The notes beneath the pieces are model-generated. The model searched no databases, was not told the DNA's origin, and saw only the letters and a program-made list of their open reading frames with translations. 64,000 bases of DNA from Lachnospiraceae bacterium (GTDB lineage Bacteria; Bacillota; Clostridia; Lachnospirales; Lachnospiraceae), in contig JAAUZX010000024.1 in assembly GCA_014804365.1 (NCBI GenBank), positions 19,470 through 83,469 on the forward strand, read 5' to 3'. A program made the translations under genes and the position numbers. Each line of letters opens with the position of its first letter. Positions within the stretch are counted from its first letter, which is position 1. This document shows, one piece after another, positions 1 through 64,000 of this stretch.

Positions 1-1263
1 GAGGAAGCGGTAACGTATATGACAGGCACGGTGAAACCTGTATTAACAGAGCTTACTACAGTGGCGGAAGACCTGATGGATCTAAATGTTGAGATGGGTG
101 ATGCAACTTCGAGCAAACTTTCGCGGAATTCATATCTCATGATAGTGCTTATTCTGATTGTTACAGTAATAGCTGTATTTGTATCGATGAAGCTTGCAAA
201 ATTTGCAACGGGTCTGTTTGTAGAGCCTATCAATAATGTGATGAATGCTACGGCGGAGCTGGCTAAAGGAAATCTGAATATTGATATCCATAAAGTGCAT
301 AACGATGAGATCGGTGATATGACGGAGTCCTTTAATGAAGCGATTACCATGCTCAAGCAATGTATCAGTGAACTGGAGATAGCGCTTGATGAAGTGGCAG
401 GCGGAGATTTCAATATCACTGCAAATGTGAGTGGTTTCCGCGGTGACTTTGAGGTTCTGGGCAGCTCCGTTACAACAATTACTGACAGATTGAGCGATAC
501 ACTTCAGAATATCAGTGAATCATCGCAGCAGGTGGCATTAGGGGCAACCCAGCTTGCCGAGAGTTCACAGACATTGGCAGAAGGCGCGACCGATCAGGCT
601 GCTTCCGTAGAGGAGCTGACTGCTACGATCCAGAATATCACAGAGAATGTGGTGGAGACGACAGCGAGAGCAAATCAGTCTTCTAAGGATGCTGCAAGCT
701 TTAGGGAAGAGGCTGAAAAGAGCAATGAGGATATTAAGCAGTTGAATAACGCGATGGAGAAGATTAATGAGACATCCAAGGCAATTGCTAATATCATCGG
801 TGATATTGAAGATATCGCATCCCAGACGAATCTGTTGTCACTGAATGCTTCCATCGAGGCTGCAAGAGCAGGTGAAGCCGGAAGAGGTTTTGCAGTTGTG
901 GCAGATCAGATCGGTAAGCTGGCGACAGACAGTGCTGCTTCAGCAGTGAAGACAAAGGACCTTATCGAAAACTCACTCAAAGAGATTGAGCTTGGTAATG
1001 AGATAACGGGAAAAACAACGGCGGCGATCGAATCTGTTATCAATGGCATTTCGATGCTGGCAAGTTCTACCAAAGAAATCAGCAACTTGTCTGATGCACA
1101 GGCAGATTCCATGAAGCAGTTAGAGCTGGCTGTAGAGCAGATTGCAAACGTAATACAGAACAATTCTGCATCGGCGCAGGAGACTTCGGCAACCAGTCAG
1201 GAGTTATCTGCACAGTCCACCAATTTGGAAGAGTTGGTAGGACAATTCAGGTTAAAATATTAA
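1..1263 (+). CDS. methyl-accepting chemotaxis protein, 5' truncated by the window edge
   Basis: Frame is open to base 1; TM segment, HAMP-like region, and MCP hairpin signature '[37 protein letters not shown]'. Confidence 0.93.
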
Positions 1264-1382
1264 TGGTATTATTTAGAACAACTTATTTACAGTACATTTG
1301 TAATTATATACAGCATATATTCGATTTTCAAATTGTGAAGAAATCATTTATTGTTTAAGAAACGATGTAGAAAGAGTTTGCA

Positions 1383-1421
1383 GGAAGGCATCCGGTTCCA
1401 TAGAATCGGGTGCCTTTTTAC
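1383..1421 (+). terminator. Rho-independent terminator-like hairpin
   Basis: aggcatccggttc-cata-gaatcgggtgcct followed by ttttt. Confidence 0.6.
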
Positions 1422-1634
1422 GGCTTGTGCGCCATGGAGCACTCTAACGGGTGGGAGTCCCGAATATGACTGGATAAACGATATTCAAAGAGAAATATCT
1501 TTGAATGGACTTTGCTACAGTTGTTGTGCTATACTATTTGAAATGGGCTGATATTAGAAAAATAAGCAGGGAAAAAGACTGATGGATTTTTACGGTAAAA
1601 TGGACGATAAAATGTGATATAGGAGAAACTCTCC

Positions 1635-1943
1635 ATGATAGACAAAGAAACATTTCATCCGCTCAACTACATAAAAAAAGAAGAATACTCCGGCAGTATG
1701 GAGGGTATGCGTTATATGCTTAAGAAAATAAAAAGCGGAGAGGATGACGTGATTAGAGTGACGATTTGGCCGGAACCGCTTAATATGCTGCGTACGCCGG
1801 AACATCTCAGAGAGTCAATCGAAGTGCCCCTCACCGAAGTGGGGGTGGAACAGGCCGCGGACTGGCTTAATGAACAATATGAAAGCCGCAGGGATTATTG
1901 GCTGGAAAAGAGGAACCGTCCTTGGACGGAGCTCGCATATTGA
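1635..1943 (+). CDS. hypothetical protein (102 aa)
   Basis: ORF with coding-like composition preceded by aggaga; no family recognised. Confidence 0.65.
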   Translation: MIDKETFHPLNYIKKEEYSGSMEGMRYMLKKIKSGEDDVIRVTIWPEPLNMLRTPEHLRESIEVPLTEVGVEQAADWLNEQYESRRDYWLEKRNRPWTELAY

Positions 1944-2125
1944 CTGAAAAAGTCGAACATAGTACACAAGATTTACATAAAATTTTATGCAATTTGTAGA
2001 AAAAGACAGAAATTCTTGATTTTTCCACAATATGTAGAGTATAATAAACGTACAAGTTGACATAAAGCTAAAAAGAGAAACGGAAGACAGATCAGACGGA
2101 AAATTAGTTTTATGGGGGTGGTATT

Positions 2126-2404
2126 GTGGAACCAATCAATTTTAACGCACTTTTTTTTAATCATGAAATTCCATTCTGCAAGGTATACAGCATGGAAAGT
2201 AAGGATAAATTGGAAAAACTGCTTGTGACGAATCGAATCTCTTTTTTTGTGGAATGGCAGGAAAAGAAATTTTGGCAGCGGTTTTTCGACGAAACGGCTG
2301 AGAAGAATGTGTTTACGATTCGTATTAATGAGGCCGATTGTGTGCTTGCACGGGATCTTGTGGAAGGGATCGAATGCGTGATGCTGGGAGCAGAGGCAGT
2401 GTGA
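2126..2404 (+). CDS. hypothetical protein (92 aa)
   Basis: ORF with GTG start context preceded by gggggtgg; no family recognised. Confidence 0.6.
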   Translation: MEPINFNALFFNHEIPFCKVYSMESKDKLEKLLVTNRISFFVEWQEKKFWQRFFDETAEKNVFTIRINEADCVLARDLVEGIECVMLGAEAV

Positions 2405-2505
2405 TGAGGTGCCGGGATATGGTTCCGCGCGAGAAGAATATATGATAGAATAGCTCTGAGAGAGATCTTGGGGCTTTTTTTACGGGATAAGGATGGTAGA
2501 GATAA

Positions 2506-3762
2506 ATGGAGTACAATGCGAAGAGAAAAAGCGCGGTAGATAAGAAATTGGATAAAGGAACGGGAGTACGGCTCTGCGCTGTGGCCGGAAAATGCGGCGG
2601 GTGTCAGTATATCGACGTGCCCTATAAAGAGCAGCTCAAAAAGAAGCAGAAGCAGGTGGAACTTCTTCTGAATAAATATGGCAAGGTTGGCGAGATCATC
2701 GGTATGGAACGGCCGGAGCACTATCGTAATAAGGTGCATGCCGTTTTTGATTTTCAGAAAGGCAAAGGGATCGTGTCGGGGATCTACCGAGAGGGCACTC
2801 ATGATGTGATACCTGTGGATAGCTGTCTTCTGGAAGACCGCAAAGCGGATGAGATCATCGTGTCCGTCAGGGAGTTGGCGAAATCTTTTAAAATCAAGAC
2901 ATATGATGAGGACACGGGCTATGGGCTGCTGCGGCATGTGCTGGTTCGCGTGGGACATACTACCGGACAGATTATGGTGGTTTTGGTACTGGGTTCGCCC
3001 ATATTACCATCTAAAAAGAATTTTATAAATGCGTTATGTAAACTACATTCCGAAATCACAACCATAGTTCTGAATGTGAACAATAAAAGGACGAGCATGG
3101 TTTTGGGTGACAAAGAACAGGTGCTTTACGGTAAGGGATATATCGAGGATGAACTGTGCGGCAGAACTTTTCGCATTTCTTCCCAGTCATTCTATCAGGT
3201 CAATGCGGTGCAGACGCAGAAATTGTATGACAAGGCGATAGAGTATGCCGCATTGACGGGATGTGAGACTGTGATCGACGCATACTGCGGTATCGGTACG
3301 ATTGGACTAGCCGCAGCTAAGCAGGCTAAGAAGGTGATCGGCGTAGAGATGAATCAGGCGGCGGTGAGGGACGCTGTGACTAATGCAAAGATCAACGGTA
3401 TCAGGAATGTTAATTTCTATCAAAACGATGCGGGGAAATTCATGGTACAGCTTGCGGAGGCGGGAGAAAAAGTGGATGTTGTATTCATGGACCCGCCCAG
3501 AAGCGGGAGTACGGAGGAATTCATGGATGCTATTTGTAAACTCCGTCCGGAGCGGATCGTATATATTTCCTGCAACCCGGAAACTTTGGCGAGAGATCTG
3601 GAATATCTGACCGGTAAGGGTACTGCAGGAAATGCGGGTGGAAGAAAAGGTGAGAGAAGCGGGAAAGGGTATCAGGTGGCGGAGATTACGCCGGTGGATA
3701 TGTTTCCGTATACGGGGCATGTTGAGACTGTCTGCCTGCTATCGCGCAAATCCCCGGTTTAA
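2506..3762 (+). CDS. rlmD: 23S rRNA (uracil-5-)-methyltransferase, RlmD/RumA family
   Basis: Motifs 'CGGCQYIDVPYKEQLKKK', 'VIDAYCGIGTIGLAAA', 'FMDPPRSG', 'IVYISCNPETLARDL'. Confidence 0.92.
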   Translation: MEYNAKRKSAVDKKLDKGTGVRLCAVAGKCGGCQYIDVPYKEQLKKKQKQVELLLNKYGKVGEIIGMERPEHYRNKVHAVFDFQKGKGIVSGIYREGTHDVIPVDSCLLEDRKADEIIVSVRELAKSFKIKTYDEDTGYGLLRHVLVRVGHTTGQIMVVLVLGSPILPSKKNFINALCKLHSEITTIVLNVNNKRTSMVLGDKEQVLYGKGYIEDELCGRTFRISSQSFYQVNAVQTQKLYDKAIEYAALTGCETVIDAYCGIGTIGLAAAKQAKKVIGVEMNQAAVRDAVTNAKINGIRNVNFYQNDAGKFMVQLAEAGEKVDVVFMDPPRSGSTEEFMDAICKLRPERIVYISCNPETLARDLEYLTGKGTAGNAGGRKGERSGKGYQVAEITPVDMFPYTGHVETVCLLSRKSPV

Positions 3763-3828
3763 GCGGACTTCAGGGCTTTTTGAAGAATATAGGTTTTATT
3801 TAAGTTGATTTAAAAGGAGCGTTGTGAT

Positions 3829-4860
3829 ATGAGATTTATAGGTTGTAAAACCTTATTGTTGGAAGATATAAAGCAGGTGATTGACGAGAAAGCACCGGAT
3901 GCAGAAAGTCTATGTGATATCTTCTCCGGAACAGCTACAGTAGCTCGATATTTTAAACAGTGGTATAGAGTGTATTCTAATGACTTGCTCTATTTTTCTT
4001 ACGTTCTTCAGATGGGAACAATTGAAAATGATAGTGTTCCATCATTTGAGAAGTTGAAGGCTGAATTAAAGATTGATGATCCGATAGACTATTTTAATGG
4101 TCTTGAAGCAGGAGATATGGAATCCTTGCCAAAGGAAAACAGATTCTTTCAGAATACATATGCCCCTATGGGTGGGAGAATGTATATGACGGATGAAAAT
4201 GCACTGAGAATAGATTTTGCCAGAAACACAGTAGAAGATTGGAAGAAAAATGAGTTGATAACTGACAACGAATATTATTATCTGGTTGCCTGCATTGTTG
4301 AGGGCATTCCATTTGTTTCAAATATTTCAGGAACATACGGTGCTTTTCATAAAACGTGGGAGAGACGTTCTTACAAAAAATATGAATTGTTCAGATTGGA
4401 TGTTACCTCAAATGGTAAAGAAAATAGATGCTTCAATGGAGATGGAGTTGAGGTAATAAAGGAACTTAGCGGAGATATTCTTTACATCGATCCGCCATAT
4501 AACGGAAGACAGTATTTACCTAATTATCATGTTTTGGAGACAGCGGCAAAATACGACTTTCCGGAGGTGCGTGGATTAACCGCGCAAAGACCTTATGAGG
4601 ATGCAAAGTCAGATTTTTGCCTTAAGACGAAGGTTGTAGCTGCCTTTGATAGATTAATCCAAAATGCTCAATTCAAACATATTATATTGAGCTATAGTAC
4701 GGATGGTCTAATGACAGTTGAAGATATTGAGAAAGTAATGAAGAAGTATGGTAAACCAGAAACTTTCAAGATATATTGGATTCCTTATAGAAGGTATAAG
4801 AGTAGAGCTCAAGGTGAAAAAGAAGAATTAAAAGAGATGTTAGTATACATTGAGAAATAG
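3829..4860 (+). CDS. DNA adenine methyltransferase, D12 class (M1)
   Basis: 'LCDIFSGTATVARYFK' SAM motif; 'DILYIDPPYNGRQYLPNYHVLETAAKYD' catalytic DPPY. Confidence 0.88.
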   Translation: MRFIGCKTLLLEDIKQVIDEKAPDAESLCDIFSGTATVARYFKQWYRVYSNDLLYFSYVLQMGTIENDSVPSFEKLKAELKIDDPIDYFNGLEAGDMESLPKENRFFQNTYAPMGGRMYMTDENALRIDFARNTVEDWKKNELITDNEYYYLVACIVEGIPFVSNISGTYGAFHKTWERRSYKKYELFRLDVTSNGKENRCFNGDGVEVIKELSGDILYIDPPYNGRQYLPNYHVLETAAKYDFPEVRGLTAQRPYEDAKSDFCLKTKVVAAFDRLIQNAQFKHIILSYSTDGLMTVEDIEKVMKKYGKPETFKIYWIPYRRYKSRAQGEKEELKEMLVYIEK

Positions 4861-4865
4861 GTGAG

Positions 4866-5762
4866 ATGATGAAGTATATAAAAAGCCCATTAAACTATAC
4901 GGGTGGAAAATACAAAATACTTTCTCCGATATTTGAAATATTTCCTGAGAAAATTGGCACTTTTGTTGACTTGTTTGCAGGAGGGTTTAATGTCGGAATA
5001 AATGTGAATGCGGATAAAATAATCTGTAATGATCAGATTACTTATCTGATTGAATTATATGAGTATCTGGCTGAGACAAGTACTGACGCTATAATTTCCG
5101 CAATTAAAGAGAGAATTGATGAATTTAAACTAACACAGCAGAATGTTGATGGTTATAATGCACTTAGAGATAGGTATAATGAGTCCAAAAACATAGTAGA
5201 TTTTTTTGTTCTAACATTTTATGCGTTTAATCATCAGATAAGATTTAATAATAGCCAAATGTTTAATACGCCTTTTGGAAAAGAAAGAAGCAGCTATAAT
5301 TCCTCAATTGAGAAAAATCTCATAAGATTTTGTGAAGCGCTGAAAAGCAAAAAAATAGAGTTTTATAATAAAGATTTTTTGGGACTGGATTTATCAGAGC
5401 TTGGCGCAGGGGACCTTGTATATTGTGATCCGCCGTATCTTATTTCTACGGGCTCTTATAATGATGGAAAACGTGGTTTTAAAGATTGGACACCTATCGA
5501 AGAGCAGCAGTTGTTAGATTTATTAGATAGATTAAGTACCCAGGGTGTCAGATTTGCTCTTTCCAATGTTTTGTACCATAAGGGAATGAGTAATGATTTA
5601 TTGATCGAGTGGAGTAAGAAATATAAAGTTTACTATATTGATAAAACATATTCGAATTGCAGTTATCAATTTAAAGATAGAGGTACAAAAACGGTAGAGG
5701 TTGTAATAACTAATTTTGAGAGTGAGGGATATGTGCAATGGCAGCAAGAAAGTCTGTTTTAA
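4866..5762 (+). CDS. DNA adenine methyltransferase, Dam/D12 class (M2)
   Basis: 'KSPLNYTGGKYKIL', 'FVDLFAGGFNVG', 'DLVYCDPPYLISTGSYN'. Confidence 0.92.
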   Translation: MMKYIKSPLNYTGGKYKILSPIFEIFPEKIGTFVDLFAGGFNVGINVNADKIICNDQITYLIELYEYLAETSTDAIISAIKERIDEFKLTQQNVDGYNALRDRYNESKNIVDFFVLTFYAFNHQIRFNNSQMFNTPFGKERSSYNSSIEKNLIRFCEALKSKKIEFYNKDFLGLDLSELGAGDLVYCDPPYLISTGSYNDGKRGFKDWTPIEEQQLLDLLDRLSTQGVRFALSNVLYHKGMSNDLLIEWSKKYKVYYIDKTYSNCSYQFKDRGTKTVEVVITNFESEGYVQWQQESLF

Positions 5763-6874
5763 ACACAGAGGTTATTGAAAGGAAACTCTCTGAAGCCGGA
5801 ATAAGTGATATTGAGGCAATAATCAAGGAGATTGAGGCACAAGTTAATAAAACAGTTAAACAAAAGATAAAAGAAGCTCAACCATATGTAAATGAGGCTT
5901 ATGATAATGGTGAAAGCTTTCTGGATATCTATCCTGATTATGATTTAAAAAAGCTGCCTAATTGGGTTATTGAGAAGATCGATACCGCCAGGGTGATTGG
6001 TAATTCAAAGCAGACGGTAATTTTACCGGACGGAAGGAAATATCAGCTCGATAATACGTTAAATCATATGGCTGGCGGTGAGTGGACATATTTTATTAAT
6101 TCGGTTATTAATACTGCGTATAAGACTTCCGGAGAAGATTCGTTTGCACACAAAATAAGAAAAATTCACCCAACACCAAAACCGCCTCAATTAATGCGAG
6201 ATATTATTCAGTTTTTTACAAAGGAAAATGAACTGGTCTTTGATTATTTTATGGGGGTAGGCGGAACTCTGCTGGGCGCCGGTGTGTGTGGGCGAAGAGC
6301 TGTGGGGGTTGATTTAAATCCTGTTTATATAGATGCATATAAGCGTGCAGCTAACGAAATAGGAGTTCAGGAGTTTGAGTGTGTTGAAGGAGATTGTCTT
6401 GAGATACTGGCGGACAATGAGAGAATGAGAAATGTACTCGGGAACGATGAAATCAGCTTAGTGCTAATCGATCCGCCGTACGGAAACATGATGAGCCGCG
6501 AAAAAACGGGAGCAGATATTAAGGTGTATGGCAATGTGGCAACGCCATTTACAGATAGCGATAAAGATTTTGGAAATCTGGAATTAGATTGCTTCTTTGA
6601 TAGGTTAAAGGAATCTGTTGAAAGAGTAATGCCATATATGAAGAAGCGTGGCCACGTTGTAATCTTTATTAAAGACTTACAGCCTGATGGCAAAAATACA
6701 AACTTACTTCATGCGGAAATTGTTGATAAGTTAAATGAGATACAAAATTTAAATTATAAGGGAATGAAAATATGGGCGGACCAAACTGCAAAGTTATTTC
6801 CTTATGGTTATCCGTTTTCATTTGTTGCAAATCAAATACATCAATATATTTTGGTATTTAGAAAAGAGAAGTAG
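5738..6874 (+). CDS. DNA methyltransferase, third of the cluster (N4/N6-type)
   Basis: 'HPTPKPPQLMRDIIQFFT', 'VFDYFMGVGGTLLGAGVCGRRAVGVDLNPVYI', 'VLIDPPYGNMM'; overlaps the M2 3' end by 25 nt. Confidence 0.85.
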   Translation: MAARKSVLNTEVIERKLSEAGISDIEAIIKEIEAQVNKTVKQKIKEAQPYVNEAYDNGESFLDIYPDYDLKKLPNWVIEKIDTARVIGNSKQTVILPDGRKYQLDNTLNHMAGGEWTYFINSVINTAYKTSGEDSFAHKIRKIHPTPKPPQLMRDIIQFFTKENELVFDYFMGVGGTLLGAGVCGRRAVGVDLNPVYIDAYKRAANEIGVQEFECVEGDCLEILADNERMRNVLGNDEISLVLIDPPYGNMMSREKTGADIKVYGNVATPFTDSDKDFGNLELDCFFDRLKESVERVMPYMKKRGHVVIFIKDLQPDGKNTNLLHAEIVDKLNEIQNLNYKGMKIWADQTAKLFPYGYPFSFVANQIHQYILVFRKEK

Positions 6875-6897
6875 CACACTGCCACTTCTCTTCTTTG

Positions 6898-8277
6898 TTA
6901 TATAATACCTTCATTATGAAATATATTAATCCAAGGTGTCGGAGCTGTAGGATTAATATAAATATGTCCATGTATATCAATATAGATAAGAACTCTATTG
7001 TGTGGAAGACCTGGATGACGGCCACCAAAAATAGAAACAGCACGATATAAATTGCACCCTGCATACCCTATACAGTTATTGATAAGGTATTCGTTTTCTA
7101 TATGCGCATATGAATCAACTTCTATAATACCTTGATTAAGCGTTTGATACTTCTTACCCTCAATAACTGTAACAAGATTGTTTACCGGATCGTAGAAAAC
7201 AACATCGGGCATGAGCGTTGCTTTTGGAACCGGAATAGCCTGGTTTTGTCTGGAAATGAAATAACACTTTTCACAGCCGGCATGATTGTGGAAAATAGGT
7301 AATAATCCATTATTTTCTGCAATTATATGCAAGAAAATAGAAGTAACTTTTTCTGAGCGGGCTTCATAGTGCCAATATGATGTAGGTAGTGCCAAATTTG
7401 GAATAATAATACCGTCTAGCTGCACGCCTAATAATCTGCATATGTATAGTAATTTATTGCCACGAGCCCTGTTGACCATCGTTTGTGTAATTCCATGCTG
7501 CGTTACAATTATTGGGTTAGTATAGCCCAGCGAACGTAATCCGGAGGCGATTACTGCGACGGTACCGATGCCGGGATCATGAGTCATGCCGCCGTTCTTT
7601 ACAAGTCTAATTGACATTGTAATGTAACCAGGATTAGAATTATCAATTCGTGTAGCGACACCATATCTTGGGGGAGCCATATTATTTTTGAAATTAATCA
7701 GTTCATTTAAATCGGCGAATGGGTGGTAGTTAAACATATATGGTTCTTTGCCAATTATTTTAATACCGAGATTTAAATATATATTTGTTCCGAATATATT
7801 AGTGTCAGTAGGATCACTATGATCTGGGTTATAGTCATTGCAATAAAGCATGTACTGACGTGTTTGCGGATAAAAATAGCGAGCATATACAAATTTTATT
7901 CCGCGTTGAAAAATACCAGAATTTCTGGATTCTTTGTCAGAAGTTTTGGTCTCTTCGATTACCATTAGCGGAATGTCAGTTCCATTCTCAACAGGTTTTT
8001 GGTCCTGATAAAATAATAGATAATCACAAAAACTAGAGCCGCCGGAAGCGCAGCAGAGAATTATGTGTGCGACATTACGGATGCTGACTCCGAAGAGTTC
8101 GTACTCAAATGAAAATGTACCATCCGGATTATATAATGGTCTGATTTGTGGTAGGGTGACATCAATTATTGTCTGGCCAAAATCAACCGAAAATTGTGAG
8201 AGAATTGACATGACAGTGCTTATCTTAGGACATTCTTCAGTTAATAACCATATGTTGGGCATGCTGTTTACCTCCAA
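6898..8277 (-). CDS. putative restriction endonuclease, large subunit (459 aa; true start may be 8262)
   Basis: Adjacent to and convergent with three MTases; 'MPDVVFYDPVNNLVTVIEGKK' fits PD-X(n)-ExK; second candidate acidic/Lys site 'MVIEETKTSDKESRN'. Confidence 0.65.
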   Translation of the reverse strand: MEVNSMPNIWLLTEECPKISTVMSILSQFSVDFGQTIIDVTLPQIRPLYNPDGTFSFEYELFGVSIRNVAHIILCCASGGSSFCDYLLFYQDQKPVENGTDIPLMVIEETKTSDKESRNSGIFQRGIKFVYARYFYPQTRQYMLYCNDYNPDHSDPTDTNIFGTNIYLNLGIKIIGKEPYMFNYHPFADLNELINFKNNMAPPRYGVATRIDNSNPGYITMSIRLVKNGGMTHDPGIGTVAVIASGLRSLGYTNPIIVTQHGITQTMVNRARGNKLLYICRLLGVQLDGIIIPNLALPTSYWHYEARSEKVTSIFLHIIAENNGLLPIFHNHAGCEKCYFISRQNQAIPVPKATLMPDVVFYDPVNNLVTVIEGKKYQTLNQGIIEVDSYAHIENEYLINNCIGYAGCNLYRAVSIFGGRHPGLPHNRVLIYIDIHGHIYINPTAPTPWINIFHNEGII

Positions 8278-8287
8278 TCATATTAGT

Positions 8288-8833
8288 TTATATGCAGTTC
8301 ACTAGTAATGAATTGTATAGTTCTTCAATAGGGCGAAGATCAGTATCATACATTACATAGTTGTTTAGATAACCATTATTCTCGATTCTGTTGGCTTTAC
8401 GCATATCTTGATATGAGTACCAGCCTAAGAGCTTGACCGCATTCCGTTCCGCGAACAATCGTGCTGAGATGAAGATGTCTTTGGGGTGAGATCGGGCCTG
8501 CTCAACCATCTCAAGTGTTCGAGTATGAAATGATTTTGTCCGGGTTTTAATGTCAAATAAGTATTGTTTGTTTGCAGTTGATAATAGAAAATCATACTCA
8601 TCACGTTCTTGAGGTGATGAATGATCTTCGACAAATGGAATTTTATTCTCAATAAGGAACATTTTGAATCCTTTTTCGCCCAGTTTTCCCTCTAACATTT
8701 TTTGCTGCTTATTATTTAATCCTCCTGCATGAAAATCGTGTCTGTTTGATGTATAAGCACGAGAGGATTGTGCATAAGTAAGCGCTTCTTGATATAGATC
8801 AGGGGTGATAATGTATTCTTCTCTTAAAATCAT
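8288..8833 (-). CDS. putative PD-(D/E)XK nuclease, possible small restriction subunit (181 aa)
   Basis: 'ERDEYDFLLSTANKQYLFDIKTRTK' matches E..D-X(n)-DxK core; immediately upstream of and co-oriented with the large subunit. Confidence 0.65.
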   Translation of the reverse strand: MILREEYIITPDLYQEALTYAQSSRAYTSNRHDFHAGGLNNKQQKMLEGKLGEKGFKMFLIENKIPFVEDHSSPQERDEYDFLLSTANKQYLFDIKTRTKSFHTRTLEMVEQARSHPKDIFISARLFAERNAVKLLGWYSYQDMRKANRIENNGYLNNYVMYDTDLRPIEELYNSLLVNCI

Positions 8834-9166
8834 ATCTTTACTCTCCTAAATTGTTTTTCTTTTGAGCTAAGTTAAGTCCCAAGATAAGCCACAAAACAGT
8901 CGCGATGTCCGGGAGTATAATCATCTTCTTCCTCAATAAATCCCATTCCGCATGGGCGTTTAAATAGGTTTTTTCTTAGGTTTCGATTTGGGGAAGAACG
9001 GATATAAGTTTCAAATCCATATATAACCTACAAAAATAAATACATTATGTACATTATAGCAAAAAACGAACGACTTTCATATACCTTCTTGGTAAAAATG
9101 TTGATATATGTTATTATAGCATGTGTGAAAAAAATCACAAAATATTTTTCTTGGGAGGTCAACTAT

Positions 9167-11203
9167 ATGGAAGCGAGTCCAATGAGCCTATTTGAAAAGT
9201 TCATAAAAGAGGCATATGGTTCCCAGTATGTAATTCCTGTATATCAGCGTAATTACACATGGAGAAAGAATAAGCAGGTTAAGCAACTTCTTGCAGATAT
9301 TGAGAGAATCCTAAAGGGTGAAACAAAGAAGCATTTTATTGGTACAGTTGTTTATAATATTGTAAAAACAGATTTTATGGTAAGAGAGCGAGAAGTTGTA
9401 GATGGCCAACAGAGATTGATTACTATGTTTTTAATAGCCTATGCGTTACGTAATTTGGCAAAGGCACAAGGAGAAAATGATATTGCTTCGGCAATTACAA
9501 GCAGCTATTTGGAGAACAATTCATCAGATATAAAATATAAATATCGTTTACAGCCTTCTGTTTCTGATGATGATGCATATTCATATATAGCAAAGGATAT
9601 TATTGGTGATTACGAGGGAACCTCTCTTGTAATGGAAAATTACAATTATCTGTATTCAAGTTTGGAGATCCTGTCAAAAGAATATCCTCTTATGAAAGTC
9701 ATTAATGCAATAAGGGAAATATACATAGTAAGAATAGAATTGGATTCAGATGATGACGCTCAGCAGATTTTTGAAAGTATTAATTCAACAGGAGAGAAAT
9801 TAACTGCTGCTGATCTTATTCGCAATTATGTCATGATGCGAAGAACAAACGATGAGCAGGAGACAATCTATGAAAACTACTGGTTGAAACTTGAGAGGAT
9901 TTTTCCTGAGTCTAAAAAACTTGCTGAGTTTATAAGATTTTATTTGGCCAGCAAAACTTATACACTGACAACGGAAAAAGATTTATATCCTGTTTTTAAA
10001 GATTATTGGAAAGCACATGATGGTGAAAATAAGTATTTAGATATTTTAGAAGAGGTGCTGCATTATGCGCAGCATTTTGAAAGACTATATTTGAGTGAAA
10101 AAAAGGATCCACTTGGTGAACAGCTTAACGATTTTAGAAAATTACAGAGCTTTATGCCTGCTCCATTTTCTATTAGAATGCTTGAGCATCTAAGGCTAAA
10201 TGAGATTACTCAGGAACAGGCCAAACGGACATTGAAGGCGCTAAATACGTATCTGATAAGGCGTTATATAAATGGTCAGGATACAAGTGCTATTTCGCGT
10301 TTCTTCCCAGGATATTTGAAGAATGTTGAAGCGCAGATAGAAATAAATGATAATTTTGATAAATATGTAGATATTTGTATTTATTATCTTGTAAATGAAA
10401 ACAAAGCTAATTCGAAGTTTATGCCGGATGATACGCAGCTTAGAAGTTATCTTGAAACAGCAAATGCGTATACTCTGTCAAATATTAGATGGGTACTGGA
10501 TAAAATAGAAAGTCATAATAACCCGGCACCGGTTGATTTATCAGCATTAAATATTGAGCATATTATGCCACAAACACAAAATGAATATTGGGCCGACATT
10601 TCGGGACTCGATGAGGATGAGTATACGAAAGTAGTGAATAGACTTGGTAATCTAACATTGGCAGCTTCTTCTGATAATAGCAAAATGGGGAATAAAGATT
10701 TCTCATCTAAAAAGAAGATACTTGAGACTACAAAGCACTTAAATCTTAATGCACCTATACTATCAAAGGACAGTTGGACTGTAGCAGATATTGAAGCGAG
10801 ATGTAAGACTTTAGTTAATAAAATCATTGAGATATTCCCTTACGAGAAAAGTTCTTATGAGGTAGTTGGAAAGGATTCTAAAAGATATATCACACTAGAA
10901 GCAAAAGGCATAGTGGCTATGGGATATTTGAATGAAGATGAATCCCTCACAGTTTATGCTGACAGCCAAGTTTTTTATGATACTGCTCCTAGTGCAGAGT
11001 CATTGAAGGAAATGAGAGATGACTTCCTTGAACAAGAAATAATAATACAAAAAGATGGTGGATATGTATTTGCACAGAGCCATACATTTGGTTCACCAAG
11101 TACAGCTGCTGATTTTATTATTGGTGGTTCTAACAACGGTTGGAATTATTGGAAGGACAGTGCGGGAGTCGTTATAAATGATTCGCTGAGGAAGAAGTCC
11201 TAA
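9167..11203 (+). CDS. DUF262/DUF1524 (GmrSD-like) protein with C-terminal DUF4357-like domain
   Basis: N-term 'YVIPVYQRNYTWRKNKQVKQLLADI' and 'VVDGQQRLITMFL' (DUF262); 'NIEHIMPQT...NRLGNLTL' (DUF1524 HNH-type); C-term 'SLKEMRDDFLEQEIIIQKDGGYVFAQSHTFGSPSTAADFIIGGSNNGWNYWKD' (DUF4357-like). RBS tgggagg upstream of ATG 9167. Confidence 0.87.
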   Translation: MEASPMSLFEKFIKEAYGSQYVIPVYQRNYTWRKNKQVKQLLADIERILKGETKKHFIGTVVYNIVKTDFMVREREVVDGQQRLITMFLIAYALRNLAKAQGENDIASAITSSYLENNSSDIKYKYRLQPSVSDDDAYSYIAKDIIGDYEGTSLVMENYNYLYSSLEILSKEYPLMKVINAIREIYIVRIELDSDDDAQQIFESINSTGEKLTAADLIRNYVMMRRTNDEQETIYENYWLKLERIFPESKKLAEFIRFYLASKTYTLTTEKDLYPVFKDYWKAHDGENKYLDILEEVLHYAQHFERLYLSEKKDPLGEQLNDFRKLQSFMPAPFSIRMLEHLRLNEITQEQAKRTLKALNTYLIRRYINGQDTSAISRFFPGYLKNVEAQIEINDNFDKYVDICIYYLVNENKANSKFMPDDTQLRSYLETANAYTLSNIRWVLDKIESHNNPAPVDLSALNIEHIMPQTQNEYWADISGLDEDEYTKVVNRLGNLTLAASSDNSKMGNKDFSSKKKILETTKHLNLNAPILSKDSWTVADIEARCKTLVNKIIEIFPYEKSSYEVVGKDSKRYITLEAKGIVAMGYLNEDESLTVYADSQVFYDTAPSAESLKEMRDDFLEQEIIIQKDGGYVFAQSHTFGSPSTAADFIIGGSNNGWNYWKDSAGVVINDSLRKKS

Positions 11204-11220
11204 TCGACGACGGAACAAGC

Positions 11221-11320
11221 TTTCGGCTGCCTTCGTGAATACCTGATTCTTTTTCCAGACAAGGCTCAACCCGGCTTCCATCTGCGGTGCAAGCGGGTGG
11301 AAGCAGAGGCTGCTTGCACC
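11221..11320 (-). repeat. direct copy A of a LysR-gene 3' segment (partner 19742-19841)
   Basis: 100-nt ungapped alignment to 19742-19841 with about 6 mismatches; minus strand reads '...MEAGLSLVWKKNQVFTKAAE'. Confidence 0.9.
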
Positions 11321-11674
11321 GATGATGGGGGACAGACATTTTCATTTACGGAAGAATTAACGAATACAATTTCGGGGTATCCACAAGGAATTACTGTGAT
11401 CGACAATGAAACAATAAATATAGCTGTGACATACCATGGTGTTGACAGCTATCTATATCAAACAACCGATGGAGCTAAAAACTGTGAAGCTATAGAGATA
11501 TTTCCCAGAACGGAAGATGTGAAATATGTAGATGGGTACATACCTGTGTTTTATAGTGATAATAAACAAAATGGGATAATTATACTAAAAGTGGTAAGAG
11601 AAAATGCTGTCTATGAACTTTTTGTAACAGATAACGCCGGCAATTTATTGCGCCTTGATTACCCGCCAGCATAA
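11321..11674 (+). pseudogene. 3' fragment of a truncated gene, fused to the LysR remnant
   Basis: Reading frame 11297-11674 opens inside the LysR duplicate; the coding-like part begins right after it ('DDGGQTFSFTEELTNTISGYPQGITVIDNETINIAVTYHG...'). Confidence 0.6.
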
Positions 11675-11680
11675 CAGCAG

Positions 11681-11938
11681 TTATCCTATTGTTGGTAAAT
11701 TAGGGTTAGTTTGGCTATCAGATTGATCTTTTTGAAATTCTAATATATCTCCCGGTTGACAATCCAATACATCACATATCGCATTTAATGTGGAAAAACG
11801 GATAGCACTTACCTTTCCGGTTTTTATTTTAGATAAGTTTACATTTGCTATTCCTACTTGTTCGGCCAAGTCATTCAATGAAATTTTTCTATCTGCCATA
11901 ACTCTATCTAATCTTAATATAATAGCCATGTTTATCAC
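11681..11938 (-). CDS. Cro/CI (XRE, YozG-like) transcriptional regulator
   Basis: 'KISLNDLAEQVGIANVNLSKIKTGKVSAIRFSTLNAICDVLDCQPGDILEF' helix-turn-helix. Confidence 0.88.
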   Translation of the reverse strand: MINMAIILRLDRVMADRKISLNDLAEQVGIANVNLSKIKTGKVSAIRFSTLNAICDVLDCQPGDILEFQKDQSDSQTNPNLPTIG

Positions 11939-12448
11939 CTATAAGATTTCATCTACTTCATTTTGTAATTCACACCCATATTCATAAAGTTGTATGATTC
12001 CCCACAATATAAATCCCGAAACAATGCCTAATCCGATACTGTTTCGCAAAATCAGTAACGTGGACAATGCAGAAACAATCTTTAAATCGCTTACAATTTC
12101 TGGTAAAAATGGAGAATCACCATTATAAATTCTATTAAATATTTTGGCAATAAAGTGCATAATTATTGTAATTATTAACGTAAACAATGCTCCAAATATT
12201 AAAATAAGAATACCTGCTTCTACTACTTTACCTTCACTTTCCAATTTTCCAACATATTGCCACATATTACTAAAATCAAAGCTTGCTTGAGATTCAGCAA
12301 TCATGGTGTTGAGTGTAGTTCGCAGTATAGACAGTATGATAATAAAAAACAATGAAAATCCTGTAAGTATTCCCGCAAATATTTGAAATATTTTTCCCAC
12401 TTTACCAATAAGTTTACTTGTTTTTTTAATGTTTTCTAACCTACCCAT
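11939..12448 (-). CDS. DUF2975-like membrane protein paired with the XRE regulator
   Basis: Four predicted TM segments; directly abuts the YozG-like gene, a familiar pairing. Confidence 0.7.
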   Translation of the reverse strand: MGRLENIKKTSKLIGKVGKIFQIFAGILTGFSLFFIIILSILRTTLNTMIAESQASFDFSNMWQYVGKLESEGKVVEAGILILIFGALFTLIITIIMHFIAKIFNRIYNGDSPFLPEIVSDLKIVSALSTLLILRNSIGLGIVSGFILWGIIQLYEYGCELQNEVDEIL

Positions 12449-12756
12449 AATTAATACTCCTATATAATGTTTTATTTTAATAAATCATGTCATAGAATAT
12501 TATGTTTGTCAACTAATAATTAATGTATAACGTTAAATAATATATGAAATATGTAAAATTATGGTGAAAAGCAAGGCGAGAGTGGTAAATAGCAAGGCAA
12601 GAGTCACGTTTGTAACCCAAGACTCCCTTTTTGTAAATGAGATTCCCGTATTTTCCTCTGTACCTTGACATGTTATACAAGCGACAGAGGCTTTTGAGGC
12701 CCCAACAGCTGACTGCAAAGGACGGGGATATAAAATTTGTACTACTTTAATCGATA

Positions 12757-12789
12757 ATCTCATGGGCGGTTGGGTGCCGCCCATGAGAT
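12757..12789. repeat. perfect 13-bp inverted repeat with 7-nt loop
   Basis: atctcatgggcgg-ttgggtg-ccgcccatgagat. Confidence 0.85.
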
Positions 12790-12853
12790 ACAGGGAATTA
12801 CATTCTCCGGCGGAGATCCTCTGCATCCCCAAAATATAAAGGCATTCTATTAT

Positions 12854-13237
12854 TCACCTTTCTATCCTTTGATTATTTCGTTTTGATTTTTCTTGTAAAT
12901 AATCCGTCAAATCTATGTACGCCCATTCTATAGGGTGCCTTTGCCTGCCGGAATTATCCCTTTTCTTATTGTTTACAGTATCATCCGGATTTGAAGAATG
13001 ATACTCTATATTCCTTTGTGTATCATCTATCACAAAAAAGCTAATGTAAACATCTATATCAATATTCCTTTGAATCTGCACATCAATATGAACGGTTCCT
13101 GAAAGACTAAGGAAAAATCCGGCGACCGTTAAGAAGAAACCTATCCAATCGCGTATTATTGTAATAGTAATTTTACATTCGGTATTTTTTCTGCTTCTGT
13201 TTTCCTGCATTCCTCTAGCTCTTGCCATAATAACCAC
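12854..13237 (-). CDS. hypothetical protein with one hydrophobic segment (127 aa)
   Basis: ORF with TM-like 'WIGFFLTVAGFFLSLSG'; family unknown. Confidence 0.45.
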   Translation of the reverse strand: MVIMARARGMQENRSRKNTECKITITIIRDWIGFFLTVAGFFLSLSGTVHIDVQIQRNIDIDVYISFFVIDDTQRNIEYHSSNPDDTVNNKKRDNSGRQRHPIEWAYIDLTDYLQEKSKRNNQRIER

Positions 13238-13508
13238 CTTTCTGTCTGAAGGCTTCGGATGGAGGCTTCAGTTCTTCAATAAATTGTGCCAGCAAAAGGA
13301 AACCTCTGCCCATCCGTTTTTTTTAAGGTGAAGTGAAGCAGCAGTTATTATACTTTGACTATATTTGTCGAAATATATGTTTTATACCGCGCAAACATGT
13401 GTTATCATAAAACCATCTCCCTTTCTTGTTATATACACAGCATACTGGAATCTGCATTTTATGTCGGTAACAGAAGAGGGGACAAAATGGTAACCAGGGA
13501 GGAATTTT

Positions 13509-16139
13509 ATGGAACTGAGTTCTGTATTGAATACGATTGCGCACTATAGCAATGAGTTGGGACTTATACAGGCGGATTTGTATATGCTCCTCTTTGAAGA
13601 AAATGGAATAGACCGTGCTCTGAATATAACCCAGACTGCAAAGAATGTCTTTAGTAAAGGTAAAAGCAGGCGTCCGCTATCGAAGAATATCACAGCAGGC
13701 ATAATGTTTGGAGGCGAAGATGCAAAGCTGCGCGAACGCATAAGAACAAGATGGCTTCCCAGAGTTGGACGCCATAAGGGAATTTATGATGAATTATGCA
13801 ATCAGATAACGGCAGATGAATATTTACCTGATAATATGAAGGAAGCTTTAATCTCTTGTTGTGATCCGTCTGATGATGACCAGCTTTCACATTTCATTTC
13901 TCTATGTATTATTTGTGGAAATTACAATACAATTCAGCATCAATCCCGTAATCCGAAGGTGGGAGAAGAATATTTTAACGTATATGAATTAATCAAAATA
14001 TCCCCTTCATACCATGAAGAATCCGCGTTGTGGCAGTGTTCAAAAAGAGCGTTTCTTGCATCCCGCAGTAAAGGTGGGCGTTTTTCTTCTCTTGATATCA
14101 TACAGACGATCCTGCCCAAAGGATATGTAGTTGAACCAAATTTCCCTGCCCGTTACCGTGAAGTGGACGGCAGCATAAATTCAGTTATGGACATCTGTAA
14201 ATCAGGCACGGAGAATATTGCCATAACAGGCGAAGGAGGTATTGGTAAAACAACTTTCCTTCATCACCTAATGCGTGAGGAATTCTTAGATGAAAATGAG
14301 GAAGAAAGAAAATTCAGAACCGGGTGCCCGATTCCGTTTTTCATTGAACTAAACCTCTGCCCGGGCCAGATTAAAGATTGGTATAATGAATCCCTTGGGA
14401 AAAGCAATTTCATTACGCGCTACATTGGACAGATTTACGAAAATCATACAACTCTTGATACCGTAAATGACAGTACGCTTGATATGATCGAAAAGGAATT
14501 CCAGCGGACACCGGAAGATCATATTCCACGCTACCTGCTCCTGTTAGATGGATTCAATGAAGTAAAATCCAACGACAAGCTTTCTATCCGTACTATGCTC
14601 AGCAATGAGATTTCTGTACTAAATACCTATCCGAATATCCGTATCATTACTACCAGCCGCGAAACACAGGCGGCCTATTATGCTGCAGAGTTTAAAAATG
14701 TACAGCTGACTGGGTTGGAAGACAGTGATATCAAAACCTATTTTAAACAGAGTAACATCAATGAAACCCTGATCGGGCTTTATATGTCCAACAGGTCTCT
14801 GCTTAATTGCATACGAATCCCACTTTTCCTGTGCATGTTCACCGCAGAAAAGGCTACGAATTTCATTCCCGAAACCCCCGGAGAGATCCTATACCATTTC
14901 TTTCATAAGGATTCCTGTTTTTACAACATTCGCAAGCATGCGGCAGATACCCGTACAAATCCGTTTAATGCCTGTCAGACCTCATTTGTTTTGGACTTTA
15001 TTCTGCCCTATATAGGCTGGCAGTTTGAGCAGAATGATTGCTTTTCCATGAATGATGCTGATTTGGAGATGTTAATTTGTAATTCCGTTGCATGCATTCA
15101 GTCTTTATGTATGGATGTAGCGAAAATACCTTTTAAAGATTTTGAGTACAAGCCGCGGATACTACAGCAGACTGCCGAATCCTTATATAAAAACGGCCGT
15201 GTGAATGTGGAGGATATTATTAACTGCATACATGGTTATCTCGGTATTTTATATCAATATCAGAACATCACCGAAGATTTTGGTGAAAGAAACCGTTATT
15301 CCTTTATACATCATCATTTCCGCGATTACTTTTCTGCCATATGGGATGTACAGATGCTTTTTCTGCTCCAATGTATCAATGTCAGACAATTTTTTCAGAA
15401 TGGCGGAACCAAGGATACTCCAAAAAGTTACCATGATTTTTTAAATTCTTTTTATTGGCAGCACCATAAAAGGGCATTTATATGCCAGATACTGATGGAA
15501 CACCGTAATCGTCCTTTGCTCAATGCAGATACTGGGAACTGGTACCTGCCGGAATCAGAAAACGATGAGCAGAAGGTATTGGAACGCGTCCTTGATTACT
15601 GCCGGAAATTGTGTGCAGACGGATACGATATCCACTATCTGTTACAAAATACCCTTTCAGCTATCCTTCAGGGCAGGGAAGAACTATCTGGTGTGAATTT
15701 AGAAGGGCTTGATTTTAAACACTGCAACTTTTTCAATGTTACATGCAGCAAAAAAGGCAACACGGAAACTCTTGCCGCAAATTTTGACGGCAGTAAGTTA
15801 TATATTAAGAATTTTCAACCGGAAGATCACCAAAATTGTGTTATTGATTTCCTATACCATGATATGCAGTGTTTTACAATAGACATGAATGGGCAAATCA
15901 AATGCTGGGATGTTTTATCCGGGAAATTAGAGTATGAGTTGTCCTCAAAAGATCCGATGGGAATTACGGATTTCTCACCCACAGGTTTTATGAAGATATC
16001 TCCGGATGGAAAATATCTTGCCACAAAGCAACAAGAATCCACTGGAGACGGCATCCAGATCAGCATGGGGTGTATGACCTCTCACTTCCGGATAAAGAAT
16101 ACAAATTGCTGCTACCTCTGGAAAAACATAATAAATTGA
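13509..16139 (+). CDS. NACHT/STAND NTPase, N-terminal portion (see frameshift at ~16070)
   Basis: Walker A 'ITGEGGIGKTTFLHHL'; Walker B-like 'YLLLLDGFNEV'; sensor-like 'IRIITTSRE'; 'LSGVNLEGLDFKHCNFFNV' pentapeptide-like; start of a WD/beta-propeller region. Confidence 0.85.
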   Translation: MELSSVLNTIAHYSNELGLIQADLYMLLFEENGIDRALNITQTAKNVFSKGKSRRPLSKNITAGIMFGGEDAKLRERIRTRWLPRVGRHKGIYDELCNQITADEYLPDNMKEALISCCDPSDDDQLSHFISLCIICGNYNTIQHQSRNPKVGEEYFNVYELIKISPSYHEESALWQCSKRAFLASRSKGGRFSSLDIIQTILPKGYVVEPNFPARYREVDGSINSVMDICKSGTENIAITGEGGIGKTTFLHHLMREEFLDENEEERKFRTGCPIPFFIELNLCPGQIKDWYNESLGKSNFITRYIGQIYENHTTLDTVNDSTLDMIEKEFQRTPEDHIPRYLLLLDGFNEVKSNDKLSIRTMLSNEISVLNTYPNIRIITTSRETQAAYYAAEFKNVQLTGLEDSDIKTYFKQSNINETLIGLYMSNRSLLNCIRIPLFLCMFTAEKATNFIPETPGEILYHFFHKDSCFYNIRKHAADTRTNPFNACQTSFVLDFILPYIGWQFEQNDCFSMNDADLEMLICNSVACIQSLCMDVAKIPFKDFEYKPRILQQTAESLYKNGRVNVEDIINCIHGYLGILYQYQNITEDFGERNRYSFIHHHFRDYFSAIWDVQMLFLLQCINVRQFFQNGGTKDTPKSYHDFLNSFYWQHHKRAFICQILMEHRNRPLLNADTGNWYLPESENDEQKVLERVLDYCRKLCADGYDIHYLLQNTLSAILQGREELSGVNLEGLDFKHCNFFNVTCSKKGNTETLAANFDGSKLYIKNFQPEDHQNCVIDFLYHDMQCFTIDMNGQIKCWDVLSGKLEYELSSKDPMGITDFSPTGFMKISPDGKYLATKQQESTGDGIQISMGCMTSHFRIKNTNCCYLWKNIIN

Positions 16140-18082
16140 ACAGTTTTTCCTTCACCGGCGATTCCAAGGGACTCCTTATGGTGTGTGACAGTAAAACAAT
16201 CTATGGATTTTCTTTAGAGGACCAGACAGTCCATGCCTGTACCTGCAATGAACTGCTATATGAAACCCAACTGTATGCGGAGCATATTGAATCGGTGATT
16301 TATGGATTCACGGCTGAATATAATTTATACGAAGGGGAGTATGATGATGCAGAATGCAATGATGAAGATGATGAGTTTCCCATTCAATGCATGCTGTTCA
16401 CGATCTCGATAATGAATGGTTACATGGAAGTGTTATATACATATAACGGGATGCCGCAAACCATACCTACTGCAAAGTATATTCCATCAACAAAGAGTTT
16501 TCTGCTGTTCAATTATGACACGATGCAGATAGAACAGTTCTTCTGCGCGAGCGGGAAGACCAGGGCCATTTTTGATAATCTGACAAAAGAAAACAACATG
16601 CCGCCGAATGCCATCCATGCCCATTCGGAGCACCCTGATGAATTCTACTTTATGTATCCCGACAATTGTTATCTTACCAGTATCACGGCAACACGCTTCG
16701 CTGTATTGATGAAATATCCGATATCCGGAATAAATAAATTACTTACCGACTCTGATCATGAACGGGAGCTTACTTTTACGACTTCTGTTGCGCCGAAAAA
16801 TAACCGGTTCATTGTCGGCACGGATACGAATGTCTATGAGTGGGATTCAGAAGAAGATACCATTATTTTAAAGTACAATATTGCCTATCATAATTGTACA
16901 GATATGATTGCTGATTTAGAAAGGTCTCGTTTCTTTTTGGTACACATGTTTAACGGGATATCCGTTTTTGGCGGCTCTCCCTTGCAGCTTATAAACGCCT
17001 ACTGCTTTTCTGACCGGGAATATTTTATCGGATGCTGCTGTTATGAGCCCCGCCTCCAGCTTATGGCGTTGAACTTCACCAGAGAGGATCATGAAAAGAT
17101 CGTCCTGTTAAATACAAGCACCGGTGAACAGTCCGTCTGCTTCTCGACCATGAGCAAAAATGAAAACGTCAGCAACATGTGTATTGACAGTTCCGGTGAA
17201 TGGCTTCTGATTACAACGCAGTATCGGTGTCTGGAATATCAGTTTTCTTCCGGCACTTCCCACCTGATATTGGAGCCGGCAGAAAACGAGCGCATTGCGA
17301 ATGTCAATTATACGGATAACTATATTGAAATAGCTCTTGTGGAGGACTGGGTAAACGGAGCTAATCATGTAGAAAACAGATGTGAATTTTATAAGAGAAA
17401 AAGAGTAAAGGATAGAATATACTATCAGTTTTCATGGGGATATCTATTGCCGAAACTGACAGATGATCTTTTTCCATACTTTATTCCTCATCATGGTGAT
17501 TTGGGAATTACGGGCGCTAAGTATGAAAATGGCGTGCAGGCTTATTGGGTAACACAGGGATTCTTTTTGGAAAGAGAACGCTTAAACATTCCTATTCCAG
17601 AATGTTATAAGCTGGAAAAAAAGAAACGGGTTTTCCTCTCTGCGCCGCCAGTTGCCCTTGAATTCATATTTTACAAGCATGAGCGAGCACTATCAAAGTA
17701 CCAGAATGACGAGAATGGATTTAGCTATGTTTATTTATCAGACGACGCTAAAAAAGCAATTTTCCTTAAAAATTCCTGCTATATATTTGTCCATGATGAT
17801 TATCGTAATTGTACCTACGAGGAGATGAAACAAGGTTTTGAAAAGGAGATAGGCGGTTTTGACGGATATGCCTGCTGGGAATTCGCTATTCCATGGGGAG
17901 AATCAGATATTATAGGCAGCTATGAAAACTATCAGCTTATGCGCTTAAGTGCTGATACCGGGGAGGAATTACAGCAGCTTGAATATACACCTGGACTGGC
18001 AGTCTGTGGATGCAGCTTTTCTAACATTATAGCTGATCCAGAACTAAAAGAGGAGCTGAAACGTAATGGCGGCATTTTATAG
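16070..18082 (+). CDS. C-terminal beta-propeller-like portion of the NACHT protein, separated by a -1 frameshift
   Basis: Continues propeller-like repeats ('SFSFTGDSKGLLMVCDSKTIYGFSLED...') from a GTG inside the upstream ORF; no separate RBS evident. Confidence 0.7.
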   Translation: MYDLSLPDKEYKLLLPLEKHNKLNSFSFTGDSKGLLMVCDSKTIYGFSLEDQTVHACTCNELLYETQLYAEHIESVIYGFTAEYNLYEGEYDDAECNDEDDEFPIQCMLFTISIMNGYMEVLYTYNGMPQTIPTAKYIPSTKSFLLFNYDTMQIEQFFCASGKTRAIFDNLTKENNMPPNAIHAHSEHPDEFYFMYPDNCYLTSITATRFAVLMKYPISGINKLLTDSDHERELTFTTSVAPKNNRFIVGTDTNVYEWDSEEDTIILKYNIAYHNCTDMIADLERSRFFLVHMFNGISVFGGSPLQLINAYCFSDREYFIGCCCYEPRLQLMALNFTREDHEKIVLLNTSTGEQSVCFSTMSKNENVSNMCIDSSGEWLLITTQYRCLEYQFSSGTSHLILEPAENERIANVNYTDNYIEIALVEDWVNGANHVENRCEFYKRKRVKDRIYYQFSWGYLLPKLTDDLFPYFIPHHGDLGITGAKYENGVQAYWVTQGFFLERERLNIPIPECYKLEKKKRVFLSAPPVALEFIFYKHERALSKYQNDENGFSYVYLSDDAKKAIFLKNSCYIFVHDDYRNCTYEEMKQGFEKEIGGFDGYACWEFAIPWGESDIIGSYENYQLMRLSADTGEELQQLEYTPGLAVCGCSFSNIIADPELKEELKRNGGIL

Positions 18083-18273
18083 ATAATAGTTTTCTGCATA
18101 AATTTGTGTTATTGCCGAAAGAACTGTGCTTTATTTCAGTTTCTTTTCCAGTGTATTTGTCTACTTTAGCATGATAGGAAAAGTGACGGTAATCCGCCGA
18201 TAATAGTCTTGAAAACAGCTTGCAGGTGCAGGCTGTTTTTAATATACTTAATAATATACACACGGAGGAATGC

Positions 18274-18544
18274 TATGCTGATCCAATACACATATGGAAC
18301 GGGACTTTTTTCCATTGATGAATTTGTAATGCTTGGTGGAATATATGAGCCAGTTTCCGTAAATGAAAAAAAGAAAAACGGGCTTCCAAAATACATTCTA
18401 TTGATAATATGTATGCTCATAAGCATAATGACTTTAACTTGTTTTCTGCTTAATATAGAAGTCGGACAAAGGAACTGTTGTTGGAAGCATGAACACGAAA
18501 AAGAGATTGTTACAGCTAAAAATATATGGCATACTATTTGTTAG
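18274..18544 (+). CDS. small membrane protein (about 89 aa)
   Basis: Preceded by ggagg; TM 'KYILLIICMLISIMTLTCFLL'; immediately upstream of the HipA-like gene. Confidence 0.5.
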
Positions 18545-18557
18545 AAGAGGTGAACTT

Positions 18558-19733
18558 ATGAAATGTACACTGATGAACAAAAATGTGCCGGTCGTGGATT
18601 TGGAGCTTGATGATGACACGGCAGCAATTATCAGAGTATTAGAGCCGCTGGATCTAAAGTATCTTCCGGTCGGCATTGGTACCGGAACGGGAAGCCCCAA
18701 TAAAAGGGATTTAAATGAATGGTGGTATGGCAGGGCAATTCCGGCAAGTCGTTCCGGAATACGGTCTGCGCTTGAGAAGATGAACGTGAACCGGCCGGAA
18801 CAGCTTTTGATGAAATGCTATGGGTTAAGCCTGTCAGACCAATATTGGATGAAACCGGCGGACAGTGAATTAGCGTGGTCCGCAGTTAATTTTTTTGAGA
18901 ATAAATTTTCGGATGATGTAGGAAATATTCTGTTTGAACAACCGGTGAATGGTCAGGGATTAGATATGATGTCACCGTGTAATACATCGGACGGATGGTT
19001 AAAAAAGAAATGGAAGATCGTAAATGGGAAGAGATGTTTGATCAAGGCTGGAAGCAATCCTTATATGCAGGAGCCGTTAAATGAGGTTGTGGCTACAAAG
19101 CTGCACCGGAGATTAGGATGTCGGAATTACGTGAGTTATACCCTGTTATGGGAAAACGGGGTTCCGTATAGTGTATGTGAAGATTTTATCAATACAGACA
19201 CGGAATTGGTGAGTGCGGTAAGCATAAACCGAAGCCTGAAAAAAAGCAGCCGGAATTCTGCATATGAACATTTTATACAGGCATGCAGTCAGTTAGGCAT
19301 TCCATGCATGAGAGAGTTTCTTGACTATTTGTTGGTGTTCGACTATCTGCTGGCAAATACCGACCGCCATTTCGGTAATTTCGGAGCGGTGCGAAATGTC
19401 AATACATTGGAGTGGATAGGGCCGGCACCCGTATTTGACAGCGGAACAAGTCTATGGCACGATAAGCTGACAAGGAATATTAATGGTTATGATCCTGTGG
19501 AAACAAAACCTTTTTATGCAGATGCCGGCAGGCAGATGAAACTTGTATCAGATTATAGCTGGATACCGTTTGAACAGCTTAAAATGCTGGAGGATGATAT
19601 CCGCGATGTATTTGCTTCTTCCGAATATATGGATGAAGAGCGCATAGAAGCCATAGTAAATGCGGTGAACATACGGATAGAGGAATTACAGGATATGGCT
19701 GTGGAGCGCGGGAAACATCTCTCGGCACGTTAA
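18558..19733 (+). CDS. HipA-like kinase
   Basis: 'FDYLLANTDRHFGNFGAVRN' catalytic loop and 'APVFDSGTSLW' metal-binding motif; RBS agaggtg upstream of ATG 18558. Confidence 0.8.
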   Translation: MKCTLMNKNVPVVDLELDDDTAAIIRVLEPLDLKYLPVGIGTGTGSPNKRDLNEWWYGRAIPASRSGIRSALEKMNVNRPEQLLMKCYGLSLSDQYWMKPADSELAWSAVNFFENKFSDDVGNILFEQPVNGQGLDMMSPCNTSDGWLKKKWKIVNGKRCLIKAGSNPYMQEPLNEVVATKLHRRLGCRNYVSYTLLWENGVPYSVCEDFINTDTELVSAVSINRSLKKSSRNSAYEHFIQACSQLGIPCMREFLDYLLVFDYLLANTDRHFGNFGAVRNVNTLEWIGPAPVFDSGTSLWHDKLTRNINGYDPVETKPFYADAGRQMKLVSDYSWIPFEQLKMLEDDIRDVFASSEYMDEERIEAIVNAVNIRIEELQDMAVERGKHLSAR

Positions 19734-20585
19734 CAGGAATTTTTCGGCAGCCTTCGTGAATACCTGATATTTTTTCCAGACAAGGCTCATCCCGGCTTCC
19801 ATCTGCGGTGCAAGCGGGCGGAAGCAGAGGCTGCTTTCACCTGAAACATTTATGATCTTATCGAAACAGACGGCATATCCCATGCCTTCATCCACCATGA
19901 GCGAGCCGTTGTAAAGAAGGTTATACGTTGCCACAATATTCAGTTTTTCCATGTCACAATGAAAGAGCCTGTGAAAATCCGAGTCATGAACCATTTGTCT
20001 GGACAGGATCAGAGGTTGATTCATCAGATCCTGCGGCGTAATTGTTTCTTTGACGGCGAGCGGGGAATCACGCCGCATTAAGACGCCGAAGCTGTCTTTG
20101 TAGGGAATTTTTATAGATTCGTATTTTGATGTATCAATCTCTCCGAGTAAGAGACCGAAGTCGATCAGACCCTTATCCATTTCTTCTGCAACAGTGGTTC
20201 TGTCCCCGCTCACGATATGGAAGTGGACCAGCGGGTATTCACTCTGTACTTTCTGAGCCGCTTTTGTAAGCAGTCTGACACCGTCTGTTTCTCCTGCGCC
20301 GATCGTGATATCACCGGCAACGGTTTCATCCGATAAAGAAATCTCGTCTTCTGCTTTTTTCACAAGCTCCATGATTTCTTCTGCACGTTTACGCAGGATC
20401 ATGCCTTCCTCCGTCAAGGTGACGCGGCGGTTTCCGCGGATAAAAAGCTGTTTGCCCAATTCATCTTCCATTTCCTTAAGCTGTCTGGAAAGCGTAGGCT
20501 GCGAAAGATGTAAGGATTCGGCCGCTCCCGAAATGCTCTGTTCTCTTGTGACTGCGAGAAAATATTGTAAAACTCTGAGTTCCAT
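19686..20585 (-). CDS. LysR family transcriptional regulator
   Basis: 'MELRVLQYFLAVTREQSISGAAESLHLSQPTLSRQLKEMEDELGKQLFIRGNRRVTLTEEG' wHTH plus substrate-binding domain. Confidence 0.93.
   Translation of the reverse strand: MELRVLQYFLAVTREQSISGAAESLHLSQPTLSRQLKEMEDELGKQLFIRGNRRVTLTEEGMILRKRAEEIMELVKKAEDEISLSDETVAGDITIGAGETDGVRLLTKAAQKVQSEYPLVHFHIVSGDRTTVAEEMDKGLIDFGLLLGEIDTSKYESIKIPYKDSFGVLMRRDSPLAVKETITPQDLMNQPLILSRQMVHDSDFHRLFHCDMEKLNIVATYNLLYNGSLMVDEGMGYAVCFDKIINVSGESSLCFRPLAPQMEAGMSLVWKKYQVFTKAAEKFLLTCREMFPALHSHIL
19742..19841 (-). repeat. direct copy B of the LysR 3' segment (partner 11221-11320)
   Basis: About 94/100 identity, same orientation. Confidence 0.9.
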
Positions 20586-20869
20586 GAAAATCTCCTTTTT
20601 AGTACAATAAAACGATTTGCAAAACCGCGTGGTATTTGACAGATACAGCGTACTATGAATAGATATACCTGTCAAGCATAGATGAATATATAATATAAGT
20701 ATTTGCTATTATGCAAGTCTCCTTGTTATAATCAAATAAGTAAAAGTATATGATAACATTTTCTGATGGAAAGACCCCGAAAATAACCTGTATTTGAGAG
20801 GTTGGATGTACAAGAGATTCTGACCGGCAGCACAGGATATTGACAATAGACAAGAAAAGGGATGGGACG

Positions 20870-21166
20870 ATGGGAAGTGGAAGTTTTGGAGGAAAATTAT
20901 ATCCGCATAATGAATGGATGGTCTCCTGTGCGGATAAAGAGAGCAGTTATGATGAGGCCATTATTCAGAATTTAATGGACGCGGGATGCGACAAGACTGT
21001 CATTACAGCGTTTGTAGAGGATATCCATGCAGAAAAGATAGCAGAGGGGCTGAAACTGTTAGCGGTGCACCGGAGATCTTTATTGGATGAACTGCATAAA
21101 GAACAGAAACGGATAGACTGCCTCGATTATCTGGTATACAAAATGGAAAAGTTGCAGAAAAATTGA
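20870..21166 (+). CDS. hypothetical protein (98 aa)
   Basis: ORF after LysR intergenic region, 'MGSGSFGGKLYPHNEWMVSCADKESSYDEAIIQNLMDAGCDKTVI'; coding-like. Confidence 0.65.
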   Translation: MGSGSFGGKLYPHNEWMVSCADKESSYDEAIIQNLMDAGCDKTVITAFVEDIHAEKIAEGLKLLAVHRRSLLDELHKEQKRIDCLDYLVYKMEKLQKN

Positions 21167-21189
21167 TATAATATAAAAAAGGAGTTGAT

Positions 21190-22044
21190 TTGATGAAAAC
21201 GATAGAAAACCAAACTTTTGATATGGAACGTGCTTTATACGGAAGCAGGGGCATTACACTGAATGGCTGTGCTTTTGACGGGCCGGCGGACGGTGAGAGT
21301 GCTTTGAAAGAAAGTGAGGATATTAGTGTTTCAAACTGTTTTTTCAATCTCAGATATCCGTTCTGGCACGATAACGGACTTAACGTTGCGAATTCGGAAA
21401 TGACAGAGCTTTGCCGCGCGGCGCTGTGGTATTCTCATGACATTGAGATCACGGACACGAAGCTTCACGGGATCAAGGCATTGCGGGAATGCAGCAGGGT
21501 GAAAATGCGTGGATGTGATATCATTTCACCGGAGTTCGGATGGTCGGTGCAGGATATCGCGATGGAAGACTGTACGGTGCAGAGCGAATATTTCATGATG
21601 CGTTCTGATCGGCTTAATTTTACAAATGTGCAGTTAAAAGGAAAATATTCTTTCCAGTATATTCAGGATTCTGTGTTTGAGAATTGCAATTTCGATACGA
21701 AAGATGCCTTTTGGCATGCTAAGAATGTAACTGTCCGTAACAGTGTTGTCAAAGGTGAATACCTTGCATGGTACTGTGAAAACGTTACATTTGAGAATTG
21801 CAGGATCATCGGAACGCAGCCTCTGTGCTACTGCAAGAATTTAAGGCTCATAAACTGTGAAATGATTGATACGGATCTGAGTTTTGAGAAATCGGATGTG
21901 GAGGCAACGATTACTACGCCGGTAGTGAGTATTAAAAATCCGTTATCCGGTCACATTTATGTACCATGCGTGGAGGAAATCATCCGCGATGATCAGGAGG
22001 CTAAGGGTGAGATTGTGGTACAGAAGCGGTGCAATTGTGCATGA
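21190..22044 (+). CDS. DUF3737 family protein (right-handed beta-helix)
   Basis: Repetitive 'NCxF...' beta-helix pattern and 'SGHIYVPCVEEIIRDD'. Confidence 0.85.
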   Translation: MMKTIENQTFDMERALYGSRGITLNGCAFDGPADGESALKESEDISVSNCFFNLRYPFWHDNGLNVANSEMTELCRAALWYSHDIEITDTKLHGIKALRECSRVKMRGCDIISPEFGWSVQDIAMEDCTVQSEYFMMRSDRLNFTNVQLKGKYSFQYIQDSVFENCNFDTKDAFWHAKNVTVRNSVVKGEYLAWYCENVTFENCRIIGTQPLCYCKNLRLINCEMIDTDLSFEKSDVEATITTPVVSIKNPLSGHIYVPCVEEIIRDDQEAKGEIVVQKRCNCA

Positions 22045-22083
22045 GGCTTCCGGTTACTGGGATTTTTGACCCGATAGGAGAAA

Positions 22084-22968
22084 GTGAAAATGTACGAATT
22101 GGTACAGGTCAGTGAAAAGTGCTATTATATAAATTGTCCAGCGAAGATAGGAGTTTATGCAGCGGATCAGGATCATGTGTATCTGATCGACAGCGGTAAT
22201 GATAAGGATGCGGGGAGGAAGGTCAGACAGATTCTGGAGCGGAATGGCTGGCGCCTCGCCGCCATATTGAATACCCATTCCAATGCAGATCATATCGGCG
22301 GAAACCGTTATCTGCAGGGGCAGACGGGATGTAAGATTTATTCCGCAGGTATCGAGGCCGCTTTCACAAAATACCCTATACTGGAGCCGTCCTTTCTTTA
22401 CGGCGGTTATCCGTGTAAGGACTTACGGCATAAGTTTCTGATGGCGCAGGAAAGTGATGTGACGGACTTTACAGATGAAGGATTCCCGAAGGAAATAGAA
22501 GTGATACCGCTGCCGGGACATTTCTTTGATATGGTTGGTTTTCGTATGCCGGACGGAGTAGTGTTCCTTGCGGACTGCATAAGCAGCAGGGAAACGCTGG
22601 AGAAGTATGCTGTTTCTTTTATCTATGACGTAGGCGCTTATTTGGAAACGCTGGATAAGGTGGAGGGAATGGAAGCCGTCATGTTTGTTCCGGCCCATGC
22701 GGAAGCATCTGTGGATCTGAAGGAACTTGTCCGTTACAACAGAGATAAGGTGCATGAGGTAGCGGACAGGATTCTGTCTATCTGTGAAAAGCCGCAGCAT
22801 TTTGAGAAGATTTTGCAGGAAGTGTTTAAAGGATACGGGCTTTCCATGAATTTTGAGCAGTATGTGCTGGTGGGCAGCACGGTGCGCTCCTATCTTTCGT
22901 GGCTGAAGGATACCGGGAAATTAGCGGTTACCATTCAGGACAGTATGCTGTTGTGGCAGAGAGCGTAA
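22084..22968 (+). CDS. MBL-fold metallohydrolase
   Basis: 'NTHSNADHIGGNRYLQ', 'LPGHFFDMVGF', 'FLADCI'. Confidence 0.88.
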   Translation: MKMYELVQVSEKCYYINCPAKIGVYAADQDHVYLIDSGNDKDAGRKVRQILERNGWRLAAILNTHSNADHIGGNRYLQGQTGCKIYSAGIEAAFTKYPILEPSFLYGGYPCKDLRHKFLMAQESDVTDFTDEGFPKEIEVIPLPGHFFDMVGFRMPDGVVFLADCISSRETLEKYAVSFIYDVGAYLETLDKVEGMEAVMFVPAHAEASVDLKELVRYNRDKVHEVADRILSICEKPQHFEKILQEVFKGYGLSMNFEQYVLVGSTVRSYLSWLKDTGKLAVTIQDSMLLWQRA

Positions 22969-22986
22969 TTAACGCGAAACTGAAAT

Positions 22987-23643
22987 ATGCGGGAGAAGAC
23001 AGTAATGAGTGTATCTGTTACAGAATATATAGATTCGTTTATCGTAGATGTTAATAATACGATAAACTGGAAATATTTGAAAAGCCGCAGGGTGTTGAAA
23101 AAGGAAATAAATGATATTGTTTTTCAAGTTGACTTTTACTCATCTAAATTTAACAGTACCGGTTCGCGGATTGAAATAAAAAGTGAATGTAGGGTTTGGT
23201 GCAGGAAATATGATAAGTCGCTTACTGTAAAAAGCGGAATTGCAGATATTGCATTTATGGAGGATAAAGGCTGCTGGTGGGATATTAGGGACGCGGATAA
23301 CAGAAATACGGTATTACATTCTCTGCTACAAGAAATCAACGCTAAAGTGATTCGGTTTACAATGAAAATGGAAAATGATTTTAAGAGCGGGCTGCTTAAT
23401 CTTATATGTGATTACGGGTTTAGTGCATACTCCAATTCGATGCAATACATTGATGAGACATTTGGGAGGGAAGAAGTATTAGCGGCTGCGAACGAATACA
23501 TGAAAAACATGTCGGTGTCAGAACAGAAGATGATCGGAAGATTTATGAATGGAGAAAATGATTTGGTAAACGAGAGAAATTTGCGTTATATGATTGATTA
23601 CCATCTGATTGACACTAAGGATCAAATTTTAGCTGGAGACTAA
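22987..23643 (+). CDS. hypothetical protein (DUF4304-like at best)
   Basis: Long ORF with coding-like composition; family uncertain. Confidence 0.6.
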   Translation: MREKTVMSVSVTEYIDSFIVDVNNTINWKYLKSRRVLKKEINDIVFQVDFYSSKFNSTGSRIEIKSECRVWCRKYDKSLTVKSGIADIAFMEDKGCWWDIRDADNRNTVLHSLLQEINAKVIRFTMKMENDFKSGLLNLICDYGFSAYSNSMQYIDETFGREEVLAAANEYMKNMSVSEQKMIGRFMNGENDLVNERNLRYMIDYHLIDTKDQILAGD

Positions 23644-23767
23644 TGTAAAGGCGGTTTATTTCGGAAGATGAATATGAATGTGGTAAATTTTGATGAAGAT
23701 TTTAATGAAAATATTGCATATAATACTAGCATGACATATAATTGGAGTAGAGAAGGAGGCTGATGCC

Positions 23768-24118
23768 ATGCATGCGACTTTATTGGACTTAACAGAAAGA
23801 CTTGTTCCGATCTCAGATTTCAGTCAGGGAAAAGCTGGAAAAATTTTTAACGATGTAGCAGAAAACAATAATGAATATATTATCTTGAAAAATAATCAAC
23901 CGACTGCTGTATTATTATCTATAAAAGAATATAGGGATACACAGGAAAAAGTTTCTAAGCTGGAAAAGCTGTTGGAAAAAATTGAAAATATCAGATTACT
24001 TAAGCTTGCGGAAAGCAGAGCAGATGATAATACCACTTCTTTCGAAACGTTTGTAAATGAGCAAGGTTTTTCGATGGAAGAATTGGAAGAATTGTCTGAA
24101 AGTGTGGAGTTGGATTAA
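23768..24118 (+). CDS. Phd/YefM-type antitoxin
   Basis: 'LVPISDFSQGKAGKIFNDVAENNNEYIILKNNQPTAVLLSIKEY'; overlaps the downstream toxin start. Confidence 0.85.
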   Translation: MHATLLDLTERLVPISDFSQGKAGKIFNDVAENNNEYIILKNNQPTAVLLSIKEYRDTQEKVSKLEKLLEKIENIRLLKLAESRADDNTTSFETFVNEQGFSMEELEELSESVELD

Positions 24119-24474
24119 TGGCATGGGGTATACGAATAACGGATGAAGCCAAGAAAGACTTTAGTAAAATACAAGGAAGTATACGAAAGCAGGTATTATC
24201 AGGTATCATAAAAGTATCAAAAGCACCATTACCAAGTCCAAACGGCTATAGAAAACCTTTAGGAAATAAAAAAGGTAATAATTTAACAGGATTCTTTAAA
24301 ATTAAATATCGTGGAATTGGAATAAGGGTAGTATATACATTAGTAATCGATAAAATGATAATGAATATTATGGTAATTTCACAAAGAGATGATAATTACT
24401 GCTATGATTTAGCAGCAAAGTTATATGATAAGTACGGTGATGAAGTTTTTAAAGATGTATTTGAAGAATTTTAG
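24118..24474 (+). CDS. RelE/ParE-type toxin
   Basis: 'IRITDEAKKDFSKIQGSIRKQVLSGI...FFKIKYRGIGIRVVYTLVIDKMIMNIMVISQRDDN'. Confidence 0.85.
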   Translation: MAWGIRITDEAKKDFSKIQGSIRKQVLSGIIKVSKAPLPSPNGYRKPLGNKKGNNLTGFFKIKYRGIGIRVVYTLVIDKMIMNIMVISQRDDNYCYDLAAKLYDKYGDEVFKDVFEEF

Positions 24475-24497
24475 CTGTAAATGAAATATCGTGAATC

Positions 24498-24526
24498 TTG
24501 ACATTCCCGATCTTTCGTGATACTAT
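24498..24526 (+). promoter_or_regulatory. sigma-A-type promoter for the nifS operon
   Basis: TTGACA-17 nt-TACTAT. Confidence 0.75.
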
Positions 24527-24554
24527 TTACCTACCTACTTAGTGGGTAGGTAAA
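24526..24554. promoter_or_regulatory. palindromic putative operator overlapping -10/+1 of the nifS promoter
   Basis: tttacctacctac-tta-gtgggtaggtaaa (13-bp arms, one mismatch). Confidence 0.7.
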
Positions 24555-24578
24555 ACGAAGCTGACAGGGAGGTACATC

Positions 24579-25772
24579 ATGCAAATATATATGGACAACG
24601 CAGCGACAACGAAAATGAGCCGGGCGGCGATCGATGCCATGCTGCCCTATATGGAAGAGATATACGGCAATCCGTCGAGTCTGCATTCTGTGGGACAGCG
24701 GGCCGGAGAAGCGCTTATTGCAGCAAGAGAGCGTATAGCAGGCTGTCTTTCATGTGATCCGGAGGAGATCATCTTTACCTCCGGCGGCAGCGAGGCGGAC
24801 AATCAGGCGATCATATCCGCGGCACGCATCGGAGAGAAGCAGGGGAAGCGGCATATCATTTCCACCGCCTTCGAACATCATGCGGTGCTGCATACGCTGG
24901 ATAGACTGAAGGAACAGGGCTTCGAGATCACGCTTCTTCCCGTACATGAGAATGGACTGGTTACGGCACAGCAGGTAAGTGAAGCGATACGTCCGGATAC
25001 CTGTCTGGTGACGGTTATGTACGCCAACAATGAGATCGGGACGATCCAGCCGATCGCGCAGATCGGTGCGGTATGCCGGGATAAGGGAGTACTGTTCCAC
25101 ACCGATGCGGTACAGGCGGCAGGACATCTGCACATAGATGTCAGGGCGCAGAATATTGATCTGTTGTCTTTATCCGCACACAAGTTCCATGGACCGAAAG
25201 GGATCGGTGCGCTTTATGCGAAGCGGGGTGTCAGGCTTACGAATCTGATCGAGGGCGGTATGCAGGAGAGAGGACGAAGAGCGGGGACGGAAAACATCCC
25301 GGCGATCATGGGCATGGCAGCAGCGCTTACGGAGGCCTGCGGACACATCGATGACAGTGCAGCGAAGATATCCGCGCTGCGGGACCGGTTGATTGCAGGG
25401 CTGTCTGAGATTCCGCATTCCGTTCTGAACGGAGATGGGGAGTACAGGCTGCCCGGTAACGTTAATTTCTGCTTCGAGGGAATAGAGGGAGAATCATTGC
25501 TGCTTCTGTTGGATGATAAAGGGGTATATGCCTCATCAGGCTCCGCATGCACATCCGGTTCGCTGGACCCGAGCCATGTGCTGCTGGCCATCGGCAGACC
25601 CCACGAGATCGCCCACGGCTCCCTGCGGCTGACGCTCTCTGAGGAGACTACCGCAGAAGAAATCGACTATGTGATTCGCGCAGTGAAAGAGACTGTGGAG
25701 TATCTGCGGGGCATATCGCCGGTGTGGCGTGATCTGTTAAACGGTACGAGGCAGTTTGTGACAGCGGAATAG
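24579..25772 (+). CDS. nifS: cysteine desulfurase
   Basis: 'YMDNAATTKMS', 'SLSAHKFHGPKGIGALY', 'SSGSACTSG'. Confidence 0.96.
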   Translation: MQIYMDNAATTKMSRAAIDAMLPYMEEIYGNPSSLHSVGQRAGEALIAARERIAGCLSCDPEEIIFTSGGSEADNQAIISAARIGEKQGKRHIISTAFEHHAVLHTLDRLKEQGFEITLLPVHENGLVTAQQVSEAIRPDTCLVTVMYANNEIGTIQPIAQIGAVCRDKGVLFHTDAVQAAGHLHIDVRAQNIDLLSLSAHKFHGPKGIGALYAKRGVRLTNLIEGGMQERGRRAGTENIPAIMGMAAALTEACGHIDDSAAKISALRDRLIAGLSEIPHSVLNGDGEYRLPGNVNFCFEGIEGESLLLLLDDKGVYASSGSACTSGSLDPSHVLLAIGRPHEIAHGSLRLTLSEETTAEEIDYVIRAVKETVEYLRGISPVWRDLLNGTRQFVTAE

Positions 25773-25841
25773 TAATGCGTGGCAAATGCAACGCAGGCAT
25801 AATATGTGTAATTATAATATAAGGAAGAAGAGGTATGAAAT

Positions 25842-26276
25842 ATGGCTTTATACAGTGACAAGGTAATGGATCATTTCCGTAATCCCCGCAATGTAGGAGT
25901 GATCGAAGAGGCCGACGGCATCGGAGAGGTGGGGAATGCCAAATGCGGAGATATCATGAAGATTTACCTGAAAATAGACAATGACATCATTACGGATGTG
26001 AAATTTGAGACCTTTGGCTGCGGAAGTGCGATTGCCTCCAGTTCAATGGCGACGGAGTTAATCAAGGGCAAGCCCGTAGCGGAGGCGCTGCAGCTTACCA
26101 ATAAAGCGGTAGCGGAAGCGCTTGACGGGCTGCCGGCGCATAAGCTGCATTGTTCGGTGCTGGCGGAAGAAGCGATCAAATCGGCACTTAAGGACTACTA
26201 TGATAAGAATAATATCGAATATGACCACACGCTGTTTCCTGATTGTGCAAGCTGTGGTCACGGATGCGATATATAA
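25842..26276 (+). CDS. nifU: Fe-S cluster assembly scaffold, IscU/NifU-like
   Basis: 'VMDHFRNPRNVGVIEEADGIGEVGNAKCGDIMKIYLKI', 'TFGCGSAIASSS', 'LHCSVLAEEAI'. Confidence 0.95.
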   Translation: MALYSDKVMDHFRNPRNVGVIEEADGIGEVGNAKCGDIMKIYLKIDNDIITDVKFETFGCGSAIASSSMATELIKGKPVAEALQLTNKAVAEALDGLPAHKLHCSVLAEEAIKSALKDYYDKNNIEYDHTLFPDCASCGHGCDI

Positions 26277-26296
26277 GCGGGAAAGGTACGGTTTAT

Positions 26297-26713
26297 ATGA
26301 TGATATCAACGCGAGGAAGATACGCGCTGCGGGTCATGATCGATCTGGCGGAACAGGGTGGGGAGAGTTATATTCCCATGAAGGACGTGGCGGCACGGCA
26401 GGGAATCTCCTTAAAATATCTTGAAAAGATACTGCCTGTTCTGACGAAAAACCATATGATAGAGGGAGTCCAGGGAAAAGGCGGCGGCTGTCGTCTGACA
26501 AGACAACCGTCGGAGTACAGCGTGTGGGAGATCTTAAGGCTTACGGAGGGGGATCTCGCACCGGTGGCGTGTCTGGAGGAGAGCGCGGCGGGGGCCTGCG
26601 GCAGGAGTGCGGAGTGCAGGACGTTTCCGATGTGGCAGAAATTTTATGAAATGATGAATGAATATTTTGACAGTATTACGCTGTCTGATCTTATGCAAAA
26701 GCAGTCACTATGA
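26297..26713 (+). CDS. Rrf2 family transcriptional regulator
   Basis: 'MMISTRGRYALRVMIDLAEQGGE...RQGISLKYLEKILPVL...VQGKGGGCRLTR'. Confidence 0.93.
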   Translation: MMISTRGRYALRVMIDLAEQGGESYIPMKDVAARQGISLKYLEKILPVLTKNHMIEGVQGKGGGCRLTRQPSEYSVWEILRLTEGDLAPVACLEESAAGACGRSAECRTFPMWQKFYEMMNEYFDSITLSDLMQKQSL

Positions 26714-26784
26714 TTTGTTTTAATGTTTGTATAATGTAGTTTGTTTGTGTTACGTTTCTCTTACTTTAACGGAAGGAGAGACGA

Positions 26785-27609
26785 ATGGAAAACAATACGA
26801 AAGAATTAGAGAGATTCGGAACGTTTCTGCATGCCGAGGAGTTGTCCGACAGGACACGGGAAATCTATCTTCTGCAAGCGAAACGTTTCCTGACATGGCT
26901 GGACGGACGTAAACTGACAAAGCAGGAGGTCATGAATTACAAGGAGACGGTCATCCGGGACGGAAAGAAGACGGCTACCGTTAATCTGGCGATTATAGCG
27001 CTTAACCGGTATCTGCGCTATGCGGGGTATGAGGAGTGTACGGTGCGTGCGCTCAGAGTACAGAAGCCCCAGTGTCCCGATAATATCTTAAGTCTGTCGG
27101 AATACCGCAAAATGATGGTATACGCAAGGCAGACAGGCCAGGAGAAATATTACTGTATCATGAGAACGCTGGCCTTGACAGGGATTCGTGTCAGCGAATT
27201 GTCCGGCTGTACGGTGGAGGCGGTGGGACAGGGCAGTTTCGAGGTGGAGAATAAGGGAAAGAGGCGAAATGTATATCTGCCGCGCAAACTGACCGGTGAC
27301 CTGAAGCAATATTGTATGGACGAACATATAGACGACGGGGTGATCTTTCGCGGGAGTACGGGGCAGCCCATCAGCAGGATCGCGGTCTATAAGATGCTGG
27401 TAAGGCTGGCACAGCGGGCGGGTGTTCCGTGGGAAAAGGCGCATCCGCACAGCTTCCGGCACCTTTTTGCCATTACTTACATGGAGAAATACTCCAATCT
27501 GACGGAACTGGCGGATATTCTCGGACATTCCAGCATGGAGACTACCAGAATCTATACGACGACTTCCGCGGAGGACAAACGTCGCAGAATGAACGAACTT
27601 GATTTGTAG
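26785..27609 (+). CDS. tyrosine recombinase/integrase
   Basis: 'LTGIRVSEL...HPHSFRHLFAITYMEK...LADILGHSSMETTRIYT' R-H-R-H-Y pattern. Confidence 0.92.
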   Translation: MENNTKELERFGTFLHAEELSDRTREIYLLQAKRFLTWLDGRKLTKQEVMNYKETVIRDGKKTATVNLAIIALNRYLRYAGYEECTVRALRVQKPQCPDNILSLSEYRKMMVYARQTGQEKYYCIMRTLALTGIRVSELSGCTVEAVGQGSFEVENKGKRRNVYLPRKLTGDLKQYCMDEHIDDGVIFRGSTGQPISRIAVYKMLVRLAQRAGVPWEKAHPHSFRHLFAITYMEKYSNLTELADILGHSSMETTRIYTTTSAEDKRRRMNELDL

Positions 27610-27747
27610 TAAAATATTTTTATGTGTATCTTTGTGGCGGATCGGACAGAATATATTACAAAAGGACAGATGAACATACTTCGTGTGGCGTCCGGCTGCA
27701 TAAGATAAAATAACTGCCGTAAGTACAAGAAAGGGTAAGGTGATCAT

Positions 27748-28524
27748 ATGCAGCTTGCATTGGGACTGCTGATCCCGTTTGTCGGAACGACACTTGGGTC
27801 CGCAATGGTTTTTTGCATGAGAAATAAGATGAACCTGAAAGTGGAGAAAATGCTTCTGGGTTTCGCATCAGGCGTGATGATCGCAGCTTCGGTATGGTCG
27901 CTTCTGATTCCGGCCATCGATATGGCCAAGGAACAGGGTAAAATTGCATGGATTCCCGCAACTGTAGGTTTCCTGGGAGGGGTATTATTCCTGCTGGCGC
28001 TGGACAGTCTGATTCCGCATCTCCATCCGGAAAGCAGTAAGCCGGAGGGGATTGAAGCCAATTTAAAAAAAACAACCATGCTTGTCCTTGCGGTGACACT
28101 GCATAATATTCCGGAGGGGATGTCCGTAGGCGTGACTTTTGCGGGAGCACTCCTGGGCAATACAGGCATCACCATGGCGGGAGCATTTGCGCTTGCGCTT
28201 GGGATCGCCATTCAGAATTTCCCGGAGGGAGCGATCATCTCCATGCCGCTTCGCGGGGAAGGAATCTCGAAGCTTCGGGCTTTTGTCTATGGCTCCCTGT
28301 CAGGAGTTGTGGAACCTGTTGCGGCTGCGTTTACCATACTGCTTGCCGAGCAGATTGTGTCTGCGCTTCCCTATCTGCTTGCTTTTGCGGCAGGCGCCAT
28401 GATCTATGTAGTGGTGGAGGAACTGATACCTGAATCGCAGATGGGAGAACACAGCAATATCGGAACCATTGGAGCTGCCGCCGGGTTTGTGATCATGATG
28501 ATACTGGATGTGGCGCTCGGATAG
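27748..28524 (+). CDS. ZIP family metal transporter
   Basis: 'LHNIPEGMSVGVTFAG', 'IAIQNFPEGAIISMPLR'. Confidence 0.93.
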   Translation: MQLALGLLIPFVGTTLGSAMVFCMRNKMNLKVEKMLLGFASGVMIAASVWSLLIPAIDMAKEQGKIAWIPATVGFLGGVLFLLALDSLIPHLHPESSKPEGIEANLKKTTMLVLAVTLHNIPEGMSVGVTFAGALLGNTGITMAGAFALALGIAIQNFPEGAIISMPLRGEGISKLRAFVYGSLSGVVEPVAAAFTILLAEQIVSALPYLLAFAAGAMIYVVVEELIPESQMGEHSNIGTIGAAAGFVIMMILDVALG

Positions 28525-28602
28525 ATTCCATTATTGAAGTCGGGATAGATATCGTGTATAATATGGATGCTATGATACTGGCGATTCAGGAGGTTACACA
28601 CA

Positions 28603-29880
28603 ATGAAGACAATTAAAGGAAAGCTGATGATCATTGTTTCGATAACGTCTTTTGCCGTTTTGTTTATCGGTTCTGTCGTAAGCGCTCTGAGTATCGGTAA
28701 GGCGGACACAGGCAGTGCGGTCGTTGCAGGACTTGTGATCGGCGCGATCGGAATGGCAGCGGTCGATTTGATCGTTGGAGCCACGTTCAATAAGGCGCTG
28801 CGTCCGCTGGCGGAGCTTAAGCAATTCGCGACAGGTAATTTCAGCGGACAGGTGAGTGCGGGCAGTAAGGCGAAGGTGGCAGACGGATTTAAGGATGAGA
28901 TGGAAGAAGTTACATATGCTACCAGCAGCATTAAGCAGCACATCAAGGAGATTACTACGGGCACGAATAAGGAAGCGACGAGCATAGCCGAGACTGCTTC
29001 GGCGGCGTATACCGAAATGGCGACCCTGAATAATAATATTGACGAGATGGACCAGATTATGGAGCGGCTCATTGGTCAGGTAGAGGAAGCGGCGGAAGTG
29101 ACACGGTCGATCAGTCAGGCAAGTAATGATATCGGTGAGACGGTGGATGACGTTTCGCACAAAGCTTCCGATTCTGCGGGCGCTTCCAGAGAGATTAATA
29201 CCCGTGCGGAGAAGCTGTATGTGAGTACGTTGGAGTCTAAGAAGCAGGCGAGTCTGATCTATCACAGCACGGAGCATGAATTGGAGCGTGCGCTGAAGGA
29301 AGTGGAGAAGATCGAGATCATCAAGAACCTGTCGCAGGAGATCGGGGGTATTGCCAACCAGACGAATCTGATCGCATTAAATGCGGCAATCGAGGCGGCA
29401 AGAGCCGGCGAGGCGGGCAAAGGATTCGCTGTGGTTGCCGATGAAGTACGGAGTCTGGCGGAGAATTCACAGGATACAGTGGACAAGATACAGAAAGTAA
29501 TAGATGATGTGGTGAGTTCCGTTATGGATTTAAGAGACAGTGCCACGAAGCTGTTAAGCTTCATGACGGATCATGTGATTCAGGATTATCATTCCATGGT
29601 GGACACAGCCGAGCAGTATCAGAAGGATGCGGCATTCTTCGACAATATTGCCAGCGATCTGGGAGCGGCTTCCGAGCAAATGGGTGCTTCCGTGGGGGAG
29701 ATGCTGACATCTCTGCAGACGGTGACAGGGTTAAACAGCGTGATTGTCGACGAAGTCCACAATGTAGCAGAGGCTATGCAGCATACCAATGTCGGTTCTG
29801 AGGAGATCCTGCGTAAAATGGCGATTCTGGACAGAAGCAGCCGATCCCTGCAGGAGATCGCGGCGACATTTAAGATTTGA
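28603..29880 (+). CDS. methyl-accepting chemotaxis protein
   Basis: TM pair, HAMP-like region, '[40 protein letters not shown]'. Confidence 0.94.
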
Positions 29881-31165
29881 TATGTTTTTGCAGGCAGTAT
29901 AGTGCCAGCACGTTGGGCAGTACCATAATGGCGTTGATCAGATCCGTGCTCTCCCAGACGAGACGCATCGGGATGATGGCGCCGAGATAGATCATCACAG
30001 TATAGGCGAGTTTATAGAGCGGGATACCTTTTTTACCCATAAGGTATTCCGTTGCTTTTTCTCCGAAGTATGACCAGCCGATCAACGTGGTGACAGCGAA
30101 GGCGGCGAGAGAGATTGTCAGGAAAGCGTCTCCGACATAGGGCAGATGTGCGAAAGCAGCCGCAGTCAGTCCGGTTTCGGCGGCTCCTGTGACGGAGGCG
30201 GGGTCGTAGAGAATGTTGGCGACGATAACCAGTCCGGTGATCAGACACATGACCACGGTGTCCCAGAATACGGCAGTCATGGATACATACGCCTGTATGC
30301 GGGGATCTCTGACATGGGATGCTGCCGCGGCGATGGCGGAAGTACCGATTCCAGCCTCATTGGTGAAGAGTCCTCTGGCGATTCCGTAGCGTACGGCGTG
30401 CTGCAGGGCTGCGCCTGTCATGCCGCCGGCCATGGAGCGGAAGCCGAAGGCGCTTTTCAGGATCAGGACACAAGTATCGAGCAGTACGCTTCGATAGAGG
30501 ATCAGCAGCAGTATGCAGCCTAACAGATAGACGAAGCTGATGGCCGGAACCGTGCGTTCACACAGATTGGCAATACTGTGGACACCGCCCAGAATCACTG
30601 CCGCGGTGAGAAGGGCCAGAATGATGCCGACCAGATGTGGCGACAAACCGAAGGAAGCGGAGGCCGCCTGTGTGACGGAATTCGCCTGTGTGGTGCAGCC
30701 GACACCGAAAGCGGCAAGCAGTGTGCAGAAGGCATACAGGCTGCCAAGTTTAGTGTTATGTAAACCGTTTTTCAGCACATACATGGGACCGCCGACGTAG
30801 GAGCCGTCATCACGGCGGCTGCGAAACAGTACGCTTAAGTAACATTCACTGTATGCGGTAGCCATGCCCAGAATACCGGTGATCCAGCACCAGAAGATGG
30901 CACCCGGGCCGCCCAGGGCTACGGCGGTGGAGACACCGATGATATTGCCGGTGCCCAGCGTAGCTGCCAGAGTGGTGGCGAGAGCGGAGAAGGGTGACAG
31001 GTTCTGCTCCGTATTGTCGGCTTTGCCCAGAGAGAGCTTCAGGGCATAGAGGAGATTGCGCTGCGGGAAATGCAGCTTTACAGTAAAATAGATGTGCGTG
31101 CCTAATAGCAGCGCAAGCAGGGGAAATCCCCAGATCAGGTCGTTGAGTCGCTCCAGTATTGACAT
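29870..31165 (-). CDS. sodium:alanine symporter (AGCS) family
   Basis: '[32 protein letters not shown]', '[11 protein letters not shown]'; start chosen at [13 protein letters not shown]. Confidence 0.92.
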
Positions 31166-31234
31166 AGACGGTATCGCTTTCCGCTCGATTATATTTTCAG
31201 TATATAAATATGGGGCGGTAAAAAGAACCAAAAT

Positions 31235-31663
31235 GTGGTAAGATGGATAAGAAGCGGGACGATCGGAGATTTCGAAATGGAGATTACTATGGAAGAGAGA
31301 GCATATGAATGGGCACGTGCACTGTGTCATTATGCGGGTGAAGGAGAAACGTTTCTGCAGGAATTCTGGCAGATGTTGACACAGTCGGAAGGGGTCTTTC
31401 GGGAATTTACATATTATCTGGAACATCAGGATTTCTTATGTGAGTATAAGATAGAGGGGTACAGTGTAGTGGACTTGATGGTCTGGCAGATGGATCACTT
31501 CAAGGCACAGATGGATCGGGGCAGAGATGACATGAAGAACAATGGGGATAAGATGTTACTGATGGCGTTTCATACCATGCTTAAGATGGAGCGTGATCCG
31601 GAGCGGTATGTGAATCTGCTGCAGACCGAGACAGGGACGGATTATCCTGAGAAATATAAATAA
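31235..31663 (+). CDS. hypothetical protein
   Basis: Coding-like ORF upstream of the nucleoid-associated protein; start may be internal (MEITMEERAYEWARAL). Confidence 0.65.
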   Translation: MVRWIRSGTIGDFEMEITMEERAYEWARALCHYAGEGETFLQEFWQMLTQSEGVFREFTYYLEHQDFLCEYKIEGYSVVDLMVWQMDHFKAQMDRGRDDMKNNGDKMLLMAFHTMLKMERDPERYVNLLQTETGTDYPEKYK

Positions 31664-31683
31664 GAACGGGAGAAGCACATAGG

Positions 31684-32709
31684 ATGAATAAAGAAGAGAT
31701 CAGAATAAAGAATGTGATCGTGCATATTCTGGATTCTACCATCGGTATGCCGGTGTTGTCGGATACGGAACTGGAATACGGCTCTGAGGTGGCGGAGTTT
31801 CTGAAGGAGCATATCGCACGGATCAGTTCGGGAGACGACGCAAAGGAGTGTCGTTTTTATAAAGAAGAATCGGAGGTATACCATCTGCTGAACGCCTATG
31901 CGGACGAAGATTTCGTGTCGGTCAGCAAGGATATTGCCACGCAGCTCTATGAGATCATGAACAGCAACATAGATATTCCGGCGGCGGATCTGATGGTGGT
32001 GCGTTTTAAGGAGGGGGAGGATGAGTATCTGGCTCTTCTTAAGATGAATTATAAGTCCCTCTACACGCATCGCACGATGGCGACAGAGGACGGTGAGGGC
32101 AACAGCAATGAGATCATTCGGCATAAGTCGATTCTTCCTTCGGAGACCCAGCGGCTGACGGAAGCGGCGATCATAAGGCTGCAGGATCTGGCGTTGTGGG
32201 TGATCGAGAAAAAGTATGAGGTGAACGGAGAGAAGACTAACTATTTCTCTTTTCTCTTCTTAAAGTGCAGCGCGCATCTGTCGCATAAATCCAAACTGTC
32301 CATTGTGAGCCGTGCCGTGGAGAGCGTACAGAAGGAAGGATACGACGAGACGGAGCGGTTCGAGAAACAGATGCGTGCCAAGAGCATCATTCAGGAGGAG
32401 ATCGAGGAGAAGGGTGGTTTCGTGGTAGAGGAGCTGGCGGAGAGAATCTTCGAGGAACAGCCGGAATTAAAAGTGGCTTTTCAGGATAAAATGGAAAAGT
32501 ATGATATGGTGAAGGAAGAGATCCAGCCCCAGAGTGAAAATACGGTGCGCAAGTATCAGAGCCAGCACTTGTACACGGATACGGGGATCGAGATTAAGAT
32601 ACCGATGGAACAGTATAAGAATCCGAGAAGCGTGGAGTTCATCACGAATCCCGACGGAACGATCTCGGTACTGATCAAGAATATCGAACATCTGGAAGCG
32701 AAGCTGTAG
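31684..32709 (+). CDS. 37-kDa nucleoid-associated protein (NdpA/YejK-like)
   Basis: 'IKNVIVHILDSTIGMPVLSDTELEYGSEVAEFLKEHIARI...FFSFLFLKCSAHLSHKSKLSIVSRAV'-type pattern. Confidence 0.8.
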   Translation: MNKEEIRIKNVIVHILDSTIGMPVLSDTELEYGSEVAEFLKEHIARISSGDDAKECRFYKEESEVYHLLNAYADEDFVSVSKDIATQLYEIMNSNIDIPAADLMVVRFKEGEDEYLALLKMNYKSLYTHRTMATEDGEGNSNEIIRHKSILPSETQRLTEAAIIRLQDLALWVIEKKYEVNGEKTNYFSFLFLKCSAHLSHKSKLSIVSRAVESVQKEGYDETERFEKQMRAKSIIQEEIEEKGGFVVEELAERIFEEQPELKVAFQDKMEKYDMVKEEIQPQSENTVRKYQSQHLYTDTGIEIKIPMEQYKNPRSVEFITNPDGTISVLIKNIEHLEAKL

Positions 32710-32718
32710 AAAGCAGGA

Positions 32719-33894
32719 GTGGTGAAGCGTATGGGGACGATATTGGATTATCTGAAAGAATACGGTGATTATACCTTGCAGGAGAAGCCTCTTAGCGAAG
32801 TGGATAGTCTGGTGCTCAGTCAGTTTGCTTATCTGAAATTCGACGAGGTGACACCCGATGCCGATGAGGAACAGACCATGGTGAGTTTGCGTGAGATTGC
32901 TGAGCATGAGATGTATGACAGCCTGTACAGCGATGAGCGCTATCGGAAAGAGAACACAGCGCTTTTTCAGGCAATGTATCATGGTAGTCGGTTCGGTGGT
33001 TTGAAGGTTGGGAGTTATGTAAACTATATTGACCTTGAGACGGAGACACAGTTTTCGGCGGTGACATTTCTTCTGCCGAACGGCATAAGCTATGTGGCAT
33101 ACCGTGGAACCGATGAGAACATCGTAGGATGGAAAGAGGATATGAATCTGGCCTTTTCGGAACCGGTGCGCGGACAGTACATGAGCTTGGACTATCTGGA
33201 GCGCGCAGCGCGCAGGATACAAGGGGATTTCTATGTGGGCGGACACTCTAAGGGCGGCAATCTGGCCACTTACGCCTGCATGAACTGCCGGGGAGAGGTG
33301 CGGCAGCGCATCTTTGCGGTCTTCGATCACGACGGACCAGGGTTCCGGCCGGAAGTGAAGGAGCAGAGCGCTTACGGTGAGATCGCAGACAGAATCCATA
33401 AGACGATACCGCATTCTTCTTTAGTGGGAATGCTTCTGTATACGGACGGCGCTTACCGGGTAGTGGAAAGCAAAACCATCGGACTGGCACAGCATAATCC
33501 TTATACATGGCTGGTCGATGGCGATCACTTCCGGATCGTCGAGGAGCTATACGAGGGTCGCAGGTTCATGGACGAGGCGTTAAACCAGTGGATTCTATCA
33601 CTGGATCAGGAGCAGATGCACACCTTTGTAGATACCTTCTATCAGATCATACTTGCTTCCGAGACCGATAATCTGATCGACTTTACAGCCAACTGGTTTC
33701 AAAGCATACATAAAATCAGCGCGGCGCTTAAAGAGATCGATCCGGAAACCGGCAAGATAATGATCCGGATCATGAAGTCTCTCTTTGACATTGTCTCGCT
33801 GAATGCCAAAGAACGGGTAAAGAGCAGGACTGAACTGCAAAGAGAGAGATTCGATGAGGGGATGCTGCAGTTGGAACAGATGTTTACGAAATAG
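32719..33894 (+). CDS. DUF2974 (Mbeg1-like) alpha/beta-hydrolase-fold protein
   Basis: 'SYVAYRGTDENIVGWKEDMNLAF', 'GHSKGGNLATYA' nucleophile elbow. Confidence 0.87.
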   Translation: MVKRMGTILDYLKEYGDYTLQEKPLSEVDSLVLSQFAYLKFDEVTPDADEEQTMVSLREIAEHEMYDSLYSDERYRKENTALFQAMYHGSRFGGLKVGSYVNYIDLETETQFSAVTFLLPNGISYVAYRGTDENIVGWKEDMNLAFSEPVRGQYMSLDYLERAARRIQGDFYVGGHSKGGNLATYACMNCRGEVRQRIFAVFDHDGPGFRPEVKEQSAYGEIADRIHKTIPHSSLVGMLLYTDGAYRVVESKTIGLAQHNPYTWLVDGDHFRIVEELYEGRRFMDEALNQWILSLDQEQMHTFVDTFYQIILASETDNLIDFTANWFQSIHKISAALKEIDPETGKIMIRIMKSLFDIVSLNAKERVKSRTELQRERFDEGMLQLEQMFTK

Positions 33895-34528
33895 GCTGCT
33901 GTGCGGCGAAGTATCGTAGGAGATGTTCGCCGCCGGCCTCCGTCATGCGTTCGGGATGCCACTGGACGGCCATGACGGGCAGACTTGTGTGCATGATTCC
34001 CTCGATAATATTGTCGCCGGAGCGGCATACGGCAGTAAGCCCGCCGCCCAGCCGGTCCACGGCCTGATGATGGGCGGAATTGACCTGTGTACTTGTGCCG
34101 TATAGCTGATAGAAGAAATCCATGCGGTTCAGTCCGTTGTGATAGACATAATGGTGTTGATCTTTACCGATCCACTTGTGCATATCCGCAGTGTCGATAT
34201 CCTGTATGATCGTTCCGCCAAGCTGTACGTTGATTAACTGCATCCCTTTGCATATGCCCAGGATGGGCTTTTTTTGTTTCATAAAAAAGCTGAGCGCCTG
34301 CAGTTGTATGATATCCAGTTCCGTATCAATATTGTAGGAACCGTGGTTGTTCTGTCCGAAGAAGGCAGGAGTGATGTCTCCGCCGCCGGGCAGCAGCAGA
34401 TGACTGGCAAGGGCCGCTTCCTCCACAGACAGCGTGGTGATATAAGGAATCTCCAGACGATGGAGAGCAGTTTCATAGTTGTGAGTGGCGTCGGCGCGCC
34501 CGACGATTGCGATAGCGGTAGAAGGCAT
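33884..34528 (-). CDS. gamma-glutamyl-gamma-aminobutyrate hydrolase family (class I GATase-like)
   Basis: 'LLPGGGDITPAFF', 'PILGICKGMQLINVQLGGTIIQDI', 'VQWHPE'. Confidence 0.93.
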   Translation of the reverse strand: MPSTAIAIVGRADATHNYETALHRLEIPYITTLSVEEAALASHLLLPGGGDITPAFFGQNNHGSYNIDTELDIIQLQALSFFMKQKKPILGICKGMQLINVQLGGTIIQDIDTADMHKWIGKDQHHYVYHNGLNRMDFFYQLYGTSTQVNSAHHQAVDRLGGGLTAVCRSGDNIIEGIMHTSLPVMAVQWHPERMTEAGGEHLLRYFAAQQPIS

Positions 34529-34643
34529 AGGATGTTCCTCGTGACGGCAATATTACTATAGTATATGTGGAACCGTGGAAATTGTCAGTGAGGATATTAC
34601 AGCATGCGTGGAACCGCCGGCAGAAAGCCGGGCGCATGGAAAA

Positions 34644-35462
34644 CTAGGAACGGCTGTTTAATAGCCTAACGGGTCCGGATATGATTTCCCGCGCCACATA
34701 CAGTACGCTGTCCATGCGTGCCTGCATGCTCCATTTGACCAGTGTCAGTTCGCCGCGGGCGATCTCAATGCAGGTGATGCACCGGGGATGAACACAACTG
34801 CCGGTGTTATAATAATAGGCGGGCTCGTCGGGCAGTACGGGGCGATGGGTATGCCCTGTGATTAAGATATGCCCGTTTTCTTCGGCCCAGCTGCGTAAGG
34901 TTTCTTCGTATTTTTCTTTTACTTCGTAGTTTTTCGCTGCACTGGTGGGGTCTAAAATGCCGAGATTTTCCAGTGGGTTCCAGAAGTATCTTACTAGGAA
35001 ACGGGCCAGAGGCCAGAGTGTGGAATTAAGCAGACTTGCCTGATGACCGTGGGTCAGATACAGCGATTTTTCGGGTGCAGACTGTGAATAAAGAATGATA
35101 CCTTCATAGTAGCCGGGACATTTTCTCTTGACAATATCGTGATTGCCGTAGATCAGGTACAGACGATTCCTTTGCTCAAACATGGCGAACATGTCGTATA
35201 CATCGCTGTGAATCTCGGTGATGTTTTGTAGTTTCCTGTTTTCCCATAATTCCTCCCCGTCGCCCAATTCAATATAGGTAAAGCCGTTTCGATAATAGTG
35301 ATCCATGGCTGCAAAGTACAGGTGCTGATTCTTCAGAAAGTTATCCGAAGAGGTGCCCACGCCCCTGTGGCAGTCGCTTACAAGGACGTATTTCGAGCAG
35401 TGATTCAGCGGAAGTACAGGGGCCTGTGCAAAGGCGCGGTTCAGACGATCTCCGGCGCTCAT
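34644..35462 (-). CDS. metallophosphoesterase
   Basis: 'VSDCHRG', 'IYGNHDIV', 'LTHGHQ', 'ILITGHTHRP'. Confidence 0.9.
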   Translation of the reverse strand: MSAGDRLNRAFAQAPVLPLNHCSKYVLVSDCHRGVGTSSDNFLKNQHLYFAAMDHYYRNGFTYIELGDGEELWENRKLQNITEIHSDVYDMFAMFEQRNRLYLIYGNHDIVKRKCPGYYEGIILYSQSAPEKSLYLTHGHQASLLNSTLWPLARFLVRYFWNPLENLGILDPTSAAKNYEVKEKYEETLRSWAEENGHILITGHTHRPVLPDEPAYYYNTGSCVHPRCITCIEIARGELTLVKWSMQARMDSVLYVAREIISGPVRLLNSRS

Positions 35463-36388
35463 GTTTTTTCCTTTCTTTTTGGAGGCCGGCAGCCACATTT
35501 CTTGTGACAACGTCTGTGGAATCTGCGTATGCGGAATAGTCTTCTGAATGCCGCGGGAAGATAGTAGTAAAGGAAAAGAATGCGGTCTTCGGTGCGGATA
35601 AAGGGTCTGGTGACGTAAGCGTACAGTCTGCAGCACATGCGGTTTACGCATTGGGAAAGCCGACGGTGGAAGCGTGTCAACAGATTGAAGTCTTCGGAGT
35701 AGGACGAACGAAAGACGAAAGAGCAGCAGAGACCCTGAATGTCGAGTTGTTTCAATTCATAGCCTGCGCGGCATAACCCCTCATAGAAAGCGTCACACAT
35801 TTCCGAATCGGGAAAACAGATGGAAGCGTGCAGACATAGTTCGGAAGGGTTTGAGAAAAGTCCGGGCTCAAATATCGTGAGCCACCAGTGTCTTTCGGAA
35901 AGTTTGAGACAGTCCGTGCCTTGGCGGCACAGACAAAGCGTGCATGGAAGCATTTCATCGTCTTCGACGGCGGCAAAGAGGGCAGTCTTGTATTCTTCCG
36001 CAGAGAGAATCCGGTCGGCGTGGTAGATCCCGATTTCCGAACCGGTATTGATGCCGTATTGCCCTTTCCAGAGCTCGATCAACCATGTTCTGCCGCGATA
36101 GTTGAAATAGATCGGCAGGGCATCGAAGACCATCTGGAAGCGAGGTGCCATATAGTCATAAAGCCATGTGTAACCGGCCGTTTTCTGCCATGCGCCAAGC
36201 GTGGACGAGAAGAAGCCGCAGCGGCAGTGATAGGCGTAACCGAAAGGTTTGGCAAGTTGTTCTAACAGGGAACATTTCTGACATTTATCCATACATTTGA
36301 TACGGCAGATGATCTTCCGTCTGCGGTACCATGAGAAGATCATACAGAATAGAACGAGTAATAATAAGATAAGCAGTGCATAGTACAT
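35459..36388 (-). CDS. DUF4474 domain-containing protein
   Basis: 'FDALPIYFNYRGRTWLIELWKGQYGINTGSEIGIYHAD' with N-terminal TM. Confidence 0.78.
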   Translation of the reverse strand: MYYALLILLLLVLFCMIFSWYRRRKIICRIKCMDKCQKCSLLEQLAKPFGYAYHCRCGFFSSTLGAWQKTAGYTWLYDYMAPRFQMVFDALPIYFNYRGRTWLIELWKGQYGINTGSEIGIYHADRILSAEEYKTALFAAVEDDEMLPCTLCLCRQGTDCLKLSERHWWLTIFEPGLFSNPSELCLHASICFPDSEMCDAFYEGLCRAGYELKQLDIQGLCCSFVFRSSYSEDFNLLTRFHRRLSQCVNRMCCRLYAYVTRPFIRTEDRILFLYYYLPAAFRRLFRIRRFHRRCHKKCGCRPPKRKEKT

Positions 36389-36549
36389 AATCTGTAACCT
36401 ATAATCCTATGTGGTTTTACTCTATTTTATGCATGGAAATTATAGGGGTGCTAGAGATTAAAATGTGGAGACATTTTAATTGCGTTTTGTGCCGAAGCGA
36501 AGCGTAGACTGATATAGAAATATAGAGGGGTTTGAGTGTATGTAGTAGT

Positions 36550-36792
36550 TTATGCGGTCTTTTTCTCAAGCTCCTCGATGCGCTGGTCATGCTGGTCTAC
36601 TTTCTTAATCAGCAGACTGATGGTTTCATGATCTAATTTACAAGCATTGATCTCATGCTGCATGATTTCCATGCGGGCTTCTATTTTGTCGAAGTGGTCA
36701 TCTACAGAATCAAATCGTTTATTAATTCGATCTTCCATACGCCCCATTTCTTCTAAAATGGTATTAAACATAGCTTTTGTTTCATTATCCAT
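36550..36792 (-). CDS. short coiled-coil hypothetical protein
   Basis: 'MDNETKAMFNTILEEMGRMEDRINKRFDSVDDHFDKIEARMEIMQ...' heptad-like pattern. Confidence 0.65.
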   Translation of the reverse strand: MDNETKAMFNTILEEMGRMEDRINKRFDSVDDHFDKIEARMEIMQHEINACKLDHETISLLIKKVDQHDQRIEELEKKTA

Positions 36793-36976
36793 AAGTTGAA
36801 TCCTCCTGTGAAATGAGTGTATCACAATTAATAGGTAATGTCTATGGATTTATGAAAGAAAAATATTTTTTTAGAAAATATTGTACACGATATTTTGAAC
36901 ATACTTTACAAATGTCTTTGTAATGCCTATAATTCTTTAATAAAATGTTTTATATAAGCGCGGAGGATCGAATATA

Positions 36977-38071
36977 TTGGAAAAGAAAAATGTTGCCAGA
37001 CATAAGATTCTGGATTTCATGTTAAATCAAGAGAGCACGACGAAGGCGGAGCTGGCAAAGGAATTAAACTTAAGCATGCCGACTGTTTTGTCTTATATCG
37101 GAGAGTTGACCGAAAAGGGAATGGTAATTGAAGTGGGTGAGATGGAGTCTACCGGTGGCAGGAAGGCAAGAAGGATCGCGCTTAACGAAAATTATTGTCT
37201 GTCTGTGGGAGTGGACATTACCGCGCACCATGTTGGGATGGTACTGCTCAATCTGAGTGGTAAGATCGTGGAATGGCAGAGGGTTCGCTTGGATTTTAAG
37301 CCGGACGCAGATTACTGTAGGAAAGTAACCGGAATGGTCAGAGATTTCTATAGCAGTAAAACATCGGAGGACAGAATACTGGGGATCGGCATATCTCTTC
37401 CGGGCATTTTGCATGAACGGGATCATATTCTGGTCAAGTCCCATGCGCTTCATCTGGAAAATTACAGTTTGAAAATGTTAGAGCAGATGTTCACGCTTCC
37501 GGTGTATTTCGAGAATGATGCCAACGCGGCTATGCTGGCGGAGAATCCGGCGCAGATTAAGGATGCGGTATATCTGTCCTTAAGTAATACGCTGGGCGGT
37601 GCGGTCTGCATCGATGGTGAGTTGTTTACGGGGCAGAATCGCAAAGCAGGAGAATTCGGACATATGCTTTTGGTTCCGGAGGGCAGGGAATGTTATTGCG
37701 GTAAACGCGGATGTGCGGATGCATATTGCGCGGCAAGTGTGTTGACGCAGGATGGAAGATATACGTTGGAGGAGTTTATGGGTGCCCTCGGAAAAGATGA
37801 AACGGCGGACAAGATCTGGGAGGAATATCTGGATCATTTGGCTGTCCTGATTTCCAATATCCGGATGATTTTTGACACGGACGTGATTCTGGGAGGTGAT
37901 GTCGGCGGATATGCGGACAGGTTTCTTGTGGAGCTTCGGGAGAGAATGGCGAAGTACGATCTGTTTGATCTGGACGGCAGTTATCTGAAAGGGTGCAGCT
38001 ATCGCAGGGAGGCTTCTGCGGTGGGGGTTGCGAAATACTTTTTCGGGAAGTTTGCAAAGGAGCTTGCTTGA
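36977..38071 (+). CDS. ROK family transcriptional regulator/kinase
   Basis: N-terminal wHTH 'TKAELAKELNLSMPTVLSYIGELTEKGMV'; 'ECYCGKRGCADAYCAA' ROK zinc motif. Confidence 0.92.
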   Translation: MEKKNVARHKILDFMLNQESTTKAELAKELNLSMPTVLSYIGELTEKGMVIEVGEMESTGGRKARRIALNENYCLSVGVDITAHHVGMVLLNLSGKIVEWQRVRLDFKPDADYCRKVTGMVRDFYSSKTSEDRILGIGISLPGILHERDHILVKSHALHLENYSLKMLEQMFTLPVYFENDANAAMLAENPAQIKDAVYLSLSNTLGGAVCIDGELFTGQNRKAGEFGHMLLVPEGRECYCGKRGCADAYCAASVLTQDGRYTLEEFMGALGKDETADKIWEEYLDHLAVLISNIRMIFDTDVILGGDVGGYADRFLVELRERMAKYDLFDLDGSYLKGCSYRREASAVGVAKYFFGKFAKELA

Positions 38072-38649
38072 GGCGGAGAACTTTAGGAGAAGGAGTTGCG
38101 GAGATTGTTGAGCCGTGGCTCTTTTTTTGTTGTGGAAATTCGGGAGGCAGATTGCGCAAAATGTTCTCTTGTGTCAGGCTTCGTCATATGGATTTTCTAA
38201 AATATTCCGATTGCGTTGAGAATGCGGACGAAACCGCCCTCTATTCGCCATCCGGGCTCATTTCGGGCTTTTCGGGACATAGGCTTATTGCCCATTAGGG
38301 TAATAAGCACGTCCCTTGAAATTTCTGGCTGATGAACGGAATATTAAGAAAATCTCATATTCCTACGCAGGACGACTGCGAGAACATTGTGCGAAATCTG
38401 CTTTTTGAATTTTGTAGAGGCGGATTTTGACATCTGTGTCTTTATGGGAAAATGAGTAGGGATATTTTGGTATAAAAAATTAGATATAGTGCACAAAAGC
38501 GGAAGATTGAAACAGTTTAAAATGATGAAAATATCAAAGTTGCTTGACAAGGAACAGTGCGTGAGAGATAATGTAGTTACTTTAATAAAACATTTAATAA
38601 AAGAATATAAGTAACTGAATAAAATGATTAGAAGAAGGAGGACTACACT

Positions 38650-39675
38650 ATGTTACAGCAAGTTATGACCGCACCGGGAGAAATTGAATTTCATGAGGTT
38701 CCTATGCCGGAAGCGGGGGAGAATCAAGTACTGATTAAGATCATGAATATCGGGATCTGCGGCTCTGATATTCATGTTTATCACGGGAAGCATCCGTTTA
38801 CTTCTTATCCGGTGACACAGGGACATGAAGTGTCGGGCGAGATTATGGCACTTGGTGCAAAGGTGGAAGGATTTCATGTAGGGCAGAAGGTGACTATCGA
38901 GCCGCAGGTATATTGCGGACATTGCCATCCGTGCAGACATGGTAAATATAATCTCTGCGAGGAATTAAAGGTTATGGGATTCCAGACTACGGGAACGGCT
39001 TCGGAATATTTTGCAGTGGACGCTTCTAAGGCTACGCCGATTCCTGAGGATATGTCTTATGAGGAAGGAGCCATGATCGAGCCTTTGGCGGTAGCTGTGC
39101 ATGGTGTCAAGCAGGTGGGAGACGTACGGGGCATGAATATCGTGGTTATCGGTGCAGGCCCTATCGGTAATCTTGTAGCGCAGACCGCTAAGGGAATGGG
39201 CGCGGCAAAGGTCATGATTACGGATGTGAGCGATCTTCGGCTGGAGAAGGCAAAAGAGTGCGGAATAGATGTCGGTGTCAATACAACGAAAACAGATTTC
39301 GGCGAGGCTATGCTGGCGGCTTTCGGTCCCGACAAGGCGGATGTGATCTATGACTGTGCGGGAAATAACATTACCATGGGTCAGGCAATCAAGTATGCCA
39401 GAAAGGGAAGCACGATCGTTCTGGTAGCTGTTTTTGCGGGGATGGCGGAGATCGATCTTGCAGTAGCCAACGACCATGAGCTGGATATCAAAAGTACCAT
39501 GATGTACCGGCATGACGATTATATTGACGGTATTCGACTTGTTAACGAGAATAAGGTCTTTTTGAAACCGTTGATTTCCAAAACTTTTGCGTTCAAGGAT
39601 TATCTGAAGGCATATCAGTACATAGATGACAATCGGGAAACCACGATGAAAGTGATTATCAATGTGCAGGAATAG
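38650..39675 (+). CDS. zinc-dependent medium-chain alcohol/polyol dehydrogenase
   Basis: 'GICGSDIHVYHGKHPFTSYPVTQGHEVSGEI', 'CGHCHPCRHGKYNLC', 'VIGAGPIGNL'. Confidence 0.93.
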   Translation: MLQQVMTAPGEIEFHEVPMPEAGENQVLIKIMNIGICGSDIHVYHGKHPFTSYPVTQGHEVSGEIMALGAKVEGFHVGQKVTIEPQVYCGHCHPCRHGKYNLCEELKVMGFQTTGTASEYFAVDASKATPIPEDMSYEEGAMIEPLAVAVHGVKQVGDVRGMNIVVIGAGPIGNLVAQTAKGMGAAKVMITDVSDLRLEKAKECGIDVGVNTTKTDFGEAMLAAFGPDKADVIYDCAGNNITMGQAIKYARKGSTIVLVAVFAGMAEIDLAVANDHELDIKSTMMYRHDDYIDGIRLVNENKVFLKPLISKTFAFKDYLKAYQYIDDNRETTMKVIINVQE

Positions 39676-39701
39676 ATTGAAAAATCAGAGATTTTTCAAT
39701 C
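39675..39701. repeat. perfect 12-bp inverted repeat with 3-nt loop between the dehydrogenase and transporter genes
   Basis: gattgaaaaatc-aga-gatttttcaatc. Confidence 0.85.
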
Positions 39702-39787
39702 GCAAGTTTGTGCTTGCGCCCAAACTCGCAGGTTGAGCAAGAATGAGGGATTAATATGAATGATATGCAGTTATAATAGGAGGGCTT

Positions 39788-41155
39788 ATGGGAAGCAAAG
39801 ACGAAAGCGGGAGAGTGCCGCTGATCAGTAAAATAGCATATGGATTCGGTGATGTGGGATGTAATTTCAGTTGGATGTTTGTAAGTAATTTTTTAATGAT
39901 TTTCTATACGGACGTGTTCGGGATCAGTATGGCAGCAGTATCGGGACTCATGTTGTTCTCCAGATTCTGGGATGCCATTAATGACCCGATCATAGGTGGG
40001 CTTACGGATAAGACGAAGTCCAGATGGGGACGTTACAGACCTTGGCTCCTCATTGCGGCACCGATTACGGCGATTATTCTGGCAATGACGTTCTGGGCGC
40101 ATCCGGATTGGCCGAATACTGCGAAAATCGTGTATATGACGATTACATACTGCCTGCTGGTGTTAGGGTATACCTGTGTCAATATTCCGTACGGAACCTT
40201 GTGCGGTGCCATGACGCAGAATATCGATGAGCGCGCGGCAATCAATACCTCCCGCTCTGTGGCGGCGATGATAGCGATCGGCATCATCAATATTATTACG
40301 GTTCCTCTGGTTACGAAGTTCGGAAGCAGTAATGCGGGACACGGTTATCTAACCGTGGCAGTTTTATACGGATGTATTTTCGCGGCATGTCATTTCTTCT
40401 GTTTTGCGAAGACTAAAGAAGTAGTGGAAGTTCCCGAGAAGGAGAAGACACCGATCAAGGTACAGTTAAAAGCAGTCTCGCAGAATAAGCCCTATCTGTT
40501 GGCGTTGGTGGGACAGATTCTTTTTGGATTTACTCTTTACGGGAGAAATGCGGATATTTTATATTACTTTACTTATGTGGAAGGCAATGCGGCGTACTAT
40601 ACCACATATTCCATGTGCATTATCATTCCTTCCGTGATTGGAGCGGCTTGTTTCCAGCCCGTCTTCCATAAGACAAATAATAAAGGAAGAACGGCTTCTA
40701 TCTTCGCACTCCTGACGGGAGTCTGTATGCTGGCGCTCTATATGTTTAATGTAAATGAAAGCCCGATTTGGTTTTATGCATTTTCGGCGTTGACACAGCT
40801 CTTTTTCTCCGGATTCAATACGGCAATCTATGCGATCATTCCGGATTGCGCGGAGTATGGACAGTGGAAGACAGGGCTTCGTAATGACGGTTTTCAGTAC
40901 GCCTTCATTTCTTTGGGAAATAAGGTGGGAATGGCGCTTGGAACTTCCTTGCTTGCAGGACTGCTCGGAAAATACGGCTATGTGGCGAATCAGGAGCAGA
41001 ATGCGGCAGTGGTCGGCATCATGAAACATGCGTTCACGACGGTTCCGGGTGCGTTGTGGATCGTGACGGCGGTAGTGCTTTATTTCTATCGGTTGAATAA
41101 GACACGGTATAATGAGATCGTGAAAGAATTGGCAGACAGGAAGAATGAAGGATAA
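39788..41155 (+). CDS. GPH (glycoside-pentoside-hexuronide):cation symporter family MFS transporter
   Basis: 'FWDAINDPIIGGLTDKTKSRWGRYRPWLL', 12 TM pattern, 'DCAEYGQWKTGLRNDG'. Confidence 0.93.
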   Translation: MGSKDESGRVPLISKIAYGFGDVGCNFSWMFVSNFLMIFYTDVFGISMAAVSGLMLFSRFWDAINDPIIGGLTDKTKSRWGRYRPWLLIAAPITAIILAMTFWAHPDWPNTAKIVYMTITYCLLVLGYTCVNIPYGTLCGAMTQNIDERAAINTSRSVAAMIAIGIINIITVPLVTKFGSSNAGHGYLTVAVLYGCIFAACHFFCFAKTKEVVEVPEKEKTPIKVQLKAVSQNKPYLLALVGQILFGFTLYGRNADILYYFTYVEGNAAYYTTYSMCIIIPSVIGAACFQPVFHKTNNKGRTASIFALLTGVCMLALYMFNVNESPIWFYAFSALTQLFFSGFNTAIYAIIPDCAEYGQWKTGLRNDGFQYAFISLGNKVGMALGTSLLAGLLGKYGYVANQEQNAAVVGIMKHAFTTVPGALWIVTAVVLYFYRLNKTRYNEIVKELADRKNEG

Positions 41156-41228
41156 TTTTATGGCAGCAGTCTCGCTTGATGATCTAGTGTGAGCGAGACT
41201 GCATGCTTTGTAAGGCAAAGTGAGTGGG

Positions 41229-44200
41229 CTATGAAGCCTGTGGCGTGTCGGGGTATAGATCTGCGATAGATCGAGCTGTTCCCGAAGCTACGGATATCGT
41301 GTCATAGGTTACGGGTGCCTTGTTGTATGTGATCGCCACATTATGGTTCTTTCCTTCAGCACCCGGAGCGTATAAGAGCAGCAGCAATACATAATCGCTG
41401 ACCGATTCCCTGTGGCGCAGAAGTGGAGAATCCACGTTGATATCCGTGATCGCAATGGTTATCAGATCGCCGGTTTCACTGCCGTCGATATGGGGCTCAT
41501 AAGCGTATGTGTGTGGTAATCCGTTGTAATAGATATATTGGCAGTCATTTTCCGTAATTACATACCATTTGCCCGAGTCGCAGGAATCCAGTAGATCCCG
41601 GAGAGCAGTTGATACGTCCTGCTTAGAGATTCGAGTTAAATCCAGAATGCTCGGGGCAGAGGAGGAACGGAAATAGTCGTCATCAGGGATAGAGTCGTCG
41701 TTAATGTCTTGGATTATTTCGGCGGCCTCCTCTGTACTCAGATATTCCACACGGACAATATCATTATTTTTATCACGAACCAGCCGCAGATCAACAGTCC
41801 CGCGTTCGTTATAGTTAAAATTCTCGAAAGAACCGTCTGATCTTATATCCACCAGGAGGCGGATGCGGGCATTATGGTAATAGTAAGCATCTTTGATAGT
41901 GATAATGTCATTTTGGTTGTACTCGTCCAGCAGTCCTTTATTTTCCAAATAATCACTTAAATATTCGTAGGAAGAATCAGTATTTTGAAACTCATCCCAC
42001 TCGTTAAAGTAATCATCATTATCCATAAAGTCGGTATCATCGAATATATCCTCATCTTCATCAGACAAAATGTAGAAATAGTTGGGTTTGCCGTCATTTT
42101 TACATCTTTCAAGCCATCTTTTCCTTGATTCTTCATCCAGTTCTCCGGATAAAACGGCGAAGAAGTTAACTTTGTCTTCCTCATATGCTTTGAGGGTATA
42201 ATGGTCTACGATATTCTTTTCTCTCTGCGTATCCGACATATCTGTACGTTCGAACATACCTATGCAACATGCAAAGAATGAGATGTTTTCCTCCTCAAAC
42301 ATCCGATCGAGATATTCCTGCTGTGTCTTTTCATCTAACTCTAAGAAAACAGCTCCGAAGTAGGTCAGCATTTCTTCATCATAGTATTTTCCTGCTAAAG
42401 AATCCATATTGGTCTCACCTACATATTCCATGCTGACAATGAAGGGATATTCTAACGGGCGAGAAGCAGATTTCGCTGCGTTTGGTGCCATGCGTTCGAT
42501 CAGTGCGGTGACTGCTGACATTGCCATTGCATCTGATATATATTTTTCTGATTTTGCACTGAAGAAGACAGGCATTGTGCTCTGGTCAGACAGGGTGATC
42601 AGTGTACCGTTGTATTTGCTCTGCGCTTCTGCGGTCAGGTTATAACCGATCTCAATGATATAGGGAGCTTGGTAGTATGCTGCCTGTGTGTAGTTGTACA
42701 GAGTTACGGAGCCACCGGTTGTGGAATCATCGGTTACAAAACCAATGTTTCCGGAGCTGTAGATTTCCTGAATATCGTCACCGGATCGGTAAGCTTCCTG
42801 AATTTCCGTGGAGGCAGCAATTACGATATCCATATCTTCCTGCGTCATCCTACCGTTTTCCAGTGCTGTTCGACACTGGGTCGTGATATGGCGGACAAGG
42901 TTCTTCATCTCATAAGCGGTCCATGAACCAAATGAGTGGTACTCATCTTTACGGACGAGAACAAGATTGCTGTAGCCATTCGTAACAGTGGAAAGCGGTT
43001 TGTCCATTTCGGTAGCGCCGCCTGTAAGAATATAGAAGATTCCGTCTTCATATTCGATGCTGTAATCCGGTGTCTGACTGATGGCATTGGAATTCTGTGC
43101 CGCAGTATTTCCGGTATTAGCCGCAGTTTGGCTGTCTGAGGAATCGATAGTACTGTTCGTTGTTTCGCCATCGGATGAGCTCGTAGTGTCGGTTAGCGTT
43201 ATGCGGTCAGTCGATGATTTCGTGGTAGGCGCTGCATATGCGCCGAGAACCGCTGCACCGCCGACTAATATGCCCGTAATAAATACGGCGGCAGTTTGTA
43301 CTGCTTTGGGAATTTTCTTGTATTTCATGATTGCATCCAACCGTCCTTTCAATAATTCCTTGCTTTCGTTTAAGGTAACGGAAGCCAGCGTGTCCTGATA
43401 GGAACCGCCTGTGCCAATGGCATTTAGCAGCGTGTCACCGTAAGATCTGCGCGATTTGTCGGAAAGTGTCGCAATAACTCTCTCATCACAGGAGAGTTCG
43501 CAAGTCCGATTGATCTCGCGACCCATCAGGTAAGCGAAGGGATTAAACCAGTGCAGACAGATGGTAAACTGCACCAGCCATTTATAGAACATGTCCCGCC
43601 TTTTATAATGAATCAGTTCGTGCAGTACCGTGTAATAGAAATCATCTTCCGAAAGATCGATTGTCGGAAGCACAACACGGGCGTGTGTGAATCCGATTAA
43701 CAAGGGTGATGATACGAGATCGTTTACGCATAATTCGACAGTGCCCTTAATATGATTTTCGGCCATGATCTGTCCGAAACGTTCCAACAGGATGATATCA
43801 TCTACAGGTTTGCTTCCGGCGATGACATATTTCACAAAACTCTGATAGACGGTGATCTTGCGCACAAACAAAAGTAGCGCAGCGACCAGCCAGAGTATGC
43901 AGAGTGCTTGAACGGTATTTTCCGGTACGCGGTGTGTCGGTTTGCTTTCTGATATATCATCGACAGATTGCGGAAAATTATCGTTGCCGATTCTGGAGTA
44001 TGTTATGTCAACTTTGGCTGCCGGATTGTCCATACTGTCTGTTGCAGTATCTTTTTTAGTGGAAGAGTCTTCTGTATTCGATTCGATATCGGCATTGTCG
44101 TTGCTGTCTGTATAGGCGGCAAAGTCCTCAGCATTCGGTTCGATATCTGCATTATTGTGGCTGTCTATATGGGTAGGAGAGTAAGCTCCTGATTGTTCCA

Positions 44201-44411
44201 TCAGCTGTTCCGCATGCCTGAAAAGGTTTCCTATCAAGCTTGTTTCAGATGTTATAGGAAGGAGAAGGCGGGCAATTACCAGAAGCCAGATATAGTACTG
44301 CCAGCGTTTGCTCAGCCGGTTTCGGTATAACGGACGGCAGACGAAAAGAATCATGATCAATATAGTTCCCGAAAGCGACAGGGATAAAAATGTTTTAAAT
44401 AATTCAAGCAT
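41229..44411 (-). CDS. BlaR1-like M56 family metallopeptidase with long extracytoplasmic region (1060 aa)
   Basis: 'TVLHELIHYKRRD', 'INRTCELSCDERVI', N-terminal TMs; large C-terminal region without a recognisable beta-lactam-sensor motif. Confidence 0.87.
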   Translation of the reverse strand: MLELFKTFLSLSLSGTILIMILFVCRPLYRNRLSKRWQYYIWLLVIARLLLPITSETSLIGNLFRHAEQLMEQSGAYSPTHIDSHNNADIEPNAEDFAAYTDSNDNADIESNTEDSSTKKDTATDSMDNPAAKVDITYSRIGNDNFPQSVDDISESKPTHRVPENTVQALCILWLVAALLLFVRKITVYQSFVKYVIAGSKPVDDIILLERFGQIMAENHIKGTVELCVNDLVSSPLLIGFTHARVVLPTIDLSEDDFYYTVLHELIHYKRRDMFYKWLVQFTICLHWFNPFAYLMGREINRTCELSCDERVIATLSDKSRRSYGDTLLNAIGTGGSYQDTLASVTLNESKELLKGRLDAIMKYKKIPKAVQTAAVFITGILVGGAAVLGAYAAPTTKSSTDRITLTDTTSSSDGETTNSTIDSSDSQTAANTGNTAAQNSNAISQTPDYSIEYEDGIFYILTGGATEMDKPLSTVTNGYSNLVLVRKDEYHSFGSWTAYEMKNLVRHITTQCRTALENGRMTQEDMDIVIAASTEIQEAYRSGDDIQEIYSSGNIGFVTDDSTTGGSVTLYNYTQAAYYQAPYIIEIGYNLTAEAQSKYNGTLITLSDQSTMPVFFSAKSEKYISDAMAMSAVTALIERMAPNAAKSASRPLEYPFIVSMEYVGETNMDSLAGKYYDEEMLTYFGAVFLELDEKTQQEYLDRMFEEENISFFACCIGMFERTDMSDTQREKNIVDHYTLKAYEEDKVNFFAVLSGELDEESRKRWLERCKNDGKPNYFYILSDEDEDIFDDTDFMDNDDYFNEWDEFQNTDSSYEYLSDYLENKGLLDEYNQNDIITIKDAYYYHNARIRLLVDIRSDGSFENFNYNERGTVDLRLVRDKNNDIVRVEYLSTEEAAEIIQDINDDSIPDDDYFRSSSAPSILDLTRISKQDVSTALRDLLDSCDSGKWYVITENDCQYIYYNGLPHTYAYEPHIDGSETGDLITIAITDINVDSPLLRHRESVSDYVLLLLLYAPGAEGKNHNVAITYNKAPVTYDTISVASGTARSIADLYPDTPQAS

Positions 44412-44500
44412 GTTTAGCAGTCCTCCATACAGATGTAGTGCTTGGTGCTGTCAGTGCAATGGTTTGCTTATGTAATCAGAAATTCCATGTATATGACGAC

Positions 44501-44902
44501 TTAGGATTCGTGTTTAGTATCATGTGAGATTTCGGCGTTTAATTCGTCCCAGTATTTCTTCAAATCTTCGTAATCCGCGGCGGACAGCAGTTCCTTCTGT
44601 ATCAATGCGGAGACAAGACCCTTAGCATTGCCTTCATAGACTTTGTGGAGAAATGTTTCTGTCTGGGAAGACTGGTATTCGTCTGCGGATACGATCGCCG
44701 TGTATTTGTTCCGGTGTCCGATCTTATTGGTTTTCAGAAGTCCCTTGTCGATCAGACGTGAAAGCAGGGTGATGATGGTATTCTTCGTCCAATCCATTCC
44801 CTTCCTTGACAGTGCTGTGACGATCTCAGCATAAAGCGCCGTCCCGCCGTTTGCCCAGATCACTTTCATCAGTTCCAGTTCATAGTCCGATATCTGCTGC
44901 AT
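44501..44902 (-). CDS. BlaI/MecI/CopY family transcriptional repressor
   Basis: 'MQQISDYELELMKVIWANGGTALYAEIVTALSRKGMDWTKNTIITLLSRLIDKGLLKTNK'. Confidence 0.93.
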   Translation of the reverse strand: MQQISDYELELMKVIWANGGTALYAEIVTALSRKGMDWTKNTIITLLSRLIDKGLLKTNKIGHRNKYTAIVSADEYQSSQTETFLHKVYEGNAKGLVSALIQKELLSAADYEDLKKYWDELNAEISHDTKHES

Positions 44903-45187
44903 GGTATAGCCTCCCTTTATATGTTTAATATAAGCGTACAAGATGTAATCTAAACAAAAGATAACACTTTGAACGCTTAGTGTCAATACTTATTTTGATG
45001 TATTGAAGAACACATTAAAGAACGAAAGAAGTTGATTGTATTTAAAAATATGGTATTGTACTATTAGAGGTGAGTCCTACCGTAAAGTGGACTGCTAAAA
45101 GAGTTAGTGACTCTGATGGAGTTACTACACAAATAGTTATGTGAAAACGACTAAATTTGACAAAATGGCACAATATGGAGGCAGCAT

Positions 45188-46057
45188 ATGGAATTAGCGG
45201 TTTTATCTGATATACATGGCAATTACGAGGCGTTTCAGAGATGTGTGGAGTATGTTTTGGAGAGAGATATCGACACGTTTCTCTTTCTAGGCGACTATCT
45301 GGGCGAATTTCCGTATCCGCAGAAAACGATGGAGATACTATATTCTCTCAATGAGAAATACAAATGCTTTTTTATTAGAGGAAATAAAGAAGATTACTGG
45401 CTCAGCCGGAGATATGACGACGATTGTGTATGGAAAAACGGCAATTCAACCGTGGGAGCCATGAAATACTGTTATGCAAATCAGACCGAGAAGGATATTG
45501 AATTTTTTAAGAATCTTCCGATCTGTCAGGAGATCATACTTGAGGGTGCCGCGCCGATCATGGCCTGCCATGGTTCGCCCGATAGAAATAATGAGAAATT
45601 ACTTCCCAACCATGTAAAGACTAAAAGTATTATTGATCAATGCCCGGATCGGTATATTATCTGCGGGCACACACATGTACAGAACGCGACGGAGTATGGT
45701 GATAAAATTGTCCTGAACCCAGGAGCGGTAGGTGTATCCTTACATAGCGGCGGCAAAGCGCAGTTTATGATTCTGCGGCAGAATATGTATGAGTGGGAAT
45801 ATGAATTTATCAGTCTGGATTATGACAAAGCGAAAGTCATAAAAGAGTTGCATGAATCAGGACTTCATGATATAGCGCCATATTGGAGTATGGTGACAAG
45901 ACATTTGATGCTTACCGGAGAGGTATCGCATGGAACCGTTTTGTTCAAAACAATGGAACTATGCAGGGAGGAAAACGGTGCGTGCGATTGGTATGATGTT
46001 CCCGAGAAATATTGGGAAAAGGCTGTTGAGGAACTGCTGGGTCAGGAGTCAGTCTAA
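45188..46057 (+). CDS. metallophosphoesterase (YfcE/calcineurin-like)
   Basis: 'AVLSDIHGNYEAFQR', 'FLGDYLGEFPYP', 'IRGNKED', 'ICGHTHVQ'. Confidence 0.93.
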   Translation: MELAVLSDIHGNYEAFQRCVEYVLERDIDTFLFLGDYLGEFPYPQKTMEILYSLNEKYKCFFIRGNKEDYWLSRRYDDDCVWKNGNSTVGAMKYCYANQTEKDIEFFKNLPICQEIILEGAAPIMACHGSPDRNNEKLLPNHVKTKSIIDQCPDRYIICGHTHVQNATEYGDKIVLNPGAVGVSLHSGGKAQFMILRQNMYEWEYEFISLDYDKAKVIKELHESGLHDIAPYWSMVTRHLMLTGEVSHGTVLFKTMELCREENGACDWYDVPEKYWEKAVEELLGQESV

Positions 46058-47605
46058 TTCTACCCTATATTCATGCGGATAATAATTTTGCAACTCGTCC
46101 ACGTCAGTTTCTTTTCCGCCATATGTCTTCAACCAATTTTCATAGTTTGGGTTATTCCAAACCGTACCATCTTCGAAAACAACTTGTTTTAAACAAAGTA
46201 ACGAGTATGCGACTTGATTAGCTTCACCATTTCCGATTTTCGGAAGATTCTTCATTATTTCACCATCATACAGAGACCAGCCGCCGCGATAGTCCTCTGT
46301 TTGATTGGATAAAATATTCTCCTTTGTCCGAACAATATTTTCAAAGCTGCTTTCCGCACTGCTATCAAGAAAATTCCAATACAACTTTAACGGCGCGCCG
46401 TTCTCGCTATAAGCTAACATACAATACTGCGCTTCTATAATGGTTCGATCTGTATTGTTTGTAAGTATATCGTGAATATAAGGAGCTCCGTCCTCGTAAT
46501 GGAGAATATCTGCGCTTTCATGGGTAATTGTCATAGCGCTTTTTCTCTCTGCAATAACTGCTCCTTTTTTATCTGTAACGATATCCTTCGCATTTGTTTG
46601 CGGATCACTGATAGCAAACGCATCATCAGAGTTTCTATCAGTTGAAGCCTTTGCAGAAGTGGCGAACAAACCGGTGGTGGCGACAACGATTATGCAGGCA
46701 GACAGAAGGGTAACAAGGGTAGTTCGTTTTGTGTTCATAATAGCGGTAATCCTTTCTTCAATAGCATTTTTACTAAAGTTGCTGTAAAACGGTAATAGTC
46801 CGCTTTTCTTTGCTTCCATATTGATCAGCATTAGCGAATAGGCGGATTTCGATTTTTCCCCTAATTGTCTTATAACACTTTCATCACATGCCAACTCAAT
46901 ATCACGGTTGAAAAGAATATACATTACCCAAACAAAAGGATTGAACCAATGAATACATAGGGCGAGTGTTGCAATCAGCTTTGTAAAGGTATCAAAACGA
47001 CAGATATGCACGTATTCATGTGAGAATATATATTGTAACTGATTTACATTCTCCCAGTCTGTTTTTTTCGGCAACAAAATAACGGGGCGGAAAATGCCAT
47101 AGGCCAAAGGTGTAGAAATTCTATCCGATTGTTTTATTGAAATCTTACGTTTCAATGGATGTTCTTTTAACCATTGCACTGCATAAACATTGTTGACCGG
47201 TAAAGCTGTTTGAAATTCCATCCTGCAACGAAAATAAGATATGACGAAAAATACAGCAAAAAGTATCGTTCCGGCACACCAGACAATAAACCAAACAGAA
47301 ACAGATGAGCTATTTGTCGGCAACAGTTCCCTGTCTTGTACTATAACAAAATTTCCTTGTGATATGGCGGGGGTAATGTTGTCTGTTTCTACTTCCCAAA
47401 ATGAGGGCGTGGATATCATGCGGTTCATAAGCGTATATACGCTAAAAACGGACGGAATAGCAAACGGGATAAGCAGTCTTAAAAGTACCACTTTCCACAA
47501 TATAAGAAATGTTTTCTTAGGTAGCTTATTGATTGTTACTGTCCGAATTATCACAATTGCAATAATAAAGGCAGCCCCTGAAAAGCTCACTTCCGGTAAA
47601 GTCAT
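46049..47605 (-). CDS. BlaR1-like M56 family metallopeptidase (528-aa ORF; start may be internal)
   Basis: 'IFSHEYVHICRFD', 'NRDIELACDESVI', multiple N-terminal TMs. Confidence 0.85.
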   Translation of the reverse strand: MTLPEVSFSGAAFIIAIVIIRTVTINKLPKKTFLILWKVVLLRLLIPFAIPSVFSVYTLMNRMISTPSFWEVETDNITPAISQGNFVIVQDRELLPTNSSSVSVWFIVWCAGTILFAVFFVISYFRCRMEFQTALPVNNVYAVQWLKEHPLKRKISIKQSDRISTPLAYGIFRPVILLPKKTDWENVNQLQYIFSHEYVHICRFDTFTKLIATLALCIHWFNPFVWVMYILFNRDIELACDESVIRQLGEKSKSAYSLMLINMEAKKSGLLPFYSNFSKNAIEERITAIMNTKRTTLVTLLSACIIVVATTGLFATSAKASTDRNSDDAFAISDPQTNAKDIVTDKKGAVIAERKSAMTITHESADILHYEDGAPYIHDILTNNTDRTIIEAQYCMLAYSENGAPLKLYWNFLDSSAESSFENIVRTKENILSNQTEDYRGGWSLYDGEIMKNLPKIGNGEANQVAYSLLCLKQVVFEDGTVWNNPNYENWLKTYGGKETDVDELQNYYPHEYRVELD

Positions 47606-47615
47606 GCTTACCACC

Positions 47616-47975
47616 TCATTCCAAATCTGTGACAATCTGCTTTAACTTTTCAATCTGTTCGGCAGAAAGTTTTTTCCTGCTGAGCAGAGCAGCAAACAGC
47701 TTATCCGCTGAACCGTCATAAATCTTGTTGATCAGTTCGTTTGTTTCGGCTTCCTGTACTTCTTCTTTTGGAATCAGTGCATGGCACATGAAATTAGGTT
47801 CAGAGCGCTCGATAGCTCCTTTTTTGATACACCGCTTTATCAATGTATATGTAGTGTTCATGTTCCAGCCGGTTTCTTCTTTCAGAACATCAGATATGTG
47901 TTTTGCGGTTGTATCTCCTTCTCTCCAGAGCACACTCATTACTTTTAATTCGGAATCGAAAAGTTTAATTTCCAT
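47616..47975 (-). CDS. BlaI/MecI/CopY family transcriptional repressor
   Basis: 'MEIKLFDSELKVMSVLWREGDTTAKHISDVLKEETGWNMNTTYTLIKRCIKKGAIER'. Confidence 0.93.
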   Translation of the reverse strand: MEIKLFDSELKVMSVLWREGDTTAKHISDVLKEETGWNMNTTYTLIKRCIKKGAIERSEPNFMCHALIPKEEVQEAETNELINKIYDGSADKLFAALLSRKKLSAEQIEKLKQIVTDLE

Positions 47976-48042
47976 GTTGCTCTCCTTTTCACAAGACGGT
48001 AGTAGTTTGTAATATATAGAATACATTGTTCGTGGAAGATTG

Positions 48043-48066
48043 TCAACACTACTGCAGTAGTGTTGA
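48043..48066. promoter_or_regulatory. perfect 24-bp palindrome, putative BlaI-family operator
   Basis: tcaacactactgcagtagtgttga, upstream of the minus-strand blaI-like gene. Confidence 0.75.
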
Positions 48067-48203
48067 GAGAGAAAGTCATAACTGATCTGATAGAAAGATT
48101 TTTGGGCTCTTTAGGAATTGTGTTCCGGACGAAAGTAGCTTATACTTATATTATTTTATAATTGGTATTGATTACGAAATCGATAGGAAGGAGACAGCGG
48201 CAT

Positions 48204-48821
48204 ATGAGTAAAGATTTAGTTCCGTTTTGGGAGAAATCATATTAGGAATATGATACGATTGCATTTTCCAATGAGCCTAATGTAACCATTACTGAATTTG
48301 AGCATTTGTTGAACGATCAATCAAAAGTGTTGGACGTAGGGTGCGGAGAAGGTCAAAACGCCATATATTTAGCCGGAAAAGGGCATCATGTGGACGCTTT
48401 TGATTTGTCCGAATATGGGATTGCAAAGCTAAAACATAGATGTGAATTATCTAACGTGCAGGTAAACGCATTTACAGCAGATTTAACGACATATCAGTTC
48501 GAACAATGCTATGATATGATTACTTGTTTTGGCACATTACATTTTGTAGATAAGAATGAGTGGAAAAAGTTTATAAAAAACGCAAAAGAATATACGAATA
48601 TGGGCGGTATTCATATCATTCAAATATTTACGGATGTTGTGCCGGCATCTGAGGATATTGCACCATTTGCGATTGGTTTGGCAAAAGATGAGGAAATCAA
48701 AGAACTGTATACTGATTGGGAAATATTACAGTTTAAATCTTATGTGTTCGAAGATGAACATCCGAATGTGCCGAAACATATGCACGCTTCAAATAAAATC
48801 GTTGCCAGAAGAGTAAAGTGA
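48204..48821 (+). pseudogene. class I SAM-dependent methyltransferase (TehB-like) with in-frame TAG at 48243-48245
   Basis: MSKDLVPFWEKSY*EYDTIAFSNEPNVTITEFEHLLNDQSKVLDVGCGEGQNAIYLAGKG; same frame on both sides of the stop. Confidence 0.8.
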
Positions 48822-48970
48822 TAAATTCGGTGGATTGAGAGTTGAATAAAACCCGAAATCGAAGTTTGGTGGAGAGAAAAACAAGATTGCTTTAATCGTA
48901 GCTTTTGCTAAAATCATCTGGCAGGAAACAAAGACTTATAAATAAAATTGGATATTGAAGGGAGAAAAAT

Positions 48971-49435
48971 ATGAGTAAACCGAGATATATGGAAGAATTG
49001 CTAAAAATAATTTTTTCATGGTTAAGTGCTACATTTATTGTTATGGGAGTGATATGTTTTATTAGCATATTAAAATCTAAGGTTGGTTCGATGACTCAGG
49101 AACTAACAATATTGGGAATAGTTTTTTCTTTACTTGGCATTGCTTTTTTCATTGTGCAAATTATCTTAATAATTATTACTTCTTTAAAGAATAAGTTACA
49201 CAATGAATTACTTTTAAGTGGAACTAAGATTGAAGGGACAGTAGAAAAAGTGTATTTGCAAAAGTATACGCAGTATGGGAACAAATCTCCCTATAGAATT
49301 CTTTATACTTATACTTGGCAAGGCAAAGTTTATCATCAAAAAAGTTATTTACTATGGGATAAGCCTAATTTTATGGAACGTGATTCGATTGCGGTATATG
49401 CAAATGATTTAGGTAAGTCAACTATTCGATTATAA
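48971..49435 (+). CDS. DUF3592-like membrane protein
   Basis: Two TM segments then a beta-rich domain ('GTKIEGTVEKVYLQKYTQYGNKSPYRILYTYTWQGKVYHQKSYLL'). Confidence 0.65.
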   Translation: MSKPRYMEELLKIIFSWLSATFIVMGVICFISILKSKVGSMTQELTILGIVFSLLGIAFFIVQIILIIITSLKNKLHNELLLSGTKIEGTVEKVYLQKYTQYGNKSPYRILYTYTWQGKVYHQKSYLLWDKPNFMERDSIAVYANDLGKSTIRL

Positions 49436-49456
49436 TTTAGGGGTGAATGTAGGCAG

Positions 49457-49494
49457 CATGTTGACGCTTTTGATTTGTCTGAATATGGGATTGC
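49457..49494 (+). repeat. 38-nt duplicate of the methyltransferase gene segment 48387-48424
   Basis: 36/38 identity. Confidence 0.8.
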
Positions 49495-49500
49495 GTGGTA

Positions 49501-49752
49501 TTACCCATGCAATCCCCTGGACTGCCTGTCCATATCCTCAATTACGATATCATAGATCTCACCCAGAGTGGCGCAGTATTCCAACACCTTCCACGGTTCG
49601 TTTGTGTGGAAGTGAATCTTGATCATTTCCTCATCGCCTACTGCCAGAAGACAGTCGCCTTTGAAATTCTCGGTAAAATAATCGCTGATCACATCCTCGT
49701 CTAAGTCTTCACCCTCAATCAGAAGCTGTGTGTCGTATTTGTATTCTAACAT
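49501..49752 (-). CDS. small DAK-phosphatase/FakA C-terminal-like domain protein (83 aa)
   Basis: 'DTQLLIEGEDLDEDVISDYFTENFKGDCLLAVGDEEMIKIHFHTNEPWKVLEYCATLGEIYDIVIEDM'. Confidence 0.7.
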   Translation of the reverse strand: MLEYKYDTQLLIEGEDLDEDVISDYFTENFKGDCLLAVGDEEMIKIHFHTNEPWKVLEYCATLGEIYDIVIEDMDRQSRGLHG

Positions 49753-49869
49753 AGGATCCTCCTTTATATTATCGAAAACTTTCCTATTTATATTTTAAGC
49801 AATGGATTGTCAGAAATCAATAAGCAGATTAAAATAGGGTTTGAAAGAATGAAAAGGAGATGCAAGCTA

Positions 49870-50505
49870 ATGAATATAAAAAACAGATGGATTAAGTTAA
49901 GCAGTGTTCTTCTAATTGCAGTCATGCTTATGGCAGGATGCGGGAAAGTTTCTAATGATACGGCGCTTGAAAATCGTTCGGAAACAGATTCGAAGTCTTC
50001 CGGTATCGAGAACAGTATGGAAGAAACCAACAGCATGGAAGAAAGCGCCACGCCAGAGCAGGACAGCGGCAGCGCGATGCCCGCTTTTACGGCGAAGGAT
50101 CTGGACGGCAACACGGTCACCGAAAGTATTTTCAGTGACAAAGACCTGACGGTGGTGAATATCTGGGGAACCTTCTGCGGTCCCTGCATAAGAGAAATGC
50201 CGGAACTGGGGACATGGGCTAAAGATATGCCGGACAATGTGCAGTTGATCGGTCTGGTAATAGATATAGCAGGCGATGAAGATACTGAACACCATGACCT
50301 GGCGGTAAGTATCATGCAAAACGCCGATGCGGATTTTACCCAGATCGTTGCAAATCAGGATTTTGCCGATATTTTAAAAGATGTTTATGGCGTACCTACA
50401 ACAATGTTTGTTGATAAAGACGGAAATATTGTAGGCGATCCGATCATCGGCGCAAATGTGGACGGATATAAGGAGTTTGTGGAGGATTATCTGGATGGGC
50501 AATAA
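49870..50505 (+). CDS. TlpA-family thiol:disulfide oxidoreductase lipoprotein
   Basis: Lipobox 'LMAGC'; thioredoxin motif 'NIWGTFCGPCIREMPEL'. Confidence 0.9.
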   Translation: MNIKNRWIKLSSVLLIAVMLMAGCGKVSNDTALENRSETDSKSSGIENSMEETNSMEESATPEQDSGSAMPAFTAKDLDGNTVTESIFSDKDLTVVNIWGTFCGPCIREMPELGTWAKDMPDNVQLIGLVIDIAGDEDTEHHDLAVSIMQNADADFTQIVANQDFADILKDVYGVPTTMFVDKDGNIVGDPIIGANVDGYKEFVEDYLDGQ

Positions 50506-50641
50506 GAGGAGAAAGATTGTACAGATCGCTGGTCTGATAATTGCCGGCATTTTCATCGGGTACGGAAAATACAGGGGAGAGATAGGTATCGTACTGAATA
50601 AGGCGGTTAATATCTGTTTTGAATGTATCGGATTAGGATAG
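50495..50641 (+). CDS. CD1871A-family-like CXXC-motif small membrane protein
   Basis: 'MGNKRRKIVQIAGLIIAGIFIGYGKYRGEIGIVLNKAVNICFECIGLG', 11-nt overlap with tlpA-like gene. Confidence 0.8.
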   Translation: MGNKRRKIVQIAGLIIAGIFIGYGKYRGEIGIVLNKAVNICFECIGLG

Positions 50642-50681
50642 CAGATTGGTTTATATCCGGGCAGGAAGGAACAAGTTATAT

Positions 50682-51554
50682 ATGAAACATTCGATCAAAA
50701 GAAAAATCGTACAGTTGGCCGCATTCGGTTATTCCAATCCCTATCTCATGAATTTTAAGGGTGGAAAGCTGTATCAGGGCAAGTGGAAACAATTCTGTAA
50801 TCCGGGACTGAACTGCTATTCCTGTCCGGCGGCAAGCCTTGCCTGCCCGATCGGAGCGCTTCAGTCAGTAAGCGGTTCCATGGATTTTAAATTCAGTTTC
50901 TATGCAGTCGGGATTCTCTTAGCCGTTGGTGTGCTCTTAGGCAGGGCGGTCTGCGGGTGGCTGTGTCCTTTCGGCTTATTTCAGGAACTGCTTCATAAGT
51001 TTCCGTCCCCGAAACTGAAATTGAAAAAAGCCTTTCTCTACGTGAAGTATATTGCTCTGGTAGTCTTTGTGATTGTGCTCCCGATTGCCGTTACGGACTA
51101 TATGGGTATGGGGAAGCCGGCTTTCTGCCAGTATATCTGTCCGGCAGGGACGCTGGAAGGCGGAATTCCCTTGCTTCTTTCCCATAAGGCGCTCCGACAG
51201 ACAATCGGGTCGCTTTTTACATTGAAGATGACGGTTCTAATCGTGACGATAATCGGCTGTGTGCTGATCTATCGGTTTTTCTGCAGGGTGCTTTGTCCTC
51301 TCGGCGCTATATACGGACTGCTGAATAAGATCAGTATTTACAGACTGGAAATAGACGCGCACAAGTGTGTAAGCTGCGGAAAATGTAAGCGGATATGCAA
51401 GATGGAAGTTGATCCGGTGAAGACGCCGGACAGCGCGGAATGCATTCGATGCGGCGCGTGTGCGGATACGTGTCCGGAAGGGGCGATTTGCTTGCAGTTT
51501 CGGTTGAAAAGCACTATAATGACCGATAGAACTGAAATGACGAATGAGAGATGA
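50682..51554 (+). CDS. 4Fe-4S binding membrane protein (NapH-like)
   Basis: Repeated 'CPxG' in TM region and C-terminal 'CVSCGKCKRICKMEVDP..CIRCGACADTCPEGAI'. Confidence 0.92.
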   Translation: MKHSIKRKIVQLAAFGYSNPYLMNFKGGKLYQGKWKQFCNPGLNCYSCPAASLACPIGALQSVSGSMDFKFSFYAVGILLAVGVLLGRAVCGWLCPFGLFQELLHKFPSPKLKLKKAFLYVKYIALVVFVIVLPIAVTDYMGMGKPAFCQYICPAGTLEGGIPLLLSHKALRQTIGSLFTLKMTVLIVTIIGCVLIYRFFCRVLCPLGAIYGLLNKISIYRLEIDAHKCVSCGKCKRICKMEVDPVKTPDSAECIRCGACADTCPEGAICLQFRLKSTIMTDRTEMTNER

Positions 51555-51561
51555 TTAATTT

Positions 51562-52896
51562 ATGGAAAAAAATCTGACCACAGGCAGCGTGTTTAAGACA
51601 CTTTTATACTTTTCGCTGCCTTATCTTTTGGCGTATTTTCTGCAGACGTTGTATGGGATGGCTGACTTGTTTATCATCGGACAGTACAATGGAGTGGAGA
51701 GTACAACGGCAGTTTCCATCGGCAGTCAGGTCATGCATATGCTGACCGTCATGATCGTCGGGCTGGCAATGGGTGCCACGGTGATGATCGGACAGGCCGT
51801 AGGTGCGGGGAAAAAGGAACAGGCCTCTCTGGCGATCGGTAATACAATCACGTTATTCATGATATTGTCCGTTATCGTGACGGCAGTGCTGCTACTCGCC
51901 GTAAGACCGATTGTTACGGTCATGTCCACACCTGCGGAGGCGGTGCCGGGGACAGTTGCTTATCTTACGGTATGCTTTATCGGAGTTCCGTTTATTACGG
52001 CCTATAATATTATCAGCTCCATTTTCCGGGGCATGGGTGACTCTAAGAGCCCGATGTATTTTATCGCGGTTGCCTGTGTCGCGAATATTGCGCTGGACTA
52101 TTTGCTGATCGGCGGTCTGGGGCTCGGACCGGTGGGAGCGGCACTGGGAACGACACTGTCCCAGACGATCAGCGTGATTGTTTCCCTTGTTGTGATTCTG
52201 AAAAAGAAAACGGGTATAACGCTCACGATGGCGGCCTTTAAACCACGCAGAGACACGATGGGAGGATTGTTAAAGATCGGGATTCCGATTGCCATGCAGG
52301 ACGGGTTCATACAGATCGCATTTATTGTCATTACGATTATTGCAAACAGAAGAGGACTTAACGATGCAGCTGCGGTGGGGATCGTGGAGAAAATCATAGG
52401 GATACTGTTTCTCGTGCCTTCCTCTATGTTACAGTCAGTGTCCGCGCTTTCTGCGCAGAATGTGGGAGCCGGAAAGCATGACCGTGCCCGCCGGACACTT
52501 TTCTATGCCTCAGCAATGTCTCTGCTGTGGGGGCTTGCAGCGGTAATCCTTATGCAGATTGACGCGGAAACATTTATCGAACTCTTTGCAGATAACGCGG
52601 AGGTGATACGGCTCGGCGGACAGTATATGCGGGGATATGTGTGGGATTCGGCGCTTGCGGGGATTCATTTCTGCTTCAGCGGCTATTTCTGCGCTTACGG
52701 ATTGTCGGGGATCTCGTTTATCCATAATTCGCTGTCCATTGTCTGCGTCAGGATTCCGGTAGCCTACTTCGCATCCAAGTATTTTACGGACACACTTTTC
52801 CCGATGGGGCTGGCGTCCACTGCGGGTTCGGCGCTTTCGGTCGTTATTTGTGTGGGAGTGTTTGTGTGGTTGGAGCGACGGCGGCGGAAGCATTGA
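51562..52896 (+). CDS. MATE family efflux transporter
   Basis: 12-TM; 'LPYLLAYFLQTLYGMADLFIIGQYNG'. Confidence 0.95.
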   Translation: MEKNLTTGSVFKTLLYFSLPYLLAYFLQTLYGMADLFIIGQYNGVESTTAVSIGSQVMHMLTVMIVGLAMGATVMIGQAVGAGKKEQASLAIGNTITLFMILSVIVTAVLLLAVRPIVTVMSTPAEAVPGTVAYLTVCFIGVPFITAYNIISSIFRGMGDSKSPMYFIAVACVANIALDYLLIGGLGLGPVGAALGTTLSQTISVIVSLVVILKKKTGITLTMAAFKPRRDTMGGLLKIGIPIAMQDGFIQIAFIVITIIANRRGLNDAAAVGIVEKIIGILFLVPSSMLQSVSALSAQNVGAGKHDRARRTLFYASAMSLLWGLAAVILMQIDAETFIELFADNAEVIRLGGQYMRGYVWDSALAGIHFCFSGYFCAYGLSGISFIHNSLSIVCVRIPVAYFASKYFTDTLFPMGLASTAGSALSVVICVGVFVWLERRRRKH

Positions 52897-52949
52897 CAAA
52901 ATGAAGAATTCATTATATGATCTACAAAAGCATTACCAAAGGCTGTGAA

Positions 52950-53226
52950 GAGAAGAGTAAGTAGTTAGATATGATACAGAGAGTCTGATTAGGTGAGAAC
53001 AGACACAGAAGGAGCTGCTGAAAATGGTCTCGGAGCTGCGTACCGAAGCTGTTATGCCAAGGCTACGACGGGTGCACCCGTTACAGTGATAGACTATCGA
53101 TGAATCATTTCTCATCCGTAGTCGATAAGGCTTATATCGTGAGATATAGGTGAATTTAGGGTGGTAACACGAAGCATTTGCTCTCGTCCCTGAAAAAGAA
53201 ATTTTTCAGAGAGGAGGGCTTTTTTG
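52950..53226 (+). promoter_or_regulatory. T-box leader (Met specifier) upstream of metG
   Basis: T-box motif agggtggtaacacg at 53158-53171; terminator ...ccctgaaaaagaaatttttcagagaggagggcttttttg; candidate specifier ATG at 53024-53026. Confidence 0.9.
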
Positions 53227-53302
53227 TTGAAGAAAACGGAATGACCCATAAGGTCACAAAGAACTAAGTTATCACTATAAATCAGGAAATGAGGTATGTA
53301 AG

Positions 53303-54931
53303 ATGAGAAATATTTTAATTGGCGGAGCATGGCCGTATGCAAACGGTTCCTTGCATATAGGTCACATAGCGGGATTATTGCCCGGAGACGTATTGGCCAG
53401 ATATCACAGGGCTGTTGGAGATCATGTATATTTTGTGTCAGGAAGCGACTGCCACGGAACCCCGGTAGCGATTCGGGCAAAGCAGGAGAAGAGAACGCCG
53501 CGGGAAGTCAGTGATTTCTACCATGAAGAATTCGTAGAATGCTTTGAAAAGCTGGGTTTTAGTTACGATGTATATGCCAAAACATCTTCGGAGGAGCATA
53601 AGAAATTTGTAAGGGAATTTCATAAAAAATTATATGAAAGCAGCTATGTTTATGAAAAAGAAGTTCCGCAGGCATATTGTGAAAGCTGTGGCACCTTTCT
53701 GGCTGACCGCTTTGTGTTGGGAAAATGCCCGAAATGCGGAAAGGACACCAGAGGAGATCAATGCGATGCCTGCGGTACGGTACTTGAACCGGAGAATCTT
53801 GCAGAGCCGGTTTGCGCAGTATGCGGGAAACCTATAAGCTTTAAGAATTCAAAGCATTTATATATAGCAATCACTAAGCTCCAGACTGAACTAAAGGCGC
53901 TGGTCGATAATCATCCCAAATGGAGAAAAAACGCGATTGCATTTACAAATAAGTATATAGATGACGGCTTAAGAGACCGTGCCCTGACAAGAGATTTGGA
54001 ATGGGGAATCAATGTCCCTAAGGATGGGTACGAAAATAAAACGATTTATATATGGGCAGAAAATGTGTTGGGATATTTATCTGCAAGTAAAGCAGCAGCT
54101 GAAGCAAGAGGTGCTGATTTTCACGAGCTCTGGGGCAAAGAAGCGAAACATTATTATGTGCACGGAAAAGATAATATTCCGTTCCACACAATTATTTTGC
54201 CGTCTCTTTTATTGGCAAATGGTGAAAATTTGCATTTGCCGGATCAGATTGTGTCAAGTGAATATCTGACTTTGGAAGGAAGAAAAATATCTACCAGTCA
54301 AAATTATGCAATCTGGGTCAAGGAACTACTGGATAATTATGAAGCAGATTCGATTCGCTATTTTTTCCTGGCAAATGGTCCGGAAAAGAAGGATGCGGAT
54401 TTCTCGTGGAGAGAATATGTTCATAGCCACAATGGTGAGCTGCTCGGAGCATACGGAAATTTTGTGAACCGCGTGCTGACGTTTATTATTAAATATTTTG
54501 AGGGGATCATACCGAAAGGTACAGATGATCCGTCTATCAACAATCAAATAGATGAATTGTTTGTTTCCGTCGGTAAGCAGATTGAGAATGGCGCTTTCAA
54601 AGACGCAATTACTGAAATATTTGACTTTGTAAGAAGCGCAAATAAATATTTTGATACGCAGCGGCCATGGATTACCAGGACCGACGATCAGAAAGCCTGT
54701 GAAAATACACTTTATCAATGTGTCCAGATTATTGCTAATCTGGCAGTCCTGCTATCACCGTTTTTACCGTTTTCCTCAGAGAAAGTGTGCAAATGGCTGG
54801 GGATAGATAATAAATGGGAAAAGAAATCAGTTCCGGCGGGCTATTTACTTCCCGAGGTGGAAATTTTATTTCAAAGAATTGATAAAAAGGTGATAGAAAC
54901 TGAGACGGAAAAATTGAAGGCCATTTTATAA
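53303..54931 (+). CDS. metG: methionine--tRNA ligase
   Basis: 'GGAWPYANGSLHIGHIAGLLPGDVLARY', zinc-knuckle Cys pairs, 'GRKISTSQNYAIW' KMSKS-like. Confidence 0.96.
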   Translation: MRNILIGGAWPYANGSLHIGHIAGLLPGDVLARYHRAVGDHVYFVSGSDCHGTPVAIRAKQEKRTPREVSDFYHEEFVECFEKLGFSYDVYAKTSSEEHKKFVREFHKKLYESSYVYEKEVPQAYCESCGTFLADRFVLGKCPKCGKDTRGDQCDACGTVLEPENLAEPVCAVCGKPISFKNSKHLYIAITKLQTELKALVDNHPKWRKNAIAFTNKYIDDGLRDRALTRDLEWGINVPKDGYENKTIYIWAENVLGYLSASKAAAEARGADFHELWGKEAKHYYVHGKDNIPFHTIILPSLLLANGENLHLPDQIVSSEYLTLEGRKISTSQNYAIWVKELLDNYEADSIRYFFLANGPEKKDADFSWREYVHSHNGELLGAYGNFVNRVLTFIIKYFEGIIPKGTDDPSINNQIDELFVSVGKQIENGAFKDAITEIFDFVRSANKYFDTQRPWITRTDDQKACENTLYQCVQIIANLAVLLSPFLPFSSEKVCKWLGIDNKWEKKSVPAGYLLPEVEILFQRIDKKVIETETEKLKAIL

Positions 54932-55252
54932 AAAGGTGAAATAGGGTGAAAATAGAGGGGTGCCGCACTATTTCTTTTGGTGCGGCGGGCCTTTAATGCC
55001 TTTCTATGAGAACAGATTCCTTTTAGCGGAAGCAGTTGCTTAACAAGCTCATCTATGCAGTAATCATCTTCAATTATCTTGTTTAATAGCAAACATTGTT
55101 CTGCATATTTTTTCCTGCTTCCGCCTTAAAGATTATTTGGTATGTATTACATACATGTGTAATCAACCAATAGTGGAACTTAGGAAAATCAACCGTCAGT
55201 TCCTTGAATAAAGACGCATTTTTAAGTAAGATGGTCACATGGGGGTAACGAA

Positions 55253-55726
55253 ATGAATCAAGAGAAAATTGGAAAATTCATAGCTGACTGTCGAAAAGAA
55301 AAAGGATTTACACAATTACAGTTAGCAGAAAAGCTTAACATCACCAATAGGGCAGTTTCAAAATGGGAAACAGGAAAAAGTTGTCCGGATGTGTCGCTTA
55401 TGCTGGAGCTTTGTAGTGTTCTTGGAATCACCGTAAATGAGTTGTTGTCTGGAGAAAGGATACTTATGGAAGATTATCAAAAAAAGGCGGAAGAAAATCT
55501 TGTGGAATTGCAGGATAAAAAAATGAAAGCACAGAAAATGTTTAAAAAAATGGAATTAGTATGGTTGGCAATCACCATTTTATTAGTTCCTGTTCATTTT
55601 GCAATTAATTATTTTAATCCAAATAATGGGGGTACAGGGATTGGAGATATTATCTTGCTAATAGGGTTAATAATGTTTATCGGATATTTCTTGATGTACT
55701 ATAAAATTGAAATAAAACTGAAATAA
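55253..55726 (+). CDS. XRE family regulator with C-terminal TM segments
   Basis: 'IADCRKEKGFTQLQLAEKLNITNRAVSKWETGKSCPDVSLMLELCSVLGITVNELLSGE' HTH. Confidence 0.92.
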   Translation: MNQEKIGKFIADCRKEKGFTQLQLAEKLNITNRAVSKWETGKSCPDVSLMLELCSVLGITVNELLSGERILMEDYQKKAEENLVELQDKKMKAQKMFKKMELVWLAITILLVPVHFAINYFNPNNGGTGIGDIILLIGLIMFIGYFLMYYKIEIKLK

Positions 55727-55942
55727 TAATCAGTATGCGTTAGATTAAAAAAATAATTTTTTCTCTATACAAAGAACACAGTAGCTTGTCTAGGGAAATA
55801 GCCTAAACACTTAGGAGAAATCTTAGGTGTTTTTCTATTGCAAAGATTTCAGTATAAACAGCTTATGTCACGGTTGCACGTTCACGGGGATTGGCGTTAT
55901 AATGGAACATAAAATATAGAAGTAAGTCATAATTACAAAAAG

Positions 55943-57682
55943 GTGGATTTACAAATGATAGTTGTATTAATAAATTGGATTTACATAATGATAACAACCT
56001 ATTTGACAGGAAATGCCTGTCTGCGTCTGCTGGAGCATATGTTTCGAAAGGAACAGGGAAGCTGGCGCAGAACGCCCTTCTATGACCTCTTTGCAGGAAT
56101 TATGTGCACTACTTGTTATGCGCAAGTGTACAGTCTTTTTGGCGGTGTAGGACTTGGAGCCAATATCGGATTACTGGCTTTTTGCCTGATTTATGCAGCA
56201 GTGTTTGGGAAAAAGGTCGCAAGTGAGTTTGGAGGCTGGTTTAGAAAGAGAAAGGAAGAACTGCCTTCTTTTGTAAAAAAGGGTCTTATCTGCGTACTGC
56301 TTCTGGGAACGGCTGTTTATGCGCTTGCAACATCGGGAGCGCCGAAACTGATAGATACCGACTGGTATCATGCCCAAACTATTCGTTGGATTGAAGAATA
56401 TGGCTGTGTGACCGGTGTTGCGAACCTTTTTTATTCGCTGGGCTTTAACAGTGCCCAACATTATTTTGACGCACTCTACAGTATGAAAGCAGTGTTTGGA
56501 GTTTCCCTTCATGCTACGGGCGGATACTTTGGAATTTTGCTTTTCTTTCATGGATTAATCCGTTTGGCTGAATGGAAAACGCATAAACGTCATATCGGAG
56601 ATGGTCTGGCATTTGCGGAGGTGGTCTATACTATCATTGTGACCGCATTTTTTGCAGACCCTTATACCGATACTCTCCCAAACTGCCTTGTTTTCTTTAT
56701 ACTGACTGAGTGGATCACGCTGCTTGAGACAGAGGAAGAAGAGGACTTTCCCTATGCTTTTTTATGCATCTTCGGCGTTTTTGCAACGGTGGTAAAAACT
56801 TCTGTAGTTATGGTGGTACTACTTGTAATCAAACCGGCCATTAAACTTATTAAGAATAAGAGCTGGGGGAAAATTGTGGGTTATATTTGTACGGGGATCA
56901 TAATTGTGGTTCCGTTTTTTATAACCAACGTAAGGGTTACGGGCTATCTGGTCTATCTGGCAAGTGCAGTGGATTTGTTTGACGTGCCTTGGAAGATAGA
57001 CATTGAGATTGTCAGGTATTCTGTAGCAAGTATGATACATGATGCCAGAGCAGTTAACTTGACGATGGACGAGGCTCTAAACAGTGGGCTTGCGTGGGTG
57101 CCCACTTGGTTTAGAAACGATTCTGCCAGTCACAAGATTCTATATTTGGCTGTCGGCTTTTTACTGGTGTTTGATATAGCCGGAACAATTTTTTCGATTG
57201 TAAAAAAAAAGGCGGTGGAGGTTTCCATGCTCCTGCCAAGACTGGTAGTAATGGTTGGCCTCGTTTACTGGTTCTTTACGATTCCACAGGTAAAATACTG
57301 CTGGGTATTCCTTCTGTTCCCATTGGCAGTTGTGCCTATGATTTATCTTGAAAAGTTAAGAGAATGCGGCAAAATAGGAAAATGCGCGCTTGTGACGGCA
57401 GGAGTGGCAGGAGGAGCGGTTCTTCTTATGTATGCCGGCTTTTACAGTATACGAACTCTTGGGTATGTCCGGGAGGCATTGCCGAATACTTTGGTCAGGC
57501 AGGCGGATTATTCGAGACAGGAAATGAAACCGGTGGAAAAAGACGGACACACCTTTTATGTCAGGGAAGAGGGCGGCGCTATTGTATGCGGTTATTATGT
57601 CTTTCCTTATTTAAATGAAGAGGAACTTTTGGACAGGCTGGTTACGGGAGAAAAGCTGTCAGACGGATTTTCACTTAAATAA
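55943..57682 (+). CDS. polytopic membrane protein (glycosyltransferase GT-C-like at best)
   Basis: Many TM segments over 579 aa; family uncertain. Confidence 0.75.
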   Translation: MDLQMIVVLINWIYIMITTYLTGNACLRLLEHMFRKEQGSWRRTPFYDLFAGIMCTTCYAQVYSLFGGVGLGANIGLLAFCLIYAAVFGKKVASEFGGWFRKRKEELPSFVKKGLICVLLLGTAVYALATSGAPKLIDTDWYHAQTIRWIEEYGCVTGVANLFYSLGFNSAQHYFDALYSMKAVFGVSLHATGGYFGILLFFHGLIRLAEWKTHKRHIGDGLAFAEVVYTIIVTAFFADPYTDTLPNCLVFFILTEWITLLETEEEEDFPYAFLCIFGVFATVVKTSVVMVVLLVIKPAIKLIKNKSWGKIVGYICTGIIIVVPFFITNVRVTGYLVYLASAVDLFDVPWKIDIEIVRYSVASMIHDARAVNLTMDEALNSGLAWVPTWFRNDSASHKILYLAVGFLLVFDIAGTIFSIVKKKAVEVSMLLPRLVVMVGLVYWFFTIPQVKYCWVFLLFPLAVVPMIYLEKLRECGKIGKCALVTAGVAGGAVLLMYAGFYSIRTLGYVREALPNTLVRQADYSRQEMKPVEKDGHTFYVREEGGAIVCGYYVFPYLNEEELLDRLVTGEKLSDGFSLK

Positions 57683-57691
57683 TTATGAATA

Positions 57692-57778
57692 ATTGTATCC
57701 AAATCGTCCGATTCCGGAAGCTGTTTTAGCTAAAATAATATTCCTCAAAAATCTATTTACATTCCTTAATAGATTTCA
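57692..57778 (-). pseudogene. degenerate copy of the 3' end of the small ORF at 59982-60170
   Basis: About 85% nucleotide identity to 59948-60034; minus reads 'CK*IFEEYYFS*'. Confidence 0.7.
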
Positions 57779-57808
57779 AGGAATAATGTCCGTGATTTCA
57801 ACTTTATT

Positions 57809-57850
57809 TTGGGATGAATCAAATATAAATACATACTTGATTCATCCCAA
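57809..57850. repeat. perfect 14-bp inverted repeat downstream of tspO-like gene
   Basis: ttgggatgaatcaa ... ttgattcatcccaa with 14-nt spacer. Confidence 0.8.
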
Positions 57851-57854
57851 AGTT

Positions 57855-58319
57855 TTAATTCAATATATAGATCATAAAATTCAGATATGCAGCGAATAAA
57901 CACCATAGCAGATATGGAATCTGTAGATATGAAGATAACCGATTTATTCGATAAAATTGGTAAATCATAACCAATATTAGGAAAATCAATGCCAATAACC
58001 ACAGGAAAGCAAATAAAAATAGAGAAAATCTAAAAAAGATTATACTCCACCAAAAGTTGAAAAATAATTGAAGAGCATAAGTGTTTAATGCTTCTATTTT
58101 TTCAGGACTATCGGATTCATAAATTATGTAAGATGAAATTCCCATTAAAATATAAAGAATAATCCATACAATAGGAAAGATAAAGCCGGGAGGACTGAGT
58201 GGAGGTTTGTTTATTGTGGAATATAACGACGTTCTTCCGCTGAAAAGAGCTGATAATGTTCCGACAGCGATAGGAATAAGAATGGCGATGATTAATGCGC
58301 TTTTATTCTTTATTTTCAT
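57855..58319 (-). CDS. TspO/MBR family protein
   Basis: 'KPPLSPPGFIFPIVWIILYILMGISSYIIY' and 'LQLFFNFWWSIIFF'. Confidence 0.93.
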   Translation of the reverse strand: MKIKNKSALIIAILIPIAVGTLSALFSGRTSLYSTINKPPLSPPGFIFPIVWIILYILMGISSYIIYESDSPEKIEALNTYALQLFFNFWWSIIFFRFSLFLFAFLWLLALIFLILVMIYQFYRINRLSSYLQIPYLLWCLFAAYLNFMIYILN

Positions 58320-58600
58320 GAATATGGCACCATAAAAGTGAGTTTGATTTATTATATGAAATTTAGATGAAAAATATGAAAGTACTTTGTAACCGCTGAA
58401 TAACAGGGCTAAGAAACGGTGGAATATGTTGAAGTGATACTGATAGAGTTTGATGGTTTCTTCGGACAGATTTTTTCACCCAACACCCCACCAACACAGC
58501 ATCTTGATAATGGAATAGACTTTATACTTCAATTGTGATATACTGTATTTACTTAATCAATACCAACAGCGCAGCAGTTACAATAAAGGGCGGTGATTAT

Positions 58601-58828
58601 ATGACAGATAGTGAAAAAATTGATTTACTATTATCTGAAATGCAAGGTATGAAATCAGATATACAAACCTTAAATCAAAAAGTAACAGGGCTTGAAAAAG
58701 ATATGGTTGATGTTAAGTCAAATTTAAGGCGGTTACATCGAGATGCTGATTTTATTCTTGATGAAGTCGAAAAAGTACACGAGACCTTAGATAAACATAA
58801 AGAAGATAAGTCGGTACATACAGCATAA
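58601..58828 (+). CDS. short coiled-coil hypothetical protein (75 aa)
   Basis: RBS-like gggcggtg upstream; heptad-like 'MQGMKSDIQTLNQKVTGLEKDMVDVKSNLRRL'. Confidence 0.7.
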   Translation: MTDSEKIDLLLSEMQGMKSDIQTLNQKVTGLEKDMVDVKSNLRRLHRDADFILDEVEKVHETLDKHKEDKSVHTA

Positions 58829-58852
58829 TCATTACATATATCATATAAGATC

Positions 58853-58895
58853 AGGTGTAAAGTCTATTGAATATTTAAGGGCTTTACACCTTTTA
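58853..58895 (+). terminator. Rho-independent terminator
   Basis: aggtgtaaag ... ctttacacct + tttaattt. Confidence 0.7.
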
Positions 58896-59010
58896 ATTTT
58901 GGGTTGAATGCTTTTTTGATACAAAAGGTGTCCAGAGTGACCAAAGCATCATTTCATTCATAAAAAGAGCCGAAAACCTTGTTAATCAACGCTTTCAGCC
59001 CTATAACAAA

Positions 59011-59032
59011 ACTGCGGAAGATGGGACTTGAA
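59011..59032. repeat. putative att site: perfect 22-bp copy of the tRNA-Leu 3' end and flank
   Basis: actgcggaagatgggacttgaa identical to 63605-63626. Confidence 0.85.
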
Positions 59033-59285
59033 ATTTTATCCTGTTGTGAAACCCGCATAGAAAAGGGATTTCAGCACATCAGTCAACGAGTGTAACCTAA
59101 AGTGTAACTAAATTCTGTTTTTTGGGTAGAAATAAGGTAGCCTGACCGAGTTTTATGTATTTCTATGACAAGAGCCTTTGTAAATAGATAAAAAGGTTTA
59201 CATAATATATATGCTATCAGAAAAAAGAGATAAAATCATAATAAAAAGACCCCTCGGATGAGGGGCAAAAAAGTATAAATATTTG

Positions 59286-59705
59286 TTATTCCTCTTTCAT
59301 TAAAGCAATAAAATCATCGGGAAGTATCGCTTTTACTATCCCGTGTTGGTAATCTTTCACATTTCGCGTAATGATGTAATCAATATTTGCCTTTACAGCA
59401 GCTCTTTCAACCACAGCATCTTCATAGTCACTGACTGCCGATGCGAGGGCGTCTACACATTCAGCACCCGAAACAGCAAGTATTCCAACAAGGGAATACA
59501 GTTTTCCCATAACTTGTTTAGCCTGATCTGCACTGTGGAGGTATTTTCTTACCAAATAATAAATATCCGTAGCAGAACTTGCCGTAATATACATGTCTAT
59601 TATATGGTTTGCGGACATAATGAAAATAGTTTCTGCACTTTTGTTCCATGGCGCTCTGGATGTCAGTGCATCAATGATCACATTAGTATCAATCAGCACT
59701 TTCAT
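59286..59705 (-). CDS. PIN-domain toxin (VapC-like)
   Basis: 'MKVLIDTNVIIDALTSRAPW...DYEDAVVERAAVKANIDYIITRNVKDY'. Confidence 0.92.
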   Translation of the reverse strand: MKVLIDTNVIIDALTSRAPWNKSAETIFIMSANHIIDMYITASSATDIYYLVRKYLHSADQAKQVMGKLYSLVGILAVSGAECVDALASAVSDYEDAVVERAAVKANIDYIITRNVKDYQHGIVKAILPDDFIALMKEE

Positions 59706-59921
59706 TTATTTTGCACCAAGCCTCTCTTTTTTGGATTTATCTATATCTGCATCTTTGGGCAGGATACCAAATAAGGATTTTGCAGTTTCTACTCTGTCCT
59801 GATATGGATTGGTCAGTTTTGCTACTACTTTTCCGTTTTTTGTTATAAAAACATCTTCCGTAGCAGATAATATCAGATATTTTCCAAGATTATTTTTGAG
59901 TTCCGTTGCTGTAACTGACAT
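59706..59921 (-). CDS. Phd/YefM-type antitoxin
   Basis: 'MSVTATELKNNLGKYLILSATEDVFITKNGKVVAKLTNP', abuts the PIN gene. Confidence 0.9.
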   Translation of the reverse strand: MSVTATELKNNLGKYLILSATEDVFITKNGKVVAKLTNPYQDRVETAKSLFGILPKDADIDKSKKERLGAK

Positions 59922-59981
59922 ACAAACACTCCTTTCTTTGTACTGTTATTATATCCAAATCGTCCGATTTCAGCAACTATT

Positions 59982-60170
59982 TTAGCTAAAATAATATTCC
60001 TCAAAAATTTTTTCACATTTCTCAGTGGATTTCTTTGCTGAAGCCATCCGGAGGTGTTTGTCATCTGGATGGCTGGATTTTCTTCTGATCGCCAATACAG
60101 TGTATTGAGGTAGGTGTTCTTTGAAATATAGTTCTATATGTTCTTTGATTTCAGTTATATCTTTACTCAT
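59982..60170 (-). CDS. small hypothetical protein (62 aa), part of element
   Basis: 'MSKDITEIKEHIELYFKEHLPQYTVLAIRRKSSHPDDKHLRMASAKKSTEKCEKIFEEYYFS'. Confidence 0.55.
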   Translation of the reverse strand: MSKDITEIKEHIELYFKEHLPQYTVLAIRRKSSHPDDKHLRMASAKKSTEKCEKIFEEYYFS

Positions 60171-60173
60171 AAA

Positions 60174-60679
60174 GCTTTAATCCGCCTAGCAACTTCATCC
60201 TGTTGATTGGTTTTAAATTTTACTTCAACGGAACCATACTTTACCCGTATATAAGACATAGATGCAGGGCGTGAAGAGAACTTGTGGTAATCGTCAAAAT
60301 GTATGTACCACATCTGCTTTTGGCTTGCTCAGCGGAAACTAAGCGCCTTAAATTCCTTCCTGCATTCATAACAGTTTGATACCCATATCCACATACCGAT
60401 GATCCCGACGGTAATGTCCTTGAATCTGGATAGCTATATGATGATGTCCCTGATCTGTGCATCTTTCTGCCAGTCATACTGCTGTTTCTGCTTGTCAGTA
60501 GCATTGTTGTATGTATCCGCATGTTCATAGTCCGTTTTCATTCCTTTAAACAGAATGTCGTATTCAGCATTGATCTCCTTAATGGAGTCTTCCGAGCCGA
60601 CGTTGTCGGAGTGGTATTTTATAACATGCCGCCTGTATTCTTTCCGAAGATCTTTCAGTGTTTTATATTCTGGAACCAT
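60174..60679 (-). pseudogene. frameshifted DnaJ-domain-like gene remnant
   Basis: 'YKTLKDLRKEYRRHVIKYHSDNVGSEDSIKEINAEYDILFKG' then frame breaks; tail '...WYIHFDDYHKFSSRPASMSYIRVKYGSVEVKFKTNQQDEVARRIKAL*' recovered in another frame. Confidence 0.65.
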
Positions 60680-60811
60680 TTCGTAAGTGTGACTCCCTTC
60701 TTAAAAAGGGATACCGCCGAAGCAGTATTCCTGAAATAAAATTATTCTGTGTTTTGATCAACTTCTTCGGGAGGTTTTTCTTCCCCATTTGTTTCATTGG
60801 TTTCTGCTTGT

Positions 60812-61450
60812 TCAGGTGCAGTATAGGGGGTCAGCATCCGCTAAAGATGTGCCGTCATCTGTCCTGTCAGGTTCAGCAGGAGGGAAATTCTCTTCCGATA
60901 AAGGAACATCCTGTTCATTCTGCGTTGCATCGTTCAACTCAAAATATTCCGCAAGGGAAGATTCCATAACTTCAATCCTTTTCAGTGTCTTTTCCTTCTT
61001 GATACTGCCAGAAGAACAGTACTGCTTATAGTCTTCGTAGCATTCATCAAAGAAATCGGAGAACCACTGCCTGAAATACATGGGACCTACACGGTAAAGA
61101 TTCTTGAGTGAATCATAACCGCTTCCTATTGCCGTACAGCGGCAAGCATGGCGATCGGGATATTGATTTTCTTGAGCAGTTTTTCCTTTTCAGGAAAAAC
61201 TTTTCAAGATAGTCAATGATGTCATACAGTCTTTCTTTCAGCTTCTCTGAATAATTATTCTTGATAGAGGAGGCATACCGCGTGATCTCGTCGCGGAAAT
61301 AGAAGTAAACTTATATCCCTCATATCTGTTATCCAGAAGCACCATACCCTGCAGGAGCGTGTACATGTCATCAGATTTCCTTCTCTGCAGAGTGGAGAAC
61401 TGGCAGATTTCCGAAAAGAACCTGTCAGACAGGTGCTACTTAATGGATAT
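60812..61450 (-). pseudogene. frameshifted mobile-element-type gene remnant (family uncertain)
   Basis: Coding-like stretches in successive frames: 'DRFFSEICQFSTLQRRKSDDMYTLLQGMVLLDNRYEGYKF' ... 'MYFRQWFSDFFDECYEDYKQYCSSGSIKKEKTLKRIEVMESSLAEYFEL'. Confidence 0.55.
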
Positions 61451-61615
61451 GTAAATAAAATTAGTAAAAGCATCTTTTGAAAAATACTATATAATGTGGT
61501 TTGCAACTAAATCAACTACATTATGCAGTGCTTTTTGTTGACAAAAATAGTTTTACTTGATATAGTGATAATGAAGATTTACATTATATTACAGAATTTG
61601 ACAGAGGAAAATTTT

Positions 61616-62191
61616 ATGGTTAAGTATAAAACAAATCAAAAATTTATACATAAAATTGTCAAGTCTGTTAAACAACTTTTTGTAGTAAAATTTAAAAGTA
61701 AGCAGAAACGAATAGATGAAATTGCCGAAGTTGTTAAACAGCTTGAAAAAGTTGTAGGTGATGATTGTAAGAAAATGAATAAAGAAATAGAGATATTAGA
61801 AAATCAAGGTCTAGAAAGCATAGATTATATGCCAACGCCCTTTGAAATAGCAGAATACTATGGAATTAGATGTGTATTTAAACAAATAAAAAATAGAAAC
61901 GAATTGTCTTATTTTAGCAGAGAGTCACTGACAATTTTTATCTCGGATAGATATTGTGAAGATGATTATAAAGCGAGGCATTTATGTGCACATGAGTTAG
62001 GACATTTTTTTTTACATCATAATCGGATATCGGCAATGAATAATTATTTAAGTAAAACAAACGAAGAATATGAGGCAAATGTTTTTTCGATTCTATTAAT
62101 GCCACAAATTATGGCAGGGAGTCAATGGGAAGCTATGAGCCCTAAAAAATTAAATAGTATCATATATAGGAAGGTATTTAAAAATGAATAA
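61616..62191 (+). CDS. ImmA/IrrE-type metallopeptidase (A) with N-terminal Lys-rich coiled-coil
   Basis: Zincin 'RHLCAHELGHFFLHHNRI' and 'EEYEANVFSILLMP'. Confidence 0.85.
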   Translation: MVKYKTNQKFIHKIVKSVKQLFVVKFKSKQKRIDEIAEVVKQLEKVVGDDCKKMNKEIEILENQGLESIDYMPTPFEIAEYYGIRCVFKQIKNRNELSYFSRESLTIFISDRYCEDDYKARHLCAHELGHFFLHHNRISAMNNYLSKTNEEYEANVFSILLMPQIMAGSQWEAMSPKKLNSIIYRKVFKNE

Positions 62192-62279
62192 TACTCCCTT
62201 TTTTGATAAAATAATTTTTTCTTTTTTAATATAATAGGGAGAAGAGCTTTTTGATAATAGAATTGGGAAAGGTGATAAC

Positions 62280-62861
62280 ATGTGTAAAGATTTTTTGAGA
62301 AGTATACGGGATAAATCGAAAGAAATAGATGATATGCCTGAAAGAGCACAGGATGTTTTAGATTTTTTTAAAATTGACAATTTCTCTTCAGGAGTGCCTA
62401 TAGTTGAAATATTAAACAAAATGGGGTTTAAAATTTTTCAAAGTGACTTGGAACCTGATGATTTATCTGCTTATATTGCGGTCGATCCTAAATTTAAAGA
62501 TACTTTTGGCTCTAACAAGATTACATGTGTTCACATTAAAGATAGCGTTGGACATAAATCTTTTGCTTTAGCACATGAATTAGGGCATTATCTTTTTGAT
62601 TTTAATGAAAGTAAAACTTTATATTACTACGATACTTATTTCCCTAGGGAAAATGAGGAGAAATTAGAAGAAAAACGTGCAAATAAGTTTGCAGCAAATC
62701 TTTTAATGCCCGAAAAAATTTTTCGGCAGGAGTTTGCAAAGCTTGAAGAATTGCAAAGTAAAGCGGATATAGTTAATGAATTGGGGCATCGTTTTCGAGT
62801 TTCCCCTACTGCGGTATTAAAAAGATTCCAAGAACTAGGAATCACTGGGTTTAATGATTAA
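62280..62861 (+). CDS. ImmA/IrrE-type metallopeptidase (B)
   Basis: Zincin 'FALAHELGHYLFDF', 'EKRANKFAANLLMPEKIF', C-term 'RFRVSPTAVLKRFQELGI'. Confidence 0.92.
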   Translation: MCKDFLRSIRDKSKEIDDMPERAQDVLDFFKIDNFSSGVPIVEILNKMGFKIFQSDLEPDDLSAYIAVDPKFKDTFGSNKITCVHIKDSVGHKSFALAHELGHYLFDFNESKTLYYYDTYFPRENEEKLEEKRANKFAANLLMPEKIFRQEFAKLEELQSKADIVNELGHRFRVSPTAVLKRFQELGITGFND

Positions 62862-62881
62862 ATGGAGTGTTAACATGAAAT

Positions 62882-63451
62882 ATGAAAAAGAAAGTTTCTG
62901 AGAGCAAGAAGATAGCTGATGAGAATTTAAAGAAGATATGTAATGCAAAATGTGTAGAGTCAGAAGAAATGTTATTGCATCATGTTGATTCTGAAAAGTT
63001 AGTTAAAGATAATTTAAAAAAATTTGATAAAGCACAGATTGTTAAGTCGGATAAGGCATTATATAAAAGCGATACTTCAAGTTTATCTAAACACAATAAG
63101 CAGTACACTGTATTGTTAAAGGCTTATGTAAAGGATTATAAATATAATTCTGAAAATAAAAAGAAACATAAAGAAGATTTATTTAAAGTTGCCAAAGCAT
63201 TACTTATATTAATGCCAATCCTTACAATTATTTATATGTTTTCCACATTATATTGCTTAATGTATAATAAAATAGATGTTTTGGATTCTTTGCCAGGTTT
63301 ATTTGCAGCTTTGGCAGCTTTGATAGGGACTTTTATAGTAATTCCTCAAATGATTACTGAATATTTATTTAATAAATCAGAGGAGGAGCATTTGACAAAT
63401 ATTATTGGTAAAATTCAAGATTATGATAGGAATATTAGAGATGGTTTATAA
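62882..63451 (+). CDS. membrane protein (189 aa) with two N-terminal ~29-aa repeats and two TM segments
   Basis: Repeats 'SKKIADENLKKICNAKCVESEEMLLHHVD' / 'SEKLVKDNLKKFDKAQIVKSDKALYKSDT'; TMs 'ALLILMPILTIIYMFSTLYCLM' and 'LFAALAALIGTFIVI'. Confidence 0.75.
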   Translation: MKKKVSESKKIADENLKKICNAKCVESEEMLLHHVDSEKLVKDNLKKFDKAQIVKSDKALYKSDTSSLSKHNKQYTVLLKAYVKDYKYNSENKKKHKEDLFKVAKALLILMPILTIIYMFSTLYCLMYNKIDVLDSLPGLFAALAALIGTFIVIPQMITEYLFNKSEEEHLTNIIGKIQDYDRNIRDGL

Positions 63452-63563
63452 AAATATAATTAGTGAAGCAATAGAATTACAACAAGATAATATATTTCCA
63501 CTGCGTTATTGAAAGTATTCATCAAATAAGGGTACAAGAACAAATACAAAATGGTATAAAAAC

Positions 63564-63594
63564 GAGGAAACCCTAATAAAACCATGGTTTCCTC
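63564..63594 (+). terminator. hairpin terminator candidate
   Basis: gaggaaacc ... ggtttcctc. Confidence 0.5.
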
Positions 63595-63606
63595 ACATTT
63601 AAATAC

Positions 63607-63690
63607 TGCGGAAGATGGGACTTGAACCCACACGTCGTTTCCAACACTAGATCCTTAGTCTAGCCTGTCTGCCAATTCCAGCACTTCCGC
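63607..63690 (-). tRNA. tRNA-Leu(AAG)
   Basis: Reverse complement GCGGAAGTGCTGGAATTGGCAGACAGGCTAGACTAAGGATCTAGTG...GGTTCAAGTCCCATCTTCCGCA; anticodon loop CTAAGGA. Confidence 0.92.
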
Positions 63691-63842
63691 ATGCGTCTAC
63701 AACGCAAGTAATATCTTACTATCACCATATCAAAAAGTCAAGAGATTTCCACCTGATTTTTTACATTTATTTCATTTTTTATGATCGTTGAGAATTTTTG
63801 CACTTTTTTTACAAATAGATTCAGAAAGATTCACAAATGGGC

Positions 63843-63871
63843 TTGACATGCAACGAAAAAAAAGATAGAAT
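63843..63871 (+). promoter_or_regulatory. promoter of tRNA-Leu(CAG)
   Basis: TTGACA-17 nt-TAGAAT. Confidence 0.75.
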
Positions 63872-63882
63872 AACATTTGTTC

Positions 63883-63966
63883 GCAGGAATGGCGGAATTG
63901 GCAGACGCGCACGGTTCAGGTCCGTGTGGTAGCAATACCATGAGAGTTCAAGTCTCTTTTCCTGCA
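63883..63966 (+). tRNA. tRNA-Leu(CAG)
   Basis: GCAGGAATGGCGGAATTGGCAGACGCGCACGGTTCAGGTCCGTG...GAGTTCAAGTCTCTTTTCCTGCA; anticodon loop TTCAGGT. Confidence 0.93.
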
Positions 63967-64000
63967 CTACATGCAAAGTGAGGAACCTTGATAAATAATA

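Follow-up and report, generated by a model that had tools for sequence, protein, structure and literature searches.

A conserved M78 peptidase and two-TM membrane protein gene pair in Clostridia, with a putative RosmerTA-like function

Introduction

M78 (ImmA/IrrE-type) peptidases are best known for cutting HTH repressors, and RmrA, the ImmA-domain antitoxin of the RosmerTA systems, often carries an HTH domain of its own, although this is not universal. The toxins held in check by RmrA vary, and one of them depolarises membranes; in the RosmerTA pair of the Gordonia phage Kita the toxin that depolarises membranes has TM segments, and the anti-phage activity of the pair has been shown (PMC10440598). 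The usual targets of M78 enzymes are DNA-binding repressors (PMC2701414), and enzymes with this fold cleave partner proteins, as in PprI-DdrO and CapP-CapH (PMC10904395). An earlier survey predicted that COG2856 proteases belong to toxin-antitoxin systems in which their partners are HTH, PIN or RelE proteins, and it set aside pairs made of a membrane protein and an Xre repressor (PMC2701414). Here we describe a locus in which a peptidase of this kind is paired with a small membrane protein, and compare it with these systems.

Results

A preliminary description of the window (the whole stretch of 64,000 nucleotides analysed here) reported two M78 zincins and a two-TM protein encoded head-to-tail on one strand, an arrangement that was found as described:

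61538-61566, + strand: promoter-like site, TTGACA-17-TATAGT, sigma-70-like and TG-extended, 11 of 12 consensus positions, by consensus match alone
61616-62191, + strand: ORF 1, 191 aa, ImmA-type M78 peptidase by Pfam and relatives, HELGH intact (HELGHFFLHH; Pfam Peptidase_M78 E = 7.5e-10), outside the conserved unit
62280-62861, + strand: ORF 2, 193 aa, M78 (ImmA/IrrE-type) peptidase, HELGH intact (HELGHYLFDF; Pfam Peptidase_M78 E = 1.5e-15), first gene of the conserved pair
62882-63451, + strand: ORF 3, 189 aa, two-TM membrane protein, predicted N-in/C-in from hydropathy and the family alignment, second gene of the pair
62903-63061, + strand: imperfect 24-residue repeat in ORF 3, residues 8-31 vs. 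37-60

Both peptidases score above the curated cut-off of Pfam Peptidase_M78 and retain HExxH and the downstream E; in the frame of ORF 1 an alternative start is possible at 61523. No HTH family of Pfam matched any of the three proteins, in agreement with the earlier remark that the cassette lacks an HTH gene. The G+C content of the cassette is 28.4% vs. 42% in the flank.

The three genes had also been described as lying open inside an otherwise decayed integrated element. This was confirmed, the borders of the element being located by direct repeats and empty sites:

59008-59032, + strand: left direct repeat, att-like, 24/25 identical to 63602-63626
59033-61520, no strand: rest of the decayed element, with a PIN/Phd-type pair and broken genes
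63602-63626, + strand: right direct repeat, att-like, at the 3' end of tRNA-Leu(aag)
63606-63691, - strand: tRNA-Leu(aag), the integration site, unbroken in four genomes of the same genus

The repeat-to-repeat spacing gives an insertion length of 4,594 bases, and the three genes adjoin the tRNA end. With a query in which the left flank was joined by script to the right flank, empty sites were recognized in four genomes of the genus (L093, L094, L095 and L101) as an unbroken alignment across tRNA-Leu(aag). Within the element we found a broken DnaJ-type gene, whose intact relative is present in L108 (same genus), and no integrase. The same left element end occurs in L111:1-1119, also from this genus (94% over 102 bases), together with two ORFs that, judged by eye, resemble pieces of a tyrosine integrase. 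A toxin-like gene with a PIN_3 domain (59286-59921, - strand; E 6.7e-20) lies in the element alongside a Phd/YefM-like antitoxin gene that scored below the cut-off. Two further genomes of the genus have copies of this PIN_3 gene at about 83% DNA identity, and the setting differs in L105, the one that was read.

Searches with ORF 3 showed that the membrane protein family is rare. In 200 genomes of the family the only match was a decayed fragment of a closer relative in another genus (L002:1501-1602; 53% over 34 aa, one stop). Five same-sized relatives (L036-L040) were retrieved from 391 genomes of the class, and a contig scan with two of them added another six (L056-L061), not counting L055 and L062, which duplicate the contigs L037 and L039. 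A profile built from all twelve members led to L086 in a further family sample (E = 2.7e-23), so that the intact relatives in other genomes amount to 12. We regard matches to large proteins (L003-L005) and matches interrupted by internal stops (L041, L042) as chance.

At ten of the 12 loci (L036-L039 and L056-L061) the gene directly upstream, on the same strand and at a gap of about -30 to +20 nt, encodes a single-domain M78 peptidase with HExxH. The eleventh, L086, is preceded by an M78 relative without HExxH, and the upstream ORF of L040, the only relative lacking an M78 partner, is unrelated. The peptidase gene always comes first in the pair, no HTH gene belongs to the unit at any locus, and, since the remaining neighbours vary from locus to locus, the unit consists of two genes. 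Together, these results show that genes of the ORF 2 and ORF 3 type form a two-gene unit that is conserved and mobile in Clostridia and has no repressor gene.

ORF 1 does not belong to this unit. The preliminary description had treated the three genes as one cassette, but no relative of the first peptidase was found beside the membrane protein at any of the other loci (0 of 12). Hence, of the neighbourhood proposed for the three proteins, the co-occurrence of ORF 2 and ORF 3 was borne out and that of ORF 1 was not. Most relatives of ORF 1 detected in 245 Clostridia genomes have the ordinary size of ImmA, and an HTH_3/XRE-type gene lies upstream in 12 of the 16 loci inspected (ten confirmed by Pfam, and two, L077 and L083, assigned by eye from the listing), whereas in the window such a gene is absent. 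The refuting case named in that description, in which both peptidases come from unrelated HTH-linked operons, is probable for ORF 1 and fails for ORF 2. From these sequence comparisons we take ORF 1 for a stray ImmA protein of the element, a neighbour apparently unrelated to the pair, whose HTH partner was probably lost as the element decayed. Its N-terminal extension of about 55 residues is missing from the aligned relatives. Residues 6-37 (61631-61726) show a weak similarity to the C-terminal end of the M78 profile, a likeness that might reflect chance, fusion or permutation; at 10.8 bits it was too weak for us to accept a circular permutation.

The second peptidase matched the PADLOC capP profile (E 2.8e-22), and its structure model (pLDDT 85) has as nearest solved structures CapP (7t5t, E 7e-6), IrrE and PprI with single-stranded DNA. 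Both its length and its model account for the M78 region plus flanking helices only, with no GAF-like sensor domain. The partner peptidases of the family likewise measure 175-195 aa and comprise M78 only, and the 11 that bear HExxH, the window included, all matched the PADLOC capP and RmrA profiles. As these short partners lack the C-terminal GAF-like domain, their trigger is likely to differ. HExxH and the third-ligand E are kept at 11 loci, counting the window, that is in 11 of the 12 M78 partners, which suggests that catalysis usually matters. The exception is the gene upstream of the L086 relative (L088:8690-9226, - strand), whose product still aligns with the C-terminal portion of the M78 profile and reads AFFIAN at the position of AHELGH, both His residues and the Glu of HExxH being gone. 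In that lineage cleavage cannot be the whole function, which argues for binding and not for cleavage alone. The membrane protein is still a possible substrate of the peptidase.

ORF 3 has hydrophobic segments at residues ~99-128 and ~133-160, and a net-positive stretch ahead of the first one suggests that both ends of the protein are cytosolic. After the second segment the family conserves the motif ITxYLF(N/P)xxEExxxTxII; the N-terminal region is variable in the family alignment and shows no obvious conserved site. The repeat noted earlier in this protein proved genuine, with 10 of 24 residues identical and a score of 49, where shuffled sequences averaged 23.3 (sd 4.7) and none of 2000 scored as high; the alignment revealed it in the window copy only and in none of the relatives. 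No Pfam family matched ORF 3 above the cut-off, and nothing meaningful was found in NCBIfam, PADLOC or PHROGs. In the low-confidence model (pLDDT 67) a long helix leads into TM1 and is followed by a second TM helix and a helix at the C-terminus; no PDB chain matched it in a fold search, for which the model is too weak to allow a conclusion.

For both genes of the pair dN/dS was ~0.07-0.14 where synonymous change was unsaturated, implying purifying selection. The pairwise distances of the membrane protein and the peptidase correlate over eleven loci (r = 0.97; 0 of 10,000 permutations reached this value), a co-divergence to be expected wherever genes are inherited together, and in itself no proof of contact. 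The idea of a selected module of peptidase and membrane protein thus stands for ORF 2 and ORF 3, which are both under selection and mobile, with ORF 1 removed from it.

Two of the loci lie among known defence genes. In L047 NsnABC-type genes are found a few kb to one side of the pair, and on its other side, ~7 kb away, lies a CBASS cyclase together with a SLATT_4 effector; in L059 a single gene separates the pair from AbiLi/AbiLii upstream, and a large serine recombinase follows directly downstream. The pair of L048 is situated between a phage-type endolysin, accompanied by more phage-like genes, and tRNA-Lys; L045 has phage-like genes nearby, and ~2.5-3 kb from the pair in L058 there are tRNA genes and an integrase. 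These surroundings favour a defence setting without deciding the matter, and a defence or stress role for the pair is plausible. Even though several copies adjoin prophage or integrase genes, none turned up in scans of viral contigs or in tblastn searches of phages and plasmids, and we discarded the notion of a phage or plasmid gene family. No ssrA 3'-end repeat was found near the pair in L046.

Discussion

How does this unit compare with the described systems? With RosmerTA it shares the two-gene layout of an ImmA-domain (M78) protein and a small partner, and the protease region of all eleven partners matches RmrA profiles that contain M78. On the other hand, the pair peptidase lacks the N-terminal HTH and is half the length of the RmrA models, its gene always comes first, and no PADLOC RmrT model matched any of the 12 membrane-protein members at E <= 1. 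Because it has neither the HTH nor an RmrT match, we do not file the pair as RosmerTA; this is its closest functional precedent, and the pair would at best function in a similar way. In the case of CBASS CapH/CapP, capP is the best PADLOC match for all eleven partners and CapP the nearest solved structure; in contrast to that system, the unit contains no HTH gene that could stand for the CapH repressor and no CD-NTase (the only one is that ~7 kb off in L047), the window peptidase has no C-terminal GAF-like domain, and its partner is a membrane protein. The ImmR/ImmA proteins of ICEBs1-like elements and prophages resemble the peptidases in size and core fold, and ORF 1 is of the ImmA kind, whereas the conserved pair has no adjacent HTH repressor gene and has a membrane protein as partner. 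Finally, the SLATT 2TM effectors are likewise small, with two TM segments flanked on either side by cytosolic helices. Pfam SLATT_5/6 gave weak matches in 2-3 members (best E 0.03), all below the cut-off, and hhalign against one SLATT_4 protein was negative; membership in SLATT was therefore rejected.

By analogy with RosmerTA, we propose that ORF 2 and ORF 3 encode an HTH-less toxin-antitoxin or abortive-infection pair of the binding type, a putative function to which we give a probability of roughly 0.5. Both proteins would probably be translated from one mRNA, and the two-pass protein would insert into the cytoplasmic membrane so that each end faces the cytosol and, if unrestrained, might assemble and break the membrane barrier. 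The M78 protein would act as antitoxin and sensor, binding the cytosolic helices and holding the effector inactive, and it may additionally trim or degrade it. Disturbed by a trigger, for example phage infection or DNA damage, this restraint would give way, and the freed effector would lead to cell arrest or death. In support of a toxin-antitoxin function we count the pairing, the tight spacing, the co-inheritance, the purifying selection, the matches to capP and RmrA profiles and the setting, mobile and at two loci among defence genes; against it count the partnerless L040, the weak membrane model, the absence of RmrT matches and the retention of HExxH in all but one of the M78 partners.

An alternative, which narrows the protease-controlled effector of the preliminary description to the two conserved genes, is a proteolytic switch, in which the peptidase would cleave the cytosolic N-terminal region or the C-terminal tail of the membrane protein, turning it on or off after a signal. 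The conserved HExxH and third-ligand E, the adjacent and co-inherited partner genes and the precedents of PprI-DdrO and CapP-CapH (PMC10904395) are consistent with such a switch, which we nevertheless consider unlikely given that the L086 partner lacks both His and the Glu of HExxH, that the N-terminal region is variable and offers no obvious conserved site, and that the known M78 substrates are HTH repressors.

With DNA-binding repressors as the usual M78 targets (PMC2701414), the membrane protein could instead be a regulator and no toxin, one that holds or activates the peptidase while the true target, a host or phage repressor or some other protein, is encoded elsewhere. The conserved cytosolic helices could bind the enzyme and several copies adjoin phage genes; but no locus has an HTH gene in the unit, the unrelated neighbourhoods share no third gene, and the usual kind of protease activity is impossible for the partner in L086, all of which makes a membrane-anchored sensor protease rather improbable. 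That both peptidases act on the membrane protein as a true three-gene system is very improbable, for although the genes share a strand, one good consensus promoter ahead of all three and an open state in a 28% G+C stretch of the decayed element, ORF 1 is missing at all 12 relative loci and its own relatives are mostly HTH-linked ImmA proteins.

Returning to the proposed toxin-antitoxin pair, a more general possibility, which we put forward tentatively and regard as doubtful, is that M78 peptidases may gate a membrane-disrupting immune effector directly, through binding and cleavage and without a repressor step, at least one member doing so by binding alone. A recurrent operon whose sole partner is a small membrane protein, along with one case without HExxH, makes protein-to-protein restraint by the M78 fold testable. 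The unit is a candidate defence pair for which the searched releases of Pfam, NCBIfam, PADLOC and PHROGs have no entry as such.

Some minor observations were made in passing. An 86-base direct repeat, 85% identical, has one copy outside the element (57692-57777) and one inside (59948-60033), and an inverted repeat at 57808-57851, TTTGGGATGAATCA, adjoins the outer copy. A different M78 pairing was seen in two genera of the family (L008 and L014), where a single-domain M78 peptidase lies directly upstream of a ~500-aa protein in which cyclase-like and NUDIX-like stretches were recognized by eye.
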